DNA of 64,000 bases from Mycetocola reblochoni REB411 (GTDB lineage: Bacteria > Actinomycetota > Actinomycetes > Actinomycetales > Microbacteriaceae): the NCBI RefSeq assembly GCF_900163835.1, contig NZ_FUKR01000056.1, positions 1-64,000 on the forward strand, read 5' to 3'. Shown in pieces: positions 1 to 64,000 of this stretch. How positions within the stretch are numbered: position 1 is the first letter of the stretch; the number at the start of each line of letters is the position of its first letter. The translations under genes and the position numbers were made by a program. The notes beneath the pieces were generated by a model. It worked only from the letters and a program-made list of their open reading frames with translations. It made no database searches and was not told the DNA's origin.

Positions 1-426
1 CGCCTCCGACGGGTGATCCGGTGACGGGTGAGGGTGAGGAGACGACCCCGCTGCCCGCCGACCCGGGCCTGAGCGTGACGAAGATCGGCACCCTCGACCC
101 CGACGCCGAGGTGCGTGCGGGCGCGGTGCTGAACTACACCTTCCACGTGGCCAACACGGGGAATGTGACTTTGAGTGATGTTGCTCTGGATGATCCGCGT
201 CTGAATGGTGCGGAGGTGGTGTTCCAGTGGCGTGATGATCAGAGTGCTGGGGTGCTGGTTCCGGGTGATTCGGTGACGGCGTCGGCGGAGTATGTGTTGA
301 CGCAGGCGGATGTGGATGCGGGTGTCGTGGAGAACACGGCGACGGGTTCGGGGACGCCTCCGACGGGTGATCCGGTGACGGGTGAGGGTGAGGAGACGAC
401 CCCGCTGCCCGCCGACCCGGGCCTGA
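1..426 (+). repeat. Exact 72-nt direct repeat, period 354 bp, inside the surface-protein gene
   Basis: Bases 1-72 and 355-426 are identical by eye and then diverge. The spacing of 354 bp equals 118 codons, one protein repeat. Other repeat units share protein motifs but not DNA identity, so this pair reflects a recent duplication or gene conversion. It may continue upstream of the window, where assemblies of such arrays often collapse. Confidence 0.85.
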
Positions 427-3368
427 CGCTGGAGAAGGACGGCGAGCTGTCCGCCGACGCCCGAGCGGGCGAGCGGGTGGACTACCGCTTCACCGTCGCG
501 AACACGGGGAACGTGACCCTCACGGGCATCACCCTCAGCGACGTGCTCGACATCACCGGTCTGGCCTTCGACTGGGATGCCACGGAGCTGCAGACCCCTG
601 GCACGCTCACGCCGGGCGACCGTGTCACCGCCACGGCGGCCTACACGCTCACCCAGGCCGACGTCGACGCCGGGACGATCCTCAACAGCGCGACGGCGAG
701 CGGGACCCCTCCGGCGGGCGACCCGGTCACCGACGGCGACGACGCGACCGTGCCGCTGCCCGCCGACCCGTCGATCGAGATCGTCAAGACCGGCCTGTTC
801 GACGCGGGCTTCACCGGGGTGCCCGGCGACACCGTCAGCTACGGCTTCGAGGTCCGGAACACCGGGAACGTCACGCTCAGCGGCGTCGTCATCGCCGACC
901 CCCTGCCCGGCCTCGGCGAGATCGTCGTCGACGGCTGGCCGGGTGACGCGGGCGTGCTCGCTCCGGGACAATCCGTGACCGCGACCGCGCCGTACACGCT
1001 GACCGCGGCGGACGTCGACCGCGGCGAGGTGCTCAACACCGCGACGGCGAGCGGGACCCCTCCGACGGGCGACCCGGTCACCGGCGGCGACGACGAGACG
1101 ATGACCATCCCGTCCGAGCCGGCGATCCAGCTGGACAAGAGCGGCGTGCTGACCCCCGGCGACGGCCCGGCTCAGGCCGGGACGGTGGTGGAGTACTCCT
1201 TCACCCTCACCAACATCGGCAACGTCACTCTCGGCGACGTCACGCTCGCGGACGAGCTCGAGGGTCTGCGCGACCTCACGCTGACCTGGACCGACGAGCA
1301 GACGGCCGGCACTCTCGCCCGCGGCGGGCAGGTCACGGGCACGGCGAGCTACGCGCTCACGCAGGCGGACATCGACGCGGGCGTCGTGACGAACCTCGCG
1401 ACGGCGACGGGAACGCCGCCGAGGGGAGCCGACCCGGTCTCCGACGAGGACACGGTGGACGTCCCCGTGCCGCGCGAGTCCCAGCTCGAGCTGGTGAAGA
1501 CCGCGAGCGCACCCGACGGCGAGCTGCGGGCCGGCGACGAGGTGCGGTTCGAGTTCCGCGTCACCAACACGGGCAACACCACTGTGAGTGACGTCGTCAT
1601 CGACGACCCGCTGCCCGGGCTCGGCGAGATCGCCTACGACTGGTCGGGGGCTGCGGGCGAGGGCGTTCTTCGTCCGGGCGAGGTGCTGCTCGCCAGCGCG
1701 GGGTACACGCTCACCCAGGCGGACGTCGACCGCGGCAGCGTCGCGAACTCGGCGACCGTCACCGGTGACACGCCCGATGGCGGGGACCCGGGCGACGATG
1801 ACGGCACCGAGCTGCCCATCCCGGCCGCACCGGCCATCGCGCTGGACAAGTCGGGGGAGCTTCCCGGCGGTGCTGCGGCGTCCGCCGGTGACACGGTCGA
1901 GTACTCCTTCGAGCTGAGCAACACGGGCAACGTCACGCTCCACGGCGTCGCGGTCAGCGACCCGCTGCCCGGCCTCGGCGCGATCAGCGTCGCCGAGTGG
2001 CCCGGCGAGTCGGGCGTCCTCGCACCGGGGCAGACGGTCACGGCCCGCGCGGACTACACGCTCACCCAGGCGGACGTCGACCGGGGCTCGGTGGCGAACA
2101 CGGCCACGGCGAGCGGGACGCCGCCGGACGGCGGTGACCCGGTCACCGATGTCGACGAGGTGCTGGTGGAGATCGAGCCCGCGCCCGCCATCGAGGTCGT
2201 CAAGGACTCGAGCCTCGAACCCGGCGCCACCGGGGTGGCCGGCGAGACCATCCGCTACGACTTCCTTGTGCGCAACACCGGGACCGTGACGGTGGACGAC
2301 GTCCGGCTCAGCGACCCGCTTCCCGGCCTGTCGGCGATCGAGTTCGGCTCCTGGCCGGGCGAGACCGGCGTCCTCGCGCCCGGTCAGCTCGTCGCGGCGA
2401 CCGCGTCGTACACGATCACCCAGGACGACGTCGACCGCGGCTCGGTCGAGAACACCGCGACGGGCACGGGCACGACGCCCGGCGGCGACACCGTCGAGGA
2501 CGAGGGGTCCACGACGACCCCGCTGCTCCAGGACTCGGCGCTCCAGCTGGTCAAGAGCGGCTCGATCGATGAGTCCGCTCCGACCGTCGCGGGGGATGTG
2601 GTGCGCTTCACCTTCGAGGTGAGCAATGTGGGGACCACGACCGTCTCCGGTGTCGTCATCACCGATCCGCTTCCGGGCCTCGGCGCGATCACCGTCGCGG
2701 AGTGGCCGGGCGCGCCCGGCGTCCTGGCGCCAGGCCAGAGCGTGCTCGCCACGGCCGACTACACGCTGACTCAGGCGGACGTCGACCGCGGCTCCGTCGA
2801 GAACACCGCGACCGTCACCGGCACGCCCCCCGGCGGCTCGCCCGTCGGAGGGGAGGACGGGACGACCGTTCCGCTCCGGCCGGTCAGCGGTGTCGAGGTC
2901 GCCAAGTCGGCTGCGGTCGTCGGAGGGGGCGCCGCGGCGCTGGACTCGACCATCGAGTACACGATCACGGTGGTCAACACCGGCGGCACGACGCTCACCG
3001 GCGTCGTCGTCGACGACCCGCTGCCGGGGCTCGGCGCCCTGCGCCTGGTCTGGCCGGGCGAAGCCGGAACGCTGGCTCCGGGCCAGACGGTCACGGCGAC
3101 GGCGGACTACCGGGTCACGCAGGCGGACGTCGATGCCGGGCAGGTCGCGAACACGGCGACGGTGACGGCGACACCGCCGGTCGGCCCGACCGTGACCGGA
3201 GGCGACACCGTGACGGTGGACGTTCCGGGGCCGCTGCCGAGCACGGGCGCCGAGTCGGCGGTCGCGCTCGCGGTGCTCGCCGCGTTGCTGCTCGCCGCGG
3301 GTGTCCTCGTGGTCACGCGGCGCCGCCGGTCGGCTCCCGTCGTCGGGACGGCCGGCTCGGAGGACTGA
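1..3368 (+). CDS. Sortase-anchored surface protein with tandem DUF11-like repeats (5' end outside window)
   Basis: The frame is open from the first bases to the TGA at 3366-3368, so the N-terminus lies upstream of the window. At least nine tandem domains of roughly 115-120 residues recur, each marked by NTGNVTL-type and YTLTQADVD-type motifs (DUF11/conserved-repeat, Ig-like). The C-terminus has a sortase signal LPSTG (3234-3248), a hydrophobic stretch and the basic tail RRRRS, so the product should be covalently linked to peptidoglycan. No catalytic domain is visible; an adhesin or stalk role is inferred from architecture. Codon use between about 155 and 375 is unlike the rest (many T-ending codons), suggesting a mosaic repeat array. 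Its ligand is unknown. Confidence 0.85.
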   Translation, partial: PPTGDPVTGEGEETTPLPADPGLSVTKIGTLDPDAEVRAGAVLNYTFHVANTGNVTLSDVALDDPRLNGAEVVFQWRDDQSAGVLVPGDSVTASAEYVLTQADVDAGVVENTATGSGTPPTGDPVTGEGEETTPLPADPGLTLEKDGELSADARAGERVDYRFTVANTGNVTLTGITLSDVLDITGLAFDWDATELQTPGTLTPGDRVTATAAYTLTQADVDAGTILNSATASGTPPAGDPVTDGDDATVPLPADPSIEIVKTGLFDAGFTGVPGDTVSYGFEVRNTGNVTLSGVVIADPLPGLGEIVVDGWPGDAGVLAPGQSVTATAPYTLTAADVDRGEVLNTATASGTPPTGDPVTGGDDETMTIPSEPAIQLDKSGVLTPGDGPAQAGTVVEYSFTLTNIGNVTLGDVTLADELEGLRDLTLTWTDEQTAGTLARGGQVTGTASYALTQADIDAGVVTNLATATGTPPRGADPVSDEDTVDVPVPRESQLELVKTASAPDGELRAGDEVRFEFRVTNTGNTTVSDVVIDDPLPGLGEIAYDWSGAAGEGVLRPGEVLLASAGYTLTQADVDRGSVANSATVTGDTPDGGDPGDDDGTELPIPAAPAIALDKSGELPGGAAASAGDTVEYSFELSNTGNVTLHGVAVSDPLPGLGAISVAEWPGESGVLAPGQTVTARADYTLTQADVDRGSVANTATASGTPPDGGDPVTDVDEVLVEIEPAPAIEVVKDSSLEPGATGVAGETIRYDFLVRNTGTVTVDDVRLSDPLPGLSAIEFGSWPGETGVLAPGQLVAATASYTITQDDVDRGSVENTATGTGTTPGGDTVEDEGSTTTPLLQDSALQLVKSGSIDESAPTVAGDVVRFTFEVSNVGTTTVSGVVITDPLPGLGAITVAEWPGAPGVLAPGQSVLATADYTLTQADVDRGSVENTATVTGTPPGGSPVGGEDGTTVPLRPVSGVEVAKSAAVVGGGAAALDSTIEYTITVVNTGGTTLTGVVVDDPLPGLGALRLVWPGEAGTLAPGQTVTATADYRVTQADVDAGQVANTATVTATPPVGPTVTGGDTVTVDVPGPLPSTGAESAVALAVLAALLLAAGVLVVTRRRRSAPVVGTAGSED

Positions 3369-3379
3369 GCACGATCGAG

Positions 3380-3412
3380 GGGGCGGGGCCGCGCACGGTG
3401 CGGCCCCGCCCC
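3380..3412 (+). terminator. GC-rich hairpin terminator after the surface-protein gene
   Basis: Perfect 13-bp stem (3380-3392 with 3400-3412) and a 7-nt loop, starting 12 nt after the stop codon. There is no U-tract, as is common in actinobacterial terminators. Confidence 0.7.
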
Positions 3413-3500
3413 TCGCGCTGCAGCCGGCCTCTGTGCTCGGAAGCCCCCGACGGTGTGGACGCCGCGCGTCATCCGGGCGCCGGGCGCCCGCGAGCGCGGA

Positions 3501-3506
3501 TAGCCT
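3501..3506 (+). promoter_or_regulatory. -10 element TAGCCT for a leaderless transcript
   Basis: TAGCCT fits the actinobacterial TANNNT -10 consensus and ends 6 nt before the ATG at 3513. No Shine-Dalgarno sequence intervenes, so transcription should start at or next to the start codon. Confidence 0.6.
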
Positions 3507-3512
3507 TGACCC

Positions 3513-4427
3513 ATGACCGCTGAGCCCCACTCCACCGCGCCCGCCACGACCGGAGGGCGCGTGCCCGTCGACGGTCCCGGAGCCGCCGTCCGGTCCGTTC
3601 CCGGTGCCGTCGACGCGGAGGGGCTGGCCGGGATCGCCGAGCGCATCGCCGTTCGCGCGGCCGAGCTCGTCGCCCGGCGTCGCCGCGACGGCGTGAGCGT
3701 CGCCGCGACCAAGTCGAACCCGGTCGACATCGTCACCGCCGTCGACCGCGAGTCGGAGGACCTCATCCGCGAGCTGATCCTCGCCGAGCGGCCCTCCGAC
3801 GGCTTCTTCGGCGAGGAGTCGGGCGGTTCGGGCACGGGCACCTCCGGACTCACCTGGGTCGTCGACCCGATCGACGGCACGGTCAACTACCTCTACGGCA
3901 TCCCCGACTACGCGGTGAGCATCGCCGTGGTCAGGGGAGAGCCCGACCCGCGGCGCTGGGAGGCACTCGCCGCCGTCGTCGTGAACGCCGCCACCGGGGA
4001 GGTGTTCCGCGCGGTGCGCGGAGGGGGCGCCACCCGCGACGGGGTGCCGCTCCGGGTGAACAGCGGGGTCCCCGTCGATCGTGCGCTCATCGGCACCGGA
4101 TTCGGCTACGACCCGCGCCGCCGCGTGTGGCAGGCGGGACTGGTCAGGGAACTGCTTGCCGAGGTCAGGGACATCCGCCGTCTCGGCTCCGCCGCCCTCG
4201 ACCTCTGCTACCTGGCGCAGGGCCGGATCGACGGCTTCTTCGAGCGCGGCCTGCAGCCCTGGGACCACGCGGCCGGTGCGCTCGTCGCCGCCGAGGCCGG
4301 CGCGCGGGTCGAGGGGCTCAACGGCGCCCCGGCGTCGAGCGACTTCCTCCTCGCAGCCGAGGAGGGGCTGTTCTCAGCGCTGCACGAGCGGCTCGTCGCG
4401 GCGGGGGCCGACGACACGTCCTTCTGA
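3513..4427 (+). CDS. Inositol monophosphatase family protein
   Basis: Mg-dependent phosphatase of the IMPase/FBPase/CysQ superfamily, 304 residues. Metal-ligand motifs are GEESG (about 100-104), DPIDGTVNY (about 118-126) and the C-terminal WDHAAGALVAAEAGA (about 250-264); all expected acidic ligands are present. Substrate could be inositol phosphate, histidinol phosphate or fructose bisphosphate and cannot be told from sequence. The first 35 residues are Pro/Ala-rich and not part of the fold. The ATG is chosen because a TAGCCT -10 lies 6 nt upstream. It stands alone between the surface-protein gene and the convergent dehydratase gene. Confidence 0.88.
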   Translation: MTAEPHSTAPATTGGRVPVDGPGAAVRSVPGAVDAEGLAGIAERIAVRAAELVARRRRDGVSVAATKSNPVDIVTAVDRESEDLIRELILAERPSDGFFGEESGGSGTGTSGLTWVVDPIDGTVNYLYGIPDYAVSIAVVRGEPDPRRWEALAAVVVNAATGEVFRAVRGGGATRDGVPLRVNSGVPVDRALIGTGFGYDPRRRVWQAGLVRELLAEVRDIRRLGSAALDLCYLAQGRIDGFFERGLQPWDHAAGALVAAEAGARVEGLNGAPASSDFLLAAEEGLFSALHERLVAAGADDTSF

Positions 4428-4487
4428 CGCGTGCGGCGCCCGTCGAGCGAGCCCTGCGGCGCCCCTCGGACGCGCGGAAAACGTGAC

Positions 4488-6683
<2,196 letters not shown>

Positions 6684-6696
6684 TTACAGAACGGAG

Positions 6697-6726
6697 TTCT
6701 CATGGACGCGTGCGGGATGCTATTCT
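6697..6726 (+). promoter_or_regulatory. Putative promoter of the tRNA-Thr/tRNA-Met pair
   Basis: -10 TATTCT (6721-6726) with a weak -35 TTCTCA (6697-6702) at 18-bp spacing; the first tRNA begins 27 nt after the -10. Assigned by eye. Confidence 0.45.
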
Positions 6727-6753
6727 CATCTGGTGCCACGATCGCTGGCACGC

Positions 6754-6825
<72 letters not shown>

Positions 6826-6854
6826 CGTTGCACATCCACGTTGGGTGAGTACGC

Positions 6855-6928
6855 GGCAGGGTAGCTCAGTTGGTGAGAGCGCACGACTCATAATCGTGAG
6901 GTCGCGGGTTCAAGCCCCGCTCCTGCTA
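6855..6928 (+). tRNA. tRNA-Met (anticodon CAT, elongator type)
   Basis: Anticodon stem CACGA/TCGTG carries loop CTCATAA (CAT); T arm GCGGGTTCAAGCCCCGC; acceptor GGCAGGG against TCCTGCT with a G-U pair at position 1-72. The three G-C pairs typical of initiator tRNA are absent, so elongator Met is favoured; a tRNA-Ile with lysidine is less likely. It follows tRNA-Thr by 29 nt, probably in one transcript. Confidence 0.93.
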
Positions 6929-6940
6929 CAGATGTCCAGA

Positions 6941-6966
6941 TCAGCCCCGGCCTCGGCCGGGGCTGA
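6941..6966 (+). terminator. Hairpin terminator after the tRNA pair
   Basis: Inverted repeat TCAGCCCCGGCC/GGCCGGGGCTGA with a 2-nt loop, beginning 12 nt after tRNA-Met and followed by a short T-containing stretch. Confidence 0.75.
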
Positions 6967-7045
6967 TCCTGTTTACGGGGGCGCGTCATCGTCCGCTCGG
7001 ACGCGACGGTTCGTCGTGTCCCGGACCGGCCCGCGGGGAAAGGCC

Positions 7046-8158
7046 TCAGCTCAGGCGGCGGAGCTGCGACGCGGTCGGGCAGTCGAAGGGGTCGCGTGCG
7101 GCCAGGCCGACGCGGTTGAGGTACGCGATGACGATGCCGTAGGACTCGAGCAGGGACGTCTCGGTGTACGGCACGTCGTGGGTCTGGCAGTACTCGCGCA
7201 CGATCACCCGCGCCTTCGCCAGGTGCGGGCGCGCCATGCTCGGGAACAGGTGGTGTTCGACCTGGTAGTTCAGCCCGCCCATGAGCGCCGTCGCCCACCA
7301 CCCGCCGCGGATGTTCCGTGAGGTGCGCACCTGCTTGGTGAAGAAGTCGAGCCTGGCGTCCTTGGCGATGACGGGCATGCCCTTGTGGTTGGGCGCGAAG
7401 GACGCACCCATGTACACGCCGAAGACCGCCAGCTGCACCCCGAGGAACGCGAACGCCATGCCGAGCGGGAGGAGCAGGAACAGGGGCGCGAGGACGATGA
7501 CGAAGCGCGCGGCGATGATGCCGAGCTCGGTCCAGCGGCCCTTCACCTTGCCAGGGGTCAGCAGGTATTTCAGGCTCTGCACGTGCAGGTTGATCCCCTC
7601 GAGGGTGAGGAGGGGGAAGAACAGCCAGCCCTGTTTGCGGGTGATCAGCCGGACGATGCCGCGTGATCTGGCCGCGTCCTCGTCGAGGAAGGAGATCGTG
7701 TCGACGGCGATGTCCGGGTCCTTGCCGACACGGTTGGGGTTGGCGTGGTGACGGCTGTGCTTGGAGTCCCACCAGGCGTAGCTCATGCCGATCGACCCCG
7801 CGAGGACGCGGGCAAGTCGGTCGTTGGCCGGCCCGGTGGAGAGGATCTGGCGATGGGCGGCCTCGTGGGAGAGGAAGGCGATCTGGGTGAAGACCAGCCC
7901 CAGGCCCCCGGCGACGATGAGCTGGAGCCAGCTGTCGCCGAGCAGGAGGAACGCGGCGACGCAGCCCGCGAGCGCCACGAGGATGACGGCTGCCGTCGAG
8001 GCGTAGAACCAGAAGGCGCGGCGGAGCAGCCCGCCCTCCCTGACGACCTGCGACAGCTGGGTGTAGGTCTTCGCCATCGGGGGGAAGGTGTCGGTGGTGG
8101 CGTAGCTTTGGCGGATGGGCCCGAGAGTGGACTCGCGGACGGCGGTGGGGGAGGCCAT
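7046..8158 (-). CDS. Membrane fatty-acid desaturase
   Basis: Acyl-CoA/acyl-lipid desaturase of the di-iron histidine-box family, 370 residues from the ATG at 8158. The three boxes are all present: HEAAH, HSRHH and the C-terminal QVEHH in NYQVEHHLFPSM. Hydrophobic pairs flank the boxes, as expected for a protein with four transmembrane helices and a cytosolic active site. It would introduce a cis double bond into membrane lipid acyl chains. A longer in-frame extension to 8251 exists, but the codons before 8158 lack homologous character. No ferredoxin reductase partner is adjacent. Confidence 0.9.
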   Translation of the reverse strand: MASPTAVRESTLGPIRQSYATTDTFPPMAKTYTQLSQVVREGGLLRRAFWFYASTAAVILVALAGCVAAFLLLGDSWLQLIVAGGLGLVFTQIAFLSHEAAHRQILSTGPANDRLARVLAGSIGMSYAWWDSKHSRHHANPNRVGKDPDIAVDTISFLDEDAARSRGIVRLITRKQGWLFFPLLTLEGINLHVQSLKYLLTPGKVKGRWTELGIIAARFVIVLAPLFLLLPLGMAFAFLGVQLAVFGVYMGASFAPNHKGMPVIAKDARLDFFTKQVRTSRNIRGGWWATALMGGLNYQVEHHLFPSMARPHLAKARVIVREYCQTHDVPYTETSLLESYGIVIAYLNRVGLAARDPFDCPTASQLRRLS

Positions 8159-8377
8159 GATCGGCACCTGCTTAGATCGGTGACGACTGCGGTGGTCGTC
8201 GATCCGGAGCGGACAGGCGGCCGCCCATCGCTGTGCCAACCGTAACCGCACCGGTATGCAGGCGTGGCTATCGCGGGCTGATGCTCAGGATCGATGTCGG
8301 CGTCGTCCAGCGGGACACGCCGCGCGGTCAACGGCTCCGTCCCCGCCTGAGGTTCGTGCCACGGCGCAGCCGCGAGC

Positions 8378-8941
8378 TCACCTGCCCGACAGTCGGGGGT
8401 GCCCCGTCGGGGGACGGGGCCCGAGCTCCCGGCCGAACCCCCACACCTGCAGCGTGGCGTGCCGGGACTCGGCGACGGTGAAGTCCTGCTCGGGCATCCG
8501 TTCGAAGCCGAGGGACCGGTAGAGCCGGTGGGCGGCCGTCATGTACTCGGCGGAGTGGAGGCGCAGGCCGTCGGCGTCGAGCGTGCGCGCCCGCTCGAGG
8601 GCGAAGCCGATCATCGCGGCGCCGAGGCCGCGACGGCGTGCGGAGGGGGCGACGGCGAGCAGGGAGCAGTGCGCCCAGCCGTCCACCACGGCACGCGAGG
8701 TGGAGATCGTCGCGACGGGCTCCGTCCCGTCGAACGCCAACCAGATGTCGTCGTCGGCGACCCTGTCCTGCGGTCGGGCGAGCCGCCGGCGGTACTCAAC
8801 GCTGAGCGGCGCGTAGTCCGCCTCGTACGAACGGAGCAGCAGCCGGGCGACGGACGGGAGCTCCTCGGCCGACGCCCTGCGGACTGTCCGTCCCTGCGAC
8901 GCCGACGGCTGGGCGCCCTGCTCGTCTTCTGCGGTGGTCAT
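8378..8941 (-). CDS. GNAT-family N-acetyltransferase
   Basis: About 187 residues with the acetyl-CoA binding motif of the GNAT fold: beta-4 LLAVAPSARRRGLGAAMIGF followed by an alpha helix, then LHSAEYMTAAHRLYRSLGF (beta-5 and alpha-4). Substrate unknown. An ATG also exists at 8950, but it overlaps a GATAAT -10 element; the ATG at 8941 is 7 nt downstream of that element and is preferred as a leaderless start. Divergent from the monooxygenase gene. Confidence 0.82.
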   Translation of the reverse strand: MTTAEDEQGAQPSASQGRTVRRASAEELPSVARLLLRSYEADYAPLSVEYRRRLARPQDRVADDDIWLAFDGTEPVATISTSRAVVDGWAHCSLLAVAPSARRRGLGAAMIGFALERARTLDADGLRLHSAEYMTAAHRLYRSLGFERMPEQDFTVAESRHATLQVWGFGRELGPRPPTGHPRLSGR

Positions 8942-8948
8942 CGACCCC

Positions 8949-8971
8949 ATTATCGCCCGCGGGCATAGGCT
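8949..8971. promoter_or_regulatory. Back-to-back leaderless promoters
   Basis: Minus strand GATAAT (forward 8949-8954) sits 7 nt before the acetyltransferase ATG; plus strand TAGGCT (8966-8971) sits 6 nt before the monooxygenase GTG. The two start codons are only 36 bp apart, so the -35 regions must overlap the neighbouring gene. Confidence 0.55.
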
Positions 8972-8977
8972 TCACGG

Positions 8978-10084
8978 GTGACCCCCGCCGCCGTGCCTCC
9001 CATTGCCTCCGCAGCTGACGCCGTCGTCCGCGCGTCCTCCGACGGGACCGAGACGGGCGGTCCGGAACGCCCGCCTGGGCCGTTGAGCACGGGCATCCTC
9101 GCCTTCGTCGAACACGGCCGGGCCGCCGGCGCCCGCTCCCGCGCGCTCGAGGACGGGCTGGCACTCGTCCAGCTGGCCGAGGACCTCGGCTACGACAGGG
9201 CCTTCGTCCGCGCCAGGCACCTGGAGGACTACCTGTCCTCCCCGCTGACCTTCCTCGCTGCGGCTGCGCAGCGCAGCGAACGCATCGGGCTGGGAACCGC
9301 GGTGATCCCGCTGCGCTACGAGGACCCCATCCGGCTGGCCGAGGACGCGGCGACCGTCGACCTGCTCAGCGGTGGGCGGCTTCATCTGGGCTTCAGCAGC
9401 GGCTACGCCCAGAACGAGGCCGTCTTCGCGCCCGTCTACGGTGCCATCGACCGGCCGTTCGCCGCGGAGGCCGAACATCGGCTGCGGCGTTTTCTCGCCG
9501 CGGTGGAGGGGACCCCTGTCACCACGGCGGACGAGCACACCGGCTTCGCCGCGGCGGGGACGCCGCTGCGCGTGACCCCCGACGCCCCCGGCCTCGCCGG
9601 GCGCGTCTCCTACGGGGCCGGCCGGCTGGCGTCGGCCGCCCGGGCGGGGGAACTGGGCGTCCACCTGCAGCTGTCGACGCTGAGCACCGGGAGGGACGAC
9701 GGCGGCTTCGAGGCGGGGCAGCTCGCGCAGATTCGGGCCTACCGGGCGGCGCGCGCAGAGGTCACCGACGTCCCCGGGCACGTCAGCGTGAGCCGGATGA
9801 TCCTGCCGATCCTCGACGCCTCCGACGCCGAGGCGCTCGCTCCTCTGCTCGACCGCGACGCCGAGCGCCAGCGCGCCGAGCACTCCGACGCGCCGCCGTC
9901 GATGCAGTTCGGGCGGGTGCACGCCGGTGACCCGGATGCCATCGTCGCCGGGCTGCTGGCTGACCCTGCGCTCGCCGAGGCCGATGAGCTCATCCTGGCG
10001 CTGCCGTTCGGGCACGGGGACACGACGGTGCGGCGGATGATGCGCGCGGTGGCGGTCGAGGTGCTGCCGGGGCTTCGCCGCTAG
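8978..10084 (+). CDS. LLM-class (luciferase-like) flavin-dependent oxidoreductase
   Basis: Bacterial luciferase-like monooxygenase of the TIM-barrel fold, 368 residues. Characteristic segments are QRSERIGLGTAVIPLRYEDP (strand 3-4 region), SGGRLHLGFSSGY and a C-terminal PFGHGDTTVRRMMRAVAVEV helix. The family uses reduced FMN or F420; the substrate is not predictable. The GTG start is supported by TAGGCT 6 nt upstream. The stop codon TAG at 10082-10084 lies within the -10 of the next gene. Confidence 0.85.
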   Translation: MTPAAVPPIASAADAVVRASSDGTETGGPERPPGPLSTGILAFVEHGRAAGARSRALEDGLALVQLAEDLGYDRAFVRARHLEDYLSSPLTFLAAAAQRSERIGLGTAVIPLRYEDPIRLAEDAATVDLLSGGRLHLGFSSGYAQNEAVFAPVYGAIDRPFAAEAEHRLRRFLAAVEGTPVTTADEHTGFAAAGTPLRVTPDAPGLAGRVSYGAGRLASAARAGELGVHLQLSTLSTGRDDGGFEAGQLAQIRAYRAARAEVTDVPGHVSVSRMILPILDASDAEALAPLLDRDAERQRAEHSDAPPSMQFGRVHAGDPDAIVAGLLADPALAEADELILALPFGHGDTTVRRMMRAVAVEVLPGLRR

Positions 10085-10087
10085 GCT
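10082..10087 (+). promoter_or_regulatory. -10 element TAGGCT overlapping the previous stop codon
   Basis: TAGGCT is 6 nt before the GTG at 10094; its first three bases are the TAG stop of the monooxygenase. It suggests that the MaoC-MaoC-murB operon has its own leaderless promoter. Confidence 0.55.
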
Positions 10088-10093
10088 GGTCCG

Positions 10094-10540
10094 GTGGCAG
10101 TGAATCCTGAGATCAAGGGGCGGGTCTTCCCGCCGACGGAACCCTACCTGGTTGGCCGCGAGAAGGTCCGCGAGTTCGCCCGTGCGGTGGGAGCCCAGCA
10201 CCCGACGCACCACGACGTCGCGGCGGCACGCGCGGCCGGGTACGCCGACGTGGTGGCGCCGACGACCTTCGCGGTCGTCGTGCAGGAGCTCACCCTCGCG
10301 CAGCTCCTCGCCGAGCCGGATGCGGGCATCGACTTCTCCCGCGTCGTGCACGGCGATCAGCGTTTCAGCAGCACCAGGCCCATCGTCGCCGGCGACGAGC
10401 TGACCGCGACGGTCACCGTCGCGGACGTCAAGAGCCTCGGCGGGCACTCGATGGTCACCGCGAGCACCGACGTCGTCGACGCCGACGGCGGGCACGTCGT
10501 CACCGCCATCTCCACTCTCGTCGTCAGGGGGGACGAATGA
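10094..10540 (+). CDS. MaoC-like dehydratase, N-terminal type (HadA/HadC-like subunit)
   Basis: 148-residue hot-dog-fold protein of the FAS1/MaoC N-terminal type (UPF0336). Residues 20-50 include the region AVGAQHPTHHDVAAARAAGY followed by APTTFA. In mycobacteria the equivalent subunit pairs with a MaoC subunit to form the (3R)-hydroxyacyl-ACP dehydratase of FAS-II; here the partner gene follows with an ATGA overlap. The enzymatic role in a species without demonstrated mycolic acids is inference. GTG start fixed by the -10 element 6 nt upstream. Confidence 0.85.
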   Translation: MAVNPEIKGRVFPPTEPYLVGREKVREFARAVGAQHPTHHDVAAARAAGYADVVAPTTFAVVVQELTLAQLLAEPDAGIDFSRVVHGDQRFSSTRPIVAGDELTATVTVADVKSLGGHSMVTASTDVVDADGGHVVTAISTLVVRGDE

Positions 10541-10974
10541 CCGCGAACACTCCCGCACCCGTCCTCGCCGAGCTCGAGCAGGGCCAGGTCGTCGCCGAGC
10601 GCACCCTCGCGTTCAGCAGGGACAGCCTCGTCCGCTACGCGGGCGCCTCCGGCGACTTCAACCCGATCCACTACCGCGACGACGTGGCCGCGTCGGTCGG
10701 CCTCCCCGGGGTCATCGCCCACGGCATGCTGACGATGGGCGCCGTCGTCCAGCCGGTCGTCGACTGGCTCGGCGACCCCGGCCGCATCAGGGACTACCAG
10801 GTCCGCTTCACCCGTCCCGTCGTCGTCGACCCTGTCGCGGGCGCCGAGGTCGAGGTGACGGCGACCGTCGCCCGCATCGACGCGGAGGCCTCGACCGCGC
10901 GGATCGACCTCACGGTGCGGTTCGGCGGGCAGACGGTGCTCGGCCGCGCGCAGCTCGTCGTCGGGCTGGACTGA
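10537..10974 (+). CDS. MaoC-like (3R)-hydroxyacyl-ACP dehydratase (HadB-like subunit)
   Basis: 145-residue hot-dog protein carrying the hydratase-2 catalytic motif: Asp in SGDFNPIHYRDDVAA and His in HYRDD, then GLPGVIAHGMLTMG. It overlaps the upstream MaoC gene by 4 nt (ATGA), which implies translational coupling and a heterodimer. The same MaoC-MaoC-murB order is widespread in Actinobacteria, so the assignment is also supported by context. Confidence 0.9.
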   Translation: MTANTPAPVLAELEQGQVVAERTLAFSRDSLVRYAGASGDFNPIHYRDDVAASVGLPGVIAHGMLTMGAVVQPVVDWLGDPGRIRDYQVRFTRPVVVDPVAGAEVEVTATVARIDAEASTARIDLTVRFGGQTVLGRAQLVVGLD

Positions 10975-10977
10975 GCC

Positions 10978-12105
10978 GTGACCTCGCCGCTTCTGGCCGA
11001 GCACACCACTCTTCGGGTCGGCGGGCCGGCCGACGAGATCGTCACGGCGGCGACGGAGGAATCGCTCGTCGCCGCTGTCGCCGCCGTCTGGGACAGGGGG
11101 GAGGACCCCCTGGTCGTCGGCGGGGGATCGAACCTGCTCGTCGGTGACGACGGCTACGACGGCACCGTCGTCCTGGTCAGGACGACGGGGATTCGGCGTC
11201 TGGACTCCGACGAGGGCCGCGTGCGGCTGCGCGTGCAGGCGGGCGAGAACTGGGATGCGCTCGTCGCGGCGACCGTGGAGTCCGGCTGGTCCGGCATCGA
11301 GGCGCTGTCGGGAATCCCCGGCTCGGTGGGGGCGGCGCCCATCCAGAACATCGGCGCCTACGGACAGGACGTCGCGGGCGTCCTCGTCGGTGTCACCGTC
11401 CTCGACCGCGAGAGCGGCGACCGGGTCCACCTGGACGCCGCCGAGCTGGCGCTCGGCTACCGGACCTCCGTGCTCAAACGGCACGGTGGACTGCCGCCGG
11501 TGAGGGACGCCGTCGTGCTCAGCGTCGACATCGAGCTGGTCGAGTCGGGGGGCCGTTCGCAGCCGGTGGCCTACGAGCAACTCGCGCGTGCGCTCGGCGT
11601 CGAGCTGGGCGCGGTCGTCGCGCCGGCCGAGGTGCGCTCGGCCGTGCTTGCGCTCCGCGCGAGCAAGGGAATGGTGCTCGATGCCGCCGACCCCGACACC
11701 CGCAGCGCGGGGAGCTTCTTCACCAACCCGACCGTGCCGGCGGCCGTCGCTGCCGTCCTCCCCGCCTCCGCTCCGCGGTGGCCCGTCGAGGACGGCACGG
11801 CGGCGGACACGGTGATCCCGCTGGACCGGTTCGACGGCTCGGTCCCGGCGCCGTCGGGGCACGGAGCCGCGCGGGTGAAGCTCAGCGCGGCATGGCTCAT
11901 CGAGAACGCCGGGATCCCCCGCGGCTTCGCACTGCCGCGCTCGCGGGCCGCGATATCGAGCAAGCACACCCTCGCGCTCACCAACCACGACGGTGCAACC
12001 GCCGCCGAGGTCGCTGAGCTGGCCCGCTTCGTCGTGCTGCGCGTGCGCGCCGAGTTCGGCGTCGACCTGGTACCCGAGCCGGTGACGCTCGGCGTCGAGA
12101 TCTAG
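10978..12105 (+). CDS. murB: UDP-N-acetylmuramate dehydrogenase
   Basis: FAD-dependent reductase that converts UDP-GlcNAc-enolpyruvate to UDP-MurNAc with NADPH in peptidoglycan synthesis; cytosolic, 375 residues. The FAD-binding half shows HTTLRVGGPAD near the N-terminus, VVGGGSNLLVGDDGYDG, and SGIEALSGIPGSVGAAPIQNIGAYGQ. The C-terminal domain has the conserved proton-donor segment RSAGSFFTNP and KLSAAWLIENAG. The GTG start lies 3 nt after the previous stop. It ends tail-to-tail with hmp; the two stop codons overlap in a CTAG. Confidence 0.96.
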   Translation: MTSPLLAEHTTLRVGGPADEIVTAATEESLVAAVAAVWDRGEDPLVVGGGSNLLVGDDGYDGTVVLVRTTGIRRLDSDEGRVRLRVQAGENWDALVAATVESGWSGIEALSGIPGSVGAAPIQNIGAYGQDVAGVLVGVTVLDRESGDRVHLDAAELALGYRTSVLKRHGGLPPVRDAVVLSVDIELVESGGRSQPVAYEQLARALGVELGAVVAPAEVRSAVLALRASKGMVLDAADPDTRSAGSFFTNPTVPAAVAAVLPASAPRWPVEDGTAADTVIPLDRFDGSVPAPSGHGAARVKLSAAWLIENAGIPRGFALPRSRAAISSKHTLALTNHDGATAAEVAELARFVVLRVRAEFGVDLVPEPVTLGVEI

Positions 12106-13391
12106 GGCTTCCCGTCGCCCGTCGATGACGCCTCCCCTGCGTGGCGTCCGTGGCGCGAGCGGGACCGGCGCGTGCCGGGGGCGGTCGGGTCGCGGAGCGG
12201 GTCCGGCTCCGGGCCGAAGACGGCGGTGCGGATCAGCCCGGGGTCCACGCCGGCGTCGATGAGCTGTGCCCGTACCGAGGTCATGAACGGGATGGGGCCG
12301 CAGACGACGACGACAGCCCCGTCGGGCACGTCGGTCGCGGAGACGCGCAGGTGCCGATCCTCCTGCGCGCGCCCGTCGGTGAACCAGAGGACGGCGTCGG
12401 CGCCGGGCAGCCGCGCGAGGAGCTCGTCCAGCTCGCCCCTGTGTGCCAGGCGCTCCGGCGTCCGGTCGCTGTGCAGCACACGGATCGTCCTCGCGTCCCC
12501 GGTGTCGGCGAGGTAGTGCAGGATCCCGAGGAACGGCGTGATCCCCGCGCCCGCGCTGATCATGACCAGGGGCACACCCTCGTCGGGCAGGCCGACGGCG
12601 CCGAAGGGCAGGGAGGTCCTGATGGTGTCGCCCTCGTGGACCGTGTCGACGATCGCGTTCGACACCTCGCCGGGCAGGTAGGCGGCGTGGGAGCCGCGGG
12701 TCGGCTCGATGCGCCTGACGGTGATCCGCCAGCGCCCGTCCATGCCCGGCGACGACGACAGACTGTACTGCCGGATCTGCTCCGCGCCGTCCGGGAGTCG
12801 CATCTGCACCGAGATGAACTGTCCGGGGAGGAAGGACGGCAGCGGGGGCTGCCCCTCGGGCGCGGCCAGGACCAGTGATACGGTCCCCTCCGCGGCCTGC
12901 TGCCGGTCGATGACGAGCCGGTCGCCCCACACCTCGCCGTCGCCGACGTGGGCGTGACGGTACAGCGCGCTCTCCGCCGCGACCAGCTCGTCGGCCATCA
13001 GCCAGTACACCTCGTTCCAGGCCGCGCCGACGTCGGCCGTCACCGCGTCGCCGAGGACGGCGGCGATCGCGGCGAAGAGGTGCTCGTGCACGACCGGGTA
13101 CTGGTCCTCGACGATGCCGAGGGAGGCGTGCTTGTTGCTGATCCTGGCCATGAGCTCGGCCACGGGCGGAGCGCCCGGCGTCGTGAGGTGCCGGGCGAAG
13201 GCGACAACCGCACCCGCGAGCGCGCGCTGCTGGTCGCCGCGGGCCTGGTTGCCCCTGTTGAACAGGTCGGACTCGAGCGCGGGGTGGGCGGAGAACAGCC
13301 GGCGGTAGAAGTCCGCGCTGATCTGCTCCATGTGCTCCGAGACGAGGGGGAGCGTGGCCGCGATCAGCGTCGCGGATCGTGGGGTGAGCAT
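12102..13391 (-). CDS. hmp: Flavohemoprotein (nitric oxide dioxygenase)
   Basis: Oxidises NO to nitrate using O2 and NAD(P)H. Globin domain (about 1-140) has the distal-side segment FNRGNQARGDQQRAL and the proximal haem His in NKHASLGI. The reductase part carries the FAD motif RQYSLS and the nucleotide motif GAGITPFLGIL. The product is 429 residues, about 30 longer than the E. coli enzyme because of a basic, disordered C-terminal tail (RRSRSRHGRH). The ATG is followed directly by LTPRSATLI, matching the family start. No nsrR-like gene lies beside it. Confidence 0.93.
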   Translation of the reverse strand: MLTPRSATLIAATLPLVSEHMEQISADFYRRLFSAHPALESDLFNRGNQARGDQQRALAGAVVAFARHLTTPGAPPVAELMARISNKHASLGIVEDQYPVVHEHLFAAIAAVLGDAVTADVGAAWNEVYWLMADELVAAESALYRHAHVGDGEVWGDRLVIDRQQAAEGTVSLVLAAPEGQPPLPSFLPGQFISVQMRLPDGAEQIRQYSLSSSPGMDGRWRITVRRIEPTRGSHAAYLPGEVSNAIVDTVHEGDTIRTSLPFGAVGLPDEGVPLVMISAGAGITPFLGILHYLADTGDARTIRVLHSDRTPERLAHRGELDELLARLPGADAVLWFTDGRAQEDRHLRVSATDVPDGAVVVVCGPIPFMTSVRAQLIDAGVDPGLIRTAVFGPEPDPLRDPTAPGTRRSRSRHGRHAGEASSTGDGKP

Positions 13392-13550
13392 GGGTGTCCT
13401 TCCGTCGATGACCGCGCGGTCCGGGCGCCGACGGTCCGTCGCCCGATCGCGCTGCGGCCCGGCGACGGCCGGGACGGGGGAGCGCCGGGGGCGCGGGGCC
13501 GGCGTGTGCTCGCGGGCGGGCCGATGTGGCCGCACCCAGCCTGGAACACC

Positions 13551-13582
13551 GCGAGCCCTCCGCGCCGGGACGGAGGGCTCGC
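13551..13582 (-). terminator. Terminator of the aminotransferase gene
   Basis: Perfect 12-bp stem (13551-13562 with 13571-13582) and 8-nt loop, about 58 nt downstream of the aspC stop. It also isolates hmp, whose start is at 13391. Confidence 0.7.
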
Positions 13583-13639
13583 CTGGGGACAACCGGTGAC
13601 CCGCCCCGTTCGGGTCGGTGGGGCCGGAGGGGCGGCCGG

Positions 13640-14857
13640 TCAGCCGAAGAGGCGCTGGAGGCGCTGGATCCCCTCGAGCAGCGGCTCGTCGCCGAGGGCG
13701 TAGCTGAGTCGGAGGTAGCCGGAGGGGCCGAAGGCCTCGCCGGGGACGGCGGCGACCTCGGCCTGGTCGAGGACGAGATCGGCGAGCTCGAGCGAGGTGT
13801 GCGCGGTTGTGCCGTTCCAGTCGCGGCCGAGCAGCCCGCTGACGTCGGGGTAGACGTAGAACGCACCCTCGGGGACGGGCGTGACGACGCCGGGGATGCG
13901 GTTCAGCTCCTCGACGATGAGCCGTCGCCGGCGGTCGAAGGCGCGGCGCATCTGCTCGACGGCGTCCTGCGGGCCGGTCAGGGCGGCGATCGCGGCGCGC
14001 TGCGCGACGTTGTTGACGTTCGAGCTCAGATGGGATTGCAGGTTCGCGGCCGCTTTGATGGCGTCCGACGGCCCGACCATCCAGCCGACCCGCCAGCCGG
14101 TCATGGCATAGGTCTTGGCCACGCCGTTGACGAGGATGGTCTGCTCGGCCAGTTCGGGGACCGCCTGGAGGATCCCGGTCGCCGAGGTCGGGGCGGCCTC
14201 GGGGTCCTCGGTGTAGGTGAGGTTCTGGTAGATCTCGTCGCTGATGACCCAGATACCGTGGGCGAGCGCCCACTCCCCGATGGCGCGCACCTGCTCGGGG
14301 GAGTACACGGCGCCGGTGGGGTTCGACGGGGAGACGAACAGCAGCACCTTCGTCCGGTCCGTCCGTGCGGCCTCGAGCTGCTCGACGGTGACCAGGTAGC
14401 CCTGCTCGGCCCCGGCGAACACCTCGACCGGAACACCGTCGGCCAGGCGGATCGCCTCGGGGTAGGTGGTCCAGTACGGGGCGGGGAGGAGCACCTCGTC
14501 GCCCGGGTTCAGCAACACCTGGAAGGACTGGTACACCGCCTGCTTGCCGCCGTTGGTGACGATCACCTGGCCGGGGGTTGCGGCGTGGCCCGAGTCGCGC
14601 GCGGTCTTGTCGGCGATCGCCTCGCGGAGCTCGGGCAGTCCCGCGGCCGGGGTGTACCGGTGGTTCTTCGGGTCGACGACGGCGCGTTCGGCGGCCTCGA
14701 CGATGTGCGCCGGCGTGGCGAAGTCGGGCTCGCCCGCCGCGTAGCTGATCACGGGGCGGCCGGAGGCCTGCAGAGCCTTGGCCTTGGCGTCGACCTTGAG
14801 GGTCGCGGACTCGGCGATGGAGGAGATTTTCGTTGAGAGTCGGGGTGTCTGTGCCAC
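13640..14857 (-). CDS. aspC: Pyridoxal-phosphate aspartate aminotransferase (class I/II)
   Basis: Transfers the amino group between aspartate and 2-oxoglutarate; 405 residues, fold-type I. Visible are [14 protein letters not shown] (substrate/N-terminal), [15 protein letters not shown], the Asp/Tyr cofactor contact [10 protein letters not shown], and the Schiff-base Lys in [16 protein letters not shown]. The GTG start at 14857 is chosen because TATGCT lies exactly 6 nt upstream. In many actinobacteria this gene lies just upstream of tRNA-Trp-secE; here about 19.7 kb separates them. Confidence 0.92.
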
Positions 14858-14863
14858 GGTACG

Positions 14864-14869
14864 AGCATA
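14864..14869 (-). promoter_or_regulatory. -10 element TATGCT for aspC
   Basis: Read on the minus strand, TATGCT is followed by 6 nt and then the GTG start; no Shine-Dalgarno sequence is present. Confidence 0.6.
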
Positions 14870-14924
14870 GGCGGTGCCCGGTTCCAAGCGGGGAATCCGT
14901 CAGGATCGGTGCCGGCCGAATGTG

Positions 14925-14938
14925 TGAACGCGTGTTCA
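14925..14938. promoter_or_regulatory. Inverted repeat upstream of the orphan binding-protein gene
   Basis: TGAACGCGTGTTCA has perfect 5-bp arms around a 4-bp centre, in an AT-richer stretch about 90 bp before the start at 15028. It could be an operator; the regulator is unknown. Confidence 0.3.
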
Positions 14939-15027
14939 GGAATATGTGTTGCAGTTGTGGTGACGTCGCGTCCCCGATGGCCGCCTCCCCCGGCGTCGAC
15001 GCTCACAACGATCCCCAGGAGGCAGCC

Positions 15028-16260
15028 ATGCCACGACCATCGCACGCGCCCGCCCCGTCGCACCGGACGGGCTCTCACGCGGGAACCCCGCGCTCCCGTT
15101 CCCGTACCCGCCGCCTCGCCCCGATCGGGGCGGTCTCGCTCGGCGCCGTCCTGCTGCTCAGCGCCTGCGCCGGGCCCGAGCAGGGCGCCGCCGCGGCCGC
15201 GCCCGAGCTCGGGCCGGTCCCCGACGCGGCCACCGCGCTGGCGGACGAGTCCGCTGAGCTCGCCGAGCTGTACGAGAAGGCCGTCGCCGAGGGAGGGACG
15301 CTCACCGTCTGGGCAGGGGGAGACGCGCCCAACCAGCAGGACGCGCTCGTCGACGCCTTCGAGAAGCGCTTCCCCGGCGTCGACCTCGACCTGACCGTCG
15401 ACCTGTCGAAGGTCCACGACGAGCGGATCAACGAGCAGCTCGCCGAGGGCAGGGTCGAACCGGACGTGGCCATGCTCCAGACCACCTTCGACTTCGACGA
15501 CTGGAAGGAACGCGGCGAGCTGCGCGAGTTCACCCCACTCGGTGCCGAGCACCAGCTGCCGGGGTACGCCGACGAGGACGGCGCCTACCTCACGGCGATG
15601 ATGCTCGGCTTCCTGCCCAGCTACGCGCAGGACGAGGTCGAGACCATGCCGACCGGCTACGGGGACTTCCTCGACGAGCAGTACGACGGCCGCCTCGCTC
15701 TGACCCCTCCCCACGACGACGACGCGGTGCTGTACGTCTACGACAGGATCCGGGAGACGTACGGCGACGGCTTCCTCGCCGAGCTGAGGGACCAGCACCC
15801 GGAGTGGGTGAGGGGCACGGCCGCGCCCGCCGCCATGGTCGGCGCCGAGGGACAGAAGGCGATCGGCAACCTGACGGCCTACGCCACGGCCGAGGGCGAC
15901 CCGTCCACCGCGTTCATCCCCGCTGAGGACCCGTTCCTCGTGTGGACACAGCGCGCCGCCGTCTTCGACAAGGCCGACAACCCCGCGGCGGGGGAGCTGT
16001 TCCTGGCCTACGTGGCCAGCGCGGAGTTCCAGTCGGTCCAGCCCGGGTGGCGGACGAGGGACGACCTCGCCGAGCCCGCGGGGCTGAAGCCGCTGTCAGA
16101 GTACCCCAACACGGATCCGGCCGACTTCGTCGAGTGGATGGCCGACCGCGACCACGTCGCCGAGGTCCGTGCCGAGATGGAGGAGGTCTTCGGGCCGGTG
16201 ACCGGTGAGTCCCCGCTGACGGACCCGCGCCTGCTGCGGATCCTCGGCATCGGCTCCTGA
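15028..16260 (+). CDS. Extracellular solute-binding lipoprotein, family 1-like (orphan)
   Basis: 410-residue secreted lipoprotein: Arg-rich N-terminus, hydrophobic core and lipobox LLLSAC with Cys about 47. The mature part begins with GGTLTVWAGGDAPNQQDALV, then KRFPGVDLDLTVDLS and EPDVAMLQTTFDF, the pattern of periplasmic binding proteins related to iron(III)/polyamine/sugar type 1 receptors. No permease or ATPase gene is adjacent, so the transported ligand and partner transporter are unknown. Start fixed by AGGAGG 5 nt before the ATG. Convergence with other iron genes nearby makes an iron role possible but unproven. Confidence 0.8.
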   Translation: MPRPSHAPAPSHRTGSHAGTPRSRSRTRRLAPIGAVSLGAVLLLSACAGPEQGAAAAAPELGPVPDAATALADESAELAELYEKAVAEGGTLTVWAGGDAPNQQDALVDAFEKRFPGVDLDLTVDLSKVHDERINEQLAEGRVEPDVAMLQTTFDFDDWKERGELREFTPLGAEHQLPGYADEDGAYLTAMMLGFLPSYAQDEVETMPTGYGDFLDEQYDGRLALTPPHDDDAVLYVYDRIRETYGDGFLAELRDQHPEWVRGTAAPAAMVGAEGQKAIGNLTAYATAEGDPSTAFIPAEDPFLVWTQRAAVFDKADNPAAGELFLAYVASAEFQSVQPGWRTRDDLAEPAGLKPLSEYPNTDPADFVEWMADRDHVAEVRAEMEEVFGPVTGESPLTDPRLLRILGIGS

Positions 16261-16421
16261 CCGGTGGCGCCCGTGGCCGGGCCGGGACGCACTCGCGCGT
16301 TCCGGCGCGGCCACGTCCGCGACGGCGGCCGCGCTGACGCCTCGAACGCACCCCTTCTCTTCCGTCGGCGACGCCGATACGCTGCCAGGACATCGCTGGA
16401 GATCACGGGATCGGGGACACC

Positions 16422-16676
16422 ATGACACTCAGAAGAACGCTGGTCGGGGGACTGGCGACCGTGGGACTCGCCGCGGGACTGCTCGTATCGGCGGCGCCGG
16501 CCCAGGCCGCGGCATGGGGCGGTAACTTCTCGTCCCGGATCGCGTGCGTGGCTGGGACCCCCGCCAAGGTGGCCTATTACGCGTCGTACGGCTACAAACC
16601 GCGTGTGGCGACGTACTGCGAGTACCACAAGATCGGCAACGACGCCCCCTTCTGGTACACCGAGATCAGGTACTAG
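16422..16676 (+). CDS. Small secreted protein of unknown function
   Basis: 84 residues: a Sec signal peptide (MTLRR, hydrophobic core, cleavage near AQA-AA about residue 30) followed by a mature chain of roughly 54 residues. The mature part is rich in Tyr and Lys, has two cysteines that could form one disulfide, and ends EIRY. I do not recognise the family; a small bacteriocin-like or inhibitor-type secreted protein is possible. It has a terminator hairpin directly after it and a TACGCT -10 candidate at 16378-16383, so it is probably a monocistronic gene. Confidence 0.65.
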   Translation: MTLRRTLVGGLATVGLAAGLLVSAAPAQAAAWGGNFSSRIACVAGTPAKVAYYASYGYKPRVATYCEYHKIGNDAPFWYTEIRY

Positions 16677-16691
16677 CTCACCGGAACATCC

Positions 16692-16726
16692 ACGTGCGCC
16701 GCCGGGAGGGACGGGGCGGCGCACGT
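16692..16726 (+). terminator. Hairpin terminator after the small secreted-protein gene
   Basis: Perfect 12-bp stem (16692-16703 with 16715-16726) around an 11-nt loop, starting 16 nt after the stop codon. Confidence 0.65.
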
Positions 16727-16805
16727 CGACGCGCGGGGTACGGGGTGCTCGCCCGCCCGGGGTCTTCCGTGCGACTGGGGGGGACGGGATGACGCGGGGC
16801 GACGA

Positions 16806-16821
16806 GGAAGGGTAGCCTTCC
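16806..16821 (+). promoter_or_regulatory. DtxR/IdeR-like iron box overlapping a -10 element
   Basis: GGAAGGGTAGCCTTCC has perfect 6-bp arms around GTAG and resembles the core AGGnTAGnCT of actinobacterial iron boxes. It contains TAGCCT (16813-16818), a plausible -10. It lies 45 bp before the start codon of the siderophore-binding lipoprotein gene. Confidence 0.5.
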
Positions 16822-16865
16822 CTGGACGTCCCCGTGTTCACCCTCGCCCGCCAGGAAAGGCAGCC

Positions 16866-17900
16866 ATGCGTCAGACTCCCCGTCGCACCATCGACCCCGT
16901 TCCCGCTCGACGCCCGCTCCGCACCGTCAGCCTCGCCGTCGTCGGTGCCGTGTCCGCTCTCGCGCTCGCCGCCTGCTCCGGCTCGCCCGCCGCGGAGGAG
17001 ACCACGGGCACGTCGGCCGAGGGCTTCCCCGTCACCGTCGACTCGGCCTTCGGCGAGGTCACGATCCCGGACCGTCCCGAGCGCGTCGTCGCGCTGGGCT
17101 GGGGCGACGCGGAGGCCGCTCTGGCGCTCGGCGTGCAGCCGGTCGGCGCGTCCGACTGGCTCGCCTTCGGCGGCGAGGGCGTGGGGCCGTGGGCCGAGGA
17201 CCTCTACGACACCGCGCCGGAGATCATCGGCACGCTCGAGCCCTCCTACGAGGAGATCCTCGCGCTCGACCCCGACGTGATCCTCGACGTCAAGAGCAGC
17301 GGCGACGAGCAGCGCTACGAGCGGCTGAGCGAGATCGCCCCCACGGTCGGCATCCTCGAGGGGGGTCAGAACTACCTGACCTCGACCGAGGACCAGCTCA
17401 CCGTCATCGCCGAGGCGCTCGGTGCCGCACCCGCGGGCGAGGAGCTCCTGGCCCAGCTCGACGCCTCCTTCGAGGCGCAGCGTGCCGCGCACCCCGAGTT
17501 CGACGGGGCGACCGCGACCGCCGCGGTCTACACCTCCGAGGGGTGGAGCGCGTACGTCGAGGGGGACGCGCGCGTGGAGTTCCTCGAGCGGCTCGGCTTC
17601 GAGCAGAACCCCGAGATCGCGGGGATGGACGCGGACGGCGGCTTCTTCGTGCCGATCTCGTCCGAGGACCTCAGCGCGCTCGACGCCGACCTGATCGTCA
17701 CCTTCCTCATCGGCACGGACGAGGACGAGGTCACCTCGCAGAAGCTCTACACCGATCTGCCCGCGGTGAAGGACGGGCGGGCCCTGATCATGTCCGATCA
17801 GACGCAGGCGAACGCGTTCTCGACCGGGTCCGTGCTCTCCACCGAGTACGCGATCGAGACCGTGGTCCCGCAGCTGAGCGAGGCGCTCGACGGGAAGTGA
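16866..17900 (+). CDS. Iron-siderophore ABC transporter substrate-binding lipoprotein
   Basis: 344 residues; lipobox LALAAC with Cys about 37. The mature protein has the FecB/FhuD-type (class III) organisation: FGEVTIPDRPERVVALGWGD, then EPSYEEILALDPDVILDVKS, a long connecting helix, and a second lobe ending in VPQLSEALDG. It would capture ferric siderophore at the cell surface. No permease or ATPase follows; it may feed the FecCDE-type transporter at 30-33 kb. The iron box upstream supports iron-dependent repression. Start: ATG after GGAAAGGCAGCC. Confidence 0.88.
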   Translation: MRQTPRRTIDPVPARRPLRTVSLAVVGAVSALALAACSGSPAAEETTGTSAEGFPVTVDSAFGEVTIPDRPERVVALGWGDAEAALALGVQPVGASDWLAFGGEGVGPWAEDLYDTAPEIIGTLEPSYEEILALDPDVILDVKSSGDEQRYERLSEIAPTVGILEGGQNYLTSTEDQLTVIAEALGAAPAGEELLAQLDASFEAQRAAHPEFDGATATAAVYTSEGWSAYVEGDARVEFLERLGFEQNPEIAGMDADGGFFVPISSEDLSALDADLIVTFLIGTDEDEVTSQKLYTDLPAVKDGRALIMSDQTQANAFSTGSVLSTEYAIETVVPQLSEALDGK

Positions 17901-17910
17901 CCTCCCGGCC

Positions 17911-17954
17911 GACGACGACGCCCCCGCGAGCAGGCTCGCGGGGGCGTCGTCGTC
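17911..17954. terminator. Bidirectional terminator between convergent genes
   Basis: Perfect 21-bp stem (17911-17931 with 17934-17954) and a 2-nt loop, placed between the stop codons of the siderophore-binding protein gene and copC. One of the strongest hairpins in the window. Confidence 0.85.
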
Positions 17955-17960
17955 GGAGGG

Positions 17961-18605
17961 TCAGGCGCCGTCGTTCCCCGTGGAGTCGTCCTGCGCGGTC
18001 GGAGGCGTCCGACGCCGGAGCACCGCGAAGAGGATCGCCGCGACGGCCGCGAGGGCGATGCCGCCGAGGACGAAGGGCATCGGTCCGGCACCGGAGGCGT
18101 CGTCGACTGCGGCCGGTGCGCTCTCGGTCGCGCTGGGCGTCGCCGACGGCTCATCGGTGGCCGTCGCGCTCGGCTCGGCCGCACTGCTCGGCGTGGCGCT
18201 TGCCGTTGCCGCCGCCTCGACGCTGAACGGGATGACGCCCTCGATCGGGTGGCCGTCGGAGGAGACGACCCTCCAGCGGATCTCGGCGTCCCCGGGGGCC
18301 ATCTCGTCGTCGACGGGGACGCTGACGGTGTCGCCGTCGATCTCGGGCTCGCCGATGGCCCTGTCGACGCCCTCGGAGTCGGCCACGATCAGGGTGGCGC
18401 CGGTGTCGAGCAGTTCGGCGGAAAAGACGGCGCTGACCTCGGTGGGGGCGGCATCGAGGACCTCGCCCTCGGACGGGGCGCTGCCGATCAGCTGGTCGTG
18501 CGCCTGGGCGGGCGCGGCGAGGCCGAGCGCGAGCAGTGCGCCCGCGGCGACGGCGGTGACGGTCGCCGCCGCGCGACGCGCGGGGCGGAGGGGTGTGGTG
18601 TGCAC
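17961..18605 (-). CDS. copC: CopC-domain copper-binding protein with C-terminal membrane anchor
   Basis: 214 residues. Signal peptide ends AAPAQA, leaving a mature protein that starts HDQLIGSAPSEGE; in CopC proteins the N-terminal His and a later Asp/His pair (here SSDGHPIEG) bind Cu(II). The CopC beta-sandwich spans about 37-130, followed by a Ser/Ala/Thr-rich linker (about 132-170), one transmembrane helix and a charged tail. The GTG start at 18605 has AAGGAGC upstream. It lies 64 bp downstream of a membrane-protein gene on the same strand, probably one operon for copper handling. Confidence 0.85.
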   Translation of the reverse strand: MHTTPLRPARRAAATVTAVAAGALLALGLAAPAQAHDQLIGSAPSEGEVLDAAPTEVSAVFSAELLDTGATLIVADSEGVDRAIGEPEIDGDTVSVPVDDEMAPGDAEIRWRVVSSDGHPIEGVIPFSVEAAATASATPSSAAEPSATATDEPSATPSATESAPAAVDDASGAGPMPFVLGGIALAAVAAILFAVLRRRTPPTAQDDSTGNDGA

Positions 18606-18669
18606 GGGTGTGCTCCTTGGTGATGAAGTGGGGCGGCGGTGCGCCGCGGGATGTCGGGTCGTCTGGCGC

Positions 18670-19326
18670 TCAGGCCGGCACCGGGAGGGGCCGGGCGCCG
18701 GGCGCGTTCGCCGTCCGCGGCGGCGCGCGGGAGCCACGGGGTCCGCGTCGGGGGGAGGGCACGGCGGCGGAGCGCCCGGAGACGGCGGTCGCTGCGGAGC
18801 GCCGTGCCGTCACGACGGTGCCGCGGAACAGCGCTGCGATCCGGCGGAGTCCGCCGCTTCGCCCGAGCGCCGTGGCGGCCGCAGCCGCGGCCCCGAGCAT
18901 CAGCACCGTGAGCACGGCGGCGGAGAGGTGCAGCGCGACCATCGACGCGCACGCAGCCGCGGGTGGCGCGGCCACGGTGCTCAGCGCAGGGACCAGATCC
19001 ACGCCGCTCCCGCTCCCGTGTCCGGCGTGCGCCGTCGTGGCGGAGCCGACGGACCCCGGCACCGTCGCCGTGCCGACGGAGCCGAGCAGGAAAAGCTGGT
19101 GGAAGAGCAGCTGGGACACCGACACCGCGGCGATCCGCCGCGGCCAGGACCACCGCCGTCCGGCCAGCGGCACGCAGGCGGCCGAGGCCAGGACGAGCGG
19201 AACGAGGACGCCGAGCGGGTGCGGGGGTTCCCCTCCGGCGAGGACGTGCGCCGCGAGCGCGACGTAGCAGGCGACGGCAGCCGTCAGGACGCCGCGGAGC
19301 GCGCGCGAACGACGGGAGTGGGCCAT
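18670..19326 (-). CDS. Multi-pass membrane protein of unknown function beside copC
   Basis: 218 residues from the ATG at 19326. At least four hydrophobic segments are visible, including VLTAAVACYVALAAHVLAGG, LGVLVPLVLASAACVPLAG and VALHLSAAVLTVLMLGAAAA. His residues occur in ALAAHVLAGG, QLLFHQLFLL and TTAHAGHGSG, which could be metal ligands. The C-terminal third is an Arg/Ala/Pro-rich tail. I do not recognise the family with certainty; position just upstream of copC points to copper uptake or insertion. Confidence 0.6.
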   Translation of the reverse strand: MAHSRRSRALRGVLTAAVACYVALAAHVLAGGEPPHPLGVLVPLVLASAACVPLAGRRWSWPRRIAAVSVSQLLFHQLFLLGSVGTATVPGSVGSATTAHAGHGSGSGVDLVPALSTVAAPPAAACASMVALHLSAAVLTVLMLGAAAAAATALGRSGGLRRIAALFRGTVVTARRSAATAVSGRSAAVPSPRRGPRGSRAPPRTANAPGARPLPVPA

Positions 19327-19401
19327 GCCTGCCAGTCTCTCAGACCCGTCGCCGCGTCGCCTGGACCCCGCGGCGACCGTGACGCCGTCCGCGCGGGTCG
19401 C

Positions 19402-19407
19402 TACCGT
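19402..19407 (+). promoter_or_regulatory. -10 element TACCGT for a leaderless transcript
   Basis: TACCGT ends 7 nt before the ATG at 19415, which has no Shine-Dalgarno sequence. Confidence 0.5.
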
Positions 19408-19414
19408 TGTCAGC

Positions 19415-21271
19415 ATGCGCCCCACGAAGCGACGTCGACTGCCCCTGCTCGTCCTGCCCGCTGTGGTCCTGACCGCGGTCGGCCTTGGCGGCTCCGTCGG
19501 CGCGACCCCGGCCGCCGCCGACGTGGAGGACTTCCACTACAGCGACCTGGACGTCGGTATCACGCTCGGCACGACCGACGACGGCAGGGCGACGGCCGAG
19601 GTCGTCGAGGACTGGACGGCCGTGTTCCCCGAGACCGATCAGAACCGCGGCATCGTCAGGGGCCTGCCGCAGAGCTACAAGGGCGCCCCGCTGAACACGA
19701 GCGACATCGAGGTCACCGACGGGGAGGGCACCGAGGTCCCGTTCGAGGTCGACGACCAGGAGGGCGCGGACGAGCAGGAGTACACCGTCCTCACCATCGA
19801 CGACGACACCTTCAAGCACGGTGCGACGCGGTACGTCATCTCCTACCGGATGGAGAACGTCGCCTTCAACCCCGACCCGTCGACGCAGACGGAGGACGAG
19901 TTCTACTGGGACATCCTCGGCGGCGCGACCCCGCAGCGCATCGACCGTGCGAGCGGCACCGTGACGGTCCCCTCGGCGCTCGCTCCGGGGCTGGACGGCC
20001 GCAGCACCTGCTTCATCGGCGCCTACGGGGACGACAGCCGGTGCGACGTGGACCGTAGCGAGTCCGGCGGTGCGACCGTGTTCTCCGTGGCCGCGACCGA
20101 CCTCGCCCCCGACACGGCGTGGAGCATCGTGCTCGGCTTCAACGAGGGGACCTTCACCCGGCCGCACTTCCCCGAGGAGACGACCCTCGGCCGCTTCGGC
20201 TGGATCGGGCTGCTCGGCGCGTCCGCGCTGGCGCTTGTCGTCGGGCTGTTCGCCAGGGCACGCTGGAAGGACGAGGACGGCAGGGGCGTCGTCGTGGCCC
20301 AGTACGTCCCCGACCCCGAGGTCTCGCCCCGCCTCGCCGCCGAGATCGTCACCGTTCCCGCGCAGCGGGTGCTCACCGCCGAGATCCTCGCGCTCGCGGT
20401 GTCGGGCGTCATCCGGATCGTGCAGTCGCCGACGAAGAAGAAGTCGATGCACCTGGAACTGCTCCAGACGCATGTCGAGGGGGACACGGAGGCGGCGCGC
20501 AGCCTGGACCGCACCCTCGGCGCGCTGTTCCCCGCACGCACCCCCGGGAACGTCAATACGATGTCCTCGTCCGACCAGAAGCAGGGCACGCGGCTCAGCG
20601 AGCTGAGCGAGACCTCCGCGGCGACGCGTCTGGGCCTCCGGGCGAAGCCGGCCGACCGGCGTCCGCGCCACGTCATCCTCGCCCTCGCGGCCCTGCTGGC
20701 GGTCGGCGGCGTCGCGGCGCTCGTCGTGGCCGTCGTGCTCGGCGCGGTCACCCCCACCTTCCTGCTCGCCGGCGTCGGCCTCGCAGCCGTTCTGATCGTG
20801 CTGCTCGTCCTGCAGCTTCCCCCCGCACGGCTCACCCGCGCGGGTGCGGAGAAGAAGGAGTACCTGGAGGGCCTGGAGGAGTTCATCGAGCTGGCGGAGA
20901 AGGACCGCATCGCCTACCTGCAGTCGGTCTCAGGGGTGGACAGGGTCGATGTCGGAGACGACGCGCAGATGCTCCGGGTGACCGAGCGCCTGCTGCCGTG
21001 GGCGGCGCTGTTCGGCCAGGAGAAGAGCTGGATGGCCGAGCTCGCCGTTCGCTACGACAGCGTCGGTCAGCCGGGCTGGTTCCAGGGCTCCGACGGCACC
21101 GTGAACGCCGTGCTGCTGGCCACGATGGTGTCGCGGCTGTCGTCGCAGAGCTCCTCGTCCCTCGCCGCCGCGTCCTCCGGATCGGGCGGGGGCGTGTCCG
21201 GGGGCAGCGGCTTCGGCGGTGGCGGCTTCGCCGGTGGCGGCGGCGGTGGCGGGTTCTCCGGTGGCCGCTGA
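19415..21271 (+). CDS. DUF2207 family membrane protein
   Basis: 618 residues. Signal sequence up to about residue 32 (ATPAAA), then an extracellular DUF2207 domain (EDFHYSDLDVGITL, WDILGGATPQRIDRASGTV) of about 200 residues, a transmembrane helix (GWIGLLGASALALVVGLFA), a cytosolic domain, a further hydrophobic hairpin (HVILALAALLAVGG, TFLLAGVGLAAVLIVLLVL), another soluble part and a C-terminal Gly-rich tail (GGGGFAGGGGGGGFSGG). The family is widespread and uncharacterised. A start at 19325 is possible but the leaderless ATG at 19415 leaves a proper signal peptide. Confidence 0.8.
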   Translation: MRPTKRRRLPLLVLPAVVLTAVGLGGSVGATPAAADVEDFHYSDLDVGITLGTTDDGRATAEVVEDWTAVFPETDQNRGIVRGLPQSYKGAPLNTSDIEVTDGEGTEVPFEVDDQEGADEQEYTVLTIDDDTFKHGATRYVISYRMENVAFNPDPSTQTEDEFYWDILGGATPQRIDRASGTVTVPSALAPGLDGRSTCFIGAYGDDSRCDVDRSESGGATVFSVAATDLAPDTAWSIVLGFNEGTFTRPHFPEETTLGRFGWIGLLGASALALVVGLFARARWKDEDGRGVVVAQYVPDPEVSPRLAAEIVTVPAQRVLTAEILALAVSGVIRIVQSPTKKKSMHLELLQTHVEGDTEAARSLDRTLGALFPARTPGNVNTMSSSDQKQGTRLSELSETSAATRLGLRAKPADRRPRHVILALAALLAVGGVAALVVAVVLGAVTPTFLLAGVGLAAVLIVLLVLQLPPARLTRAGAEKKEYLEGLEEFIELAEKDRIAYLQSVSGVDRVDVGDDAQMLRVTERLLPWAALFGQEKSWMAELAVRYDSVGQPGWFQGSDGTVNAVLLATMVSRLSSQSSSSLAAASSGSGGGVSGGSGFGGGGFAGGGGGGGFSGGR

Positions 21272-21382
21272 TGGTCCCGGCCCAGCGGGGCGTCGGGCAG
21301 ACGCGGAGCCGACGGGCAGAATGGGTGCCGTGATGCCCGGTGCGGAGACGGTCCCACACGGGCAGCGACGAGGGGAGGCCCG

Positions 21383-22138
21383 ATGACGGGTGACGGCGGC
21401 GTCCCGCTCCTGGCGGGGACGTACAACTCGCGCGACCTCGGCGGCGTCCCGGCGGGCGACGGCGCGATCAGGACCGGTGTCCTCATCAGGGCGGACGGGC
21501 TGCACGGGCTCACCGACGGCGCGAGGGAGCGGATGGCCGAGCTCGGCGTCCGCGTCGTCGTCGACTTCAGGGACGACGCCGAGGTGGCGAGGCAGCCGGA
21601 CGCGCTGGACGGGGTCGCGGTCGAACGGCGGAGCCTGCCGCTGGTCACCGGATCCATCGAGCAGAGCGCCTTGGACCGTGTCGGACTGGACGTGCTCTAC
21701 CGCTCGATCCTGGACGATGCGACCGCGCACCTGGCCGAGCTGGCCCGGATCGTTATCCGTACGGCCGGCTCGGGTGCCGTGCTCATCCACTGCACAGCGG
21801 GCAAGGACCGCACCGGTGTCGCCACGGCGGTGCTGCTGTTGCACGCCGGCGTCGACGCGGAGCGGGTGATCGCGGACTACGCGCTGTCGGAGGGCATGCT
21901 GTCGGGGGAGTGGGAGTGTCGTGTCGTGGCGATCGTCGAGTCGCTCGGCTTCGAGGTGACCGACGAGCTGCGGGCGCTGATCGTGTCGAGCCCTGCGTCG
22001 ACGATGCGGGCGACGATCGAGTACCTCGACGCCGCGTACGGTGGCGCCAGCGCCTACCTCGCCGCGGCGGGGCTGAACGGCGATGAGCTGGCGCAGCTGC
22101 GCACGGCGCTCGTCGTGCCGGGTACCGCAGCGCGGTAG
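21383..22138 (+). CDS. Tyrosine-protein phosphatase (PtpB/LipA type)
   Basis: 251 residues, Y_phosphatase3 family. The P-loop HCTAGKDRTG (about 136-145) contains the catalytic Cys and Arg (CX5R), and NSRDLGG (about 15-21) is the typical N-terminal signature. Members dephosphorylate phosphotyrosine, phosphothreonine or phosphoinositides; the substrate here is unknown. Start ATG has GAGGGGAGG upstream. It follows the DUF2207 gene by 111 bp and converges with the response-regulator gene. Confidence 0.9.
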   Translation: MTGDGGVPLLAGTYNSRDLGGVPAGDGAIRTGVLIRADGLHGLTDGARERMAELGVRVVVDFRDDAEVARQPDALDGVAVERRSLPLVTGSIEQSALDRVGLDVLYRSILDDATAHLAELARIVIRTAGSGAVLIHCTAGKDRTGVATAVLLLHAGVDAERVIADYALSEGMLSGEWECRVVAIVESLGFEVTDELRALIVSSPASTMRATIEYLDAAYGGASAYLAAAGLNGDELAQLRTALVVPGTAAR

Positions 22139-22165
22139 CGGGCGGGCGGCGTCGTGGCGCTCGGG

Positions 22166-23056
22166 CTATCGCGTCGGGGCATCCGTCGAGGCGGCGGTAT
22201 CGCCCGCGTGCGTGTGCGCTGTGGTGGACGCATCGGCGTCGGCGTCGGTATCCGTGTCGGCGTCCGTTCGAAGGGCGTCGGCGTGTGCGTCGATGTCGGC
22301 CGTGTCCACCGCGGCGTACTCCAGGAGTGGACGCCCCGGTGCTCCGTGCCTGCTGCGGCGCACGGCCGCTCCGGTGTCGACCAGGTGCTCGAGATAGCGC
22401 CGTGCCGTCACCCGCGACACCCCGAGCTCGGCCGCGAGTGCCGCGGCGGAGCGCGGCTCCGCCCCAGCGCGTCGCAGCGCGCGGGCCGCCGCGTCCAGCG
22501 TGTCCCCGCTCAGCCCCTTCGGCGGCGCGGTGCGCGCGGGCCGGTGCAGGGCGGCGAAGGCCGCATCGACCGAGGACTGGTCCGTCCGTGCCTCGGGCAG
22601 GCTGCGTTCGGCGTAGTCGCGGTAGGCGAGCAGGCGCTCGCGGAGGGCGGCGAAGCCGAACGGCTTGATCAGGTAGTGCCCGACCCCGAGCGCGATGGCC
22701 TGACGCACCGCCGCCGCGTCCCTGACCGCGGTCACGGCGATGATCGCGACGTCGTCGCCGGCGCCGCGCAGCGCCCGGGCGACGTCGAGGCCGGTCGCGT
22801 CGGGCAGCGTGAGGTCGAGCAGGACCAGCCGTGGCCGCTCGGCACCTCTCGTGGCCCGCAGTGCCGCGAGCGCCGCCCCCGCGCTGTGCACCGGCTCGCC
22901 GGCGTGGAAGCCGTCGACGCGGTTCACCATCGCGACGTGCGCGGCGGCGGTGAGCGGGTCGTCGTCGACGACCAGCACCCTGACCGCCGTGCCGGTCCGC
23001 GCCCGCTCGGCGGGCGGTGAGCCCTGCCCGGTGGCGGCGTCACTCGCCCGGCTCAC
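22166..23056 (-). CDS. Response regulator of the CitB/DcuR/DpiA type
   Basis: 296 residues. Receiver domain: acidic pocket VLVVDDDP, phospho-acceptor Asp in VLLDLTLPDATGLD, and Lys in LIKPFGF. The C-terminal DNA-binding part contains a helix-turn-helix (SAAALAAELGVSRVTARRYL). It should control genes for uptake of C4-dicarboxylates or citrate, given the partner kinase and the nearby dctA. The last about 45 residues are a low-complexity Asp/Ala/Thr tail encoded by a degenerate 6-bp repeat. ATG overlaps the kinase TGA by 4 nt. Confidence 0.88.
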   Translation of the reverse strand: MSRASDAATGQGSPPAERARTGTAVRVLVVDDDPLTAAAHVAMVNRVDGFHAGEPVHSAGAALAALRATRGAERPRLVLLDLTLPDATGLDVARALRGAGDDVAIIAVTAVRDAAAVRQAIALGVGHYLIKPFGFAALRERLLAYRDYAERSLPEARTDQSSVDAAFAALHRPARTAPPKGLSGDTLDAAARALRRAGAEPRSAAALAAELGVSRVTARRYLEHLVDTGAAVRRSRHGAPGRPLLEYAAVDTADIDAHADALRTDADTDTDADADASTTAHTHAGDTAASTDAPTR

Positions 23057-24630
23057 GTCGCGCTCCCCGCGCGCGCCAGGGGGAGGACGACCTCGAACGT
23101 CGAGCCGTCGACCCGGAGCGTGCCGCCCGCGCTGAGCACGCTGTGCCGCACGAGCGCTAGGCCGACGCCGTGCCCGTCCCCGGCCTTCGCCGTGGTGCCC
23201 AGCTCGAAGACCGCCGGGCCGTCGAGCGGGCCCCGGCCGGAGTCACCGACCCTGACGCGCCACCGTTCGGGGGACGAGTCGACCCGCACGCGCACCGTGG
23301 GGCGCGGCGTCGCCGCGGCCGCGTCCAGGGCGTTGTCGACGAGGTTGCCGACGATCGTGATCAGCTCGCGCCCCGTCACGGGCGCGGGCGCCGCCCCGCC
23401 GTCGAGCTCGACGGTCAGCTCGATGCCTCGGGCCGCCGCCTCGGCGCTCTTCCCGATCAGCAGCGCCGCGAGCACGGGCTCGGCGGAGTCCTCCATCAGC
23501 TCAGCGGCCAGTGACGCGTCCACCCGGCTCTGCGCGAGGGCCAGCTCGACGGCCTCCTCGGCGCGGTCGACCTCGATCAGCGCGATCATGGTGTGCAGCC
23601 GGTTGGCGAACTCGTGGTTCTGGGAGCGGAGCGCGTCGCGCACGGCCGTCAGCGTGGCGACCTCTCCGCTGAGGGCGGCGACGTCGGTGTCGTCGCGCAC
23701 GGTGGTGATCCAGATCGCCCCCGCCCCTCCGTGCGGGTGGCCGCTGGCCGAGCCGAAGCGCTCCCTGTCGGTCCGCAGGATGCGTCCGCCGGCGATCAGC
23801 GCGGCGTCGCTGTGACCGGATCTGCGACCGAGCAGCTCCGCGGCCGCGGTGGAGAGCTCCGTGGCCGAGTCGATGCCGAGCAGCTCCGCCGCGCGCGCGT
23901 TCCAGTGCAGCAGCCGCCCGTCGTCCGCCTGGAGGACCAGCCCGTCGCCCCTGCTCGAGTCGATGCCGTGGCGCGCGGCGAAGAGCAGGTCGAGCTGCTC
24001 GCGCGCACCGCCCCTCGTCACCTGGTGCAGGTAGCGGCCGACGCCGAGCAACGCCGCGGCGCAGACCGTCAGGACGGCCAGGGCCACGCCGATCGTGACG
24101 GCGAGCCGGGTCGAGAGCAGCTGCTGCGTCGTGGCGAGCGTCGTTCCCGCCGCCACGAGCGCGATGACGCGGTCCTCCGCGTCGCGCACGGGGGCGACGG
24201 CGCGCACCGAGGGGCCGAGCGTCCCATCGAAGGTCTCGGTGAGGACATCGCCGCGCAGGGCCGCGTCGATGCTGCCGACGAAGGCGCCGCCGATGCGCTC
24301 CGGGTCGGGGTGGGTGTACCGGGTCCTGTCCGTGTCCATCACGGTGATGAAGTCGACGTGGCCGCCCGCCAGCACGCGCTGAGTGTACGGCTGCAGTCGC
24401 GCGGTCACCTCTGCCGGGTCGGCCGAGGCGCCGACGGCGTCGACGACGAAGGGGGCGGTCGCGAGCGTCCAGGCGGTGCTCCGACTGAGCGCGACGGCCT
24501 CGCGTTCCACGTCCGAGCGTGCCGCGGCGGCCGACCACGCGGTCACGGCCACCCCGACGAGCAGCATCAGGCAGAGCTGGATCGCCAGCAGCCGTGCGGC
24601 CACCCCCCATCGTGCGTTCCGTGTGTTCAT
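23053..24630 (-). CDS. Sensor histidine kinase of the CitA/DcuS family
   Basis: 525 residues. N-terminal transmembrane helix (LLAIQLCLMLLVGVAVTAW), an extracytoplasmic PAS-like sensor domain (about 45-170, with VDFITVMDTDRTRYTHPDP), a second transmembrane helix (LAVTIGVALAVLTVCAAALL), a cytosolic PAS domain, the H-box NHEFANRLHTM and a HATPase domain with NLVDNALDAA and the G-box VGDSGRGP. The sensor layout matches dicarboxylate/citrate sensing. Its gene is divergent from dctA (167 bp between starts), so DctA is the probable target. Confidence 0.9.
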   Translation of the reverse strand: MNTRNARWGVAARLLAIQLCLMLLVGVAVTAWSAAAARSDVEREAVALSRSTAWTLATAPFVVDAVGASADPAEVTARLQPYTQRVLAGGHVDFITVMDTDRTRYTHPDPERIGGAFVGSIDAALRGDVLTETFDGTLGPSVRAVAPVRDAEDRVIALVAAGTTLATTQQLLSTRLAVTIGVALAVLTVCAAALLGVGRYLHQVTRGGAREQLDLLFAARHGIDSSRGDGLVLQADDGRLLHWNARAAELLGIDSATELSTAAAELLGRRSGHSDAALIAGGRILRTDRERFGSASGHPHGGAGAIWITTVRDDTDVAALSGEVATLTAVRDALRSQNHEFANRLHTMIALIEVDRAEEAVELALAQSRVDASLAAELMEDSAEPVLAALLIGKSAEAAARGIELTVELDGGAAPAPVTGRELITIVGNLVDNALDAAAATPRPTVRVRVDSSPERWRVRVGDSGRGPLDGPAVFELGTTAKAGDGHGVGLALVRHSVLSAGGTLRVDGSTFEVVLPLARAGSAT

Positions 24631-24797
24631 GGGCTCCCGTCCTGCCGGGGCGACACCGGCGTCGCCCGACGACCCGGCGGCGCTGCCGGGGCTGTGACCA
24701 GTATGAACACAACGGGACAGGGCGACAACGCCGTCGGCAGAGTGTGCGGACAGGCCCGCGACGGTGCGGGCACGCCCGACAGCGAAGGCAGGAAGCA

Positions 24798-26180
24798 ATG
24801 GCGCACCAGCCCCGGAGCACGACGCGGCGCCGCCGCAGGATCGACCCGTCCCACTACCTCTACATCGCTGTGATCGTCGCGGTGCTCGGCGGCGTCGCCG
24901 TCGGGCTCGCGGCCCCGGAGTTCGCCGTGGGGCTCAAGCCCGTCGGCGAGGCCTTCGTCCTGCTCATCAAGATGATGATCGCCCCGGTGATCTTCTGCAC
25001 CCTCGTCCTCGGCGTCGGCTCGATCGCGCAGGCGGCGACCGTCGGCAAGGTCGGCGGCCTGGCGCTGGGCTACTTCATCGTCATGTCGACCTTCGCGCTG
25101 GCCATCGGGCTGGTCGTCGGCAACCTCATCCACCCGGGCGAGGGGCTCAACATCGCCGGGTCCAGCTACGACGCGGGCGAGACGGAGGAGGCGTCGACGA
25201 CCTCGTTCCTGCTCGGGATCATCCCGACGTCCCTGGTCTCCTCCCTCGTGGACGGCAACATCCTCCAGGTGCTCCTCGTCGCGCTCCTGGTCGGCTTCGC
25301 CCTGCAGCGGATGGGGGAGAGGGGCGCGCCGATCCTCGAGGCGACGCGGCTCGTCCAGGCGCTGGTGTTCCGGATCCTGTCGATGATCATGTGGGTGGCG
25401 CCCGTCGGCGCGTTCGGCGCGATCGCGGCCGTCGTCGGCCAGACCGGCGTCGCCGCGATCGTCGGCCTGGGCACGCTGATGCTGGCGTTCTACATCACCT
25501 GTGCGCTGTTCATCGTCGTGGTCCTGGGCTCGCTGCTCTGGCTCGTCGCCCGGGTGAGCATCTTCCGGCTCATGGCGTACCTGGGCAGGGAGTACCTGCT
25601 CATCGTCTCCACCTCCTCGAGCGAGGTGGCGCTGCCGCGGCTGATCGCGAAGATGGAGCACGTCGGCGTCTCGAAGCCGGTCGTCGGGATCACGGTGCCG
25701 ACGGGGTACTCCTTCAACCTCGACGGGACGGCCATCTACCTGACGATGGCGTCGCTGTTCCTCGCCTCGGCGATGGGGACGCCGCTCAGCCTGGGGGAGC
25801 AGATCTCGCTGCTCGTGTTCATGATGATCGCCTCGAAGGGGGCGGCCGGCGTGACCGGGGCGGGGCTGGCCACCCTCGCCGGAGGCCTGCAGGCGCACCG
25901 ACCGGAGCTCGTGGACGGGGTCGGCGTCATCGTGGGCATCGACCGCTTCATGTCGGAGGCGAGGGCGCTGACGAACTTCACCGGCAACGCGGTGGCGACG
26001 GTCCTCATCGGGTCCTGGACGTCGCAGCTGGACCGCGCGCGCATGGGCGAGGTGCTCGACGGGCGACGCCCCTTTGACGAGGCGACGCTCAGCCCCGACG
26101 GCCACGGCGTCCGGTCCTCGGCCGGCCCCGCTCCCGACGCGGATGCCGGCCCGTCGCTCGGGCACACGAACCGCGGCTGA
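24798..26180 (+). CDS. dctA: Dicarboxylate/proton (or sodium) symporter DctA
   Basis: 460-residue DAACS-family transporter in the cytoplasmic membrane for succinate, fumarate and malate. Signature segments are FVLLIKMMIAPVIFCTLVLG, the re-entrant loop serines STSSSEVALPRL, and the substrate motif TGYSFNLDGTAIYL, then GVTGAG. The start ATG has AGGCAGGAAGC upstream; earlier in-frame codons are not membrane-like. Divergent from the CitA/DcuS-type kinase gene, which probably regulates it. The C-terminal 40 residues are hydrophilic and not part of the core fold. Confidence 0.93.
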   Translation: MAHQPRSTTRRRRRIDPSHYLYIAVIVAVLGGVAVGLAAPEFAVGLKPVGEAFVLLIKMMIAPVIFCTLVLGVGSIAQAATVGKVGGLALGYFIVMSTFALAIGLVVGNLIHPGEGLNIAGSSYDAGETEEASTTSFLLGIIPTSLVSSLVDGNILQVLLVALLVGFALQRMGERGAPILEATRLVQALVFRILSMIMWVAPVGAFGAIAAVVGQTGVAAIVGLGTLMLAFYITCALFIVVVLGSLLWLVARVSIFRLMAYLGREYLLIVSTSSSEVALPRLIAKMEHVGVSKPVVGITVPTGYSFNLDGTAIYLTMASLFLASAMGTPLSLGEQISLLVFMMIASKGAAGVTGAGLATLAGGLQAHRPELVDGVGVIVGIDRFMSEARALTNFTGNAVATVLIGSWTSQLDRARMGEVLDGRRPFDEATLSPDGHGVRSSAGPAPDADAGPSLGHTNRG

Positions 26181-26272
26181 GGGAGCGGCGCTGACCGGCC
26201 GCGGCGGGAAAACCGCAGTGACGGCACCGGTCCGTGCTGCGTCCCGGGGCCGGCCGCATCGGTGCGGACAGA

Positions 26273-26307
26273 GCGACGCCCCGCCTCCGATGGAGGCGGG
26301 GCGTCGC
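26273..26307. terminator. Bidirectional terminator between dctA and the Rpf gene
   Basis: Perfect 16-bp stem (26273-26288 with 26292-26307) and 3-nt loop, located between the two convergent stop codons. Confidence 0.85.
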
Positions 26308-26343
26308 GGGTGATGCCGCGGTCGTCGCGGGGCGACGGGCGGG

Positions 26344-27201
<858 letters not shown>

Positions 27202-27379
27202 ACCGTTATCAAGCCGAATCGGCCGTCGACGCCGCCGTCGACGCCCGCGCTGCTCGGCGGCCGTGGCGACGAGGCCAGCCGTCCTTCCGCGTCATCGCGG
27301 GCGAGGGAGGGGACCGTCGCTTCCCGTGCCGCCCCCGCCCGCGCCGATCAGGCAATTCACGGGTTCCCGGCGCCGCGAG

Positions 27380-27437
27380 GGCCCGTCACACGGGCCGCGG
27401 ACACGAGCAGGGGCCGGTCGACACCTCGACCGGCCCC
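27380..27437 (-). terminator. Terminator region of gdhA (two hairpins)
   Basis: First hairpin after the gdhA stop: 12-bp stem 27410-27421 with 27426-27437 and loop CACC. Second: GGCCCGT/ACGGGCC at 27380-27396. Between here and 27202 I see no gene, only GC-rich sequence upstream of the Rpf promoter. Confidence 0.7.
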
Positions 27438-27462
27438 GGGGGAAACGCTGCCCCGGCGAGGG

Positions 27463-29011
<1,549 letters not shown>

Positions 29012-29142
29012 CTTCGTGCTGTCCGCCCCCGCGGTCACCCCACGATCAGGTCACGTCGCGCCGTACACCGGCGCCGTTCGTCGTGCCCGGACGCCGCTGC
29101 GGCGGCGACAGCGAACAAGTGAAGAGAACAAGGAGAACGGTC

Positions 29143-30129
29143 ATGACACGACGCAGAGGCCTCATCGCCACCGCGATCGCCGCGAGCGCACTGCTGCTCA
29201 CCGGATGCGCCTCTGGCGCGAGCGACACCGCAACGGAGTCCGCCGCCGCCGAGGGCGACTGGCCGCGGACGATCACCCACGAGCTCGGCGAGACCACGCT
29301 CGACGCCCAGCCCGAGCGCATCGTGTCCACCTCCGTCACGGCGACGGGAACGCTCCTGGCCATCGACGCGCCCGTCGTGGCCAGCGCCGCGACCACGCCG
29401 AGCGACATCACGGACGACGTCGGCTTCTTCTCCCAGTGGTCTGACGTCGCCGAGGAGCGCGGTGTCGAGGTCCTCTACCCCGACCTCACCCTCGACCTCG
29501 AGGCCGTGATCGCCGCCGACCCCGACCTCATCGTCATCTCGACCGCCGGAGCCGACAGCACCGCTGACCAGTACGAGGCGCTGAGCGACATCGCCCCGAC
29601 CGTCGCCGTGGACTACTCCAGCAAGGACTGGCAGGACCTCGCCGCCGAGCTCGGCGAGAGCACGGGGCACGAGGCCGACGCGACCGCGCTCGTCGAGGAC
29701 TTCGACGCGACCACGGCCGCCGCGGCGGAGGAGCTCGCCCAGCCGGAGGGGACCTCGTCGATCGTGTCCTTCAACGGGGCGGGCCAGGACGCGGGCATCG
29801 CCAAGGAGGGCGGTTCCCACGCCACCCTGCTCGACGCCCTCGGCTTCGACGTCGTCGAGGCGGACGCGTCACTCGACACCAGCGAGCAGGCGCGCGGCGA
29901 CTTCGCCTTCGTGTCGTTCGAGAACCTGCCGAAGGCGATCGAGGGGGACAGCGTGTTCCTGATCTCCTCCACGGAGGACACGGTCGCGCAGTTCCTCGAC
30001 GAGCCGGTGCTGCAGAACCTGCCCGCCGTGACGGACGCGCAGGTCTACACCCTCGGCGAGACCTCGTTCCGCATCGACTACTACTCCGCGCTCGAGATCA
30101 TCGACCAGCTGCGCGCGCAGCTCGGCTAG
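29143..30129 (+). CDS. Ferric-siderophore ABC transporter substrate-binding lipoprotein
   Basis: 328 residues; lipobox LLLTGC with Cys 22. Class III (FepB/FecB-type) binding protein: RTITHELGETTLDAQPERIV, then YPDLTLDLEAVIAADPDLIV and the C-terminal lobe ending IDQLRAQLG. First gene of a five-gene operon with two permeases, an ATPase and an esterase, and controlled by the upstream iron box. The presence of a Fes-like esterase suggests an ester-linked, enterobactin-like catecholate siderophore. Start ATG has AAGGAGAA upstream. Confidence 0.92.
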   Translation: MTRRRGLIATAIAASALLLTGCASGASDTATESAAAEGDWPRTITHELGETTLDAQPERIVSTSVTATGTLLAIDAPVVASAATTPSDITDDVGFFSQWSDVAEERGVEVLYPDLTLDLEAVIAADPDLIVISTAGADSTADQYEALSDIAPTVAVDYSSKDWQDLAAELGESTGHEADATALVEDFDATTAAAAEELAQPEGTSSIVSFNGAGQDAGIAKEGGSHATLLDALGFDVVEADASLDTSEQARGDFAFVSFENLPKAIEGDSVFLISSTEDTVAQFLDEPVLQNLPAVTDAQVYTLGETSFRIDYYSALEIIDQLRAQLG

Positions 30130-30133
30130 CACG

Positions 30134-31174
30134 GTGGAGTCCACCCCCGCCGGCGCGGGACCGGGCCGACGCGCCCGGTCGCGGCGCCGGCGGGGTTTCG
30201 TCGCCGGCGGCCTGCTGTTGGTCGCGCTGGTCATGGTCAGCCTCGCCGTCGGCTCGAGGGAGATCCCCCTCGCCGACGTCGTCCACGCGCTGCTGCACCG
30301 CGACCCGGCCGACGACCAGAACCTCGTCGTCTGGGAGCTCCGCGTCCCGCGCACCGTCCTGGCGGTGCTGACCGGAGCCGCCCTCGGCGTCGCGGGGGTC
30401 ATCATGCAGGCGATCACCCGGAACCCGCTCGCCGACCCCGGCCTGCTCGGCGTCAACGCCGGCGCCGCGGTCGCCGTGGCCGTCGGGATCTCGGTGTTCG
30501 GGGTGACCGCCGTCGGTGGCTACGTCTGGTTCGCGCTCGGCGGGGCGCTGCTGAGCAGCGGCGTCGTCTACCTGCTGGGACGGGCTCACGACGCAGGGAC
30601 CAACCCGATCCGGCTCGTCCTGGCGGGCGCTGCGCTGACCGTCGTCCTCGGATCGGTGACGAGCGTCCTGCTCATCAGCGGGACCGACACGGCCTTCGAC
30701 GACTACCGCAACTGGGCCACGGGCTCACTTCAGGGGCGCGGCTTCGAGGTGCTCCCCGTGATCGCCGTCGCGACCGTCCTCGGCCTGCTGCTGGCGGTGC
30801 TCATCGCGCGGCCGCTGGACCAGGCCGCACTCGGCACGGAGCTGTCCACCGCGCTCGGGATGAACCACCGCCGCACCTGGATCATCGCCGTCGCCGCGGT
30901 CGTCGTCCTCGCGGGGACGGCGACCGCCGCGGCCGGACCGATCGGCTTCGTGGGGCTTGCGGCGCCGCACATATCGCGGCTCCTCGTCGGGCAGGGACAC
31001 CGCTGGCTCCTGCCGTGCAGCGTGCTGGTGGCCGCGATCGTCATGCTCGCCGCCGACGTGCTCGGCCGGGTCGTCGTCGCCCCGGGAGAGATCGGCGCAG
31101 GCGTCATGACGGCCCTCATCGGCGCGCCGTTCTTCATCGCGCTCGTGCGCCGCCGCCGGGTGGCGAAGCTGTGA
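30134..31174 (+). CDS. Iron-siderophore ABC transporter permease (FecCD family), subunit 1
   Basis: 346 residues, about ten transmembrane helices, FepD/FecC-like. Conserved segments include WELRVPRTVLAVLTGAALGV, MQAITRNPLADPGLLGVNAG and, near the C-terminus, GPIGFVGLAAPHISRLLVG, which contains the coupling-helix glycine contacting the ATPase. It forms a heterodimeric channel with the next gene product. GTG start 4 nt after the binding-protein stop; the stop overlaps the start of the next permease. Confidence 0.93.
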   Translation: MESTPAGAGPGRRARSRRRRGFVAGGLLLVALVMVSLAVGSREIPLADVVHALLHRDPADDQNLVVWELRVPRTVLAVLTGAALGVAGVIMQAITRNPLADPGLLGVNAGAAVAVAVGISVFGVTAVGGYVWFALGGALLSSGVVYLLGRAHDAGTNPIRLVLAGAALTVVLGSVTSVLLISGTDTAFDDYRNWATGSLQGRGFEVLPVIAVATVLGLLLAVLIARPLDQAALGTELSTALGMNHRRTWIIAVAAVVVLAGTATAAAGPIGFVGLAAPHISRLLVGQGHRWLLPCSVLVAAIVMLAADVLGRVVVAPGEIGAGVMTALIGAPFFIALVRRRRVAKL

Positions 31175-32211
31175 CCGGCGTCACGCCGAGCGGCCTGCTG
31201 CTCCGGCGCGGCCGGCGCTCCGTGCTGATCCCTGCGCGTGCGCTGCTCGTCTGTCTCATCGCGGCGGTCGGCATCGTGGTGCTCGGGATCGTCGTCCTGG
31301 GCACCGGGACGCTCCAGCTGAGCCCCGGCGAGGTCGCGGGGGCCCTCATCGGCAGAGGAGAGGACCGCGTCGAGAAGATCGTGCTCGGCATCCGTGTGCC
31401 CCGGCTGGTGACGGCCGTCGCGGTCGGAGCGGCCCTGGGCATCAGCGGATGCGTGTTCCAGTCGATCTCCCGCAACGCGCTCGGGTCCCCCGACGTGATC
31501 GGCTTCACGACCGGGGCGGCGACCGGAGCGGTCGCGCAGATCGTCCTCGTCGACGGCGGGCCGGTGGCCACGGCCCTTGCGGCGGTCCTGGGCGGCCTGC
31601 TGACCGCGCTCGTCGTCTACCTGCTGTCCATCAAGGGGGGTGTGACCGGCGGCTACCGGCTCGTGCTCATCGGCATCGGCGTCGGCGCGCTGCTCGCGGC
31701 GGCCAACACCGTCATCATGGCCAGAGGACAGCTGGAGCTCGCGATCTCGGCGCAGATCTGGCTCACCGGGTCGCTGAACGCCAGGACGTGGGCGCACGCG
31801 GTTCCCGTGCTCGTCGGGCTCGCGGTCCTCATCCCCGTGGTGCTGGCGAAGGCGCGGGCGCTCGCCGTCATGGAGATGGGCGACGACACCGCGGCACAGC
31901 TCGGCGTCCGCGTCGAGCGCAGCCGGGTGCTGCTCATGGTCGCCGCCGTCGCGCTGGCGGCCGTCGCCGTCGCCGCGGCGGGTCCGATCGCCTTCGTGGC
32001 GCTGGCGGCACCCCAGCTGGCGGCACGGCTGGTGCGGGGCTCGGCGCCGCCGATCCTCAGTTCCGCCCTGGTCGGGGCGCTGCTCGTGGTCGCGGCCGAC
32101 GTCGTCGGACAGTACGCGCCGATCCGCGTCCCCCTGCCGATCGGCGTGGTGACGGGCCTGCTGGGCGGTCTGTACCTGCTCTGGCTTGTCACCAGGACCA
32201 GGCAGGTGTGA
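31171..32211 (+). CDS. Iron-siderophore ABC transporter permease (FecCD family), subunit 2
   Basis: 346 residues; FepG/FecD-like partner of the preceding permease. Recognisable by GIRVPRLVTAVAVGAALGI, FQSISRNALGSPDVIGFTTG and GPIAFVALAAPQLAARLV. The GTG start overlaps the preceding TGA (GTGA), implying translational coupling. Ends upstream of the ATPase gene with a gap of 88 nt, within which another possible in-frame ATG for the ATPase (32231) occurs. Confidence 0.92.
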   Translation: MTGVTPSGLLLRRGRRSVLIPARALLVCLIAAVGIVVLGIVVLGTGTLQLSPGEVAGALIGRGEDRVEKIVLGIRVPRLVTAVAVGAALGISGCVFQSISRNALGSPDVIGFTTGAATGAVAQIVLVDGGPVATALAAVLGGLLTALVVYLLSIKGGVTGGYRLVLIGIGVGALLAAANTVIMARGQLELAISAQIWLTGSLNARTWAHAVPVLVGLAVLIPVVLAKARALAVMEMGDDTAAQLGVRVERSRVLLMVAAVALAAVAVAAAGPIAFVALAAPQLAARLVRGSAPPILSSALVGALLVVAADVVGQYAPIRVPLPIGVVTGLLGGLYLLWLVTRTRQV

Positions 32212-32299
32212 CGGTGGGGGACGGGCGACCATGACCACGAGGACGACACGGCCGCAGCGACGGCGCCGACGCGGTGGAGACGACGAGGGAAGGACCGGA

Positions 32300-33109
32300 A
32301 TGGATCAGCACGAGGCGGAACGCGGCGGTCCGCGACTGGCGGGGCGCGGGCTGCGGCTCGGCTACGACGGGCGGACCGTGTCCGACGGGCTCGACGTCGA
32401 GATCCCCGATCGGTCGTTCACCGCGATCATCGGGCCCAACGCCTGCGGCAAGTCGACGCTGCTGCGTGCCCTGGCCCGGCTGATCAAACCGGAGACGGGG
32501 CACGTCGTGCTCGACGGCCAGGAGATCACGCGCTTCCCCTCGAAGGAGGTGGCCCGCAGGCTCGGGCTGCTGCCGCAGTCGGCGACCGCGCCGGACGGCA
32601 TCACCGTCGTCGACCTCGTCTCGCGCGGACGGTTCCCGCATCAGGGCGCGTTCCGGCAGTGGTCGCCGGAGGACGAGGCGGCCGTCACCAGGGCGCTGGA
32701 GGCGACGGGCGTGCGGGAGCTCGCCGACCGGCACGTCGACGAGCTCTCCGGCGGGCAGCGCCAGCGCGTGTGGATCTCGATGGTGCTGGCGCAGGACACC
32801 CCGACCCTCCTGTTGGACGAGCCGACCACCTTCCTCGACATCGTGCACCAGATCGAGGTCCTCGAGCTCTGCCGTCGGCTGCACCGGACCGGCGACTACA
32901 CGCTCGTCGCGGTCCTGCACGACCTCAACCTCGCCTTCCGCTACGCGGACCACGTCATCATGATGAGGGACGGCCGTGTCATGGCGACCGGTGCACCGGC
33001 GGAGATCGTCACCGCGGAGCGCCTGGACGAGGTCTTCGGCCTGAAGGCGCGTGTCATCGACGACCCTGTGTCGGGGACGCCCCTCGTCATCCCCGAGGCC
33101 GTGCAGTGA
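32300..33109 (+). CDS. Iron-siderophore ABC transporter ATP-binding protein
   Basis: 269-residue FepC/FecE-type ATPase. Walker A is GPNACGKSTLL (Ala-Cys instead of the usual Gly-Cys/Ser-Gly), then Q-loop LLPQSATAP, signature LSGGQRQRVWISMVLAQ, Walker B LLLDEPTTFLD and H-loop LHDLN. It energises the two FecCD permeases. The ATG at 32300 is preferred since AGGGAAGGACC precedes it; an ATG at 32231 would add 23 Arg-rich residues. The GTG of the esterase gene overlaps its stop. Confidence 0.92.
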   Translation: MDQHEAERGGPRLAGRGLRLGYDGRTVSDGLDVEIPDRSFTAIIGPNACGKSTLLRALARLIKPETGHVVLDGQEITRFPSKEVARRLGLLPQSATAPDGITVVDLVSRGRFPHQGAFRQWSPEDEAAVTRALEATGVRELADRHVDELSGGQRQRVWISMVLAQDTPTLLLDEPTTFLDIVHQIEVLELCRRLHRTGDYTLVAVLHDLNLAFRYADHVIMMRDGRVMATGAPAEIVTAERLDEVFGLKARVIDDPVSGTPLVIPEAVQ

Positions 33110-34389
33110 CGGGCCGCGGTGTCGTCCACCCGCCGCCACGGGACGCCGTCGTCCCCCGGGTGGCCGCCCCGATCGCGGAGAGGTGGGAGTTCCTCGGCGA
33201 CGTCGCCAGGGCCGCGGTGGTCGAGCGGCTGCGCGGTGTCGAGACGCCGATCCTCGAGGAGGACGCCGACGGGTCATGGCTGGTGACCTTCGTCTGGAGC
33301 AGCGCCGACGCTCGGGCCGTGGTGCTCGCGGCGAACGCGCTCTTCGACCACGCGCACCCGGGGCTCAGCGAGTTCGAGCGGCTCGCCGGCTCGGACCTCT
33401 GGGTGCTGAGCTACCTGGTCCCGTCCGGGTGGCGTGCCGGCTACGTGATCACAGAGCACAGCGGCGACGGGCCGGCGCCCTGGCGCGCGGCCACCGACCG
33501 CAGGGCCGCGCGCCTCGCCGCGATGGCCGGGGGGCCCGACCCGCGGAACCCGCTGCGTGCGGCGCAGATGATGTCGGAGGGTGAGCAGTCCGTCGTCGAG
33601 GTCCCCGACGCGCCGGAGCACCCGTTCGCCTCGCCGCCGTTCGGCCCGGCGCCGGAGGAGTGGTCCGTGCCGGACGCGGTCGCGGGGCTGGACCGGCGCG
33701 TGTGGGTCTACCGGCCGCCGGCACCCGCCTCGTCGCCCTTGGCTGCGCGGGTCGGCGTCGCGGTCGACGGGGCCCGCCAGGACCCCGGACCCGGCCGGGA
33801 GGGCACGCCCCTGCTCCTGCTGTTCGACGGCCAGGTCTGGGCGACCAGGGCGTCTCTGGCGACGATGCTCGACCGTGCGATCCGTGCGGGCGCCCTGCCT
33901 CCGCTGCACGTGGCGATGATCGACTCGGTCGACCCCGACCGCCGCACCGCGGAGCTCGGGGTCAGCGGCGGGATCAACGACTTCGTGCTCGACACCCTCC
34001 TTCCCCTCCTCCGGCGCGAGCTGCCGGTGAGCGCTGCGCCCGAGGCGACGGCGGTGAGCGGTCAGAGCTTCGGGGGGCTGGCCGCGCTGTGGCTTCTCGG
34101 TCGCGCGCCGGAGACGGTGGGCGCGGCCATCGCGCAGTCGCCGTCGCTGTGGCGCAACGACCCCTCGCCGCTTCTTCTCGACCGCTCCGCGCCGTACCGT
34201 CTGGTGCTGACCGCCGGCTGCTTCGAGGAGGAGATCGCGGAGGGCGCCGCGGGCCTCGCCGAGCGGTTGCTCGCCGGAGGGGCGAAGGTGCTCTACCGTC
34301 CGGTCACCGGGGGGCACGACTGGGCGTGGTGGTCGCAGGGCCTGATCGCCGGGCTGCAGGAGCTGTACGGCCGGCCCCCTCGCCGGTGA
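33106..34389 (+). CDS. Enterochelin esterase-like protein (Fes family)
   Basis: 427-residue cytosolic alpha/beta hydrolase. The N-terminal domain (about 30-170) fits the enterochelin-esterase N-terminal beta-sandwich (WLVTFVWSS, LWVLSYLVPSGWRAGY); the C-terminal esterase domain has DGQVWATRASLATMLD, the nucleophile elbow SGQSFGGLAAL and the catalytic His in TGGHDWAWW. It would cleave ester bonds of imported ferric catecholate siderophore to release iron. GTG start overlaps the ATPase TGA (GTGA), fifth and last gene of the uptake operon. No siderophore biosynthesis genes are nearby, so use of foreign siderophores is likely. Confidence 0.87.
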   Translation: MTGRGVVHPPPRDAVVPRVAAPIAERWEFLGDVARAAVVERLRGVETPILEEDADGSWLVTFVWSSADARAVVLAANALFDHAHPGLSEFERLAGSDLWVLSYLVPSGWRAGYVITEHSGDGPAPWRAATDRRAARLAAMAGGPDPRNPLRAAQMMSEGEQSVVEVPDAPEHPFASPPFGPAPEEWSVPDAVAGLDRRVWVYRPPAPASSPLAARVGVAVDGARQDPGPGREGTPLLLLFDGQVWATRASLATMLDRAIRAGALPPLHVAMIDSVDPDRRTAELGVSGGINDFVLDTLLPLLRRELPVSAAPEATAVSGQSFGGLAALWLLGRAPETVGAAIAQSPSLWRNDPSPLLLDRSAPYRLVLTAGCFEEEIAEGAAGLAERLLAGGAKVLYRPVTGGHDWAWWSQGLIAGLQELYGRPPRR

Positions 34390-34553
34390 CGGGGCGACGT
34401 CCACGACCCGCCGCCCGGCTTTACTCTCCGGCACGGTTTCACGTAAGCTGTCCCAGGAGTCGAAATCCGCAACGCTTGATCCGTGCCATTTTCCCTGTGA
34501 AGATCGCGGCGGCCGCGCGGGTGGAGGACTCCCCTCGGCCGGTCTCCGGCTGA

Positions 34554-34626
34554 AGGGCGGTGGCTCAATTGGTAGAGCAGCGGTCTCCAAAACCGCAGGT
34601 TGCAGGTTCGAGTCCTGTCCGCCCTG
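34554..34626 (+). tRNA. tRNA-Trp (anticodon CCA)
   Basis: Acceptor AGGGCGG pairs with CCGCCCT; D arm GCTC/GAGC; anticodon stem GCGGT/ACCGC with loop CTCCAAA (CCA); T arm GCAGGTTCGAGTCCTGT. It sits directly before secE, the standard bacterial arrangement. Confidence 0.96.
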
Positions 34627-34673
34627 CGCGTCGACAGTGACATTCCGTGTCGGCACACGAAAGGTGTATCCAG

Positions 34674-34949
34674 GTGGCCCGTAAAGTTATCGACGAACCC
34701 AGCGAGGACATCGTCGCGACCGCTCAGCGCGAGCGTGCAGCACGGCGCAACCCCTTTGCGAAGATCATTCTCTTCCTCAAGCAGGTCGTTGGTGAGCTGA
34801 AGAAGGTCGTCACCCCGACCCGCAAGGAACTCGTCAACTACACCATCGTCGTGCTGGTGTTCGTTGTGATCATGATGGCGCTGGTGTACGGACTCGATCA
34901 GCTGTTCGGCTGGCTGGCCATCATCGTCTTCGGCAACCCGTCGATCTAG
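34674..34949 (+). CDS. secE: Preprotein translocase subunit SecE
   Basis: 91-residue single-span membrane protein that clamps SecY in the translocon. The amphipathic helix KIILFLKQVVGELKKVVTP with the conserved VxTPTRKEL turn precedes one transmembrane segment (IVVLVFVVIMMALVYGLDQL). The GTG at 34674 follows AAGGTGT; in-frame codons further upstream run into the tRNA-Trp region. Followed by nusG with an 82-bp gap. Confidence 0.95.
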   Translation: MARKVIDEPSEDIVATAQRERAARRNPFAKIILFLKQVVGELKKVVTPTRKELVNYTIVVLVFVVIMMALVYGLDQLFGWLAIIVFGNPSI

Positions 34950-35031
34950 CTCGGCGGCCCGCGAGGGCAGGGTGCGGGCGGATGCCGGGTCGGCTCCGGA
35001 CGGGAATCAACTGTGAGGAATGGGAATCTAG

Positions 35032-35979
35032 GTGTCTGAGATCAATCGCGACGAGGTCGACTGGGCCACGGCTGCTGAGCAGTCCGCCGAGGACGACGAG
35101 GCCCAGGAGGGCAACATCCTGGCCGCCGAAGAGGCGTCGGTTGAGCCGGCGGAGTCCGCCGCGGTGACCGAGGAGAACCCCGAGTCCGGCCTCGATGCGG
35201 CACTGGACGCCCTCGCCGAGTCGCGTGACCCCGAGGCTGACGCCGTCGTGGACGACTCCCTCGACGTCGACGACGCCGCCGAGGCGGAGGCCGCCGTCGA
35301 GGCGACCGAGGACGAGGACGCCGAGGAGCAGGCGATCGAGGCCGAGGACGCCCCCGAGGTCGACCCGTATGACGCCTTCAAGGCGGAGCTGCGCGTCCTG
35401 CCGGGCAAGTGGTACGTCATCCACTCCTACGCCGGCTTCGAGCGCAAGGTCAAGGCCAACATCGAGCAGCGCAAGGGCACGCTCGACGTCGCGGACTTCA
35501 TCTACCAGGTCGAGGTCCCGATGGAGGACGTCGTCGAGATCAAGAACGGCCAGCGCAAGATGGTGACGCGCGTGCGGATTCCCGGCTACGTGCTCGTGCG
35601 CATGGACCTCAACGAGGACAGCTGGTCCGTCGTCCGCCACACCCCCGGGGTGACCGGCTTCGTCGGCAACGCGCACAACCCGACGCCCCTGCGCTTCGCC
35701 GAGGCGTTCAACATGCTCAAGAGCCTCGTCGAGGTCAAGGAGCAGGCGGCGGCCAAGTCCGCCGGCGGCTCCGGCGCGCCCCAGGTCTCCCGTACGGTCA
35801 CCGCCGAGGTCGACTTCGAGATCGGCGAGACCATCACGATCAAGGAGGGGTCGTTCGCGGGCCTTCCCGGGTCGATCAGCGAGATCAAGCCGGAGAGCGG
35901 CAAGCTCACCGTCCTCGTGTCGCTGTTCGAGCGCGAGACGCCCGTCGAGCTGAGCTTCGACCAGGTCACCAAGCTCTAG
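35032..35979 (+). CDS. nusG: Transcription termination/antitermination protein NusG
   Basis: 315 residues. Residues 1 to about 115 form an acidic Ala/Glu/Asp extension typical of actinobacterial NusG; the NGN domain starts at [15 protein letters not shown] and the C-terminal KOW domain is [19 protein letters not shown]. It binds RNA polymerase and couples transcription with Rho or ribosomes. GTG start; the next genes are the ribosomal proteins L11 and L1. Confidence 0.96.
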
Positions 35980-36067
35980 ACATCCCCAAGCCACCGCGGT
36001 CCGGCTGGACGCGCGGGAGAGCCGCCGTCATCCGTCGGCGGTTCGAACCCCAGAAGAAGGAAGAAAC

Positions 36068-36499
36068 ATGGCACCGAAGAAGAAGGTCTCAGGTCTGATT
36101 AAGCTTCAGATCCAGGCCGGCGCCGCCAACCCCGCCCCGCCGATCGGTCCGGCGCTGGGTCAGCACGGCGTCAACATCATGGAGTTCTGCAAGGCGTACA
36201 ACGCCGCGACCGAGTCGCAGCGCGGCAACGTCATCCCCGTCGAGATCACCGTGTACGAGGACCGCTCGTTCACCTTCGTGCTCAAGACCCCTCCGGCAGC
36301 CGAGCTCATCAAGAAGGCCGCCGGCGTCGCCAAGGGCTCGTCGACGCCCCACACGGTGAAGGTCGCGAAGATCACCCAGGCCCAGGTCCGCGAGATCGCC
36401 GAGACCAAGAAGGCCGACCTCAACGCCAACGATGTCGACGCCGCGTCGAAGATCATCGCCGGCACCGCCCGTTCCATGGGCATCACGGTCGAGGGCTGA
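36068..36499 (+). CDS. rplK: 50S ribosomal protein L11
   Basis: 143 residues, the usual length. Conserved N-terminal segment [20 protein letters not shown] and [13 protein letters not shown], then the rRNA-binding C-terminal domain with [13 protein letters not shown] and [13 protein letters not shown]. It organises the GTPase-associated centre with 23S rRNA. ATG preceded by AGAAGGAAGAAAC. Confidence 0.97.
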
Positions 36500-36569
36500 C
36501 CTTCCCCCACTTATTCCGTGGCAGCGCCGGCCAGGCGCGATAGACCACGATCTCGAACTGGAGAATCAC

Positions 36570-37259
36570 ATGGCACAGAAGTCAAAGGCCTACCGGGCCG
36601 CGGCCGAGAAGATCTCGGACGGAAAGTTCTACACCCCCGCTGAAGCGGTCGCCCTCGCCAAGGAGACCGGCTCGGCCAAGTTCAACAGCACCGTCGAGGT
36701 CGCGCTGAAGCTCGGCGTGGACCCCCGCAAGGCGGACCAGATGGTCCGCGGTACGGTCATCCTCCCCCACGGCACGGGCAAGACCGCTCGCGTCATCGTC
36801 TTCGCCACGGGTGCGGCGGCCGAGGCCGCCATCGCCGCGGGTGCGGACGAAGTCGGCGGCGACGAGCTCATCGCCAAGGTCGCCGACGGCTGGACCGCCT
36901 TCGACTCGGCTGTCTCGACGCCGGAGCTCATGGGCAAGGTCGGTCGTCTGGGTAAGGTCCTCGGCCCGCGCGGCCTGATGCCGAACCCCAAGACCGGCAC
37001 CGTGACCCCGAACGTCGGCCAGGCCGTGTCCGACATCAAGGGCGGAAAGATCGAGTTCCGCGTCGACAAGCACTCCAACGTGCACTTCGTCATCGGCAAG
37101 GCCGGCTTCACCGCCGAGCAGCTGAACGAGAACCTCACCGTCGCCCTGGACGAGGTTCTCCGCCTCAAGCCGTCCAGCGCGAAGGGTCGCTACGTGCAGA
37201 AGGGCGCCGTCTCGACGACCTTCGGCCCCGGCATCCCCCTCGAGGTCAACGGCCTCTGA
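36570..37259 (+). CDS. rplA: 50S ribosomal protein L1
   Basis: 229 residues, normal length; L1-stalk protein that can also repress its own operon. Conserved parts are [52 protein letters not shown] and [11 protein letters not shown] at 36570 after a weak GGAG. A strong terminator follows, so rplJ/rplL are not in this transcript and are absent from the window. Confidence 0.97.
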
Positions 37260-37309
37260 CCGGCTGCGTCGACGGCATCAGCCGTCGTCCGGCCTGACGA
37301 CGCAGGTCA

Positions 37310-37345
37310 CGATGGGCCCCGCAACCTCGGTTGCGGGGCCCATCG
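37310..37345 (+). terminator. Terminator of the secE-nusG-rplK-rplA operon
   Basis: Perfect 17-bp stem (37310-37326 with 37329-37345) and 2-nt loop, 51 nt after the rplA stop. A smaller hairpin GACGGC-ATCA-GCCGTC lies at 37271-37286. Confidence 0.85.
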
Positions 37346-37394
37346 CCGTACGCCGGCGTCCGCGCCGGGCGCCGCGGCGTGCGACGATGGTGGC

Positions 37395-38132
37395 GTGCGG
37401 TTCGCAGTCGTCTCCGACATCCACGGCAACATCGATGCGCTGCGCGCCGTCGAGGCGGACATCCGCGCGGCCGGGTCGCCGCCCGTGCTCAATCTCGGCG
37501 ACTCCGCCTCCGGCGGAATGGACCCCGTCGGCACCATGGAGCTGCTCATGGAGCGCGACTGGCTGACGGTGAAAGGGAACCACGACAGGGCCGTCGCCGC
37601 GACCGGCGGTACGGCCATGGACCGCCACGCCAGGGAGCTGCTCCCGGCGTCGATGGTCGCCGTTCTCGGCGCCCTCCCCGTGACCGCCGAACCGGCCGCC
37701 GGCGTGCTCGCCGTGCACGGGACCCCGGCCAGCGACACGGAGTATCTGTTGGAGGGGGAGCAGGACAGGGACGGCGCCGTCCCGGACGAGCACCGCATCG
37801 TCCGCGTGCTCGACGGCTGCGGCGGCGGGCTGGTGCTGTGCGGTCACAGCCATGTGCCGAGGGTGCTCCGCCTCACCGACGGACGCATGGTCGTGAACCC
37901 CGGGAGCGTCGGTCTGCCGCGCGCGCTCAAGCCCGGTGCCCCTCCGCCCGCCCGATACGCGCTGGTGAGCAGGGACGGGGCCGGACCGGACGGCGACTGG
38001 ACCGTGCAGCTGCGGGAGGTCCGGTATGACGCCCGCGCGGCGGCGGATCGCGCCACGGCGAACGGGTTCGACCGGATCGCCGACGCCGTCCTCGGCATCA
38101 CGCGTGGAGTGCGGACCCGCCAGGGGGCCTGA
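37395..38132 (+). CDS. Metallophosphoesterase family protein
   Basis: 245 residues, calcineurin-like phosphoesterase of the YfcE/ApaH-like group. Metal-binding motifs in order: VVSDIHGNIDAL, LGDSASGG (GDxx), VKGNHDRAV (GNHD), and CGHSHVPRVL (GHxH), with NPGSVGLPR at the end of the domain. The substrate may be a cyclic nucleotide or phosphodiester and is not evident. GTG start, with a poor -10 (GACGAT) 6 nt upstream, compatible with a leaderless transcript. Monocistronic. Confidence 0.88.
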   Translation: MRFAVVSDIHGNIDALRAVEADIRAAGSPPVLNLGDSASGGMDPVGTMELLMERDWLTVKGNHDRAVAATGGTAMDRHARELLPASMVAVLGALPVTAEPAAGVLAVHGTPASDTEYLLEGEQDRDGAVPDEHRIVRVLDGCGGGLVLCGHSHVPRVLRLTDGRMVVNPGSVGLPRALKPGAPPPARYALVSRDGAGPDGDWTVQLREVRYDARAAADRATANGFDRIADAVLGITRGVRTRQGA

Positions 38133-38156
38133 CGCCTCGACGGACGGCGCCGGGCA

Positions 38157-39188
38157 TCAGGCCTCGCCGACCGAGAGGACGACCTTGCCGCGGCTGTGCC
38201 CGCTCTCGACGTGCTCATGGGCGGCGGTCGCCTCGTCGAGCCGGTAGACGCGGTCGACGTAGGGTCGGACGCTCCCCGAGCTCATCAGCCGCCCGATCGA
38301 CTCGAGCGTGTCCCCGTCGGGGGAGACCTTGTAGCCGGTGGCGCGCAGGCCGCGCGCGGCGGCGGCCTCCTCGAACCCGGTCCAGCTGTTCGTCGGCACG
38401 TTGATCAGCAGCCCGCCGGGGCGGAGGACGTCCAGCGAACGGGTGCCGGTGTCGTCGTGGACGTTGCCGACCAGGTCGATCACCACGTCGACCGGGGCGA
38501 CGACGTCCTCGAAGCGTTCGGTGCGGTAGTCGACGCACTCGTCCGCACCGAGGACGCGCAGCCAGTCGTGGTTCTCGGCGGAGGCCGTCGCGATGACCTC
38601 GGCGCCGAAGTAGCGGGCGAACTGGACGGCGAAGTGGCCGACGCCTCCGGCCGCGGCGTGGATGAGGATCCGCTGCCCCCTGTGCGCCCGTGCGGTGTCC
38701 ACGACCAGGCCCCAGGCGGTGAGCGCGGCCAGCGGCGTCGCGGCCGCCTCGGCGTGCGACAGCGACGCCGGCTTGGGCGCGACCGACCCGACCGGTGCGA
38801 CGACGTATTCCGCGTAGCTTCCGTCGTAGCGCGGGGTCGCGGTCATGCCGAAGACCTCCGTTCCGGGGGCGAGCGGGTGCGCGGCGTAGGGCGAGCGCAC
38901 CACGACGCCGGAGAAGTCGTAGCCGAGGACGGCGGGGAACGAGGTGATGTGGTCGGAGACCCCTCCGCCCGCGCGCGTCTTGCAGTCGAGCGGGTTGACG
39001 CTCGCGCAGCGGACCTGGATCAGCAGCTCGGCGTTGATCGGGCTGGGCGTGGCCACCCTCCCGGTCCGCAGCACCGAGGCGGTGCCCGGTCCGTCGATGA
39101 CCACGGCGGCCATGCTGTCGGGGACGGCGGCGGCCCTCGTGCCGATCGGATAGGTGTCCCACGCCGTGGTCAGCCGTTCGCGCACCAT
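38157..39188 (-). CDS. Zinc-type alcohol dehydrogenase-like / quinone oxidoreductase
   Basis: 343-residue medium-chain dehydrogenase/reductase without zinc-binding cysteines. NADPH-binding motif ILIHAAAGGVGHFAVQFAR (AxxGxxG), substrate-side VRCASVNPLDCKTRAGG and LGYDFSGVVV are typical of quinone oxidoreductase-like NADPH reductases. It may reduce enones or quinones. The ATG at 39188 follows CAAGGGGGAACG; the frame stays open to 39227. Convergent with the phosphoesterase gene. Confidence 0.87.
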   Translation of the reverse strand: MVRERLTTAWDTYPIGTRAAAVPDSMAAVVIDGPGTASVLRTGRVATPSPINAELLIQVRCASVNPLDCKTRAGGGVSDHITSFPAVLGYDFSGVVVRSPYAAHPLAPGTEVFGMTATPRYDGSYAEYVVAPVGSVAPKPASLSHAEAAATPLAALTAWGLVVDTARAHRGQRILIHAAAGGVGHFAVQFARYFGAEVIATASAENHDWLRVLGADECVDYRTERFEDVVAPVDVVIDLVGNVHDDTGTRSLDVLRPGGLLINVPTNSWTGFEEAAAARGLRATGYKVSPDGDTLESIGRLMSSGSVRPYVDRVYRLDEATAAHEHVESGHSRGKVVLSVGEA

Positions 39189-39318
39189 CGTTCCCCCTTG
39201 TCGATCGCTGAGCCGGTCGTAGACCACTCAACACGACCGATGCGTCGAACGTGTTTCACGGAGGTGACGTGTCGTGGCCGGGGCGGGCCGGGGACGCGGG
39301 GCACCGGACGGGCTGCGA

Positions 39319-39324
39319 TAGGCT
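39319..39324 (+). promoter_or_regulatory. -10 element TAGGCT with a short leader
   Basis: TAGGCT about 38 nt before the ATG at 39363, which itself is preceded by a GAGGA Shine-Dalgarno; a leader of about 32 nt is expected. Confidence 0.5.
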
Positions 39325-39362
39325 CGGGACACCCGACCCCCCCCAGCACTCCGAGGACACGC

Positions 39363-40103
39363 ATGCCCCTGCCCAGCCTCGACGGACGCGCGTTCCGTCT
39401 GCTCAGCTCCTCCAACAGCGCCGTCGACCCCGACGCCTCGAGCGTGTTCGTGTTCCACGAGCGTGCGGGCATCGTCTGGAGCGAGTACGGCGGCGACACC
39501 GTCACCGTCGGCCGCGGCGTGGGGGTGCGCGAGGGCGACACGCTGAGGGAGTGGTTCGTCCATCGCCTGGCTGCGGACGGCTCCGTCGTGTCCGGCGACA
39601 ACACCAGCGAGATCGTGGGGGAGCCGGGCGCGCTCCGGCTCGTCGAGCGGTTCACGATCGACGGCGTCGACCTCGAGAGCGTCTGCGTCGAGCTCGACCC
39701 TGCCGAGCGGGCGCGGTGGGCCGACGCGCTCCTCGTCCCCGACGACGTCGCGGTGACGGCTGGCGGCGCCGCCCCGAGCCTGGACGGCCGACGCTTCGTG
39801 CTGACGTCCTCGACGGCGAGCGTCGTCGACGAGGACAGCCCGAGCACCTTCGACTACCACGAGCACGCCGGCCTCATCTGGGGCGAGTACGGGGGTGACA
39901 CCGTGACCTTCGGTCGTTTCATCGGGACCAGGTCGGGTGACACGATCAGCGTCGTCTTCGCCCACGAGCTCGTCGCCGACGGCCGGGTGATCACAGGGGG
40001 AAGCGACAGCGCCGTGCGGCTGAGCGACGGGGAGCTGACCCTCGTCGAGGACTTCGTCGTCGACGGCGTCGAGCACCGCAGTGTGTGCGTGCAGGCCCGC
40101 TAG
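39363..40103 (+). CDS. Protein with two tandem copies of a small beta-rich domain, function unknown
   Basis: 246 residues made of two homologous halves of about 110 residues. The first begins SLDGRAFRLLSSSNSAVDPD and has FHERAGIVWSEYGGDTVTVG; the second begins SLDGRRFVLTSSTASVVDED and has YHEHAGLIWGEYGGDTVTFG. Each half ends LVE-F-IDGV-SVCV. From memory, single-domain relatives of this shape occur in Bacillus and other genera and are often labelled, without clear basis, N-acetylglutamate synthase; no acetyltransferase motif is visible. No signal peptide, so probably cytosolic. Monocistronic. Confidence 0.75.
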   Translation: MPLPSLDGRAFRLLSSSNSAVDPDASSVFVFHERAGIVWSEYGGDTVTVGRGVGVREGDTLREWFVHRLAADGSVVSGDNTSEIVGEPGALRLVERFTIDGVDLESVCVELDPAERARWADALLVPDDVAVTAGGAAPSLDGRRFVLTSSTASVVDEDSPSTFDYHEHAGLIWGEYGGDTVTFGRFIGTRSGDTISVVFAHELVADGRVITGGSDSAVRLSDGELTLVEDFVVDGVEHRSVCVQAR

Positions 40104-40118
40104 CCGCCGCGGCGGCTA
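40101..40118. terminator. Palindrome spanning both stop codons of convergent genes
   Basis: TAGCCGCCGCGGCGGCTA is a perfect 18-nt palindrome whose ends are the TAG stops of the plus-strand gene (40101-40103) and of the minus-strand regulator (40116-40118). It may act as a compact bidirectional terminator, although the loop would have to open from the centre. Confidence 0.6.
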
Positions 40119-40691
40119 CTCCGCCAGCGAGGCGCGGGACTCCGAGGCGGGGATCCACTGCGTCATGCCGAGCGTGTCGTCGTCGCCGGAGCGGTCGGGG
40201 ATGTCGGAGGGCAGCACGAACGGCCGCCGCACGAGCTCGTCGAGCACGACGACGCTGACGATCGCCTTGACCGCCTCGTGCACCGCGATCACGGAGGTCG
40301 AGAAGTGGTGCACGGCGCGCACGTCCGGGGCGCGCAGCAGCAGCATCGCATCGTGTTCCCCCGTCGTGATGCAGGCGTACTCGACCTCGGGCAGCTGCCG
40401 CAGCGCGTCGCGGAACGGCTGCCACAGCCGAGGCTCGACGTTGAGGAAGACGAGCGCGCAGATGTCCAGGCCGAGCCGGGAGGGGTCAACCCGGACGCTG
40501 AAGCCGTCGATGATGCCGCGGCGCTCCATCGACTCGACGCGCTGGTACGCGTTCGCGCGGGAGATGCCGACCTGGTCGGCGAGCGCGGACATCGAGATCC
40601 GGCCGTCGGATCGCAGCACCTCGAGCATCCGGAGGTTGGTCTCGTCACGCTCGACCTCGGTCGATGCGGCGGGGTCAGAGGCGTTGGACAT
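40116..40691 (-). CDS. Lrp/AsnC family transcriptional regulator
   Basis: 191 residues. N-terminal winged helix with HTH (SMSALADQVGISRANAYQRV) followed by the RAM domain (VRVDPSRLGLDICALVFLNV; CITTGEHDAMLLLRA) that binds small effectors, often amino acids. Divergent from the peptide-type ABC operon, which is the obvious target, with an imperfect palindrome in the shared 145-bp region. The ATG at 40691 is chosen; an in-frame extension to 40793 would run through that operator. Confidence 0.9.
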   Translation of the reverse strand: MSNASDPAASTEVERDETNLRMLEVLRSDGRISMSALADQVGISRANAYQRVESMERRGIIDGFSVRVDPSRLGLDICALVFLNVEPRLWQPFRDALRQLPEVEYACITTGEHDAMLLLRAPDVRAVHHFSTSVIAVHEAVKAIVSVVVLDELVRRPFVLPSDIPDRSGDDDTLGMTQWIPASESRASLAE

Positions 40692-40746
40692 TCTGCTCGC
40701 TCCAGGTGCATTCGGTTCACGCTTCATCAATTTGTAACGAATCCTA

Positions 40747-40765
40747 TTGGACATTTGATGTTCAA
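40747..40765. promoter_or_regulatory. Imperfect palindrome between the AsnC gene and the ABC operon
   Basis: TTGGACATTTGATGTTCAA: 8-bp arms with one mismatch around a 3-bp centre, in the only AT-rich stretch of this divergent region. Probable binding site for the adjacent Lrp/AsnC regulator. Confidence 0.5.
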
Positions 40766-40836
40766 ACGTGTCAATCTCATGGACGTACCCCATGCGCGCC
40801 CTCGCGGCTGACGCACCTACCCGGAGGTCCCATCAC

Positions 40837-42417
40837 ATGCACATCACCCGAACCGGCACCGTGACAGCGCTCGGCGCCGTCACCGCCCTCGTCCTCGTCG
40901 GATGCTCCGGCGGAAACTCGGCGAACAACTCGTCGGGCGACTCGACGTCGCTGACCGTGAACACCTCGTTCACCATCGAGACGGCCGACCCGGGGAACAG
41001 CTACGACCCGACGGGCAACACCGTCGCCAAGGCGCTCTACGAGACGCTCGTCGACTTCGAGGGCTCCGACGTCAGCACCCCGGTCCCCGGGCTGGCCAGC
41101 TGGACGCAGAACGACGACGCCACCGAGTTCACCTTCACCATCGCCGACGGCCGCACCTTCTCCGACGGATCCCCCGTGGAGGCGTCCGACGTGGTGTTCA
41201 GCCTGGAGCGCATCCAGGCGATGACCGAGGCGAAGCCGGCGTTCCTGCTGGAGGGCCTCAGCTTCGCCGAGGTCGACGACTCCACGGTCACCGTCAGCTC
41301 CGAGACGCCGAAGCTCGCGCTCCCCGCGCTGCTGGCCAGCCCCGCCCTCGGCATCCTCAACGCCGACGTCGTCGCCGAGCACGGCGGCAGCACCGACGGC
41401 GAAGACACCGCGCAGGAGTGGCTGGACGCCAACTCGGCCGGCTCCGGGCCGTACACGCTCGACTCGATCGACCTCACCAGCCAGATCACCCTGGCCGAGA
41501 ACCCGGAGTACACCGGCGAGCACGCCCCGGGCTACAGCCGCATCGTGCTGCGCAACGTCAGCGAGAGCGCGACGCAGCTGATCAACCTCAAGGGCGGCGA
41601 CGCCGACGTGGCGCTCGACCTCAACGGCGACCAGGCCTCGGGCCTCGGCGATGGCTTCACCGTCGACTCGGTGCCGAGCGGCCAGACGATCTTCCTCCTC
41701 GTCAACCAGGACGACGAGGTCGGCGGCGTCGCCGCGAGCCCCGAGTTCGCCAGCGCCGTGCGCACCGCGATCGACGGCGACGGGCTCCTGGAGCTCGCGG
41801 GCACCGGCTCCGTCCAGGCGACCGGCGTCATCCCTCCCGGCTACAGCGGCGCGCTGAGCGACCCGGTCGGTCAGGACCTCGACGCGACCGCCGCGGCGCT
41901 GACGGAGGCCGGCTACGACGGCGAGACCATCCGGCTGTCCTTCCCCAACGACTACCCGGTCGGCGGGGTGGAGTTCACCCCGCTCGCCGAGCGCATCCAG
42001 GACCAGCTGAAGTCGGCCGGCATCAACGTCGAGCTGGCGCCCGCGCCGTTCGCCAGCGAGCTGGACGCGTACGTCAACGGCACCGAGCAGATGGGCCTGT
42101 GGTTCTGGGCTCCCGACTACGCCGACTCGACGAACTTCCTGCCCTTCGCCCCCGGCCTCAAGGTCGGCCTGCGCGCCGGGTGGACGGCGGAGGACAACCC
42201 CGCCATCGCCGACGTCGCGGCCGAGGCCTACGCCGCCTCCAGCACCGAGGACCGTGACGCCGCGCTGAGCGACTTCGCCGCCCAGATGCAGGAGTCGGGC
42301 CCGTTCATCCCGCTCATCGTCCCCGCGTCCAACATCGCGACGGCCGACAGCGTGACCGGCGCCGCGTACAACTCGGTGTGGACGATCGACCTGGCCGAGC
42401 TCGCCCCGGCGGAGTAG
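40837..42417 (+). CDS. ABC transporter substrate-binding lipoprotein, peptide/nickel type (family 5)
   Basis: 526 residues; lipobox LVLVGC with Cys 23. Typical family-5 features: TIETADPGNSYDPTGNTVAK near the N-terminus, FTIADGRTFSDGSPVEASDV, YTLDSIDLTSQITLAENPEY and the C-terminal lobe. It should bind oligopeptides, though family members also bind opines, nickel chelates or oligosaccharides. First gene of a five-gene operon. Start: ATG 837 in this kilobase, preceded by GGAGG 9 nt upstream. Divergent from the AsnC regulator. Confidence 0.92.
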   Translation: MHITRTGTVTALGAVTALVLVGCSGGNSANNSSGDSTSLTVNTSFTIETADPGNSYDPTGNTVAKALYETLVDFEGSDVSTPVPGLASWTQNDDATEFTFTIADGRTFSDGSPVEASDVVFSLERIQAMTEAKPAFLLEGLSFAEVDDSTVTVSSETPKLALPALLASPALGILNADVVAEHGGSTDGEDTAQEWLDANSAGSGPYTLDSIDLTSQITLAENPEYTGEHAPGYSRIVLRNVSESATQLINLKGGDADVALDLNGDQASGLGDGFTVDSVPSGQTIFLLVNQDDEVGGVAASPEFASAVRTAIDGDGLLELAGTGSVQATGVIPPGYSGALSDPVGQDLDATAAALTEAGYDGETIRLSFPNDYPVGGVEFTPLAERIQDQLKSAGINVELAPAPFASELDAYVNGTEQMGLWFWAPDYADSTNFLPFAPGLKVGLRAGWTAEDNPAIADVAAEAYAASSTEDRDAALSDFAAQMQESGPFIPLIVPASNIATADSVTGAAYNSVWTIDLAELAPAE

Positions 42418-42428
42418 CCAGAACAGCA

Positions 42429-43481
42429 ATGCAGAAGACCGCTGCGACGAGGAGCCCGGCCAGCCCGCTGGCCGGGTTCCTCCTGCGTCGCCTGGGAACC
42501 TCCGTCCTGCTCCTCATCGGGGTGACGCTCGTCACCTTCCTGCTCACCAACCTCGTGCCGGGCGACCCCGTGACGGCCGCCCTCGGCGAGGGGCCGGCGA
42601 GCGACCCCGCCACGAGGGAGGCGTTCATCCAGGCGCACGGCCTCGACAAGCCCGCGCCCGTCCAGTACGTCATGTACCTCGGCGCGCTGCTCACCGGCGA
42701 CCTCGGCCGCTCGCTGACCACGGGGCAACCCGTCGTCGCCGACCTGGCCAAGGCGATCCCCGCGACGATCGAGCTCGCCGTCGCCGCCATCGTGCTCAGC
42801 CTCGCCGTCAGCCTCGTGCTCGGCACCCTGGCCGCGTACCGCAGGGGCATGGTCACCGACCAGGTGCTGCGCGTGCTGACGCTCATCGGCCTCAGCGTGC
42901 CGACGTTCTGGCTCGCCCTCGTGGCGTTCTACGTGTTCTTCCTGCAGCTCGGCGTCGTCCCCGGCTCGGGACGGATCTCGCCCTCCATCACCCCGCCGCC
43001 GACCGTCACCGGCCTGTACACGGTGGACTACCTGCTGAACGGCGACTCCGTCGGCTTCCTCGACGCGCTCGCGCACCTCACGCTGCCCGTGCTCGTGCTG
43101 TCGCTGTTCACGATCGGGCTGCTCACGCGGTTCGTCCGCACCTCGGTGCTCGAGGTCCTCGACACCGACTACGTCAGGGCCGCCAGGGCGAAGGGCCTGG
43201 GCGGGTGGCGGGTGGTGAGCGCCTACGTGCTCCGCGGCGCCTCGCTGCCGATCCTCACCGTTGTCGGCGTCGCCTTCGGCGCGCTGCTCAGCGGGACGGT
43301 CCTCGTCGAGTCGGTGTTCTCATGGCCGGGGCTCGGCAGCTACTCCTACAACGCCGCGCGGAACCTCGACCTGCCGGGGATCATGGGGGTCGGCCTCGTC
43401 GTCGGCGTCATCTACCTGGTGATCAACCTCGTCGTCGACCTGTTCTACGCCATCCTCGACCCGAGAGTGCGGCTGTCATGA
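42429..43481 (+). CDS. Dipeptide-type ABC transporter permease DppB-like
   Basis: 350 residues, six predicted membrane helices. N-terminal signature LRRLGTSVLLLIGVTLVTFL and VPGDPV, and the EAA loop RAARAKGLGGWRVVSAYVLR that contacts the ATPases. Lies 11 nt after the binding-protein gene; its stop overlaps the next start (ATGA). Confidence 0.93.
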   Translation: MQKTAATRSPASPLAGFLLRRLGTSVLLLIGVTLVTFLLTNLVPGDPVTAALGEGPASDPATREAFIQAHGLDKPAPVQYVMYLGALLTGDLGRSLTTGQPVVADLAKAIPATIELAVAAIVLSLAVSLVLGTLAAYRRGMVTDQVLRVLTLIGLSVPTFWLALVAFYVFFLQLGVVPGSGRISPSITPPPTVTGLYTVDYLLNGDSVGFLDALAHLTLPVLVLSLFTIGLLTRFVRTSVLEVLDTDYVRAARAKGLGGWRVVSAYVLRGASLPILTVVGVAFGALLSGTVLVESVFSWPGLGSYSYNAARNLDLPGIMGVGLVVGVIYLVINLVVDLFYAILDPRVRLS

Positions 43482-44368
43482 CCTCCTCGATCCTCACCCC
43501 CGCCCGAGCGCGCCGCCGCCGGATCGGCGCACAGTGGAGGGCGCCGCTCGGCATCGTGGGCGCCGTCGTCGCGCTCGCCTGGATCCTCGTCGCCTGCACG
43601 GCCCCGCTGTGGGTGCCCTACGACCCGGTCGCCCAGGGGCTACCGCGCCTGCAGCCGCCCGGACCCGAGGCGATCCTCGGCACCGACTCGGTCGGGCGCG
43701 ACGTGTTCTCCCGGCTGATGGCGGGCGCGGGCGTCACCATCCCGCTGGCCCTGCTGCTCGTCGGCTGCTCCGTCGTGCTCGGCACCCTCGTCGGCGCGAT
43801 CGCCGGCTACGCGGGCCGCTGGGTCGACGAGACGCTCATGCGCATCACCGACCTCGTCATGGCGTTCCCCACGGTCATCCTCGCGATGGTCATCGCCGCC
43901 TCGCTCGGGCCCTCGCTGTTCAACGCCGTGATCGCGGCGATCGTCGTGTCCTGGCCGCAGTACGCCAGGGTGAGCCGCTCGATCGTGCTGTCGCTGCGCG
44001 GGCAGAACTACGTGATCGCGTCGCGGCTGCTCGGCTACTCGCCGGCGCGCTCGCTGTGGACCGACATCCTGCCGAACGTCGCCGGACCCATCCTCGTGCT
44101 GGCGAGCCTCGACATCGGCACGGCGATCCTGCTGCTGTCGGGACTGTCGTTCCTCGGCCTCGGCGCCCAGCCGCCGACGGCGGAGTGGGGGTCGATGATC
44201 TCCGGCGCGATGGAGAACTTCGACGCCTGGTGGATCGGCGTGTTCCCCGGCCTGGCGATCCTCACCGTCGTCATGGCGTTCAACTTCATCGGCGACACCC
44301 TGCGCGACGCGTTCGATCCGCTCGCCCGCGCGCAGAGCATCGCCGCGAACACGGGGGAGACCGCATGA
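43478..44368 (+). CDS. Dipeptide-type ABC transporter permease DppC-like
   Basis: 296 residues. N-terminal soluble tail, then WRAPLGIVGAVVALAWILVA, the family motif LGTDSVGRDVFSRLMAG, and the EAA loop YVIASRLLGYSPARSLWTDI. Pairs with the DppB-like subunit. Overlaps both neighbours by 4 nt, so translation of the operon is coupled. Confidence 0.93.
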   Translation: MTSSILTPARARRRRIGAQWRAPLGIVGAVVALAWILVACTAPLWVPYDPVAQGLPRLQPPGPEAILGTDSVGRDVFSRLMAGAGVTIPLALLLVGCSVVLGTLVGAIAGYAGRWVDETLMRITDLVMAFPTVILAMVIAASLGPSLFNAVIAAIVVSWPQYARVSRSIVLSLRGQNYVIASRLLGYSPARSLWTDILPNVAGPILVLASLDIGTAILLLSGLSFLGLGAQPPTAEWGSMISGAMENFDAWWIGVFPGLAILTVVMAFNFIGDTLRDAFDPLARAQSIAANTGETA

Positions 44369-45162
44369 GCCGCGACGCCGTCCTCAGCATCAGCGAGCTG
44401 CACATCTCGATCGGCAGGCCGCTGGTCACAGGGATCAGCCTGGACCTGTATCCCGGCCGCGTCACCGGCCTGGCCGGCGAGTCCGGCTCGGGCAAGACGC
44501 TCACCTCGATGGCCGTGCTCGGCCTGCTGCCGCGGGGCGCGCGCGTCACCGGATCGATCCGCTGCGGCGACACCGAGCTCGTCGGGGCCGACCGTCGGAC
44601 GCTGTCGGCGGTGCGCGGTCGCCGGGTGGCCATGGTGTTCCAGGACCCGTCCGCGAGCCTGCACCCGCAGCTCAGCGTCGGGGTGCAGCTGACCGACCAC
44701 GTGCGCCGCCACCTCGGGCTGTCCCGTCGTGCCGCGAGGCAGCGGGCGGTCGAGCTGCTCGAGCGCGTGCAGGTGCCGGAGCCGGAGGCCGCGCTCGCAC
44801 GCTACCCCCACCAGTTCTCCGGCGGTCAGCGCCAGCGCATCGCCATCGCCATCGCGCTCGCCTGCGACCCCGAGGTCCTGCTGGCCGACGAGCCGACCAC
44901 CGCGCTCGACGTCACCGTGCAGGCGGGAATCCTGCAGCTGCTGCACCAGCTCGCCGAGGAGCGTCAGCTCGCGGTGCTGCTGGTGACGCACGACCTCGGC
45001 GTCATGAGCGCGATCGCCGACGAGGTCGCCGTCATGCGCGCGGGGGTCATCGTCGAGCGCGCGCCGCGTGCGGCGCTGTTCTCCGCGCCGCAGCACCCGT
45101 ACACGCGGCAGCTGCTGGCGGCCCTGCCCGGATCCCGACTGGAAGAAGAGCCCGATGTCTGA
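44365..45162 (+). CDS. Dipeptide-type ABC transporter ATP-binding protein DppD-like
   Basis: 265 residues. Walker A AGESGSGKTLTS, Q-loop MVFQDPSASLHP, signature FSGGQRQRIAIAIALA, Walker B VLLADEPTTALD, H-loop VTHDLG. The C-terminus has the family tail HPYTRQLLAALPGS but is shorter than many DppD proteins, lacking the Cys-rich Fe-S extension. Overlaps the next ATPase gene by 8 nt. Confidence 0.93.
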   Translation: MSRDAVLSISELHISIGRPLVTGISLDLYPGRVTGLAGESGSGKTLTSMAVLGLLPRGARVTGSIRCGDTELVGADRRTLSAVRGRRVAMVFQDPSASLHPQLSVGVQLTDHVRRHLGLSRRAARQRAVELLERVQVPEPEAALARYPHQFSGGQRQRIAIAIALACDPEVLLADEPTTALDVTVQAGILQLLHQLAEERQLAVLLVTHDLGVMSAIADEVAVMRAGVIVERAPRAALFSAPQHPYTRQLLAALPGSRLEEEPDV

Positions 45163-45967
45163 GTCACCCGTGCTGGAGAGCCGCGACGTCACCGTCAGCT
45201 ACGGAGGGCGGCGCCCCGTCCACGCGGTCAGGGGCGTGTCGATCCGCGTCGAGCGCGGCGAGACGGTCGCCCTGGTGGGTGAGAGCGGCTGCGGCAAGTC
45301 GAGTCTGGCCCGGGCGGTCGTCGGCATGGAGCGGATCGGCTCGGGCACGGTGCTGTTCGACGGCGAGCCCGTGCCGCCTCTGGGGCTGCGCACCCGGAAG
45401 AACACCGGGATCCAGATGGTGTTCCAGGACCCGAACACCTCGCTCAACCCCCGGCGACGCGTGGGGGACCAGATCGAGGACGGCATTGCCGCGGCCACCG
45501 CGCGCGGGCTGGCCGGGTCGAGCGCGGGCGACTGGCTGGAGCGCGTCGGGCTGCCCGCCGCGTCGGTGAGCCGCTACCCGCACGAGTTCTCTGGAGGGCA
45601 GAAGCAGCGCATCGCCATCGCGCGGGCGATCGCCGCCCGTCCCCGGCTGCTCGTCGCCGACGAGCCCATCTCAGCGCTGGACGCCTCCACGCAGTCGAGC
45701 GTCGCCGCGCTGATGAAGGACCTCACGCGCGAGCTCGGCGCGGGCATGCTGTTCATCTCCCACGACCTCGCCGTCGTGCGGCGGTTCGCCGACCGCACCC
45801 TGGTGATGCTCGCGGGCGAGATCGTCGAGTCGGGGGAGACGGCGCGACTGTGGGCCGAGCCGCAGCACCCGTACACCCGGGCGCTGCTCGCGGCGATCCC
45901 CGAGCCGGACGGCAGCGGTCGCATCCCCGCCTCGCCGAGCGCCGAGGAGCGTCGCTCCTGGCTGTGA
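45155..45967 (+). CDS. Dipeptide-type ABC transporter ATP-binding protein DppF-like
   Basis: 270 residues. Walker A VGESGCGKSSLARAV, Q-loop MVFQDPNTSLNP, signature FSGGQKQRIAIARAI, Walker B LLVADEPISALD, H-loop ISHDLAV, and the tail HPYTRALLAAIPEPD. Second ATPase of the heterodimeric motor; last gene of the operon. Confidence 0.93.
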   Translation: MSESPVLESRDVTVSYGGRRPVHAVRGVSIRVERGETVALVGESGCGKSSLARAVVGMERIGSGTVLFDGEPVPPLGLRTRKNTGIQMVFQDPNTSLNPRRRVGDQIEDGIAAATARGLAGSSAGDWLERVGLPAASVSRYPHEFSGGQKQRIAIARAIAARPRLLVADEPISALDASTQSSVAALMKDLTRELGAGMLFISHDLAVVRRFADRTLVMLAGEIVESGETARLWAEPQHPYTRALLAAIPEPDGSGRIPASPSAEERRSWL

Positions 45968-45981
45968 CCCCCGGCGGGGTC
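45966..45981. terminator. Short hairpin between convergent stop codons
   Basis: GACCCC-CGGC-GGGGTC, a 6-bp stem that overlaps the stop codons of the ATPase gene and of the YqaJ-like nuclease gene. Weak compared with other terminators here. Confidence 0.4.
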
Positions 45982-46567
45982 AGCCGCGGGTGGTCATGCG
46001 GTGCAGCTCGTCGATCAGAGCGTCGGCGAGCGTGACCAGTCCGGCGATCTCGCGGTCGTCTCTGTCGATCCAGCGGCACAGCGGCTCGTCGCCGACGGGA
46101 ACGAAGTTGTCGTGCTGCTCCCACACGACGAGGGTGCGCTCGGCGCCGATGACGTACTGCTGCCACCAGATCTGACGGAGGTAGTTGCGCGGGACGCTGC
46201 GCCACGGCTTCGTCGTCGTCTTGATCTCGGCGAGGATGACGCTGCCCTGCGGTGTCACGGTGAGGCCGTCGGGGGTGGCCAGGTGGCGGTGCTCGACCTC
46301 GGCCCTGAACAGCGCGCTCGACGGCTGGATCCCGTGCGTCGCGGCCACCCAGCGGGCGATCTCCGGCTCGCGTGCCCTGCCGTGGTCGGTGTAGCGGTTG
46401 CCGCTGAAGCCGGTGCCGTTCAGCTTGGCCCAGGCGGCGCGTTCGATCGAGCGGGGCGTCGAGAGCGTGGCCACATCGGTCGCGGTGATCCCCCTCGAGC
46501 GGGCCCTCAGCCAGCCGACGCGGTCCGTCGAGTCGGCGATGATGCGGGAGGAGAGCTCGGGTGTCAC
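45980..46567 (-). CDS. YqaJ-like (lambda-exonuclease fold) nuclease, orphan
   Basis: 195 residues, PD-(D/E)XK superfamily of the YqaJ viral recombinase type. Order of motifs fits: RGITATDVATLSTP (N-terminal GxSxxA-like box), HGRAREPEIARWV (Glu helix), ATPDGLTV (Asp of PD), AEIKTTTKPW (ExK), and IWWQQYVIGAERTLVVWEQH (Gln-rich helix). Such enzymes resect DNA for phage recombination, but there is no recT/beta gene or other phage gene nearby, so a chromosomal or defence role is open. The GTG at 46567 is preferred because CAGAAT lies 6 nt upstream. Confidence 0.75.
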   Translation of the reverse strand: MTPELSSRIIADSTDRVGWLRARSRGITATDVATLSTPRSIERAAWAKLNGTGFSGNRYTDHGRAREPEIARWVAATHGIQPSSALFRAEVEHRHLATPDGLTVTPQGSVILAEIKTTTKPWRSVPRNYLRQIWWQQYVIGAERTLVVWEQHDNFVPVGDEPLCRWIDRDDREIAGLVTLADALIDELHRMTTRG

Positions 46568-46667
46568 CACCCCATTCTGCCGCGTTCCGCGGTCCGCGGG
46601 TGGAGCGCCGCACGGCGCGGGGGCCCGCTCGTGTCGTCGGCGGCGTGCCGTCGCGCGCGTGAGCTGC

Positions 46668-47846
46668 TCACTCGCCGGCGGCGCGGAGGATCGCCGACGG
46701 CGACAGCACGCGCTCCGCGGCGAGCAGGGCGGCCCCGACGAGCCCGGCCTCTGCACCTGCCGTCGAGGTCCTGAGCACGAGCTCGTCACCCGCCAGGGGG
46801 ATGCTCCTCCCGGGGAGGACGTCGAGTATCCCGTGCAGGAGTGCGTTGTCCGCCCGCGCGATCGAGCCGCCGAGCACGACGGTGCGCGGGTTGAGCAGCC
46901 CGGTGACGGTGCCGAGCACCTCGCCGATCAGCCGGCCGGATGACCGGGTCTCTGCGACGGCGAGCGGGTGCCCGGCGGACAGGAGCGCGGCGACGTCCGC
47001 GGTTCCCGCCGCGGCGACGCCGCCGGCGCGTAGGCGCGCGGCGATCGCGGGTCCGGCCGCGAGTGCCTCCAGATCGCGGTCGTCGTCGGCAGCGCGGGCG
47101 AAGGAGGGGCTGTGGGGCACCCGCACGTGGCCGAGGTCCCCCGCCGACCCGCGTGCTCCGCGCTGCAGCCTGCCGCCGGCGATGATGCCGGCGCCGATGC
47201 CGGTCGAGACCTTGAGGAAGAACAGCTCGTCCCCGTCGTCGGCCGACCCCGCGCGCTCGGCGAGCGCGAGCAGGTTGACGTCGTTGTCGACGGAGACGGC
47301 GACGGCGGGACCGAGGCGGGCGGCGACGAGCGCCGGGATGTCGAGGTTGTGCCAGTGCGGCATCATCGGCGGTGCGACGGGGCGGCCGAGCGCATGCTCG
47401 ACGGGCCCGGGGATGCCGATGCCGACCGCGGCGACGGGGGCGTCGTCCGCGGTGCGGAGCGCGTGGACGGCGTCGAGCGCCGCGTCGATCGCCGCAGCAC
47501 CGCTGCCGTCGAGCTCGATCGCGACGGGGCGGCTGCGCAGCACGCGACCGGACAGGTCGGTGAGCGCGACGGCGGCGTGGCTCGCGCCGATGTCGACCGC
47601 CGCGATGAGCCGCGACTCCGGGTCGAAGGCGAGCCTGCCGGGGCGCCGTCCCCCGGAGGAGGCGGCCTCGCCCGCCGCGCGGACGAGGCCGATCCTGCGC
47701 AGCTGGTCGAGCCGGGCGTTGACGGTGGACCGCGCCAGCCCCGTGGCGGCGACGATCTCCGATCGGGTGCGGGGTGCGCCGTCCCTGAGCAGGCCGAGCA
47801 CGTCGCTCGCCGTGGTGTCCCTGGGGGGCCGGGGTTCGCCTGCCAT
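46668..47846 (-). CDS. ROK family transcriptional repressor
   Basis: 392 residues: N-terminal winged helix (RTRSEIVAATGLARSTVNARL) and a sugar-kinase-like ROK domain with AVDIGASHAAVAL, VGIGIPGPV, SVDNDVNLLALAERA and GDLGHVRV. The cysteine cluster that binds zinc in most ROK proteins is missing: after GDLGHVRVPHSPS there are no cysteines. It may thus bind effector differently. Start ATG at 47846 (an in-frame TTG at 47858 is an alternative). Divergent from the sugar-isomerase operon, its likely target. Confidence 0.87.
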   Translation of the reverse strand: MAGEPRPPRDTTASDVLGLLRDGAPRTRSEIVAATGLARSTVNARLDQLRRIGLVRAAGEAASSGGRRPGRLAFDPESRLIAAVDIGASHAAVALTDLSGRVLRSRPVAIELDGSGAAAIDAALDAVHALRTADDAPVAAVGIGIPGPVEHALGRPVAPPMMPHWHNLDIPALVAARLGPAVAVSVDNDVNLLALAERAGSADDGDELFFLKVSTGIGAGIIAGGRLQRGARGSAGDLGHVRVPHSPSFARAADDDRDLEALAAGPAIAARLRAGGVAAAGTADVAALLSAGHPLAVAETRSSGRLIGEVLGTVTGLLNPRTVVLGGSIARADNALLHGILDVLPGRSIPLAGDELVLRTSTAGAEAGLVGAALLAAERVLSPSAILRAAGE

Positions 47847-47890
47847 AGCCGTAGTCAACCACAGCGGTCCCGCCGTCGACGGACTTTTGT

Positions 47891-47919
47891 TTGACCGTCG
47901 TCAGAAGTCGCCGTACTGT
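47891..47919 (+). promoter_or_regulatory. Promoter of the isomerase/oxidoreductase operon
   Basis: -35 TTGACC (47891-47896), 17-bp spacer, -10 TACTGT (47914-47919). The start codon at 47967 has a GAGGAGAA Shine-Dalgarno. A weak inverted repeat (TTTGAC and GTCAGA) overlaps the -35 and is a candidate ROK operator. Confidence 0.6.
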
Positions 47920-47966
47920 GGAACTACCATCGCGCCCGCCGGTGGCGACACTCGACGAGGAGAACC

Positions 47967-48725
47967 GTGACCGAACCCATCGCTCCGATTTCCGCACTCT
48001 CCGTGCAGCTCTACTCGGTGAGGGATGCCCTCGCCGCCGACCGCGACGGGACACTTGCCGCCCTCGCCGGCATCGGCCTGACCAAGGCCGAGCCCTTCGG
48101 CTTCGCCGCCGCCGACACCGCCCTCGTCGCGGCGGCGCAGCGGGCGGGCCTCGCCACCCCCAGCGCCCACGGCAGCGTCGTCGACGTCGAGGACAGGGAG
48201 GCGCTCTTCGCCGCCGCGGCGGCGGCCGGCGTCGCCACCGTGGTGGAGCCGTTCCTCCCCCCGGAGCGCTGGACGGGGATCGACGACGTGGAAGCCATCG
48301 CGGCGGCGCTCAACCACGCCGCCGAGCAGGCGGCGGCCCACGGCGTCACCGTCGGGTACCACAACCACGCCTGGGAGCTGTCCACCGTCATCGACGGCGT
48401 GACGGCCCTGGAGGCGCTCGCCGCGCGCCTCGACGACCGGGTCGCGCTCGAGGTCGACACCTACTGGGCCGAGGTCGGCGGACGCTCCGCCGTCGAGCTG
48501 CTCACCGCGCTCGGTGACCGGGTCACCCACATCCACGTAAAGGACGGCGACCGGAGCGGTGACACCGCCCGGCAGCAGCCGGCCGGGTCCGGCGAGCTGC
48601 CCATCCGCGCGATCGTCGCCGCTGCTCCGCAGGCGGTGCCGGTCGTCGAGTTCGACGCCTACGGCGGCGACGTCCTCGACGGCATCGCCGCGAGCGTCGC
48701 CTTCCTGACCGGGGGCGAGCGATGA
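47967..48725 (+). CDS. Sugar phosphate isomerase/epimerase (xylose-isomerase-like TIM barrel)
   Basis: 252 residues. TIM-barrel markers: SVQLYSVRDALAADRDGTLA, the metal-binding GYHNHAWEL, EVDTYWAEVGG, THIHVKDGD and PVVEFDAYGGD; the Glu/Asp/His set for a divalent metal is present. First gene of a four-gene operon with two Gfo/Idh/MocA dehydrogenases and a second TIM-barrel enzyme. The set resembles inositol or 3-keto-glycoside catabolism; the substrate is unknown. GTG start. Confidence 0.87.
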   Translation: MTEPIAPISALSVQLYSVRDALAADRDGTLAALAGIGLTKAEPFGFAAADTALVAAAQRAGLATPSAHGSVVDVEDREALFAAAAAAGVATVVEPFLPPERWTGIDDVEAIAAALNHAAEQAAAHGVTVGYHNHAWELSTVIDGVTALEALAARLDDRVALEVDTYWAEVGGRSAVELLTALGDRVTHIHVKDGDRSGDTARQQPAGSGELPIRAIVAAAPQAVPVVEFDAYGGDVLDGIAASVAFLTGGER

Positions 48726-49819
48726 GCCCTGTCGGCGTCGGCATCATCGGCGCGGGGGTCATCAGCGCCACCTACCTGGAGAACCTCACCTCCTTCGCCG
48801 GGGTCGAGGTCCGGCGCATCGCCGACCTGGACGTCGACCGTGCCGCCGAGCGGGCCGCGGAGTTCGGCGTCGCCGCCTCGGGAACGGTCGACGAGCTGCT
48901 CGCCGACGACAGCGTCGACATCGTCGTCAACCTCACCATCCCCGCCGTGCACGCCGAGGTCGCCACCCGTATCGTCGACGCCGGCAAGCACGTGTGGGGC
49001 GAGAAGCCGCTCGCCCTCGACGTCGCCAGCGGCCGTGCGCTGCTCGACCACGCCGGATCGCTCGGGCGCCGGGTCGCCTCGGCACCTGACACGCTCCTCG
49101 GCGCGGGGCTCCAGACGGCTGCGCGCACCATCGCCTCCGGCGCCATCGGAACGCCGCTCGCGGCGACGGCCGTGTTCCAGGTCCCCGGTCCCGACGCGTG
49201 GCACCCGAACCCCGACTTCCTCTTCGCCAGGGGGGCCGGGCCGCTGTTCGACATGGGGCCGTACTACCTCAGCGCGCTCGTGACGAACCTCGGCCCCGTC
49301 GCCGAGGTCACCGCCGCGGGCGGAGCGGCCAGGCGGGAGCGCGTCATCGGCTCCGGCCCGCGCGCGGGCGAGACCTTCCCCGTCGAGGTCCCGACGACGG
49401 TCCAGGCGCTGCTGCGCTTCCGCTCCGGCGCGAGCGCCCAGCTGACGCTGTCCTTCGACACCCATCGCGCCCGCGCGGGTGTGCTCGAGATCATCGGCAG
49501 CGCCGGCACGCTCGTCCTGCCCGACCCCAACGGCTTCGACGGAGCGTCGACCCTGTTCGACGCCGACAACCCCGAGGGCAGGGAGATCCCCGCCGAGGGC
49601 CACACCGCCTCGCGGGGCACGGGTGTCGCCGAGCTTGCCGAGGCGATCGCGGAGGGGCGCCCCGAGCGGGCGTCGGGGGCGCTCGCCCTGCACGTGCTCG
49701 AGGTCATGGAGTCCATCGAGTCGGCGATCGCCTCAGGCGAGACGGTGCACATCGTCAGCACGGTCGAGGTCGCGCCACCGCTGGCCGCCGACTGGGACCC
49801 GGCGCGGGTGCTGGCGTGA
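48722..49819 (+). CDS. Gfo/Idh/MocA family oxidoreductase (first)
   Basis: 365-residue NAD(P)-dependent dehydrogenase. N-terminal Rossmann fold [18 protein letters not shown], then [20 protein letters not shown] and the EKPL signature in [12 protein letters not shown]; the C-terminal domain has the putative catalytic [14 protein letters not shown] (DxGxH/Y-type). It probably oxidises a hydroxyl of a sugar or cyclitol. Overlaps the previous gene by 4 nt and the next by 4 nt. Confidence 0.9.
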
Positions 49820-50931
49820 GCGCGCTCAACGCCGCCTTCGTCGGCGGGGGCTTCATGGGCCGCGTCCACGCGCACGCCGTGCACGCGGCCGGCTCGCCGC
49901 TGCTCGGCGTCCTCACCCGCACGCCGGAGGGGTCGAGGAGGGCGTCGGCCGAGCTCGGCGCCACCGGGCACTACGAGGACCTCGACGCGCTCCTGGACGA
50001 CCCCGAGGTCGACGTCGTGCACGTCCTCACCCCCAACGCGACCCACAGGCGGATCGCCGAGCGGGCGCTGGAGGCGGGAAAGCACGTCGTCTGCGAGAAG
50101 CCGCTGGCGACGTCCGTCGCCGACGCGCTGGCGATCGCCGGGCGCGCGGAGGCGGAGGGGCTGGTCGTGGCGGTTCCACACTTCTACCGCTTCCACCCGA
50201 TGGTGCGCGAGGCGAGGGCTCGGGTGGCCTCCGGCGGCATCGGCCGGCTGCTGACCGTCTCCGCCGGGTACCTGCAGGACTGGCTGCTCGACGCCGGGGC
50301 GGACGACTGGCGCGTCGACGACGCGGCGGGAGGACCGTCGCGGGCCTTCGCCGACATCGGTTCGCACCTGGTCGACCTGGTCGAGTTCATCAGCGGCGAC
50401 CGTGTCGCACGGCTGGTGGCGCGGACCTCGACGGCGCACGCCGACCGGGGGCGGGGCGAGGTGCGCACCGAGGACGCGGCCGCGCTGGTCATCGAGACCG
50501 TCGGCGGCGCCATCGGGACCCTGCTGGTGTCACAGGTCGCCGCGGGGCGCAAGAACGCGCTCACGCTCGAGCTGTCCGGCACCGACGCCGCCGTCGCCTT
50601 CGACCAGGAACGCCCCGACGAGATCTGGTGGGGGACGACGACCGAGAACAGCGTCGTACCCCGGGGCATCGCCGGCCTGAGCGCCGACGCCGCACGACTC
50701 AGCACGGTCCCGGCCGGGCACCCGATGGGCTACCAGGACGCGGCGAACGCCTTCGTCCGCGACAGCTACGCGCTCATGGCCGGCGGCACGCCCGACGGCG
50801 TCCCCACCGCAGCCGACGGGGTGCGCTCCGCGGTCATCATCGATGCCGTGCTGCGCTCGCACGCCGCCGGCACCTGGGTCGAGGCCGGCCCTGCTCCGGC
50901 CGCGACAGAAACGAATGGAGTGAACGCATGA
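49816..50931 (+). CDS. Gfo/Idh/MocA family oxidoreductase (second)
   Basis: 371 residues. [16 protein letters not shown] at the N-terminus, [20 protein letters not shown], the [12 protein letters not shown] signature, [12 protein letters not shown] and the catalytic-domain [14 protein letters not shown] with the Asp and His expected at the active site. It is only distantly similar to the preceding paralogue, so the two probably act on different intermediates or on oxidation and reduction steps. GTG start overlapping the previous TGA. Confidence 0.9.
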
Positions 50932-51944
50932 CCGCAGCATCCACGCACCCCGTCACCCTGTTCACCGGGCAGTGGGCCGACCTCCCGCTCGAGGAGGTCG
51001 CCCGGCTGGCGGCCGAGTGGGGCTACGACGGGCTCGAGCTCGCCGCCTCGGGCGACCACCTCGACCTCAAGCGCGCCGACGAGGACCCGGCCTACCTGCG
51101 CGGCAGGCGCGAGATCCTGGACCGGCACGGCCTGCGGCTGTTCGCCATCTCCAACCACCTCACCGGCCAGGCCGTGTGCGACGACCCGATCGACGCCAGG
51201 CACCGGGCCATCGTCCGGGACTACACCTGGGGCGACGGCGAACCGGAGGGCGTGCGCCGCCGCGCGGCCGAGGACATGAAGCGCGCCGCCAGGGTCGCCC
51301 GTGCACTCGACGTGGACACGGTCGTCGGCTTCACCGGGTCGAGCATCTGGCCGTACGTGGCGATGTTCCCTCCCGTGGGCCAGGACGTCATCGACCGCGG
51401 CTACGAGGACTTCGCGACGCGCTGGAACCCGATCCTCGACGTCTTCGACGGCGAGGGCGTGCGCTTCGCCCACGAGGTCCATCCCTCGGAGATCGCGTAC
51501 GACTACTGGACGAGCGTTCGTGCGCTCGAGGCCGTCGAGCACCGCTCCGCCTTCGGCTTCAACTGGGACCCCAGTCACATGATGTGGCAGAACATCGACC
51601 CGGTCGGCTTCATCTGGGACTTCAAGGACCGGATCTACCACGTCGACTGCAAGGACACGCGCCTGCGCCCGTCGAACGGCAGGGCGGGCGTGCTCGGCTC
51701 CCATCTGGCGTGGGGCGACGTCCGCCGGGGCTGGGACTTCGTCTCGACCGGGCGCGGCGACGTCCCCTGGGAGGACGCCTTCCGAGCGCTCGAGGGCATC
51801 GGCTACGACGGTCCGATCTCGATCGAGTGGGAGGACGCGGGCATGGACCGGCTGCACGGGGCGAAGGAGGCGGTCGGCTTCGTCCGCTCGCTGCTGTGGC
51901 CGCGGCCGACGGCGTCCTTCGACGCGGCGTTCAGCACGCAGTAG
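50928..51944 (+). CDS. Sugar phosphate isomerase/epimerase (second TIM-barrel enzyme)
   Basis: 338 residues, longer than the first isomerase of the operon. Segments: [95 protein letters not shown] and [11 protein letters not shown], which supply the usual Glu, Asp, His and Glu metal ligands. ATG overlaps the previous TGA. Last gene of the operon. Confidence 0.9.
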
Positions 51945-52005
51945 CGCGGCGGGCCTCCGCCGGTCGACCGTCCTCGCGGGCCCCCGAACAGGGGTCCGTG
52001 AGGAT

Positions 52006-52035
52006 TTGTCATATTCCGTGGTTTCTCACTAGGCT
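52006..52035 (+). promoter_or_regulatory. Strong promoter with no gene downstream
   Basis: -35 TTGTCA (52006-52011), 18-bp spacer, -10 TAGGCT (52030-52035), set in the only AT-rich part of the 325-bp gap 51945-52269. The next plus-strand gene is far away; what follows is a foldable RNA and then the 3' end of the minus-strand marR gene. Confidence 0.55.
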
Positions 52036-52041
52036 GATCCC

Positions 52042-52205
52042 GGACGTCGCCGAGCGGGTGCTTCTCGCGGCGCGTCGACCGGCCCGTGCGGATCCCTGGG
52101 GGGGGACCGGGTTCCGCACACACAGTGTGGGTGGCTCAACGTGGGGGCGTTGGGCCACCCGCAACCTCCGTGTCTCCGCGGTCACCGTTTCCCTCGCCCG
52201 GCGAC
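52042..52205 (+). ncRNA. Candidate structured RNA, class unknown
   Basis: Downstream of the orphan promoter, GTCGCCG (52046-52052) can pair with CGGCGAC (52199-52205) to close a 160-nt domain. Inside are GCGGA (52088-52092) with TCCGC (52113-52117), enclosing GGGGGACC, and a 13-bp hairpin 52129-52141 with 52148-52160 (one G-U pair). GCCGAG and GGGGGACC recall the start of ydaO-type (c-di-AMP) riboswitches, but the other conserved blocks do not match well. On the minus strand the hairpin could instead terminate the MFS-marR transcript. Confidence 0.35.
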
Positions 52206-52269
52206 TCCTGCGGTCCGCGTCCGCGCGCGCCGTGCCCGGCGGCTGCTGTGCTCACGCCTGCCCGGATGC

Positions 52270-52782
52270 TCAGATCCGCGTCGCGCTCGCCGCGAGCCGG
52301 GACAGCAGCTCGGTCAGGCGGGTGACGTCGGCGGCGCTCCAGTTGCCCATCTCGGTGCGCAGCCGGGCCGACTCGGCGCTCCTGGCCTCGTCGAGCATGG
52401 CGCGCCCGCGCGCGCTCGCGCTGAAGACGGCACCCCTGCCGTCCGAGGGGTTCGGGTGGCGTTCGATGAGGCCCGCCTCCACCAGTGTCTTCGCCGACCG
52501 GGACACCACGCTGCGGTCCAGGCTGAGCAGCTCCGCGAGGCTGCCCGCGCTGATCGGCTCGAGGCGCGCGATCTGCGTGAACAGGGTGAACGTGCCCCGC
52601 TGCATGTCGGGGGCGATTCGTTCGGCCCTGGCGTGGATGGTGCGCTTGGCCTCCGTCACGATGCCGAGCAGCGCGCTCTCCAGCGCGGTGATCTGCTCGG
52701 GGCTGGGGGCGGAGCTGGGACCGGGGCCGGCACCGTCCGGCAGGGGGGCGGGCCCCCTGCCGGAGGCGCCGGCGGCGGTCAT
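52270..52782 (-). CDS. MarR family transcriptional regulator
   Basis: 170 residues. Central winged helix: LARLEPISAGSLAELLSLDR region with recognition helix DRSVVSRSAKTLVEAGLIER and wing HPNPSDGRGAVFSAS. It should repress the exporter gene with which it overlaps by 4 nt (ATGA) and probably senses a toxic substrate. The first about 28 residues are Pro/Gly-rich. It is cotranscribed behind the MFS gene. Confidence 0.9.
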   Translation of the reverse strand: MTAAGASGRGPAPLPDGAGPGPSSAPSPEQITALESALLGIVTEAKRTIHARAERIAPDMQRGTFTLFTQIARLEPISAGSLAELLSLDRSVVSRSAKTLVEAGLIERHPNPSDGRGAVFSASARGRAMLDEARSAESARLRTEMGNWSAADVTRLTELLSRLAASATRI

Positions 52783-54527
52783 CGCCCGCTCTCCCGCCCC
52801 GGCTCTGCCTCGCCGGCCGGTGCCGCGTGCCGCGCGCCGGGGGCTCGTTCCGCGCCGCCGTCGATCCGGGATGCCCCGTCCTCGGGGGAGAGGTCGTCCG
52901 CGACGACGGCGATCGAGCCGGTCGGGGTGACGCCGGCCGTGGCGATGGCGGCGTCGGCGACCTCGTCCCTCCGGTCCTGCGCCGTCTGGGTGCTGAGTGA
53001 GACGTTGGGCAGGAACACGATGGCGATGAGCGACACCAGTGCGAGCGGCGCGGCGGTGAGGAAGATCGAGGCGATGCCGTCCCCGTATGCCGACTCGATG
53101 ATCTGCCTGACGCCGTCCGGCAGGCTGGACACCGCGGGGATGGTCCCGGAGGCGAGCGAGGCGGCGACCTTCTGGCCCTCCGCGCCGAGGGCGGCGAGGG
53201 CCTGCTGCAGCGCGGCCTGCTGCGCCGTCATCGACGCCGTGACCCGCTCGGCCAGCAGCGCGCCGAGCACCGCGACGCCCGCCGCGCCGCCGAGGCTGCG
53301 GAAGAAGGCGACGGAGGAGCTGGCGACGCCGAGCTGCTGCGGGTGCACGGTGTTCTGCACGACGAGCACCAGGTTCTGCATGACCATTCCGACGCCGGAG
53401 CCGAGGATGAGCATGAACAGTGCCACCTGCACGTAGGAGGTGTCGTAGTGGATGGTCCCCATCAGGGCGAGCCCCGCTGTCAGCAGGACCGCGCCGATCA
53501 CCATGTAGCGCTTCCACGCGCCGTAGCGGGTGATGAGCGCGCCGACGATGGTGGAGGACAGCAGCAGTCCGACGATCATAGGCAGGGTGAGCAGGCCGGA
53601 CTCGGTCGGTGTGGCGCCCCTGGCCAGCTGCATGTACTGGCCGAGGAACACGCTGGTGCCGAACATCGCGACGCCGACGGCGAGGCTGGCGATGACCGAA
53701 AGGGTGAAGGTGCGGTTGCGGAACAGGGTGAGCGGGATGATCGGGTCCGCGGCCCTGAACTCGACGACGATCGCCGCGGTCAGCAGCAGGACGCCGCCGC
53801 CGACCATCCAGAGGGTCGTCGTGCTCGCCCACTCGAACTGGCTGCCGGCCAGGCTCACCCAGATGAGCAGCAGCGAGACCGCGCCGGCGATGAGCGCGGC
53901 GCCGAGGTAGTCGATGCGGGCGCGCGTCGTGGTGCGGTGGGCGAGGTGCAGGGTGCGCTGGAGCAGGATGATCGCGACGACGGCGATCGGCAGGGCAACG
54001 AAGAAGTTCCAGCGCCAGCCGAAGCTGTCGGTGATGAGCCCGCCGGCGAGGGGGCCGCCGATGGTGCCGACGGCCATGACCGCACCGAACAGGCCCATGT
54101 ACCTGCCGCGCTCGCGCGGGCTGATGATGTCGGCCATGATGATCTGGCTGAGCGCGGTGAGCCCTCCGGCGCCGAGTCCCTGCACGGTGCGGAACGCGAT
54201 GAGCGTGGAGGTGTCCTGGCTGAACCCGGCCAGCGCTGAGCCGATGACGAAGATGCCGAGCGCCAGCTGGATGAGCAGCTTGCGGTCGAAGAGGTCGGCG
54301 AGTTTGCCCCAGATCGGGGTCGACACGGTCGTCGCGAGCAGGGTGGAGGTGACCACCCAGGTGAACGCCGTCTGGTTTCCGCCGAGCTCGGAGATGATCT
54401 TCGGCAGCGACGTCGACACGACGGTGCCGGCGAGGATCGAGACGAACATGCCGAGCAGGAGTCCGCTCAGCGACTGAAGTACCTGTTTGTGGGTCATCGC
54501 GGGCGCGGTGGGCGCGATGGATGTCAT
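52779..54527 (-). CDS. MFS multidrug exporter, DHA2 (EmrB/QacA) family, 14 TM
   Basis: 582 residues. Starts with VLQSLSGLLLGMFVSILAGT, contains the motif A loop GKLADLFDRKLLIQ, motif C-like GPLAGGLITDSFGWRWNFFV and 14 hydrophobic segments, ending with a hydrophilic tail of about 70 residues. Drug/proton antiport of hydrophobic or cationic compounds is the family role. ATG at 54527 has AAGGAGAG upstream. Cotranscribed with marR and controlled by a promoter with two TTGA-N6-TCAA operators. Confidence 0.93.
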   Translation of the reverse strand: MTSIAPTAPAMTHKQVLQSLSGLLLGMFVSILAGTVVSTSLPKIISELGGNQTAFTWVVTSTLLATTVSTPIWGKLADLFDRKLLIQLALGIFVIGSALAGFSQDTSTLIAFRTVQGLGAGGLTALSQIIMADIISPRERGRYMGLFGAVMAVGTIGGPLAGGLITDSFGWRWNFFVALPIAVVAIILLQRTLHLAHRTTTRARIDYLGAALIAGAVSLLLIWVSLAGSQFEWASTTTLWMVGGGVLLLTAAIVVEFRAADPIIPLTLFRNRTFTLSVIASLAVGVAMFGTSVFLGQYMQLARGATPTESGLLTLPMIVGLLLSSTIVGALITRYGAWKRYMVIGAVLLTAGLALMGTIHYDTSYVQVALFMLILGSGVGMVMQNLVLVVQNTVHPQQLGVASSSVAFFRSLGGAAGVAVLGALLAERVTASMTAQQAALQQALAALGAEGQKVAASLASGTIPAVSSLPDGVRQIIESAYGDGIASIFLTAAPLALVSLIAIVFLPNVSLSTQTAQDRRDEVADAAIATAGVTPTGSIAVVADDLSPEDGASRIDGGAERAPGARHAAPAGEAEPGRESGR

Positions 54528-54582
54528 GGACTCTCCTTGTGGGGCTGGCTCATCCTGAGCTCGTCGTCGCGCCCGGATCTAG

Positions 54583-54624
54583 TTGATGAATGTCAACCAT
54601 ATGCCGATGATTGACTTTTATCAA
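54583..54624 (-). promoter_or_regulatory. Promoter with paired MarR operators
   Basis: Two palindromes of the form TTGA-N6-TCAA: 54583-54596 and 54611-54624, 28 bp centre to centre. On the minus strand TTGATA (forward 54619-54624, inside one operator) and TATGGT (forward 54596-54601, touching the other) form a -35/-10 pair with 17-bp spacing. Repressor binding would cover the promoter from both sides. Confidence 0.7.
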
Positions 54625-54677
54625 CCACCTCGCTGCTGCGCGTCCCCCGGCCCGCGCAGCCGGGGGAGCGGTCCGGC

Positions 54678-55781
54678 TCAGTGCCAGCTGGACCAGTCGC
54701 GTTTGGGGATCAGGCAGTGCACCCCGACGACCCCGTCGACCACCTGCGACACCTCGAAGTCGCCCGCGGCCGACAGATAGGCCAGCGCGGACTGGGGAGG
54801 CAGCTCGAAGCGCTCCGACAGAAAGCGGATCGCCTCCCGCACCGCCCGGCGCATCGCCTCGTCCAGGCTCGCCGCCATTCCGGTGGGGATCCAGTGCTCC
54901 GTCGTCTCCGCCAGCGGGGTGGTCAGGGCCCCGAACAGCCCCGTGCTCTCGTCGGCGGGGATGACGGTGAGCGTGAGGGTGGCGCGCAGCGACGCCTCCA
55001 AAGCGGTCAGCGCCACCTCGCCGTTGCCCTGCGCGAAGTGAGGGTCGCCCGCGTAGAAGAGTGCGCCATCGGCCCTGATCGGGAGGTACAGCGTGCTACC
55101 GGCGACGAGATGCTTGATGTCGATGTTCCCCCCGTGCGGCCCCGGGGGAACGGAGTGCACCGGGGCGTCGTCCTGGCCTGCGACGCCCATGAGCCCGAGG
55201 AACGGTGCCAGCTGGAACGACGCGGTCCTGCCTGCGCCGACGCTGAACCGGCCCCGCGCTCCGTCCCCAGAGTCCTCCACCCAGCAGAAGTGCGAGACAC
55301 CCCCGCCCGGAAGCAGGTCCGGCGTCCACGGGTGCCTGTCGTCGAGCGGGTACTCGCCGGGGAGCGCGCCGAAGCCGTGCCGGTTGCTGATGAAGCCGTA
55401 CGGCACGCGACGGTCGAGCGCGCGCACGTCGACCCGCAGGACGTCGCCCGGCCGCGCCCCGGTGACCGCGATCGGGCCGGTGACCACGTGCGGGCCGTCC
55501 TCGTCGCCGTTGGGGACCTCGCTCGCGGCGAGCTCCACCGCGTCCTCCAGGACGTCGCGGACGCCGTGTGTCCCGAGGAACGTCCGCGGGTCCCTCCCCT
55601 GATCGGCCAGGATCCCCTCGTGGGAGAGCGTGTCGAGGGTCACGGACTCCCCGGAGCCGATGGTCATGACCGGTGTGCTCGCCGCCGTCGGCAGCCAGCC
55701 CCAGCCGACCTCGTCCGGACGGCACGGCAGGTAGTTGTCCGCCCGGATCGGGCCACGTCCGGGGTCCAGGATCGCGCTCAT
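54678..55781 (-). CDS. Acetamidase/formamidase family protein
   Basis: 367 residues, FmdA/AmdA family, which hydrolyses formamide, acetamide or related small amides to ammonia and acid. Recognisable blocks: VTGPIAVTGARPGDVLRVDV, GGNIDIKHLVAGSTLYLPI, FYAGDPHFAQGNGEVALTAL, and a C-terminal cap with FELPPQSALAYLSAAGDF. Last gene of a four-gene operon (binding protein, fused ABC transporter, RidA, amidase), overlapping RidA by 4 nt. ATG at 55781. Confidence 0.88.
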   Translation of the reverse strand: MSAILDPGRGPIRADNYLPCRPDEVGWGWLPTAASTPVMTIGSGESVTLDTLSHEGILADQGRDPRTFLGTHGVRDVLEDAVELAASEVPNGDEDGPHVVTGPIAVTGARPGDVLRVDVRALDRRVPYGFISNRHGFGALPGEYPLDDRHPWTPDLLPGGGVSHFCWVEDSGDGARGRFSVGAGRTASFQLAPFLGLMGVAGQDDAPVHSVPPGPHGGNIDIKHLVAGSTLYLPIRADGALFYAGDPHFAQGNGEVALTALEASLRATLTLTVIPADESTGLFGALTTPLAETTEHWIPTGMAASLDEAMRRAVREAIRFLSERFELPPQSALAYLSAAGDFEVSQVVDGVVGVHCLIPKRDWSSWH

Positions 55782-56227
55782 CGTTCGCCCCCGTCGACCA
55801 GACCGACGATGAGGTCGATCTCCACCCGTGCGCCGACCGCCAGGCCGCGGACGCCGACGCAGGTCCGTGCCGGCCGCGGCTCGGCGAACCACCGACGATA
55901 GACCGTGTTGACGGCGTCGAAGTCATCGAAGTCCTCCAGGTACACCCGCACCATGAGCGCATCGTCGAGCCCCGCGCCGCAGGGGGCGAGGACGGCGGTG
56001 AGGTTGCGCAGGACCTGCTCCGTCTGCTCGGCGACGCCGCCTGCGACGACCTCGCCCGTGTCGGGCAGCGTGGGCATCTGCCCGGTCACAAACAGCAGGT
56101 CGCCCCAGCGCACCGCGTGGGAGAACGGCCCCACCCGGGCCGGGACGTCGGGGTGTCCCGTCAGGTCGAGCGCGGTCCTCGTCGTAATGCCCGCATCCGG
56201 TGCGGTCGTCGTGGCGTTCGTGGTCAT
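55778..56227 (-). CDS. RidA family protein
   Basis: 149 residues (YjgF/YER057c/UK114). Core: VGPFSHAVRWGDLLFVTGQM, GGVAEQTEQVLRNLTAVLAP, ALMVRVYLEDFDDFDAVN, and ARTCVGVRGLAVGARVEIDL with the conserved Arg that binds carboxylates of imine/enamine substrates. It may deaminate a reactive imine or enamine formed during catabolism of the imported compound. Start ATG at 56227 after GGAACGAGGAC; an in-frame ATG at 56278 would overlap the transporter gene. Confidence 0.9.
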   Translation of the reverse strand: MTTNATTTAPDAGITTRTALDLTGHPDVPARVGPFSHAVRWGDLLFVTGQMPTLPDTGEVVAGGVAEQTEQVLRNLTAVLAPCGAGLDDALMVRVYLEDFDDFDAVNTVYRRWFAEPRPARTCVGVRGLAVGARVEIDLIVGLVDGGER

Positions 56228-56274
56228 GGTCCTCGTTCCTGTCGTCGTTGTCGTCGTCTGCCGCATGCGCGCAC

Positions 56275-57873
56275 TCACACCTCGGCCGCGTTCATCGCGG
56301 TCATGAACGTCACCGCCTGCGGGGTGCTCGGATCGCCGATCACGCGCTCGGCCGGTCCAGTCTCGACCACGCGGCCCCCGGCCATGAACACGGCCGTGTC
56401 GGCGACCTGGCGCGCGAAGCGCAGCTGATGCGTGGCCAGCACCATGGTCAGTCCCTCGTCCCTGGCGAGGGAGGTGATCACCCTGAGCACCTCCGCGACC
56501 AACTCCGGATCCAGTGCGCTGGTTGGTTCGTCGAGGAGCAGCAGCCGCGGTCGGGCGGCGATGGCGCGTGCGATGGCGACGCGCTGCTGCTGGCCGCCCG
56601 ACAGGCTCGCCGGGGCCGCGTCCGCGTACTCGCCCAGCCCGACCCTGCCCAACAGCTCGTGAGCGCGGGCGGCAGCGGCGTCCGCGGCCCAGCCGTGCAC
56701 CCAGCGCAGCGGTCCCGCGACGTTCTCGGCAACGCTGAGATGGCTAAATAGCGCGAAGTTCTGGAACACCATCGAGACCCCCGCGTCGACGCGCTCGGCG
56801 GCCAGTCGCGACTCCGAGTGCCGGCGCCCGGTCGCTCCGATCCCCAGCTCGGCGCCGTTCACGGTGACGGTGCCGGAGTCGCGTGTCTCGAGCTGGTCGA
56901 TGATGCGCAGCAGGGTGGACTTGCCCGACCCGCTCGGGCCGAGCAGGGCGACGACCTCGCCCGGTTGTGCCGCGAGGTCGACGCCGTCCAACACCGTGCG
57001 CTCGCCGTAGCGTTTGACGATCCCCGTCAGCGCCAGCGCTGCGCCGCGTGCCTCTGGCCGTCCGTCCTCAGCGGGCGCACCGCCGCGCATCTCGACGACT
57101 TCGACCGGTCCGGCGAGCTCTGGCGGCGTCCCGGGCCCCCGTCCTAGCCCCGCGGTGCTCGCGGCGGTCGTCTCCGCTCGCCCTCGCTTGCGCCGGGCTA
57201 GAGGACGCGAGCGCACGCCCGCGATGCGGACCGAGCGGCGTTCCACGAGCAGCTGCACCCCGGTGATCGCCCCGGTCAGGAGGAGGTAGAGCACGGCGGT
57301 GGCGACGTAGATCTCGAAGTAGTCGAAGGTCGAGCTCGCCAGTTGCTGGGTGCGCAGGGTGAGCTCGGGGACCGCGATGATCGACGCGAGTGCCGAGTTC
57401 TTCATCGTCGCCACTGCCTCGTTGCCGAGGGCGGGAACCATCTGGCGGAACGCCTGCGGCGCGGTGACCCGGCGCATGAGCGCGCCCGGACCGAGCCCGA
57501 GCGCCCGCCCCGCCGTGGTCTGCGCCTGGTCGACCCCTCGGATGCCCGAGCGGAAGATCTCGGAGAAAAAGGTCGCCTCGTTCAGTGCCAGCGCGAGCGA
57601 ACCGGCCACGATCGGCGTGAGGACCACGCCGGCGTGCGGCAGCACGGTGAAGGTGAAGACCAGCTGCAGGATGAGCGGGGTGCCGCGGTACAGCGTGGTG
57701 TAGCAGCGCGCGATGACGGTCAGTGTTCGGAACCGGGTGAGCTGCATCGCCGCGAGTACCGCGCCGAGCGCCATACCGCCGAGGAACCCGAAGGCGGTGA
57801 GCTGGAGGGTCACCAGGAGCCCCTCGACGAGGTAGGGGAGCGTCAGGTAGTGCAGGAAGCCGGTGATGTCCAT
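56275..57873 (-). CDS. Fused amino-acid-type ABC permease and ATP-binding protein
   Basis: 532 residues in one chain. Permease part (about 1-225, HisM/GlnP type): [20 protein letters not shown] and the EAA-type [21 protein letters not shown] Gly/Pro/Ala-rich linker (about 225-285) leads to a GlnQ-type ATPase: Walker [14 protein letters not shown]-loop MVFQNFALF, signature [15 protein letters not shown], Walker [13 protein letters not shown]-loop LATHQLR. Both halves are full length, so a homodimer would give a complete transporter. It lies 11 nt after the binding-protein gene. Confidence 0.92.
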
Positions 57874-57884
57874 GGCGGTCTGCC

Positions 57885-58799
57885 TCAGCCGACGCTGAGG
57901 ATGGTCGGCTCGGCGTCCTCGCTTGACTCGAGCTTCCACCGGGCGGCGAGCTCCTGCTGGATCCCCTCCGACTGGATCTGGGCGATGGCGGCGGCGACGG
58001 CATCACGGAAGGCATGCTCGCCCTGCGGGATGCCGATGCCGATCTCGTAGTCGAGCATGACCGTCTCCGCGGAGTCGAGGTCGTCGGGGTGCTCCGCGAT
58101 GTAGCGCATCACGGTGTTGATGTCGTTCATGTAGCTGTCCGCCCGTCCCGAGAGGATGGCCTGCACGCAGTCGGCGCTGGAGTCGAACAGGCTCACGGTC
58201 GGCGCGTCCAACCCCGCGGCCTCACAATCGGGGCCGACGGCCTCAACGAGGGGGACCTCCACGTAGCCCTTGTTCAGCGCCACGGTCGTGCCGCAGAGCG
58301 ACGTGTCGATACCGGTTAGCTTCTTCGGGTTGCCGGAGGCGACGAGGATGCCGTCGAAGACCTTCGAGTAGCTGACGAAGTCGACGCCGCCCGCGGCCCG
58401 TTCCTCGGTCGCGTAGAGGTTGGAGACGATCCAGTCGGCCTGGCCGCTGGAGACGGTGGGGATTAGCTCGGCGAATCCGACGGGGACGTAGTCGACGTTG
58501 AAGCCGAGGCATGCGCCGATGGCGTTGCCGAGGTCGATGTCGAAGCCCTCGTAGCTGTTCGGGTCGTCGGCGCTGATGGTCTCGTACCCGGGGGTGTGCG
58601 GGTTGAGGGCGTTGGTCTTGGTCTGGCCGACGAGGTCGGGGTTCTCCTCGCGGAGCTGGCTGCAGGTTTCGCCCGCGGCGAGTTCGGCCCACTCGTCCGT
58701 GGGCGATGCGGTCGGGGTCGTGGGGCTGCTGCAGGCGCTGAGCGCGAGGATCAGTGCGGAGCCGGTTGCGGCGATGCCGAGGGTGCGTGTGCGCGTCAC
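57885..58799 (-). CDS. Amino-acid-type ABC transporter substrate-binding lipoprotein (family 3)
   Basis: 304 residues; lipobox ILALSAC with Cys 23. Family-3 features: YEGFDIDLGNAIGACLGFNV, ELIPTVSSGQADWIVSNLYA, TEERAAGGVDFVSYSKVF and VALNKGYVEVPLVEAV. Four cysteines in the mature part could form disulfides. First gene of the amide-utilisation operon, so its ligand may be an amidated or N-acylated amino-acid-like compound. GTG start after AAGGACACCATC. Divergent from the FadR-type regulator. Confidence 0.9.
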   Translation of the reverse strand: MTRTRTLGIAATGSALILALSACSSPTTPTASPTDEWAELAAGETCSQLREENPDLVGQTKTNALNPHTPGYETISADDPNSYEGFDIDLGNAIGACLGFNVDYVPVGFAELIPTVSSGQADWIVSNLYATEERAAGGVDFVSYSKVFDGILVASGNPKKLTGIDTSLCGTTVALNKGYVEVPLVEAVGPDCEAAGLDAPTVSLFDSSADCVQAILSGRADSYMNDINTVMRYIAEHPDDLDSAETVMLDYEIGIGIPQGEHAFRDAVAAAIAQIQSEGIQQELAARWKLESSEDAEPTILSVG

Positions 58800-58876
58800 G
58801 ATGGTGTCCTTCGTTTGGGAGGGGCGGGGCGGGGTGAGCGCGTCCGGTCATGGAGCGGATGGACACGAGTTGGTCG

Positions 58877-58904
58877 ATTGGTCCGACCAATTGACGTCAG
58901 GTTA
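58877..58904 (-). promoter_or_regulatory. Operator and -10 of the amide-utilisation operon
   Basis: ATTGGTCCGACCAAT (58877-58891) is a perfect 15-nt palindrome containing TGGTnnGACCA, the FadR-type operator form. On the minus strand it lies 7 nt downstream of a TAACCT -10 (forward 58899-58904), where a bound repressor would block transcription. Confidence 0.7.
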
Positions 58905-58995
58905 TGCGTGAAGAAAACGTCGTCGTCGTCGTTTCGATGACTTGTAATTGCGTCTTTACACAGGGGAAACACGCGCCGTCGTTCATGCGGTGTTT

Positions 58996-59028
58996 TGGTC
59001 CGACCAGAGCGGTCGGCGCTGCTAGCCT
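58996..59028 (+). promoter_or_regulatory. Second FadR-type operator and -10 of the regulator gene
   Basis: TGGTCCGACCA (58996-59006) repeats the core of the first operator and lies just upstream of TAGCCT (59023-59028), a -10 for the regulator gene starting at 59055. Autoregulation is likely. Confidence 0.65.
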
Positions 59029-59054
59029 GAACGCACACACCGGAAGGAGGTGGC

Positions 59055-59777
59055 ATGACCGCCCTGATCCCCCCGCTGCCGCGACGCACCGACAAGGAGT
59101 CCGTCGCCGTCACGGCCCACCTGGAACGCCTCATCGCGACCGGTGCCGTCGCCCCGGGGGAACGGCTGCCGGCAGAGCGTGCCCTGGCCGAGCAGCTATC
59201 CGTGTCGCGCACCACCCTGCGCGAGGCCATGCACGAGCTGGAGAACAGGCGGCTCATCGAACGGACGAGGGGGAGGGGCACCCGGGTGCGGGAGCTCGGC
59301 GACCGCGAGCGCGACCTCGACGCCCTCGTCGCCGCGGCAGGGCGGCACGACGACGTGGCCGAGCTCCGCTTCGCGGTGGAACCGCTTCTGGCCCGTCTCG
59401 CTGCCCAGCGCGCCACGAGCGCCTCCATCGTCGCGCTCGAGGAGCTCGTCGCCGCCTCAGGGGGGCCGATCACCGCGGCCCGTTCGCTCGAGCTGGACAC
59501 CACCTTCCACCAGACGCTCGCGAGCGCCGCGGGGAACCCCCTGCTCAGCGAGCTGCAACGGCTCGTCGTGGACTGGACCACGCCGCTGCGCCGCGACTCC
59601 CACGCCCACCGGACCGGAAGGACCATGTCGGCCAGGGGGCATGAGGCGATCCTCGTCGCGGTACGCTCCGGCGACCCGGACGCCGCACAGCGGGCGATGG
59701 AGCGCCACCTCGTCGAGGTGGGCGAGGCCATCGCCACCGAGCGCGATCGCCGCGCGGGGAACGAGGCCGCTCGATGA
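59055..59777 (+). CDS. FadR-subfamily GntR transcriptional regulator (FCD domain)
   Basis: 240 residues. Winged helix with PAERALAEQLSVSRTTLREA and ENRRLIERTRGRGTRV, followed by a helical FCD effector domain (about 90-225) with the metal-site residues in DTTFHQTLASAAGN and ARGHEAILVAVRSGD. Predicted repressor of the divergent amide operon through the TGGTCCGACCA sites. ATG after a strong GGAAGGAGG. Overlaps the next gene by 4 nt. Confidence 0.92.
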   Translation: MTALIPPLPRRTDKESVAVTAHLERLIATGAVAPGERLPAERALAEQLSVSRTTLREAMHELENRRLIERTRGRGTRVRELGDRERDLDALVAAAGRHDDVAELRFAVEPLLARLAAQRATSASIVALEELVAASGGPITAARSLELDTTFHQTLASAAGNPLLSELQRLVVDWTTPLRRDSHAHRTGRTMSARGHEAILVAVRSGDPDAAQRAMERHLVEVGEAIATERDRRAGNEAAR

Positions 59778-60439
59778 CCCGCCTCCGCCGCGACGTCACC
59801 GGCCTGCTGATCCTGACCTTCGCCACCGGACTGCTCGACGCGGTCAGCTACCTCGCTCTTGATCGGGTGTTCACCGGGAACATGACCGGCAACGTGCTCT
59901 TCGTCGGCTTCGCGCTCACCGGCGTCGACGACATCCCCCTGCTGAACAACCTCGTCGCCCTCGGCGGCTTCGTGCTCGGCTCGATCGTCAGCGGGCGCAT
60001 CGTGCCGAGGGGCAGGGCGGACGACCTCGGCGGCCGGGCGCAGGCGACCCTGCTCGGCTGTGCGGCCGTGATCGGCGCCGTCGCGCTCGTCTGGCTGCTC
60101 GTCGGCACCGGCGTCCACGTCGTCGAGCTCGGCATGACCGGCGCGCTTGCCGCGGCGATGGGCGCGCAGGTGTCCGCCGTGAAGCCGCTGGGCAACAGCG
60201 ACATCACCACGATCGTCGTGACGAACACGCTCGCCAACCTCGCCAGGGACGGCCGCCTCGCCGGAGGGCGCGGTCAGGCCTGGGTGCAGCGCGGCGCGGC
60301 CGTGCTCAGCATGGGGGCGGGGGCTGCGGCCGGCTCGGTGCTGCTCACGGCGGGCGGAGGACCGCTCGCCGTCGGGGTCGCCTGCCTGCTCGTCGCCCTC
60401 GTCGTCCCGCTGCTGCGCCTGCGCCCCGGCACGGTGTGA
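59774..60439 (+). CDS. YoaK family (DUF1275) membrane protein
   Basis: 221 residues, about six membrane helices: LLILTFATGLLDAVSYLAL, the conserved RVFTGNMTGNVLFVGFALTG, LVALGGFVLGSIVSGRI, and a second-half GMTGALAAAMGAQVSAVK with DITTIVVTNTLANLARD. Function unknown. Translationally coupled to the FadR-type gene (ATGA overlap), so possibly part of the same physiological response. Confidence 0.88.
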   Translation: MTRLRRDVTGLLILTFATGLLDAVSYLALDRVFTGNMTGNVLFVGFALTGVDDIPLLNNLVALGGFVLGSIVSGRIVPRGRADDLGGRAQATLLGCAAVIGAVALVWLLVGTGVHVVELGMTGALAAAMGAQVSAVKPLGNSDITTIVVTNTLANLARDGRLAGGRGQAWVQRGAAVLSMGAGAAAGSVLLTAGGGPLAVGVACLLVALVVPLLRLRPGTV

Positions 60440-60453
60440 CCCGGCGAACGCAC

Positions 60454-60459
60454 TAGGCT
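60454..60459 (+). promoter_or_regulatory. -10 element TAGGCT upstream of the amino-acid permease gene
   Basis: TAGGCT 43 nt before the GTG at 60502; the start codon has GGAGGGAGG upstream, so a leader of about 36 nt is expected. Confidence 0.5.
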
Positions 60460-60501
60460 CGCTCCGGGCCGCGAGGTGCGCGGCGGAGGGAGGCCCGAGC
60501 G

Positions 60502-62055
60502 GTGTCAGGCGGTACGCGCCCCGGCGCGGGGACCCGGATCGACGGGCCACGCCCCGACGGCGGCGCGCAGGGGATCGGCGGGACGCAGCGGCGCGTGCTC
60601 ACCGCCAGGCACGTGCGATTCATGGCGCTCGGCGCCGCGGTCGGCACCGGGCTCTTCTACGGCTCGGCTCAGGCCATCCAGACGGCGGGGCCCGCGGTCC
60701 TGCTCGCCTACCTCATCGGCGGTGCGGCGGTGTTCGTGATCATGCGGGCCCTCGGCGAGATGGCCGTCAGGCACCCGGTGTCGGGCTCGTTCGGCCAGTA
60801 CGCGGCCCGCTACCTCGGCCCCCTCGCCGGCTTCACCACGGGCTGGACCTATACCTTCGAGATGATCGTCGTCGCCATCGCTGACGTCACCGCCTTCGGC
60901 GTCTACATGGGGTTCTGGTTCCCCGACGTGGCGCGCTGGGTGTGGATCGTCGCGGCGATCCTGCTGCTGGGCGCGCTCAACCTCGTGACCGCCCGGGTGT
61001 TCGGCGAGCTGGAGTTCTGGTTCGCGCTGGTGAAGGTCGCCGCGATCGTCGCGATGATCGTCGGAGGAGCCGCGATCGTCGTCTTCGGCTTCGCCACCGC
61101 CTCTCCGGGAGCCGCCGGGCTGGACACCCTGCTGGGCAGCGGCGGCTTCGCCCCGCACGGCGTGCTCGGCGTCGTCGCGAGCTTCGCGATCGTCATGTTC
61201 GCGTTCGGGGGCATCGAGGTGATCGGCATCACCGCGGGGGAGTCGGAGGACCCCCGCCGGGTGATCCCGCGCGCGATCAACACCGTGCCCGTCCGAATCC
61301 TGCTGTTCTACGTGCTCACGCTCGCCGTCATCATGATGATCGTGCCCTGGGACCGGATCGGGGTCGGCGAGAGCCCCTTCGTCACGATCTTCAGCGAGCT
61401 CGGCATCCCCGCGGCGGCGCACATCCTCAACGCGGTCGTCATCACGGCGGCGCTCTCCGCGATCAACTCGGACATCTTCGGGGCGGGGCGCATGATGTTC
61501 GGCCTCGCCGCGCAGGGCCACGCGCCGCGCGCGTTCATGCGGCTGAGCCGTTCGGGGGTGCCGTGGCTGACCGTCGGCGTGATGATGTCGGCGCTCGCCG
61601 TCGGCGCCCTCGTCAACGCGCTGCTGCCGGAGGACGTCTTCGCCGTGGTCGCCTCGATCGCGACCTTCGCGACCGTGTGGACGTGGGTGATGATCCTGCT
61701 CACCCACGCCGCCATGCGCCGGGAGCTGCGTCGGGCCGGGGCACCCGCTCCCGCGTTCGCCGTCCCCGGGTGGCCGTGGCTGCCCGCGCTGACGCTTGCC
61801 TTCGTGCTCGGCGTGCTCGTCGTGATCGCGGTGCTCCCTGAGACGCGGATCGCGCTCGTCGTCGGGGTCTCGTGGCTGCTCGGCCTGCTGCTCGCCTACC
61901 GGTTCCTGGTCCGGCCCGAGGGCAAAACCCGGCCGGTGCTCCCTACCGGTGACGGCCAGGACGACGCCGATGCGGACAACGGCAACGGCAACGGCAACGG
62001 CAATGGCAACGGCAACGGCGGCGGGAGTGCTGACGCGGTCGCACCCGCTCCCTGA
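60502..62055 (+). CDS. Amino acid permease (APC superfamily, AAT family)
   Basis: 517 residues, 12 transmembrane helices. Signature near the N-terminus: [20 protein letters not shown], then [20 protein letters not shown] and [20 protein letters not shown], which resemble AnsP/CycA/GABA permeases. About 40 residues precede the first helix. The C-terminal about 40 residues are a hydrophilic tail with a run of Asn-Gly pairs encoded by a 6-bp repeat. Substrate not predictable. GTG start after GGAGGGAGG. Confidence 0.91.
61978..62019 (+). repeat. Hexanucleotide tandem repeat AACGGC in the permease C-tail
   Basis: Seven units of AACGGC (one is AATGGC) encode Asn-Gly pairs. In-frame slippage would change tail length without disrupting the reading frame. 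Confidence 0.8.
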
Positions 62056-62065
62056 CAACCGCAAC

Positions 62066-62094
62066 GGCGGCCGCGGCGATGCGCCGCGACCGCC
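62066..62094. terminator. Bidirectional terminator between the permease and ABC exporter genes
   Basis: 13-bp stem with one mismatch (62066-62078 with 62082-62094) and loop ATG, placed between convergent stop codons. Confidence 0.7.
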
Positions 62095-62115
62095 GTCCAG
62101 CCCCGGGTGCCCCCG

Positions 62116-62796
62116 TCAGGCCGCGGTGATGTCCTGCACGTGACCGCCCGCGAGCCGCAGCCGGCGCTGAGCCCGCCGGGCGACCGCGGAGTCGTGGGTG
62201 ACCAGGATCATCGTCAGACCCCGGTCCTTCCACTGCGACTCCAGCAACGCCATGATCTCGTCGCGCGTGTGCTCGTCCAGGTTGCCCGTCGGCTCGTCCG
62301 CCAGCAGCACGGTCGGACGCTTGACCAGCGCGCGCGCGATCGCGACGCGCTGCTGCTGTCCGCCGGAGAGCTCCGAGGGCAGGTGGTCGGTGCGCTCGCC
62401 CAGCCCGACCGACTCCAGCGCCTCGCGGGCACGCTGCCGACGCTCGTCGGCCGCCACATGCTGCGGCACGAGGGCGGTCTCGACGTTCTCCTGCGCGGTG
62501 AGCGTGGGAATCAGGTTGAATCCCTGGAACACGAAGCCGATGTCGTCGGCACGCAGCCGGCCCAGCTCCCGCTCCTTGAGCGTGGCGATGTCCGTGCCGC
62601 CGAGGCTCAGCGAACCGCTCGTCGGCCGGTCCAGCGCGCCCAGCAGCTGCAGCAGGGTCGACTTGCCTCCGCCGGTCGGACCCTGGATGCTGACGAACTC
62701 GCCGTCGGGGATGGTGATGCTGACGGAGTCGAGCGCGGTGACCCGCGCCTGTCGCTTGCCGGTGTATGTCTTCGTCAGGTCGGTGAGGGTGTACAT
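62116..62796 (-). CDS. MacB/LolD-type ABC transporter ATP-binding protein
   Basis: 226 residues. Walker A GPTGGGKSTLLQ, Q-loop FVFQGFNLIPTLTAQENV, signature [16 protein letters not shown], Walker B VLLADEPTGNLD, H-loop VTHDSAV. This subfamily works with FtsX-like permeases to move molecules out of or along the membrane by mechanotransmission. The upstream permease gene (39 nt away) is the partner. ATG at 62796. Confidence 0.93.
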   Translation of the reverse strand: MYTLTDLTKTYTGKRQARVTALDSVSITIPDGEFVSIQGPTGGGKSTLLQLLGALDRPTSGSLSLGGTDIATLKERELGRLRADDIGFVFQGFNLIPTLTAQENVETALVPQHVAADERRQRAREALESVGLGERTDHLPSELSGGQQQRVAIARALVKRPTVLLADEPTGNLDEHTRDEIMALLESQWKDRGLTMILVTHDSAVARRAQRRLRLAGGHVQDITAA

Positions 62797-62835
62797 GGTG
62801 TCTCGTTTCTCTGGGGGAGTCGGATGCGTGCCGGG

Positions 62836-64000
62836 TCAGGAGAGGGAGCCGAGCGCCGCCGCGGGCCGGAGCTTCGCGGCACGCCAGCCGCCGATCGCGC
62901 CGGCGAGCAGGCCACCCGCGACCGCCACCGCGATGGCGATGAGGATGACGCTGGGCGTGAACGGTGCGGTCAGGGTGACGGCGGTGTCCGCCGTCTGGCC
63001 CATGCCTGCGCCTCCGAATCCGCCGCCACCGCCGGGGCCGCCCTGCATCATTCCGCCCGCGTTCTCGGTGGTGCTGCTTCCGCCGACGCTCGGGGCGATC
63101 GCCGTCACCGTGAGCATCGCGGCGGCACCGATGATGAGGCCGATCACGGCTCCCAGGAGCGACTGCACCAGCGACTCACCGGCGACCTGCCCGACGATGC
63201 GTCGGTTCGACCAGCCGATCGCCTTGAGCGTTCCGAACTCACGCGTGCGACGGGTGACCCCTGACACGGTGAACAGGATCGCCAGGATGAACGCGGCGGC
63301 CAGCACGATGACGCTCAGCCAGGTACCCAGGCTGGTGACGAGCGCGCTCGCCGAGCTCAGCGACCCCGAGACGGAGCTGGCGAGCTCCTCCTGCGTGTTG
63401 ACCGTGGTGTCGGGCAGGGCCTCGCCGATGTCGTCGGCGACCTGCGTGATCGCGGAGGAGCTGGCGGCCTGCACCTGGATGGTGGAGATCTGCTCGTCGA
63501 GCCCGGAGATCGTCTGGGCGGTGTCCAGCGGGAGGTACACGTTCGCGGCCGACTCGTCTGTCCCGGTCGAGGTCACCGTGCCGACCACGCTCACCTCGGT
63601 GTCGCCGACCGTCAGGGTGTCGCCGACGGCGATCTCCGCGGTGGTGGCGTAGTCGCTGTCGACGACCGCGGTGTTCTGGCCCGCGTCGTCAGCGGTGAGC
63701 AGGCGACCGTCGGCGAGGGTGACGGAGCTGAGCGGTCCGATGTCACTGACCGACGGGTCGACGCCGAGCACGGTGAACGAGTCGACGGAGAAGCTGCTGC
63801 CGCCCGCGCCGTCGGGTCCGCCCTGGGGAGGGGTTCCGCCGCCCTGGCCCTCGGCGCTGCCCTGCTCCTGCTGGTCCTCGCTCATCTGGGGGATCTCGCC
63901 GTCGAAGCTGGTGTTCGTCAGGGCGAGGGTCGCCGTCGCCGAGGAGACGTTGTCGACCCCGAGCACGGTGGTCAGCGCGTCGGCGCTGAACGTCTCGGTG
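62836..64000 (-). CDS. MacB-type ABC transporter permease, FtsX-like (N-terminus outside window)
   Basis: C-terminal about 388 residues of the permease; the frame stays open to the right edge. The periplasmic MacB_PCD-like domain includes PLSSVTLADGRLLTADDAGQ and AVVDSDYATTAEIAVGDTL; the FtsX core has WLSVIVLAAAFILAILFTVS, the cytosolic TRRTREFGTLKAIGWSNRRI loop, then two more helices ending LRPAAALGSLS. Two Gly/Gln-rich inserts (near [14 protein letters not shown] and [13 protein letters not shown]) sit in extracytoplasmic regions. Substrate unknown. Confidence 0.9.
   Translation of the reverse strand, partial: TETFSADALTTVLGVDNVSSATATLALTNTSFDGEIPQMSEDQQEQGSAEGQGGGTPPQGGPDGAGGSSFSVDSFTVLGVDPSVSDIGPLSSVTLADGRLLTADDAGQNTAVVDSDYATTAEIAVGDTLTVGDTEVSVVGTVTSTGTDESAANVYLPLDTAQTISGLDEQISTIQVQAASSSAITQVADDIGEALPDTTVNTQEELASSVSGSLSSASALVTSLGTWLSVIVLAAAFILAILFTVSGVTRRTREFGTLKAIGWSNRRIVGQVAGESLVQSLLGAVIGLIIGAAAMLTVTAIAPSVGGSSTTENAGGMMQGGPGGGGGFGGAGMGQTADTAVTLTAPFTPSVILIAIAVAVAGGLLAGAIGGWRAAKLRPAAALGSLS

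What the first reader, a model, noticed from the sequence alone, without database searches (positions are those of the whole stretch)
52006..52269. Strong promoter and foldable RNA with no gene behind it
In a 325-bp gap a clear plus-strand promoter (TTGTCA, 18 bp, TAGGCT) is followed by a 160-nt region closed by GTCGCCG/CGGCGAC and containing a 13-bp hairpin and GGGGGACC. The only thing downstream is the antisense of marR. It could be an sRNA, an antisense brake on marR, or a riboswitch stranded when its target gene was replaced by the MFS-marR pair.
Basis: partly seen in the sequence, partly recalled or inferred. Interest (0 to 1): 0.6.

Follow-up and report, generated by a model that had tools for sequence, protein, structure and literature searches.

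The report
Orphan promoter between two gene ends
A short stretch between two genes carries what looks like an ordinary transcription stop signal, a promoter-like sequence with no gene behind it and some foldable RNA; it looks more like a leftover of lost neighbouring genes than a known or conserved regulatory RNA, although a small RNA unique to this organism cannot be ruled out.

Summary
The features are real and the 325-bp gap (51945-52269) is non-coding. The riboswitch and antisense readings have no support. The promoter-like site is rare for a gap between convergent genes (1 seen, 0.1 expected in 36 gaps), though shuffles of the whole 459-kb sample give 1-4 sites as strong; it is probably genuine but unproven. 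Three hairpins fold behind it (52043-52163), but 25 of 224 control intergenic window-strands fold as well. No Rfam match, no c-di-AMP riboswitch and no homolog was found in family and class samples; no second genome of the genus is held. In two related genera (10 of 10 loci fetched) the same TIM-barrel and marR-MFS genes flank two or three further genes that are absent here. So the marR-MFS pair probably replaced nothing: intervening genes were probably lost, leaving an orphan promoter. A short lineage-specific transcript is possible but untested.

The parts
50928..51944 (+). TIM-barrel (xylose isomerase-like, PF01261) gene, last gene of the upstream plus-strand run of genes
   Evidence: Pfam; match at E <= 1e-60 in 198 of 299 family genomes (own included), listed relatives 70-86% identical
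51971..52004 (+). 14-bp terminator-like hairpin (two G-U pairs, loop 6), 26 nt after the stop codon
   Evidence: z -4.97 on +, -3.34 on -. One search finds a hairpin of 8 bp or more within 90 nt of the TIM-barrel stop in 9 of 29 relatives, among them 2 of the 4 g2 genomes G107, G170, G221, G266 (in the other two I see imperfect ones by eye)
52005..52015 (+). T-rich tail (TTTGTCATATT) of the terminator-like hairpin; overlaps the -35
   Evidence: sequence
52006..52011 (+). -35-like hexamer TTGTCA
52030..52035 (+). -10-like hexamer TAGGCT (TANNNT class)
52042..52042 (+). inferred transcription start, about 7 nt after the -10; not measured
   Evidence: inference
52043..52076 (+). hairpin A of the putative transcript (alternative to the long-range GTCGCCG/CGGCGAC pairing seen in the longer fold)
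   Evidence: fold of 52042-52170
52086..52119 (+). hairpin B, G-rich loop
   Evidence: on its own z -1.15
52126..52163 (+). hairpin C, 17 bp, three G-U pairs in the plus sense, no U-tract; gene-end type hairpin
   Evidence: (z -4.25 on +, -1.96 on -)
52270..52782 (-). marR-family regulator gene, convergent neighbour
   Evidence: Pfam
52779..54527 (-). MFS transporter gene just upstream of marR on the same strand
   Evidence: Pfam; match at E <= 1e-150 in 184 of 398 family genomes (own included)

Best explanation
The region is the boundary between two convergent operons, with an orphan promoter in it. Hairpin 51971-52004 and its T-rich tail terminate the upstream TIM-barrel operon (inferred from position, sense and fold). 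The TTGTCA-18-TAGGCT site is probably a real housekeeping-sigma promoter that once served a same-strand gene in this slot. Two related genera keep two or three extra genes (from among a protein 'X' without Pfam match, a glutaredoxin-like protein and an epimerase) between the TIM-barrel gene and marR-MFS; this genome has none of them there, only 325 bp. If the promoter still works, it makes a short untranslated RNA that folds into three hairpins and ends near the 17-bp hairpin C, or reads on into the antisense of marR. Shown: absence of those genes here and their presence in the relatives fetched; sequence motifs. Inferred: promoter activity, that the change was a loss here, the RNA ends.
For: Synteny: TIM-barrel, then two or three of X/grx/epimerase, then marR-MFS in 10 of 10 loci fetched from genera g2 and g72 (loci picked because TIM-barrel and MFS hits lay close); none of the three matches in window 49001-56000. 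In 4 of 4 g2 loci examined (the fifth has the epimerase first), X begins TANNNT-6 nt-ATG 65-76 nt after the TIM-barrel stop; the window has TAGGCT-6 nt-GGACGT, and 52042-52074 shares 17-19 of 33 positions with X (shuffle means 10-12, p 0.0006-0.047; chosen after seeing it). The next gene is on the same strand in 18 of 29 relatives' loci (14, four more being X). Promoter pattern: one hit in 36 convergent gaps against 0.1 expected; 9 of the other 11 hits in 459 kb lie 0-173 nt upstream of a same-strand gene. Strong hairpins mark gene ends here: 19 of 36 convergent, 27 of 145 tandem, 1 of 56 divergent gaps. No homolog of the segment. Non-coding in all frames.
Against: Free local alignment of 52030-52269 with X is no better than shuffles (170-258 of 300 reach the score). 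52075-52269 resembles none of ten relatives' intervals except in one of 20 strand comparisons (L131 minus, 0 of 60 shuffles as high), which is not surprising among 20. So loss is inferred from synteny, not from a readable remnant, and gain in the relatives is also possible; the other four fetched loci have 6-9 kb and other genes between. The tool's own scan finds neither promoter nor terminator here. Shuffles of the whole sample give 1-4 promoter hits as strong, and shuffles of all intergenic DNA give 0-6, mean 3.1, or 1.5, by two ways of cutting it, against 9 seen. The -35 may only be the terminator's T-tail. Only 9 of 29 relatives have a hairpin of 8 bp or more within 90 nt of the TIM-barrel stop.
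Confidence: 0.48

Rival explanations
1. A functional small RNA specific to this lineage: about 125 nt from 52042 to about 52170, own promoter, three stem-loops, the last one terminator-like; acts in trans on other mRNAs.
For: Highest promoter score in 459 kb, by a score whose -10 list included TAGGCT; three-hairpin fold of 52042-52170; hairpin C has its three G-U pairs in the plus sense (z -4.25 on +, -1.96 on -), and wobble sense agrees with the client gene's direction in 12 of 16 other asymmetric hairpins (my count, three mixed ones left out); hairpin C lies 106 nt from the marR stop, whereas 25 of 30 single-client hairpins lie within 80 nt.
Against: No homolog beyond short chance matches in 59 relatives, 398 family genomes by BLAST or covariance model, or 374 class genomes; covariation cannot be measured, since no second genome of the genus is held; the fold z is reached by 25 of 224 controls, and the minus strand of the exact unit scores the same; hairpin C has no U-tract.
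Confidence: 0.22
2. No transcript at all: the hairpins are only terminators of the two convergent operons (51971-52004 for the plus operon, hairpin C for marR on the minus strand), and the promoter match is chance, helped by the terminator's T-tail.
For: Gene-end hairpins are common here; hairpin C also folds on the minus strand (-24.6 kcal/mol); shuffled intergenic DNA gives 1.5-3.1 promoter-pattern hits and 0.3 of this strength, and shuffles of the whole sample 1-4 of this strength; the strict scan finds no promoter; the -35 lies in the T-tail.
Against: 0.1 hits are expected in all 36 convergent gaps, and 4 of 300 shuffles give a site this strong there; the 36-nt AT-rich block has about the lowest GC in the convergent gaps (2 of 4152 windows as low, itself included); hairpin C is 106 nt from marR and its wobble pairs favour the plus strand.
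Confidence: 0.2
3. A cis-antisense brake on marR: transcription from 52042 runs through hairpin C into the marR 3' part and lowers marR expression.
For: Geometry only: the promoter points at the marR 3' end 228 nt away, and the simple scan lists no T-tailed terminator between (the same scan also missed hairpin 51971-52004).
Against: Hairpin C stands in the way; marR-MFS sits beside the TIM-barrel gene without a match to this segment in ten of ten relatives' intervals compared, but for one weak strand match; nothing specific to regulation is seen.
Confidence: 0.07
4. A stranded riboswitch (for example c-di-AMP type) whose gene was replaced by marR-MFS.
For: G-rich motif and a closed overall fold resemble riboswitches by eye only.
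Against: The permissive Rfam scan lists only two microRNA families, a CRISPR repeat and a Ruegeria sRNA at E 0.3-5; RF00379 gives no match in the whole genome at E <= 10, while the control genomes ring; marR-MFS neighbours the TIM-barrel gene in other genera; beside 29 TIM-barrel orthologs the model of this segment finds one match of 16 bits, E 0.25.
Confidence: 0.02

Closest known systems
Intrinsic terminators, including those without U-tract (Gupta and Pal 2021, PMC8355165; abstract, section headings and passages seen)
   Same: Hairpin 51971-52004 lies 26 nt after the stop codon, GC-rich, with T-rich tail; the abstract puts 98% of correctly identified sites within 80 bases of the stop, and one section heading says poly A/U trails are not necessary
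   Different: Hairpins A-C start 98 nt after the TIM-barrel stop and hairpin C is 106 nt from the marR stop, outside that range. In Streptomyces lividans, transcript ends without U-rich motif were no more structured than random positions (PMC6742748, passage), which speaks against U-less hairpin C as a terminator
Housekeeping-sigma promoters of actinobacteria (PMC6742748, PMC4128351; passages seen)
   Same: TAGGCT fits the TANNNT -10; TTGTCA shares 5 of 6 letters with TTGACA; spacer 18
   Different: No gene follows on that strand for 7 kb by my calls; the -35 consensus TGAC of S. lividans is matched at 3 of 4 letters only
Non-conserved intergenic transcription starts described as noisy transcription in mycobacteria (PMC4128351; passages seen)
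   Same: An intergenic promoter-like site not conserved in relatives
   Different: Here no start has been measured
c-di-AMP riboswitch (RF00379) and 6C RNA (RF01066)
   Same: G-rich motif (c-di-AMP riboswitch, recalled); two hairpins with homopolymer loops (6C, recalled)
   Different: No match to RF00379 at E <= 10 or to RF01066 at E <= 1 in this genome

Membership tests
Intrinsic terminator (hairpin 51971-52004) | GC-rich stem-loop shortly after a stop codon | tested here: met
   14 bp, 10 GC pairs, 26 nt after the stop; z -4.97
Intrinsic terminator (hairpin 51971-52004) | T/U tract after the stem | tested here: inconclusive
   TTTGTCATATT, 7 T of 11 by eye; the tool's scan (5 T in 8) did not list it, perhaps because a G-T pair extends the stem
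Intrinsic terminator (hairpin C) | U tract and position close to a stop codon | tested here: not met
   tail ACCTCCGTGTCT; 106 nt from the marR stop
Housekeeping-sigma promoter | TANNNT -10 with TTGACA-like -35 at 16-19 nt, above chance | tested here: inconclusive
   above chance for a convergent gap (1 against 0.1; 4 of 300 shuffles as strong), not above chance for the whole 459-kb sample, and not found by the strict scan
Housekeeping-sigma promoter | mapped transcription start | not testable with these tools
   no RNA data available
Small regulatory RNA gene | conserved sequence or structure in relatives | tested here: not met
   only 2 or up to 8 candidates per genome were scored; conservation within the genus is untested
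Small regulatory RNA gene | structure beyond background | tested here: inconclusive
   z -2.45 on + and -2.67 on -; 25 of 224 controls reach -2.5
c-di-AMP riboswitch RF00379 | covariance-model match | tested here: not met
6C RNA RF01066 | covariance-model match | tested here: not met
   no RF01066 match (window) or 29 (genome, E <= 1; 150 of 2066 candidates scored)

The most novel reading that the evidence does not exclude
A lost leaderless gene left its promoter behind, and the promoter plus decayed flank became a new, lineage-specific small RNA of about 125 nt with three stem-loops ending in a U-less terminator: a case of small-RNA birth from gene loss.
Probability: 0.12. Interest if true: 0.5.

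Novelty: new member of a known kind. Interest (0 to 1): 0.18.

Why it matters
Mostly it does not: it is probably an ordinary operon boundary with an orphan promoter. It shows that a promoter motif plus foldable GC-rich DNA is weak evidence for a riboswitch or sRNA in a genome of about 70% GC, where 25 of 224 intergenic control window-strands fold as well. If the transcript exists, it would be a small, testable example of an RNA arising from a promoter stranded by gene loss.

Tried and rejected
Rfam at gathering threshold on the window: three tRNAs, none in the gap; at a permissive threshold four matches at E 0.3-5, of which mir-652 and MIR1428 simply mark hairpin C and hairpin 51971-52004. c-di-AMP riboswitch in the own genome: none. 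Idea that the G-rich loops are a sponge for 6C RNA: dropped, no 6C RNA found. BLAST in plasmids and phages: none. The one genome-contig scan, with MarR, gave three hits of 30-45% identity in an Erythrobacter, a Croceicoccus and a Microvirga, and no close neighbour. Covariance model R1, built from the single window sequence entered twice: itself plus six of 397 other family genomes at E 0.004-0.09, fewer than that cut-off predicts by chance; the best (L106) overlaps called genes and one (L110) is a gene-end hairpin. R1 in 459 kb of the own genome: of the four best other matches (26.8-31.1 bits) two overlap genes and two are intergenic; the intergenic ones were not pursued. Small ORF in the gap: all six frames negative. 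Gap as a readable pseudogene of X: only the 33 nt after the inferred start look alike, and free alignment is not significant. A first fold background run timed out; (25 shuffles each, 30 of 226 at z <= -2.5) counted the gap itself among its controls, so repeats it with 100 shuffles and without it. My first promoter score used a list of -10 words containing TAGGCT, chosen after seeing the site; searches also give the plain TANNNT rule. Literature searches; the two aimed at small RNAs of this family or of Clavibacter gave two unrelated papers and none.

Full report
Observation. The gap is 51945-52269 (325 bp) between a TIM-barrel gene (PF01261) and marR, which face each other. TTGTCA (52006-52011), 18 nt, TAGGCT (52030-52035), the GTCGCCG/CGGCGAC pair spanning 160 nt and the GGGGGACC motif are all present. 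The hairpin called 13 bp is 17 bp long with three G-U pairs (52126-52163). A codon model trained on this window scores all six frames of the gap clearly negative, so it is non-coding.

A 14-bp hairpin (51971-52004) starts 26 nt after the TIM-barrel stop codon and is followed by TTTGTCATATT. It folds at -35.7 kcal/mol against a shuffle mean of -20.5 (z -4.97; minus strand -3.34). This is the expected form and place of the operon's terminator, although the tool's simple scan lists neither a terminator nor a promoter in 51500-52800. The TTGTCA lies inside the T-rich tail, so the two features are not independent.

Are the hairpins special? I took 20 stretches of the same genome, giving with the window 459 kb, and called 401 genes with a home-made codon-bias method. 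Five of 60 convergent gaps are 325 bp or longer, this one included. Strong hairpins lie in 19 of 36 convergent gaps and 27 of 145 tandem gaps but in 1 of 56 divergent gaps of 30-1500 bp: they mark gene ends. In tandem gaps 25 of 30 such hairpins lie within 80 nt of the stop and 4 lie 106 nt or more away. Hairpin C is 106 nt from the marR stop. Counting, G-T rather than A-C mismatches agree with the client gene's direction in 12 of 16 asymmetric hairpins other than the two in this gap (three mixed ones left out); hairpin C's wobble pairs are in the plus sense, against marR. The fold of 52042-52170 as three hairpins looks neat, and a longer plus-strand piece folds better (z -2.50) than the minus strand (-0.76). 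But for the exact unit z is -2.45 on plus and -2.67 on minus with 400 shuffles (-2.63 and -2.60 with 150), and 25 of 224 control window-strands from other intergenic regions reach -2.5. Structure is therefore weak evidence for a functional RNA.

Is the promoter special? With the plain rule (at least 5 of 6 to TTGACA, 16-19 nt, TANNNT) there are 12 hits in 459 kb; apart from this one, 9 of 11 lie 0-173 nt upstream of a same-strand gene, one is inside a gene with no start near, and one is at a contig end. In the 36 convergent gaps there is one hit, this one, against 0.1 expected; with the finer score (its list of -10 words includes TAGGCT, chosen after seeing the site) 4 of 300 shuffles give a hit as strong. 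In intergenic DNA 9 hits are seen against shuffle means of 1.5 (200 pieces) or 3.1 (207 pieces). The pattern TTGTCA, 16-19 nt, TANNCT occurs twice in the genome, and its backward control not at all. On the other side, over the whole 459 kb shuffles give 1-4 hits as strong as this one, so it is unusual for its place, not for the genome. The 36-nt AT-rich block around it has about the lowest GC in the convergent gaps (2 of 4152 windows). TANNNT as the main -10 in Streptomyces lividans and mycobacteria was read in passages of PMC6742748 and PMC4128351. I judge the promoter probably real; no RNA data are available here to show it.

Is it a known RNA or conserved? Rfam gives only three tRNAs in the window, and chance hits in the gap at the permissive threshold. 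The c-di-AMP riboswitch and 6C RNA models find nothing in the genome. BLAST finds only partial matches of 20-71 nt in 59 genomes (29 besides the own have one at E <= 0.01, best 7.4e-6), two of 36-41 nt in 398 family genomes apart from itself, none at E <= 1e-6 in 374 class genomes apart from itself, and none in plasmids or phages. In some searches only two candidates per genome were scored, so weak homologs could be missed. A covariance model of the three hairpins finds itself plus six matches at E 0.004-0.09 in 398 genomes, no more than chance gives, and beside 29 TIM-barrel orthologs one match of 16 bits. The genus search held a single genome, the own one, so conservation within the genus could not be tested.

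What happened at the locus. TIM-barrel matches and MFS matches lie close together in several genera. I fetched 14 such loci, chosen because both hits were near each other. In all five from genus g2 the order is TIM-barrel, X (same strand; preceded by an epimerase in one), glutaredoxin-like, marR, MFS; in all five from g72 it is TIM-barrel, glutaredoxin-like, epimerase, marR, MFS; in the other four 6-9 kb with other genes intervene before marR-MFS. The marR-MFS pair is thus a convergent neighbour of the TIM-barrel gene in four genera besides this one and most likely did not replace anything; rather, genes that stand in between in g2 and g72 are absent from the window. X starts with TANNNT, 6 nt, ATG, 65-76 nt after the TIM-barrel stop in 4 of 4 g2 loci examined. 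At the same spacing the window has TAGGCT, 6 nt, GGACGT; 52042-52074 matches X at 17-19 of 33 positions (shuffle means 10-12; p 0.0006-0.047), a comparison chosen after seeing it. Free alignment of the rest is not significant, but for one of 20 strand comparisons. A diverged relative of X sits elsewhere in the genome (C43:40290-40748, 34% identity). The next gene is on the TIM-barrel strand in 18 of 29 relatives' loci, on the other strand in 10, and not called in one (with four loci set to X), so a plus-strand promoter in this slot would be normal in the family.

Conclusion. The best reading is an operon boundary: terminator, then a promoter stranded by loss of its gene, then short GC-rich DNA with a gene-end type hairpin. 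Shown: positions, non-coding nature, lack of detected homologs, synteny in the loci fetched. Inferred: promoter activity, the direction of change (loss here rather than gain elsewhere), the RNA ends. A lineage-specific sRNA and a chance promoter are the main rivals. PMC8355165 (abstract, headings and passages) supports hairpin termination close to stop codons; PMC6742748 (passages) found ends without U-rich motif no more structured than random positions, which speaks against hairpin C as a terminator; PMC4128351 (passages) describes non-conserved intergenic transcription starts. Other papers were seen only as search listings.

Noticed in passing
52736-52764: A perfect 12-bp hairpin lies inside the called N-terminus of marR, just after the MFS stop (minus strand); the true marR start may be further downstream, since 8 of the 10 best other MarR matches begin at residue 14 or later (for the hairpin).
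   Followed up: no
window and 395 kb of the same genome: Strong hairpins, many without U-tract, sit at gene ends (19 of 36 convergent, 27 of 145 tandem, 1 of 56 divergent gaps), and their G-U pairs tend to fit the direction of transcription, 12 of 16.
   Followed up: partly
L129-L138, between the TIM-barrel gene and marR: A shared neighbourhood of TIM-barrel, protein X (no Pfam match), glutaredoxin-like, epimerase and marR-MFS genes in two genera.
   Followed up: partly
G000:C43:160849-161267 and C43:222007-222420: Two other convergent gaps of 419 and 414 bp without a called gene or a tRNA; Rfam lists nothing in them at gathering threshold.
   Followed up: no
6609-7045: Convergent gap of 437 bp holding two tRNA genes and a perfect 13-bp hairpin after them.
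   Followed up: no
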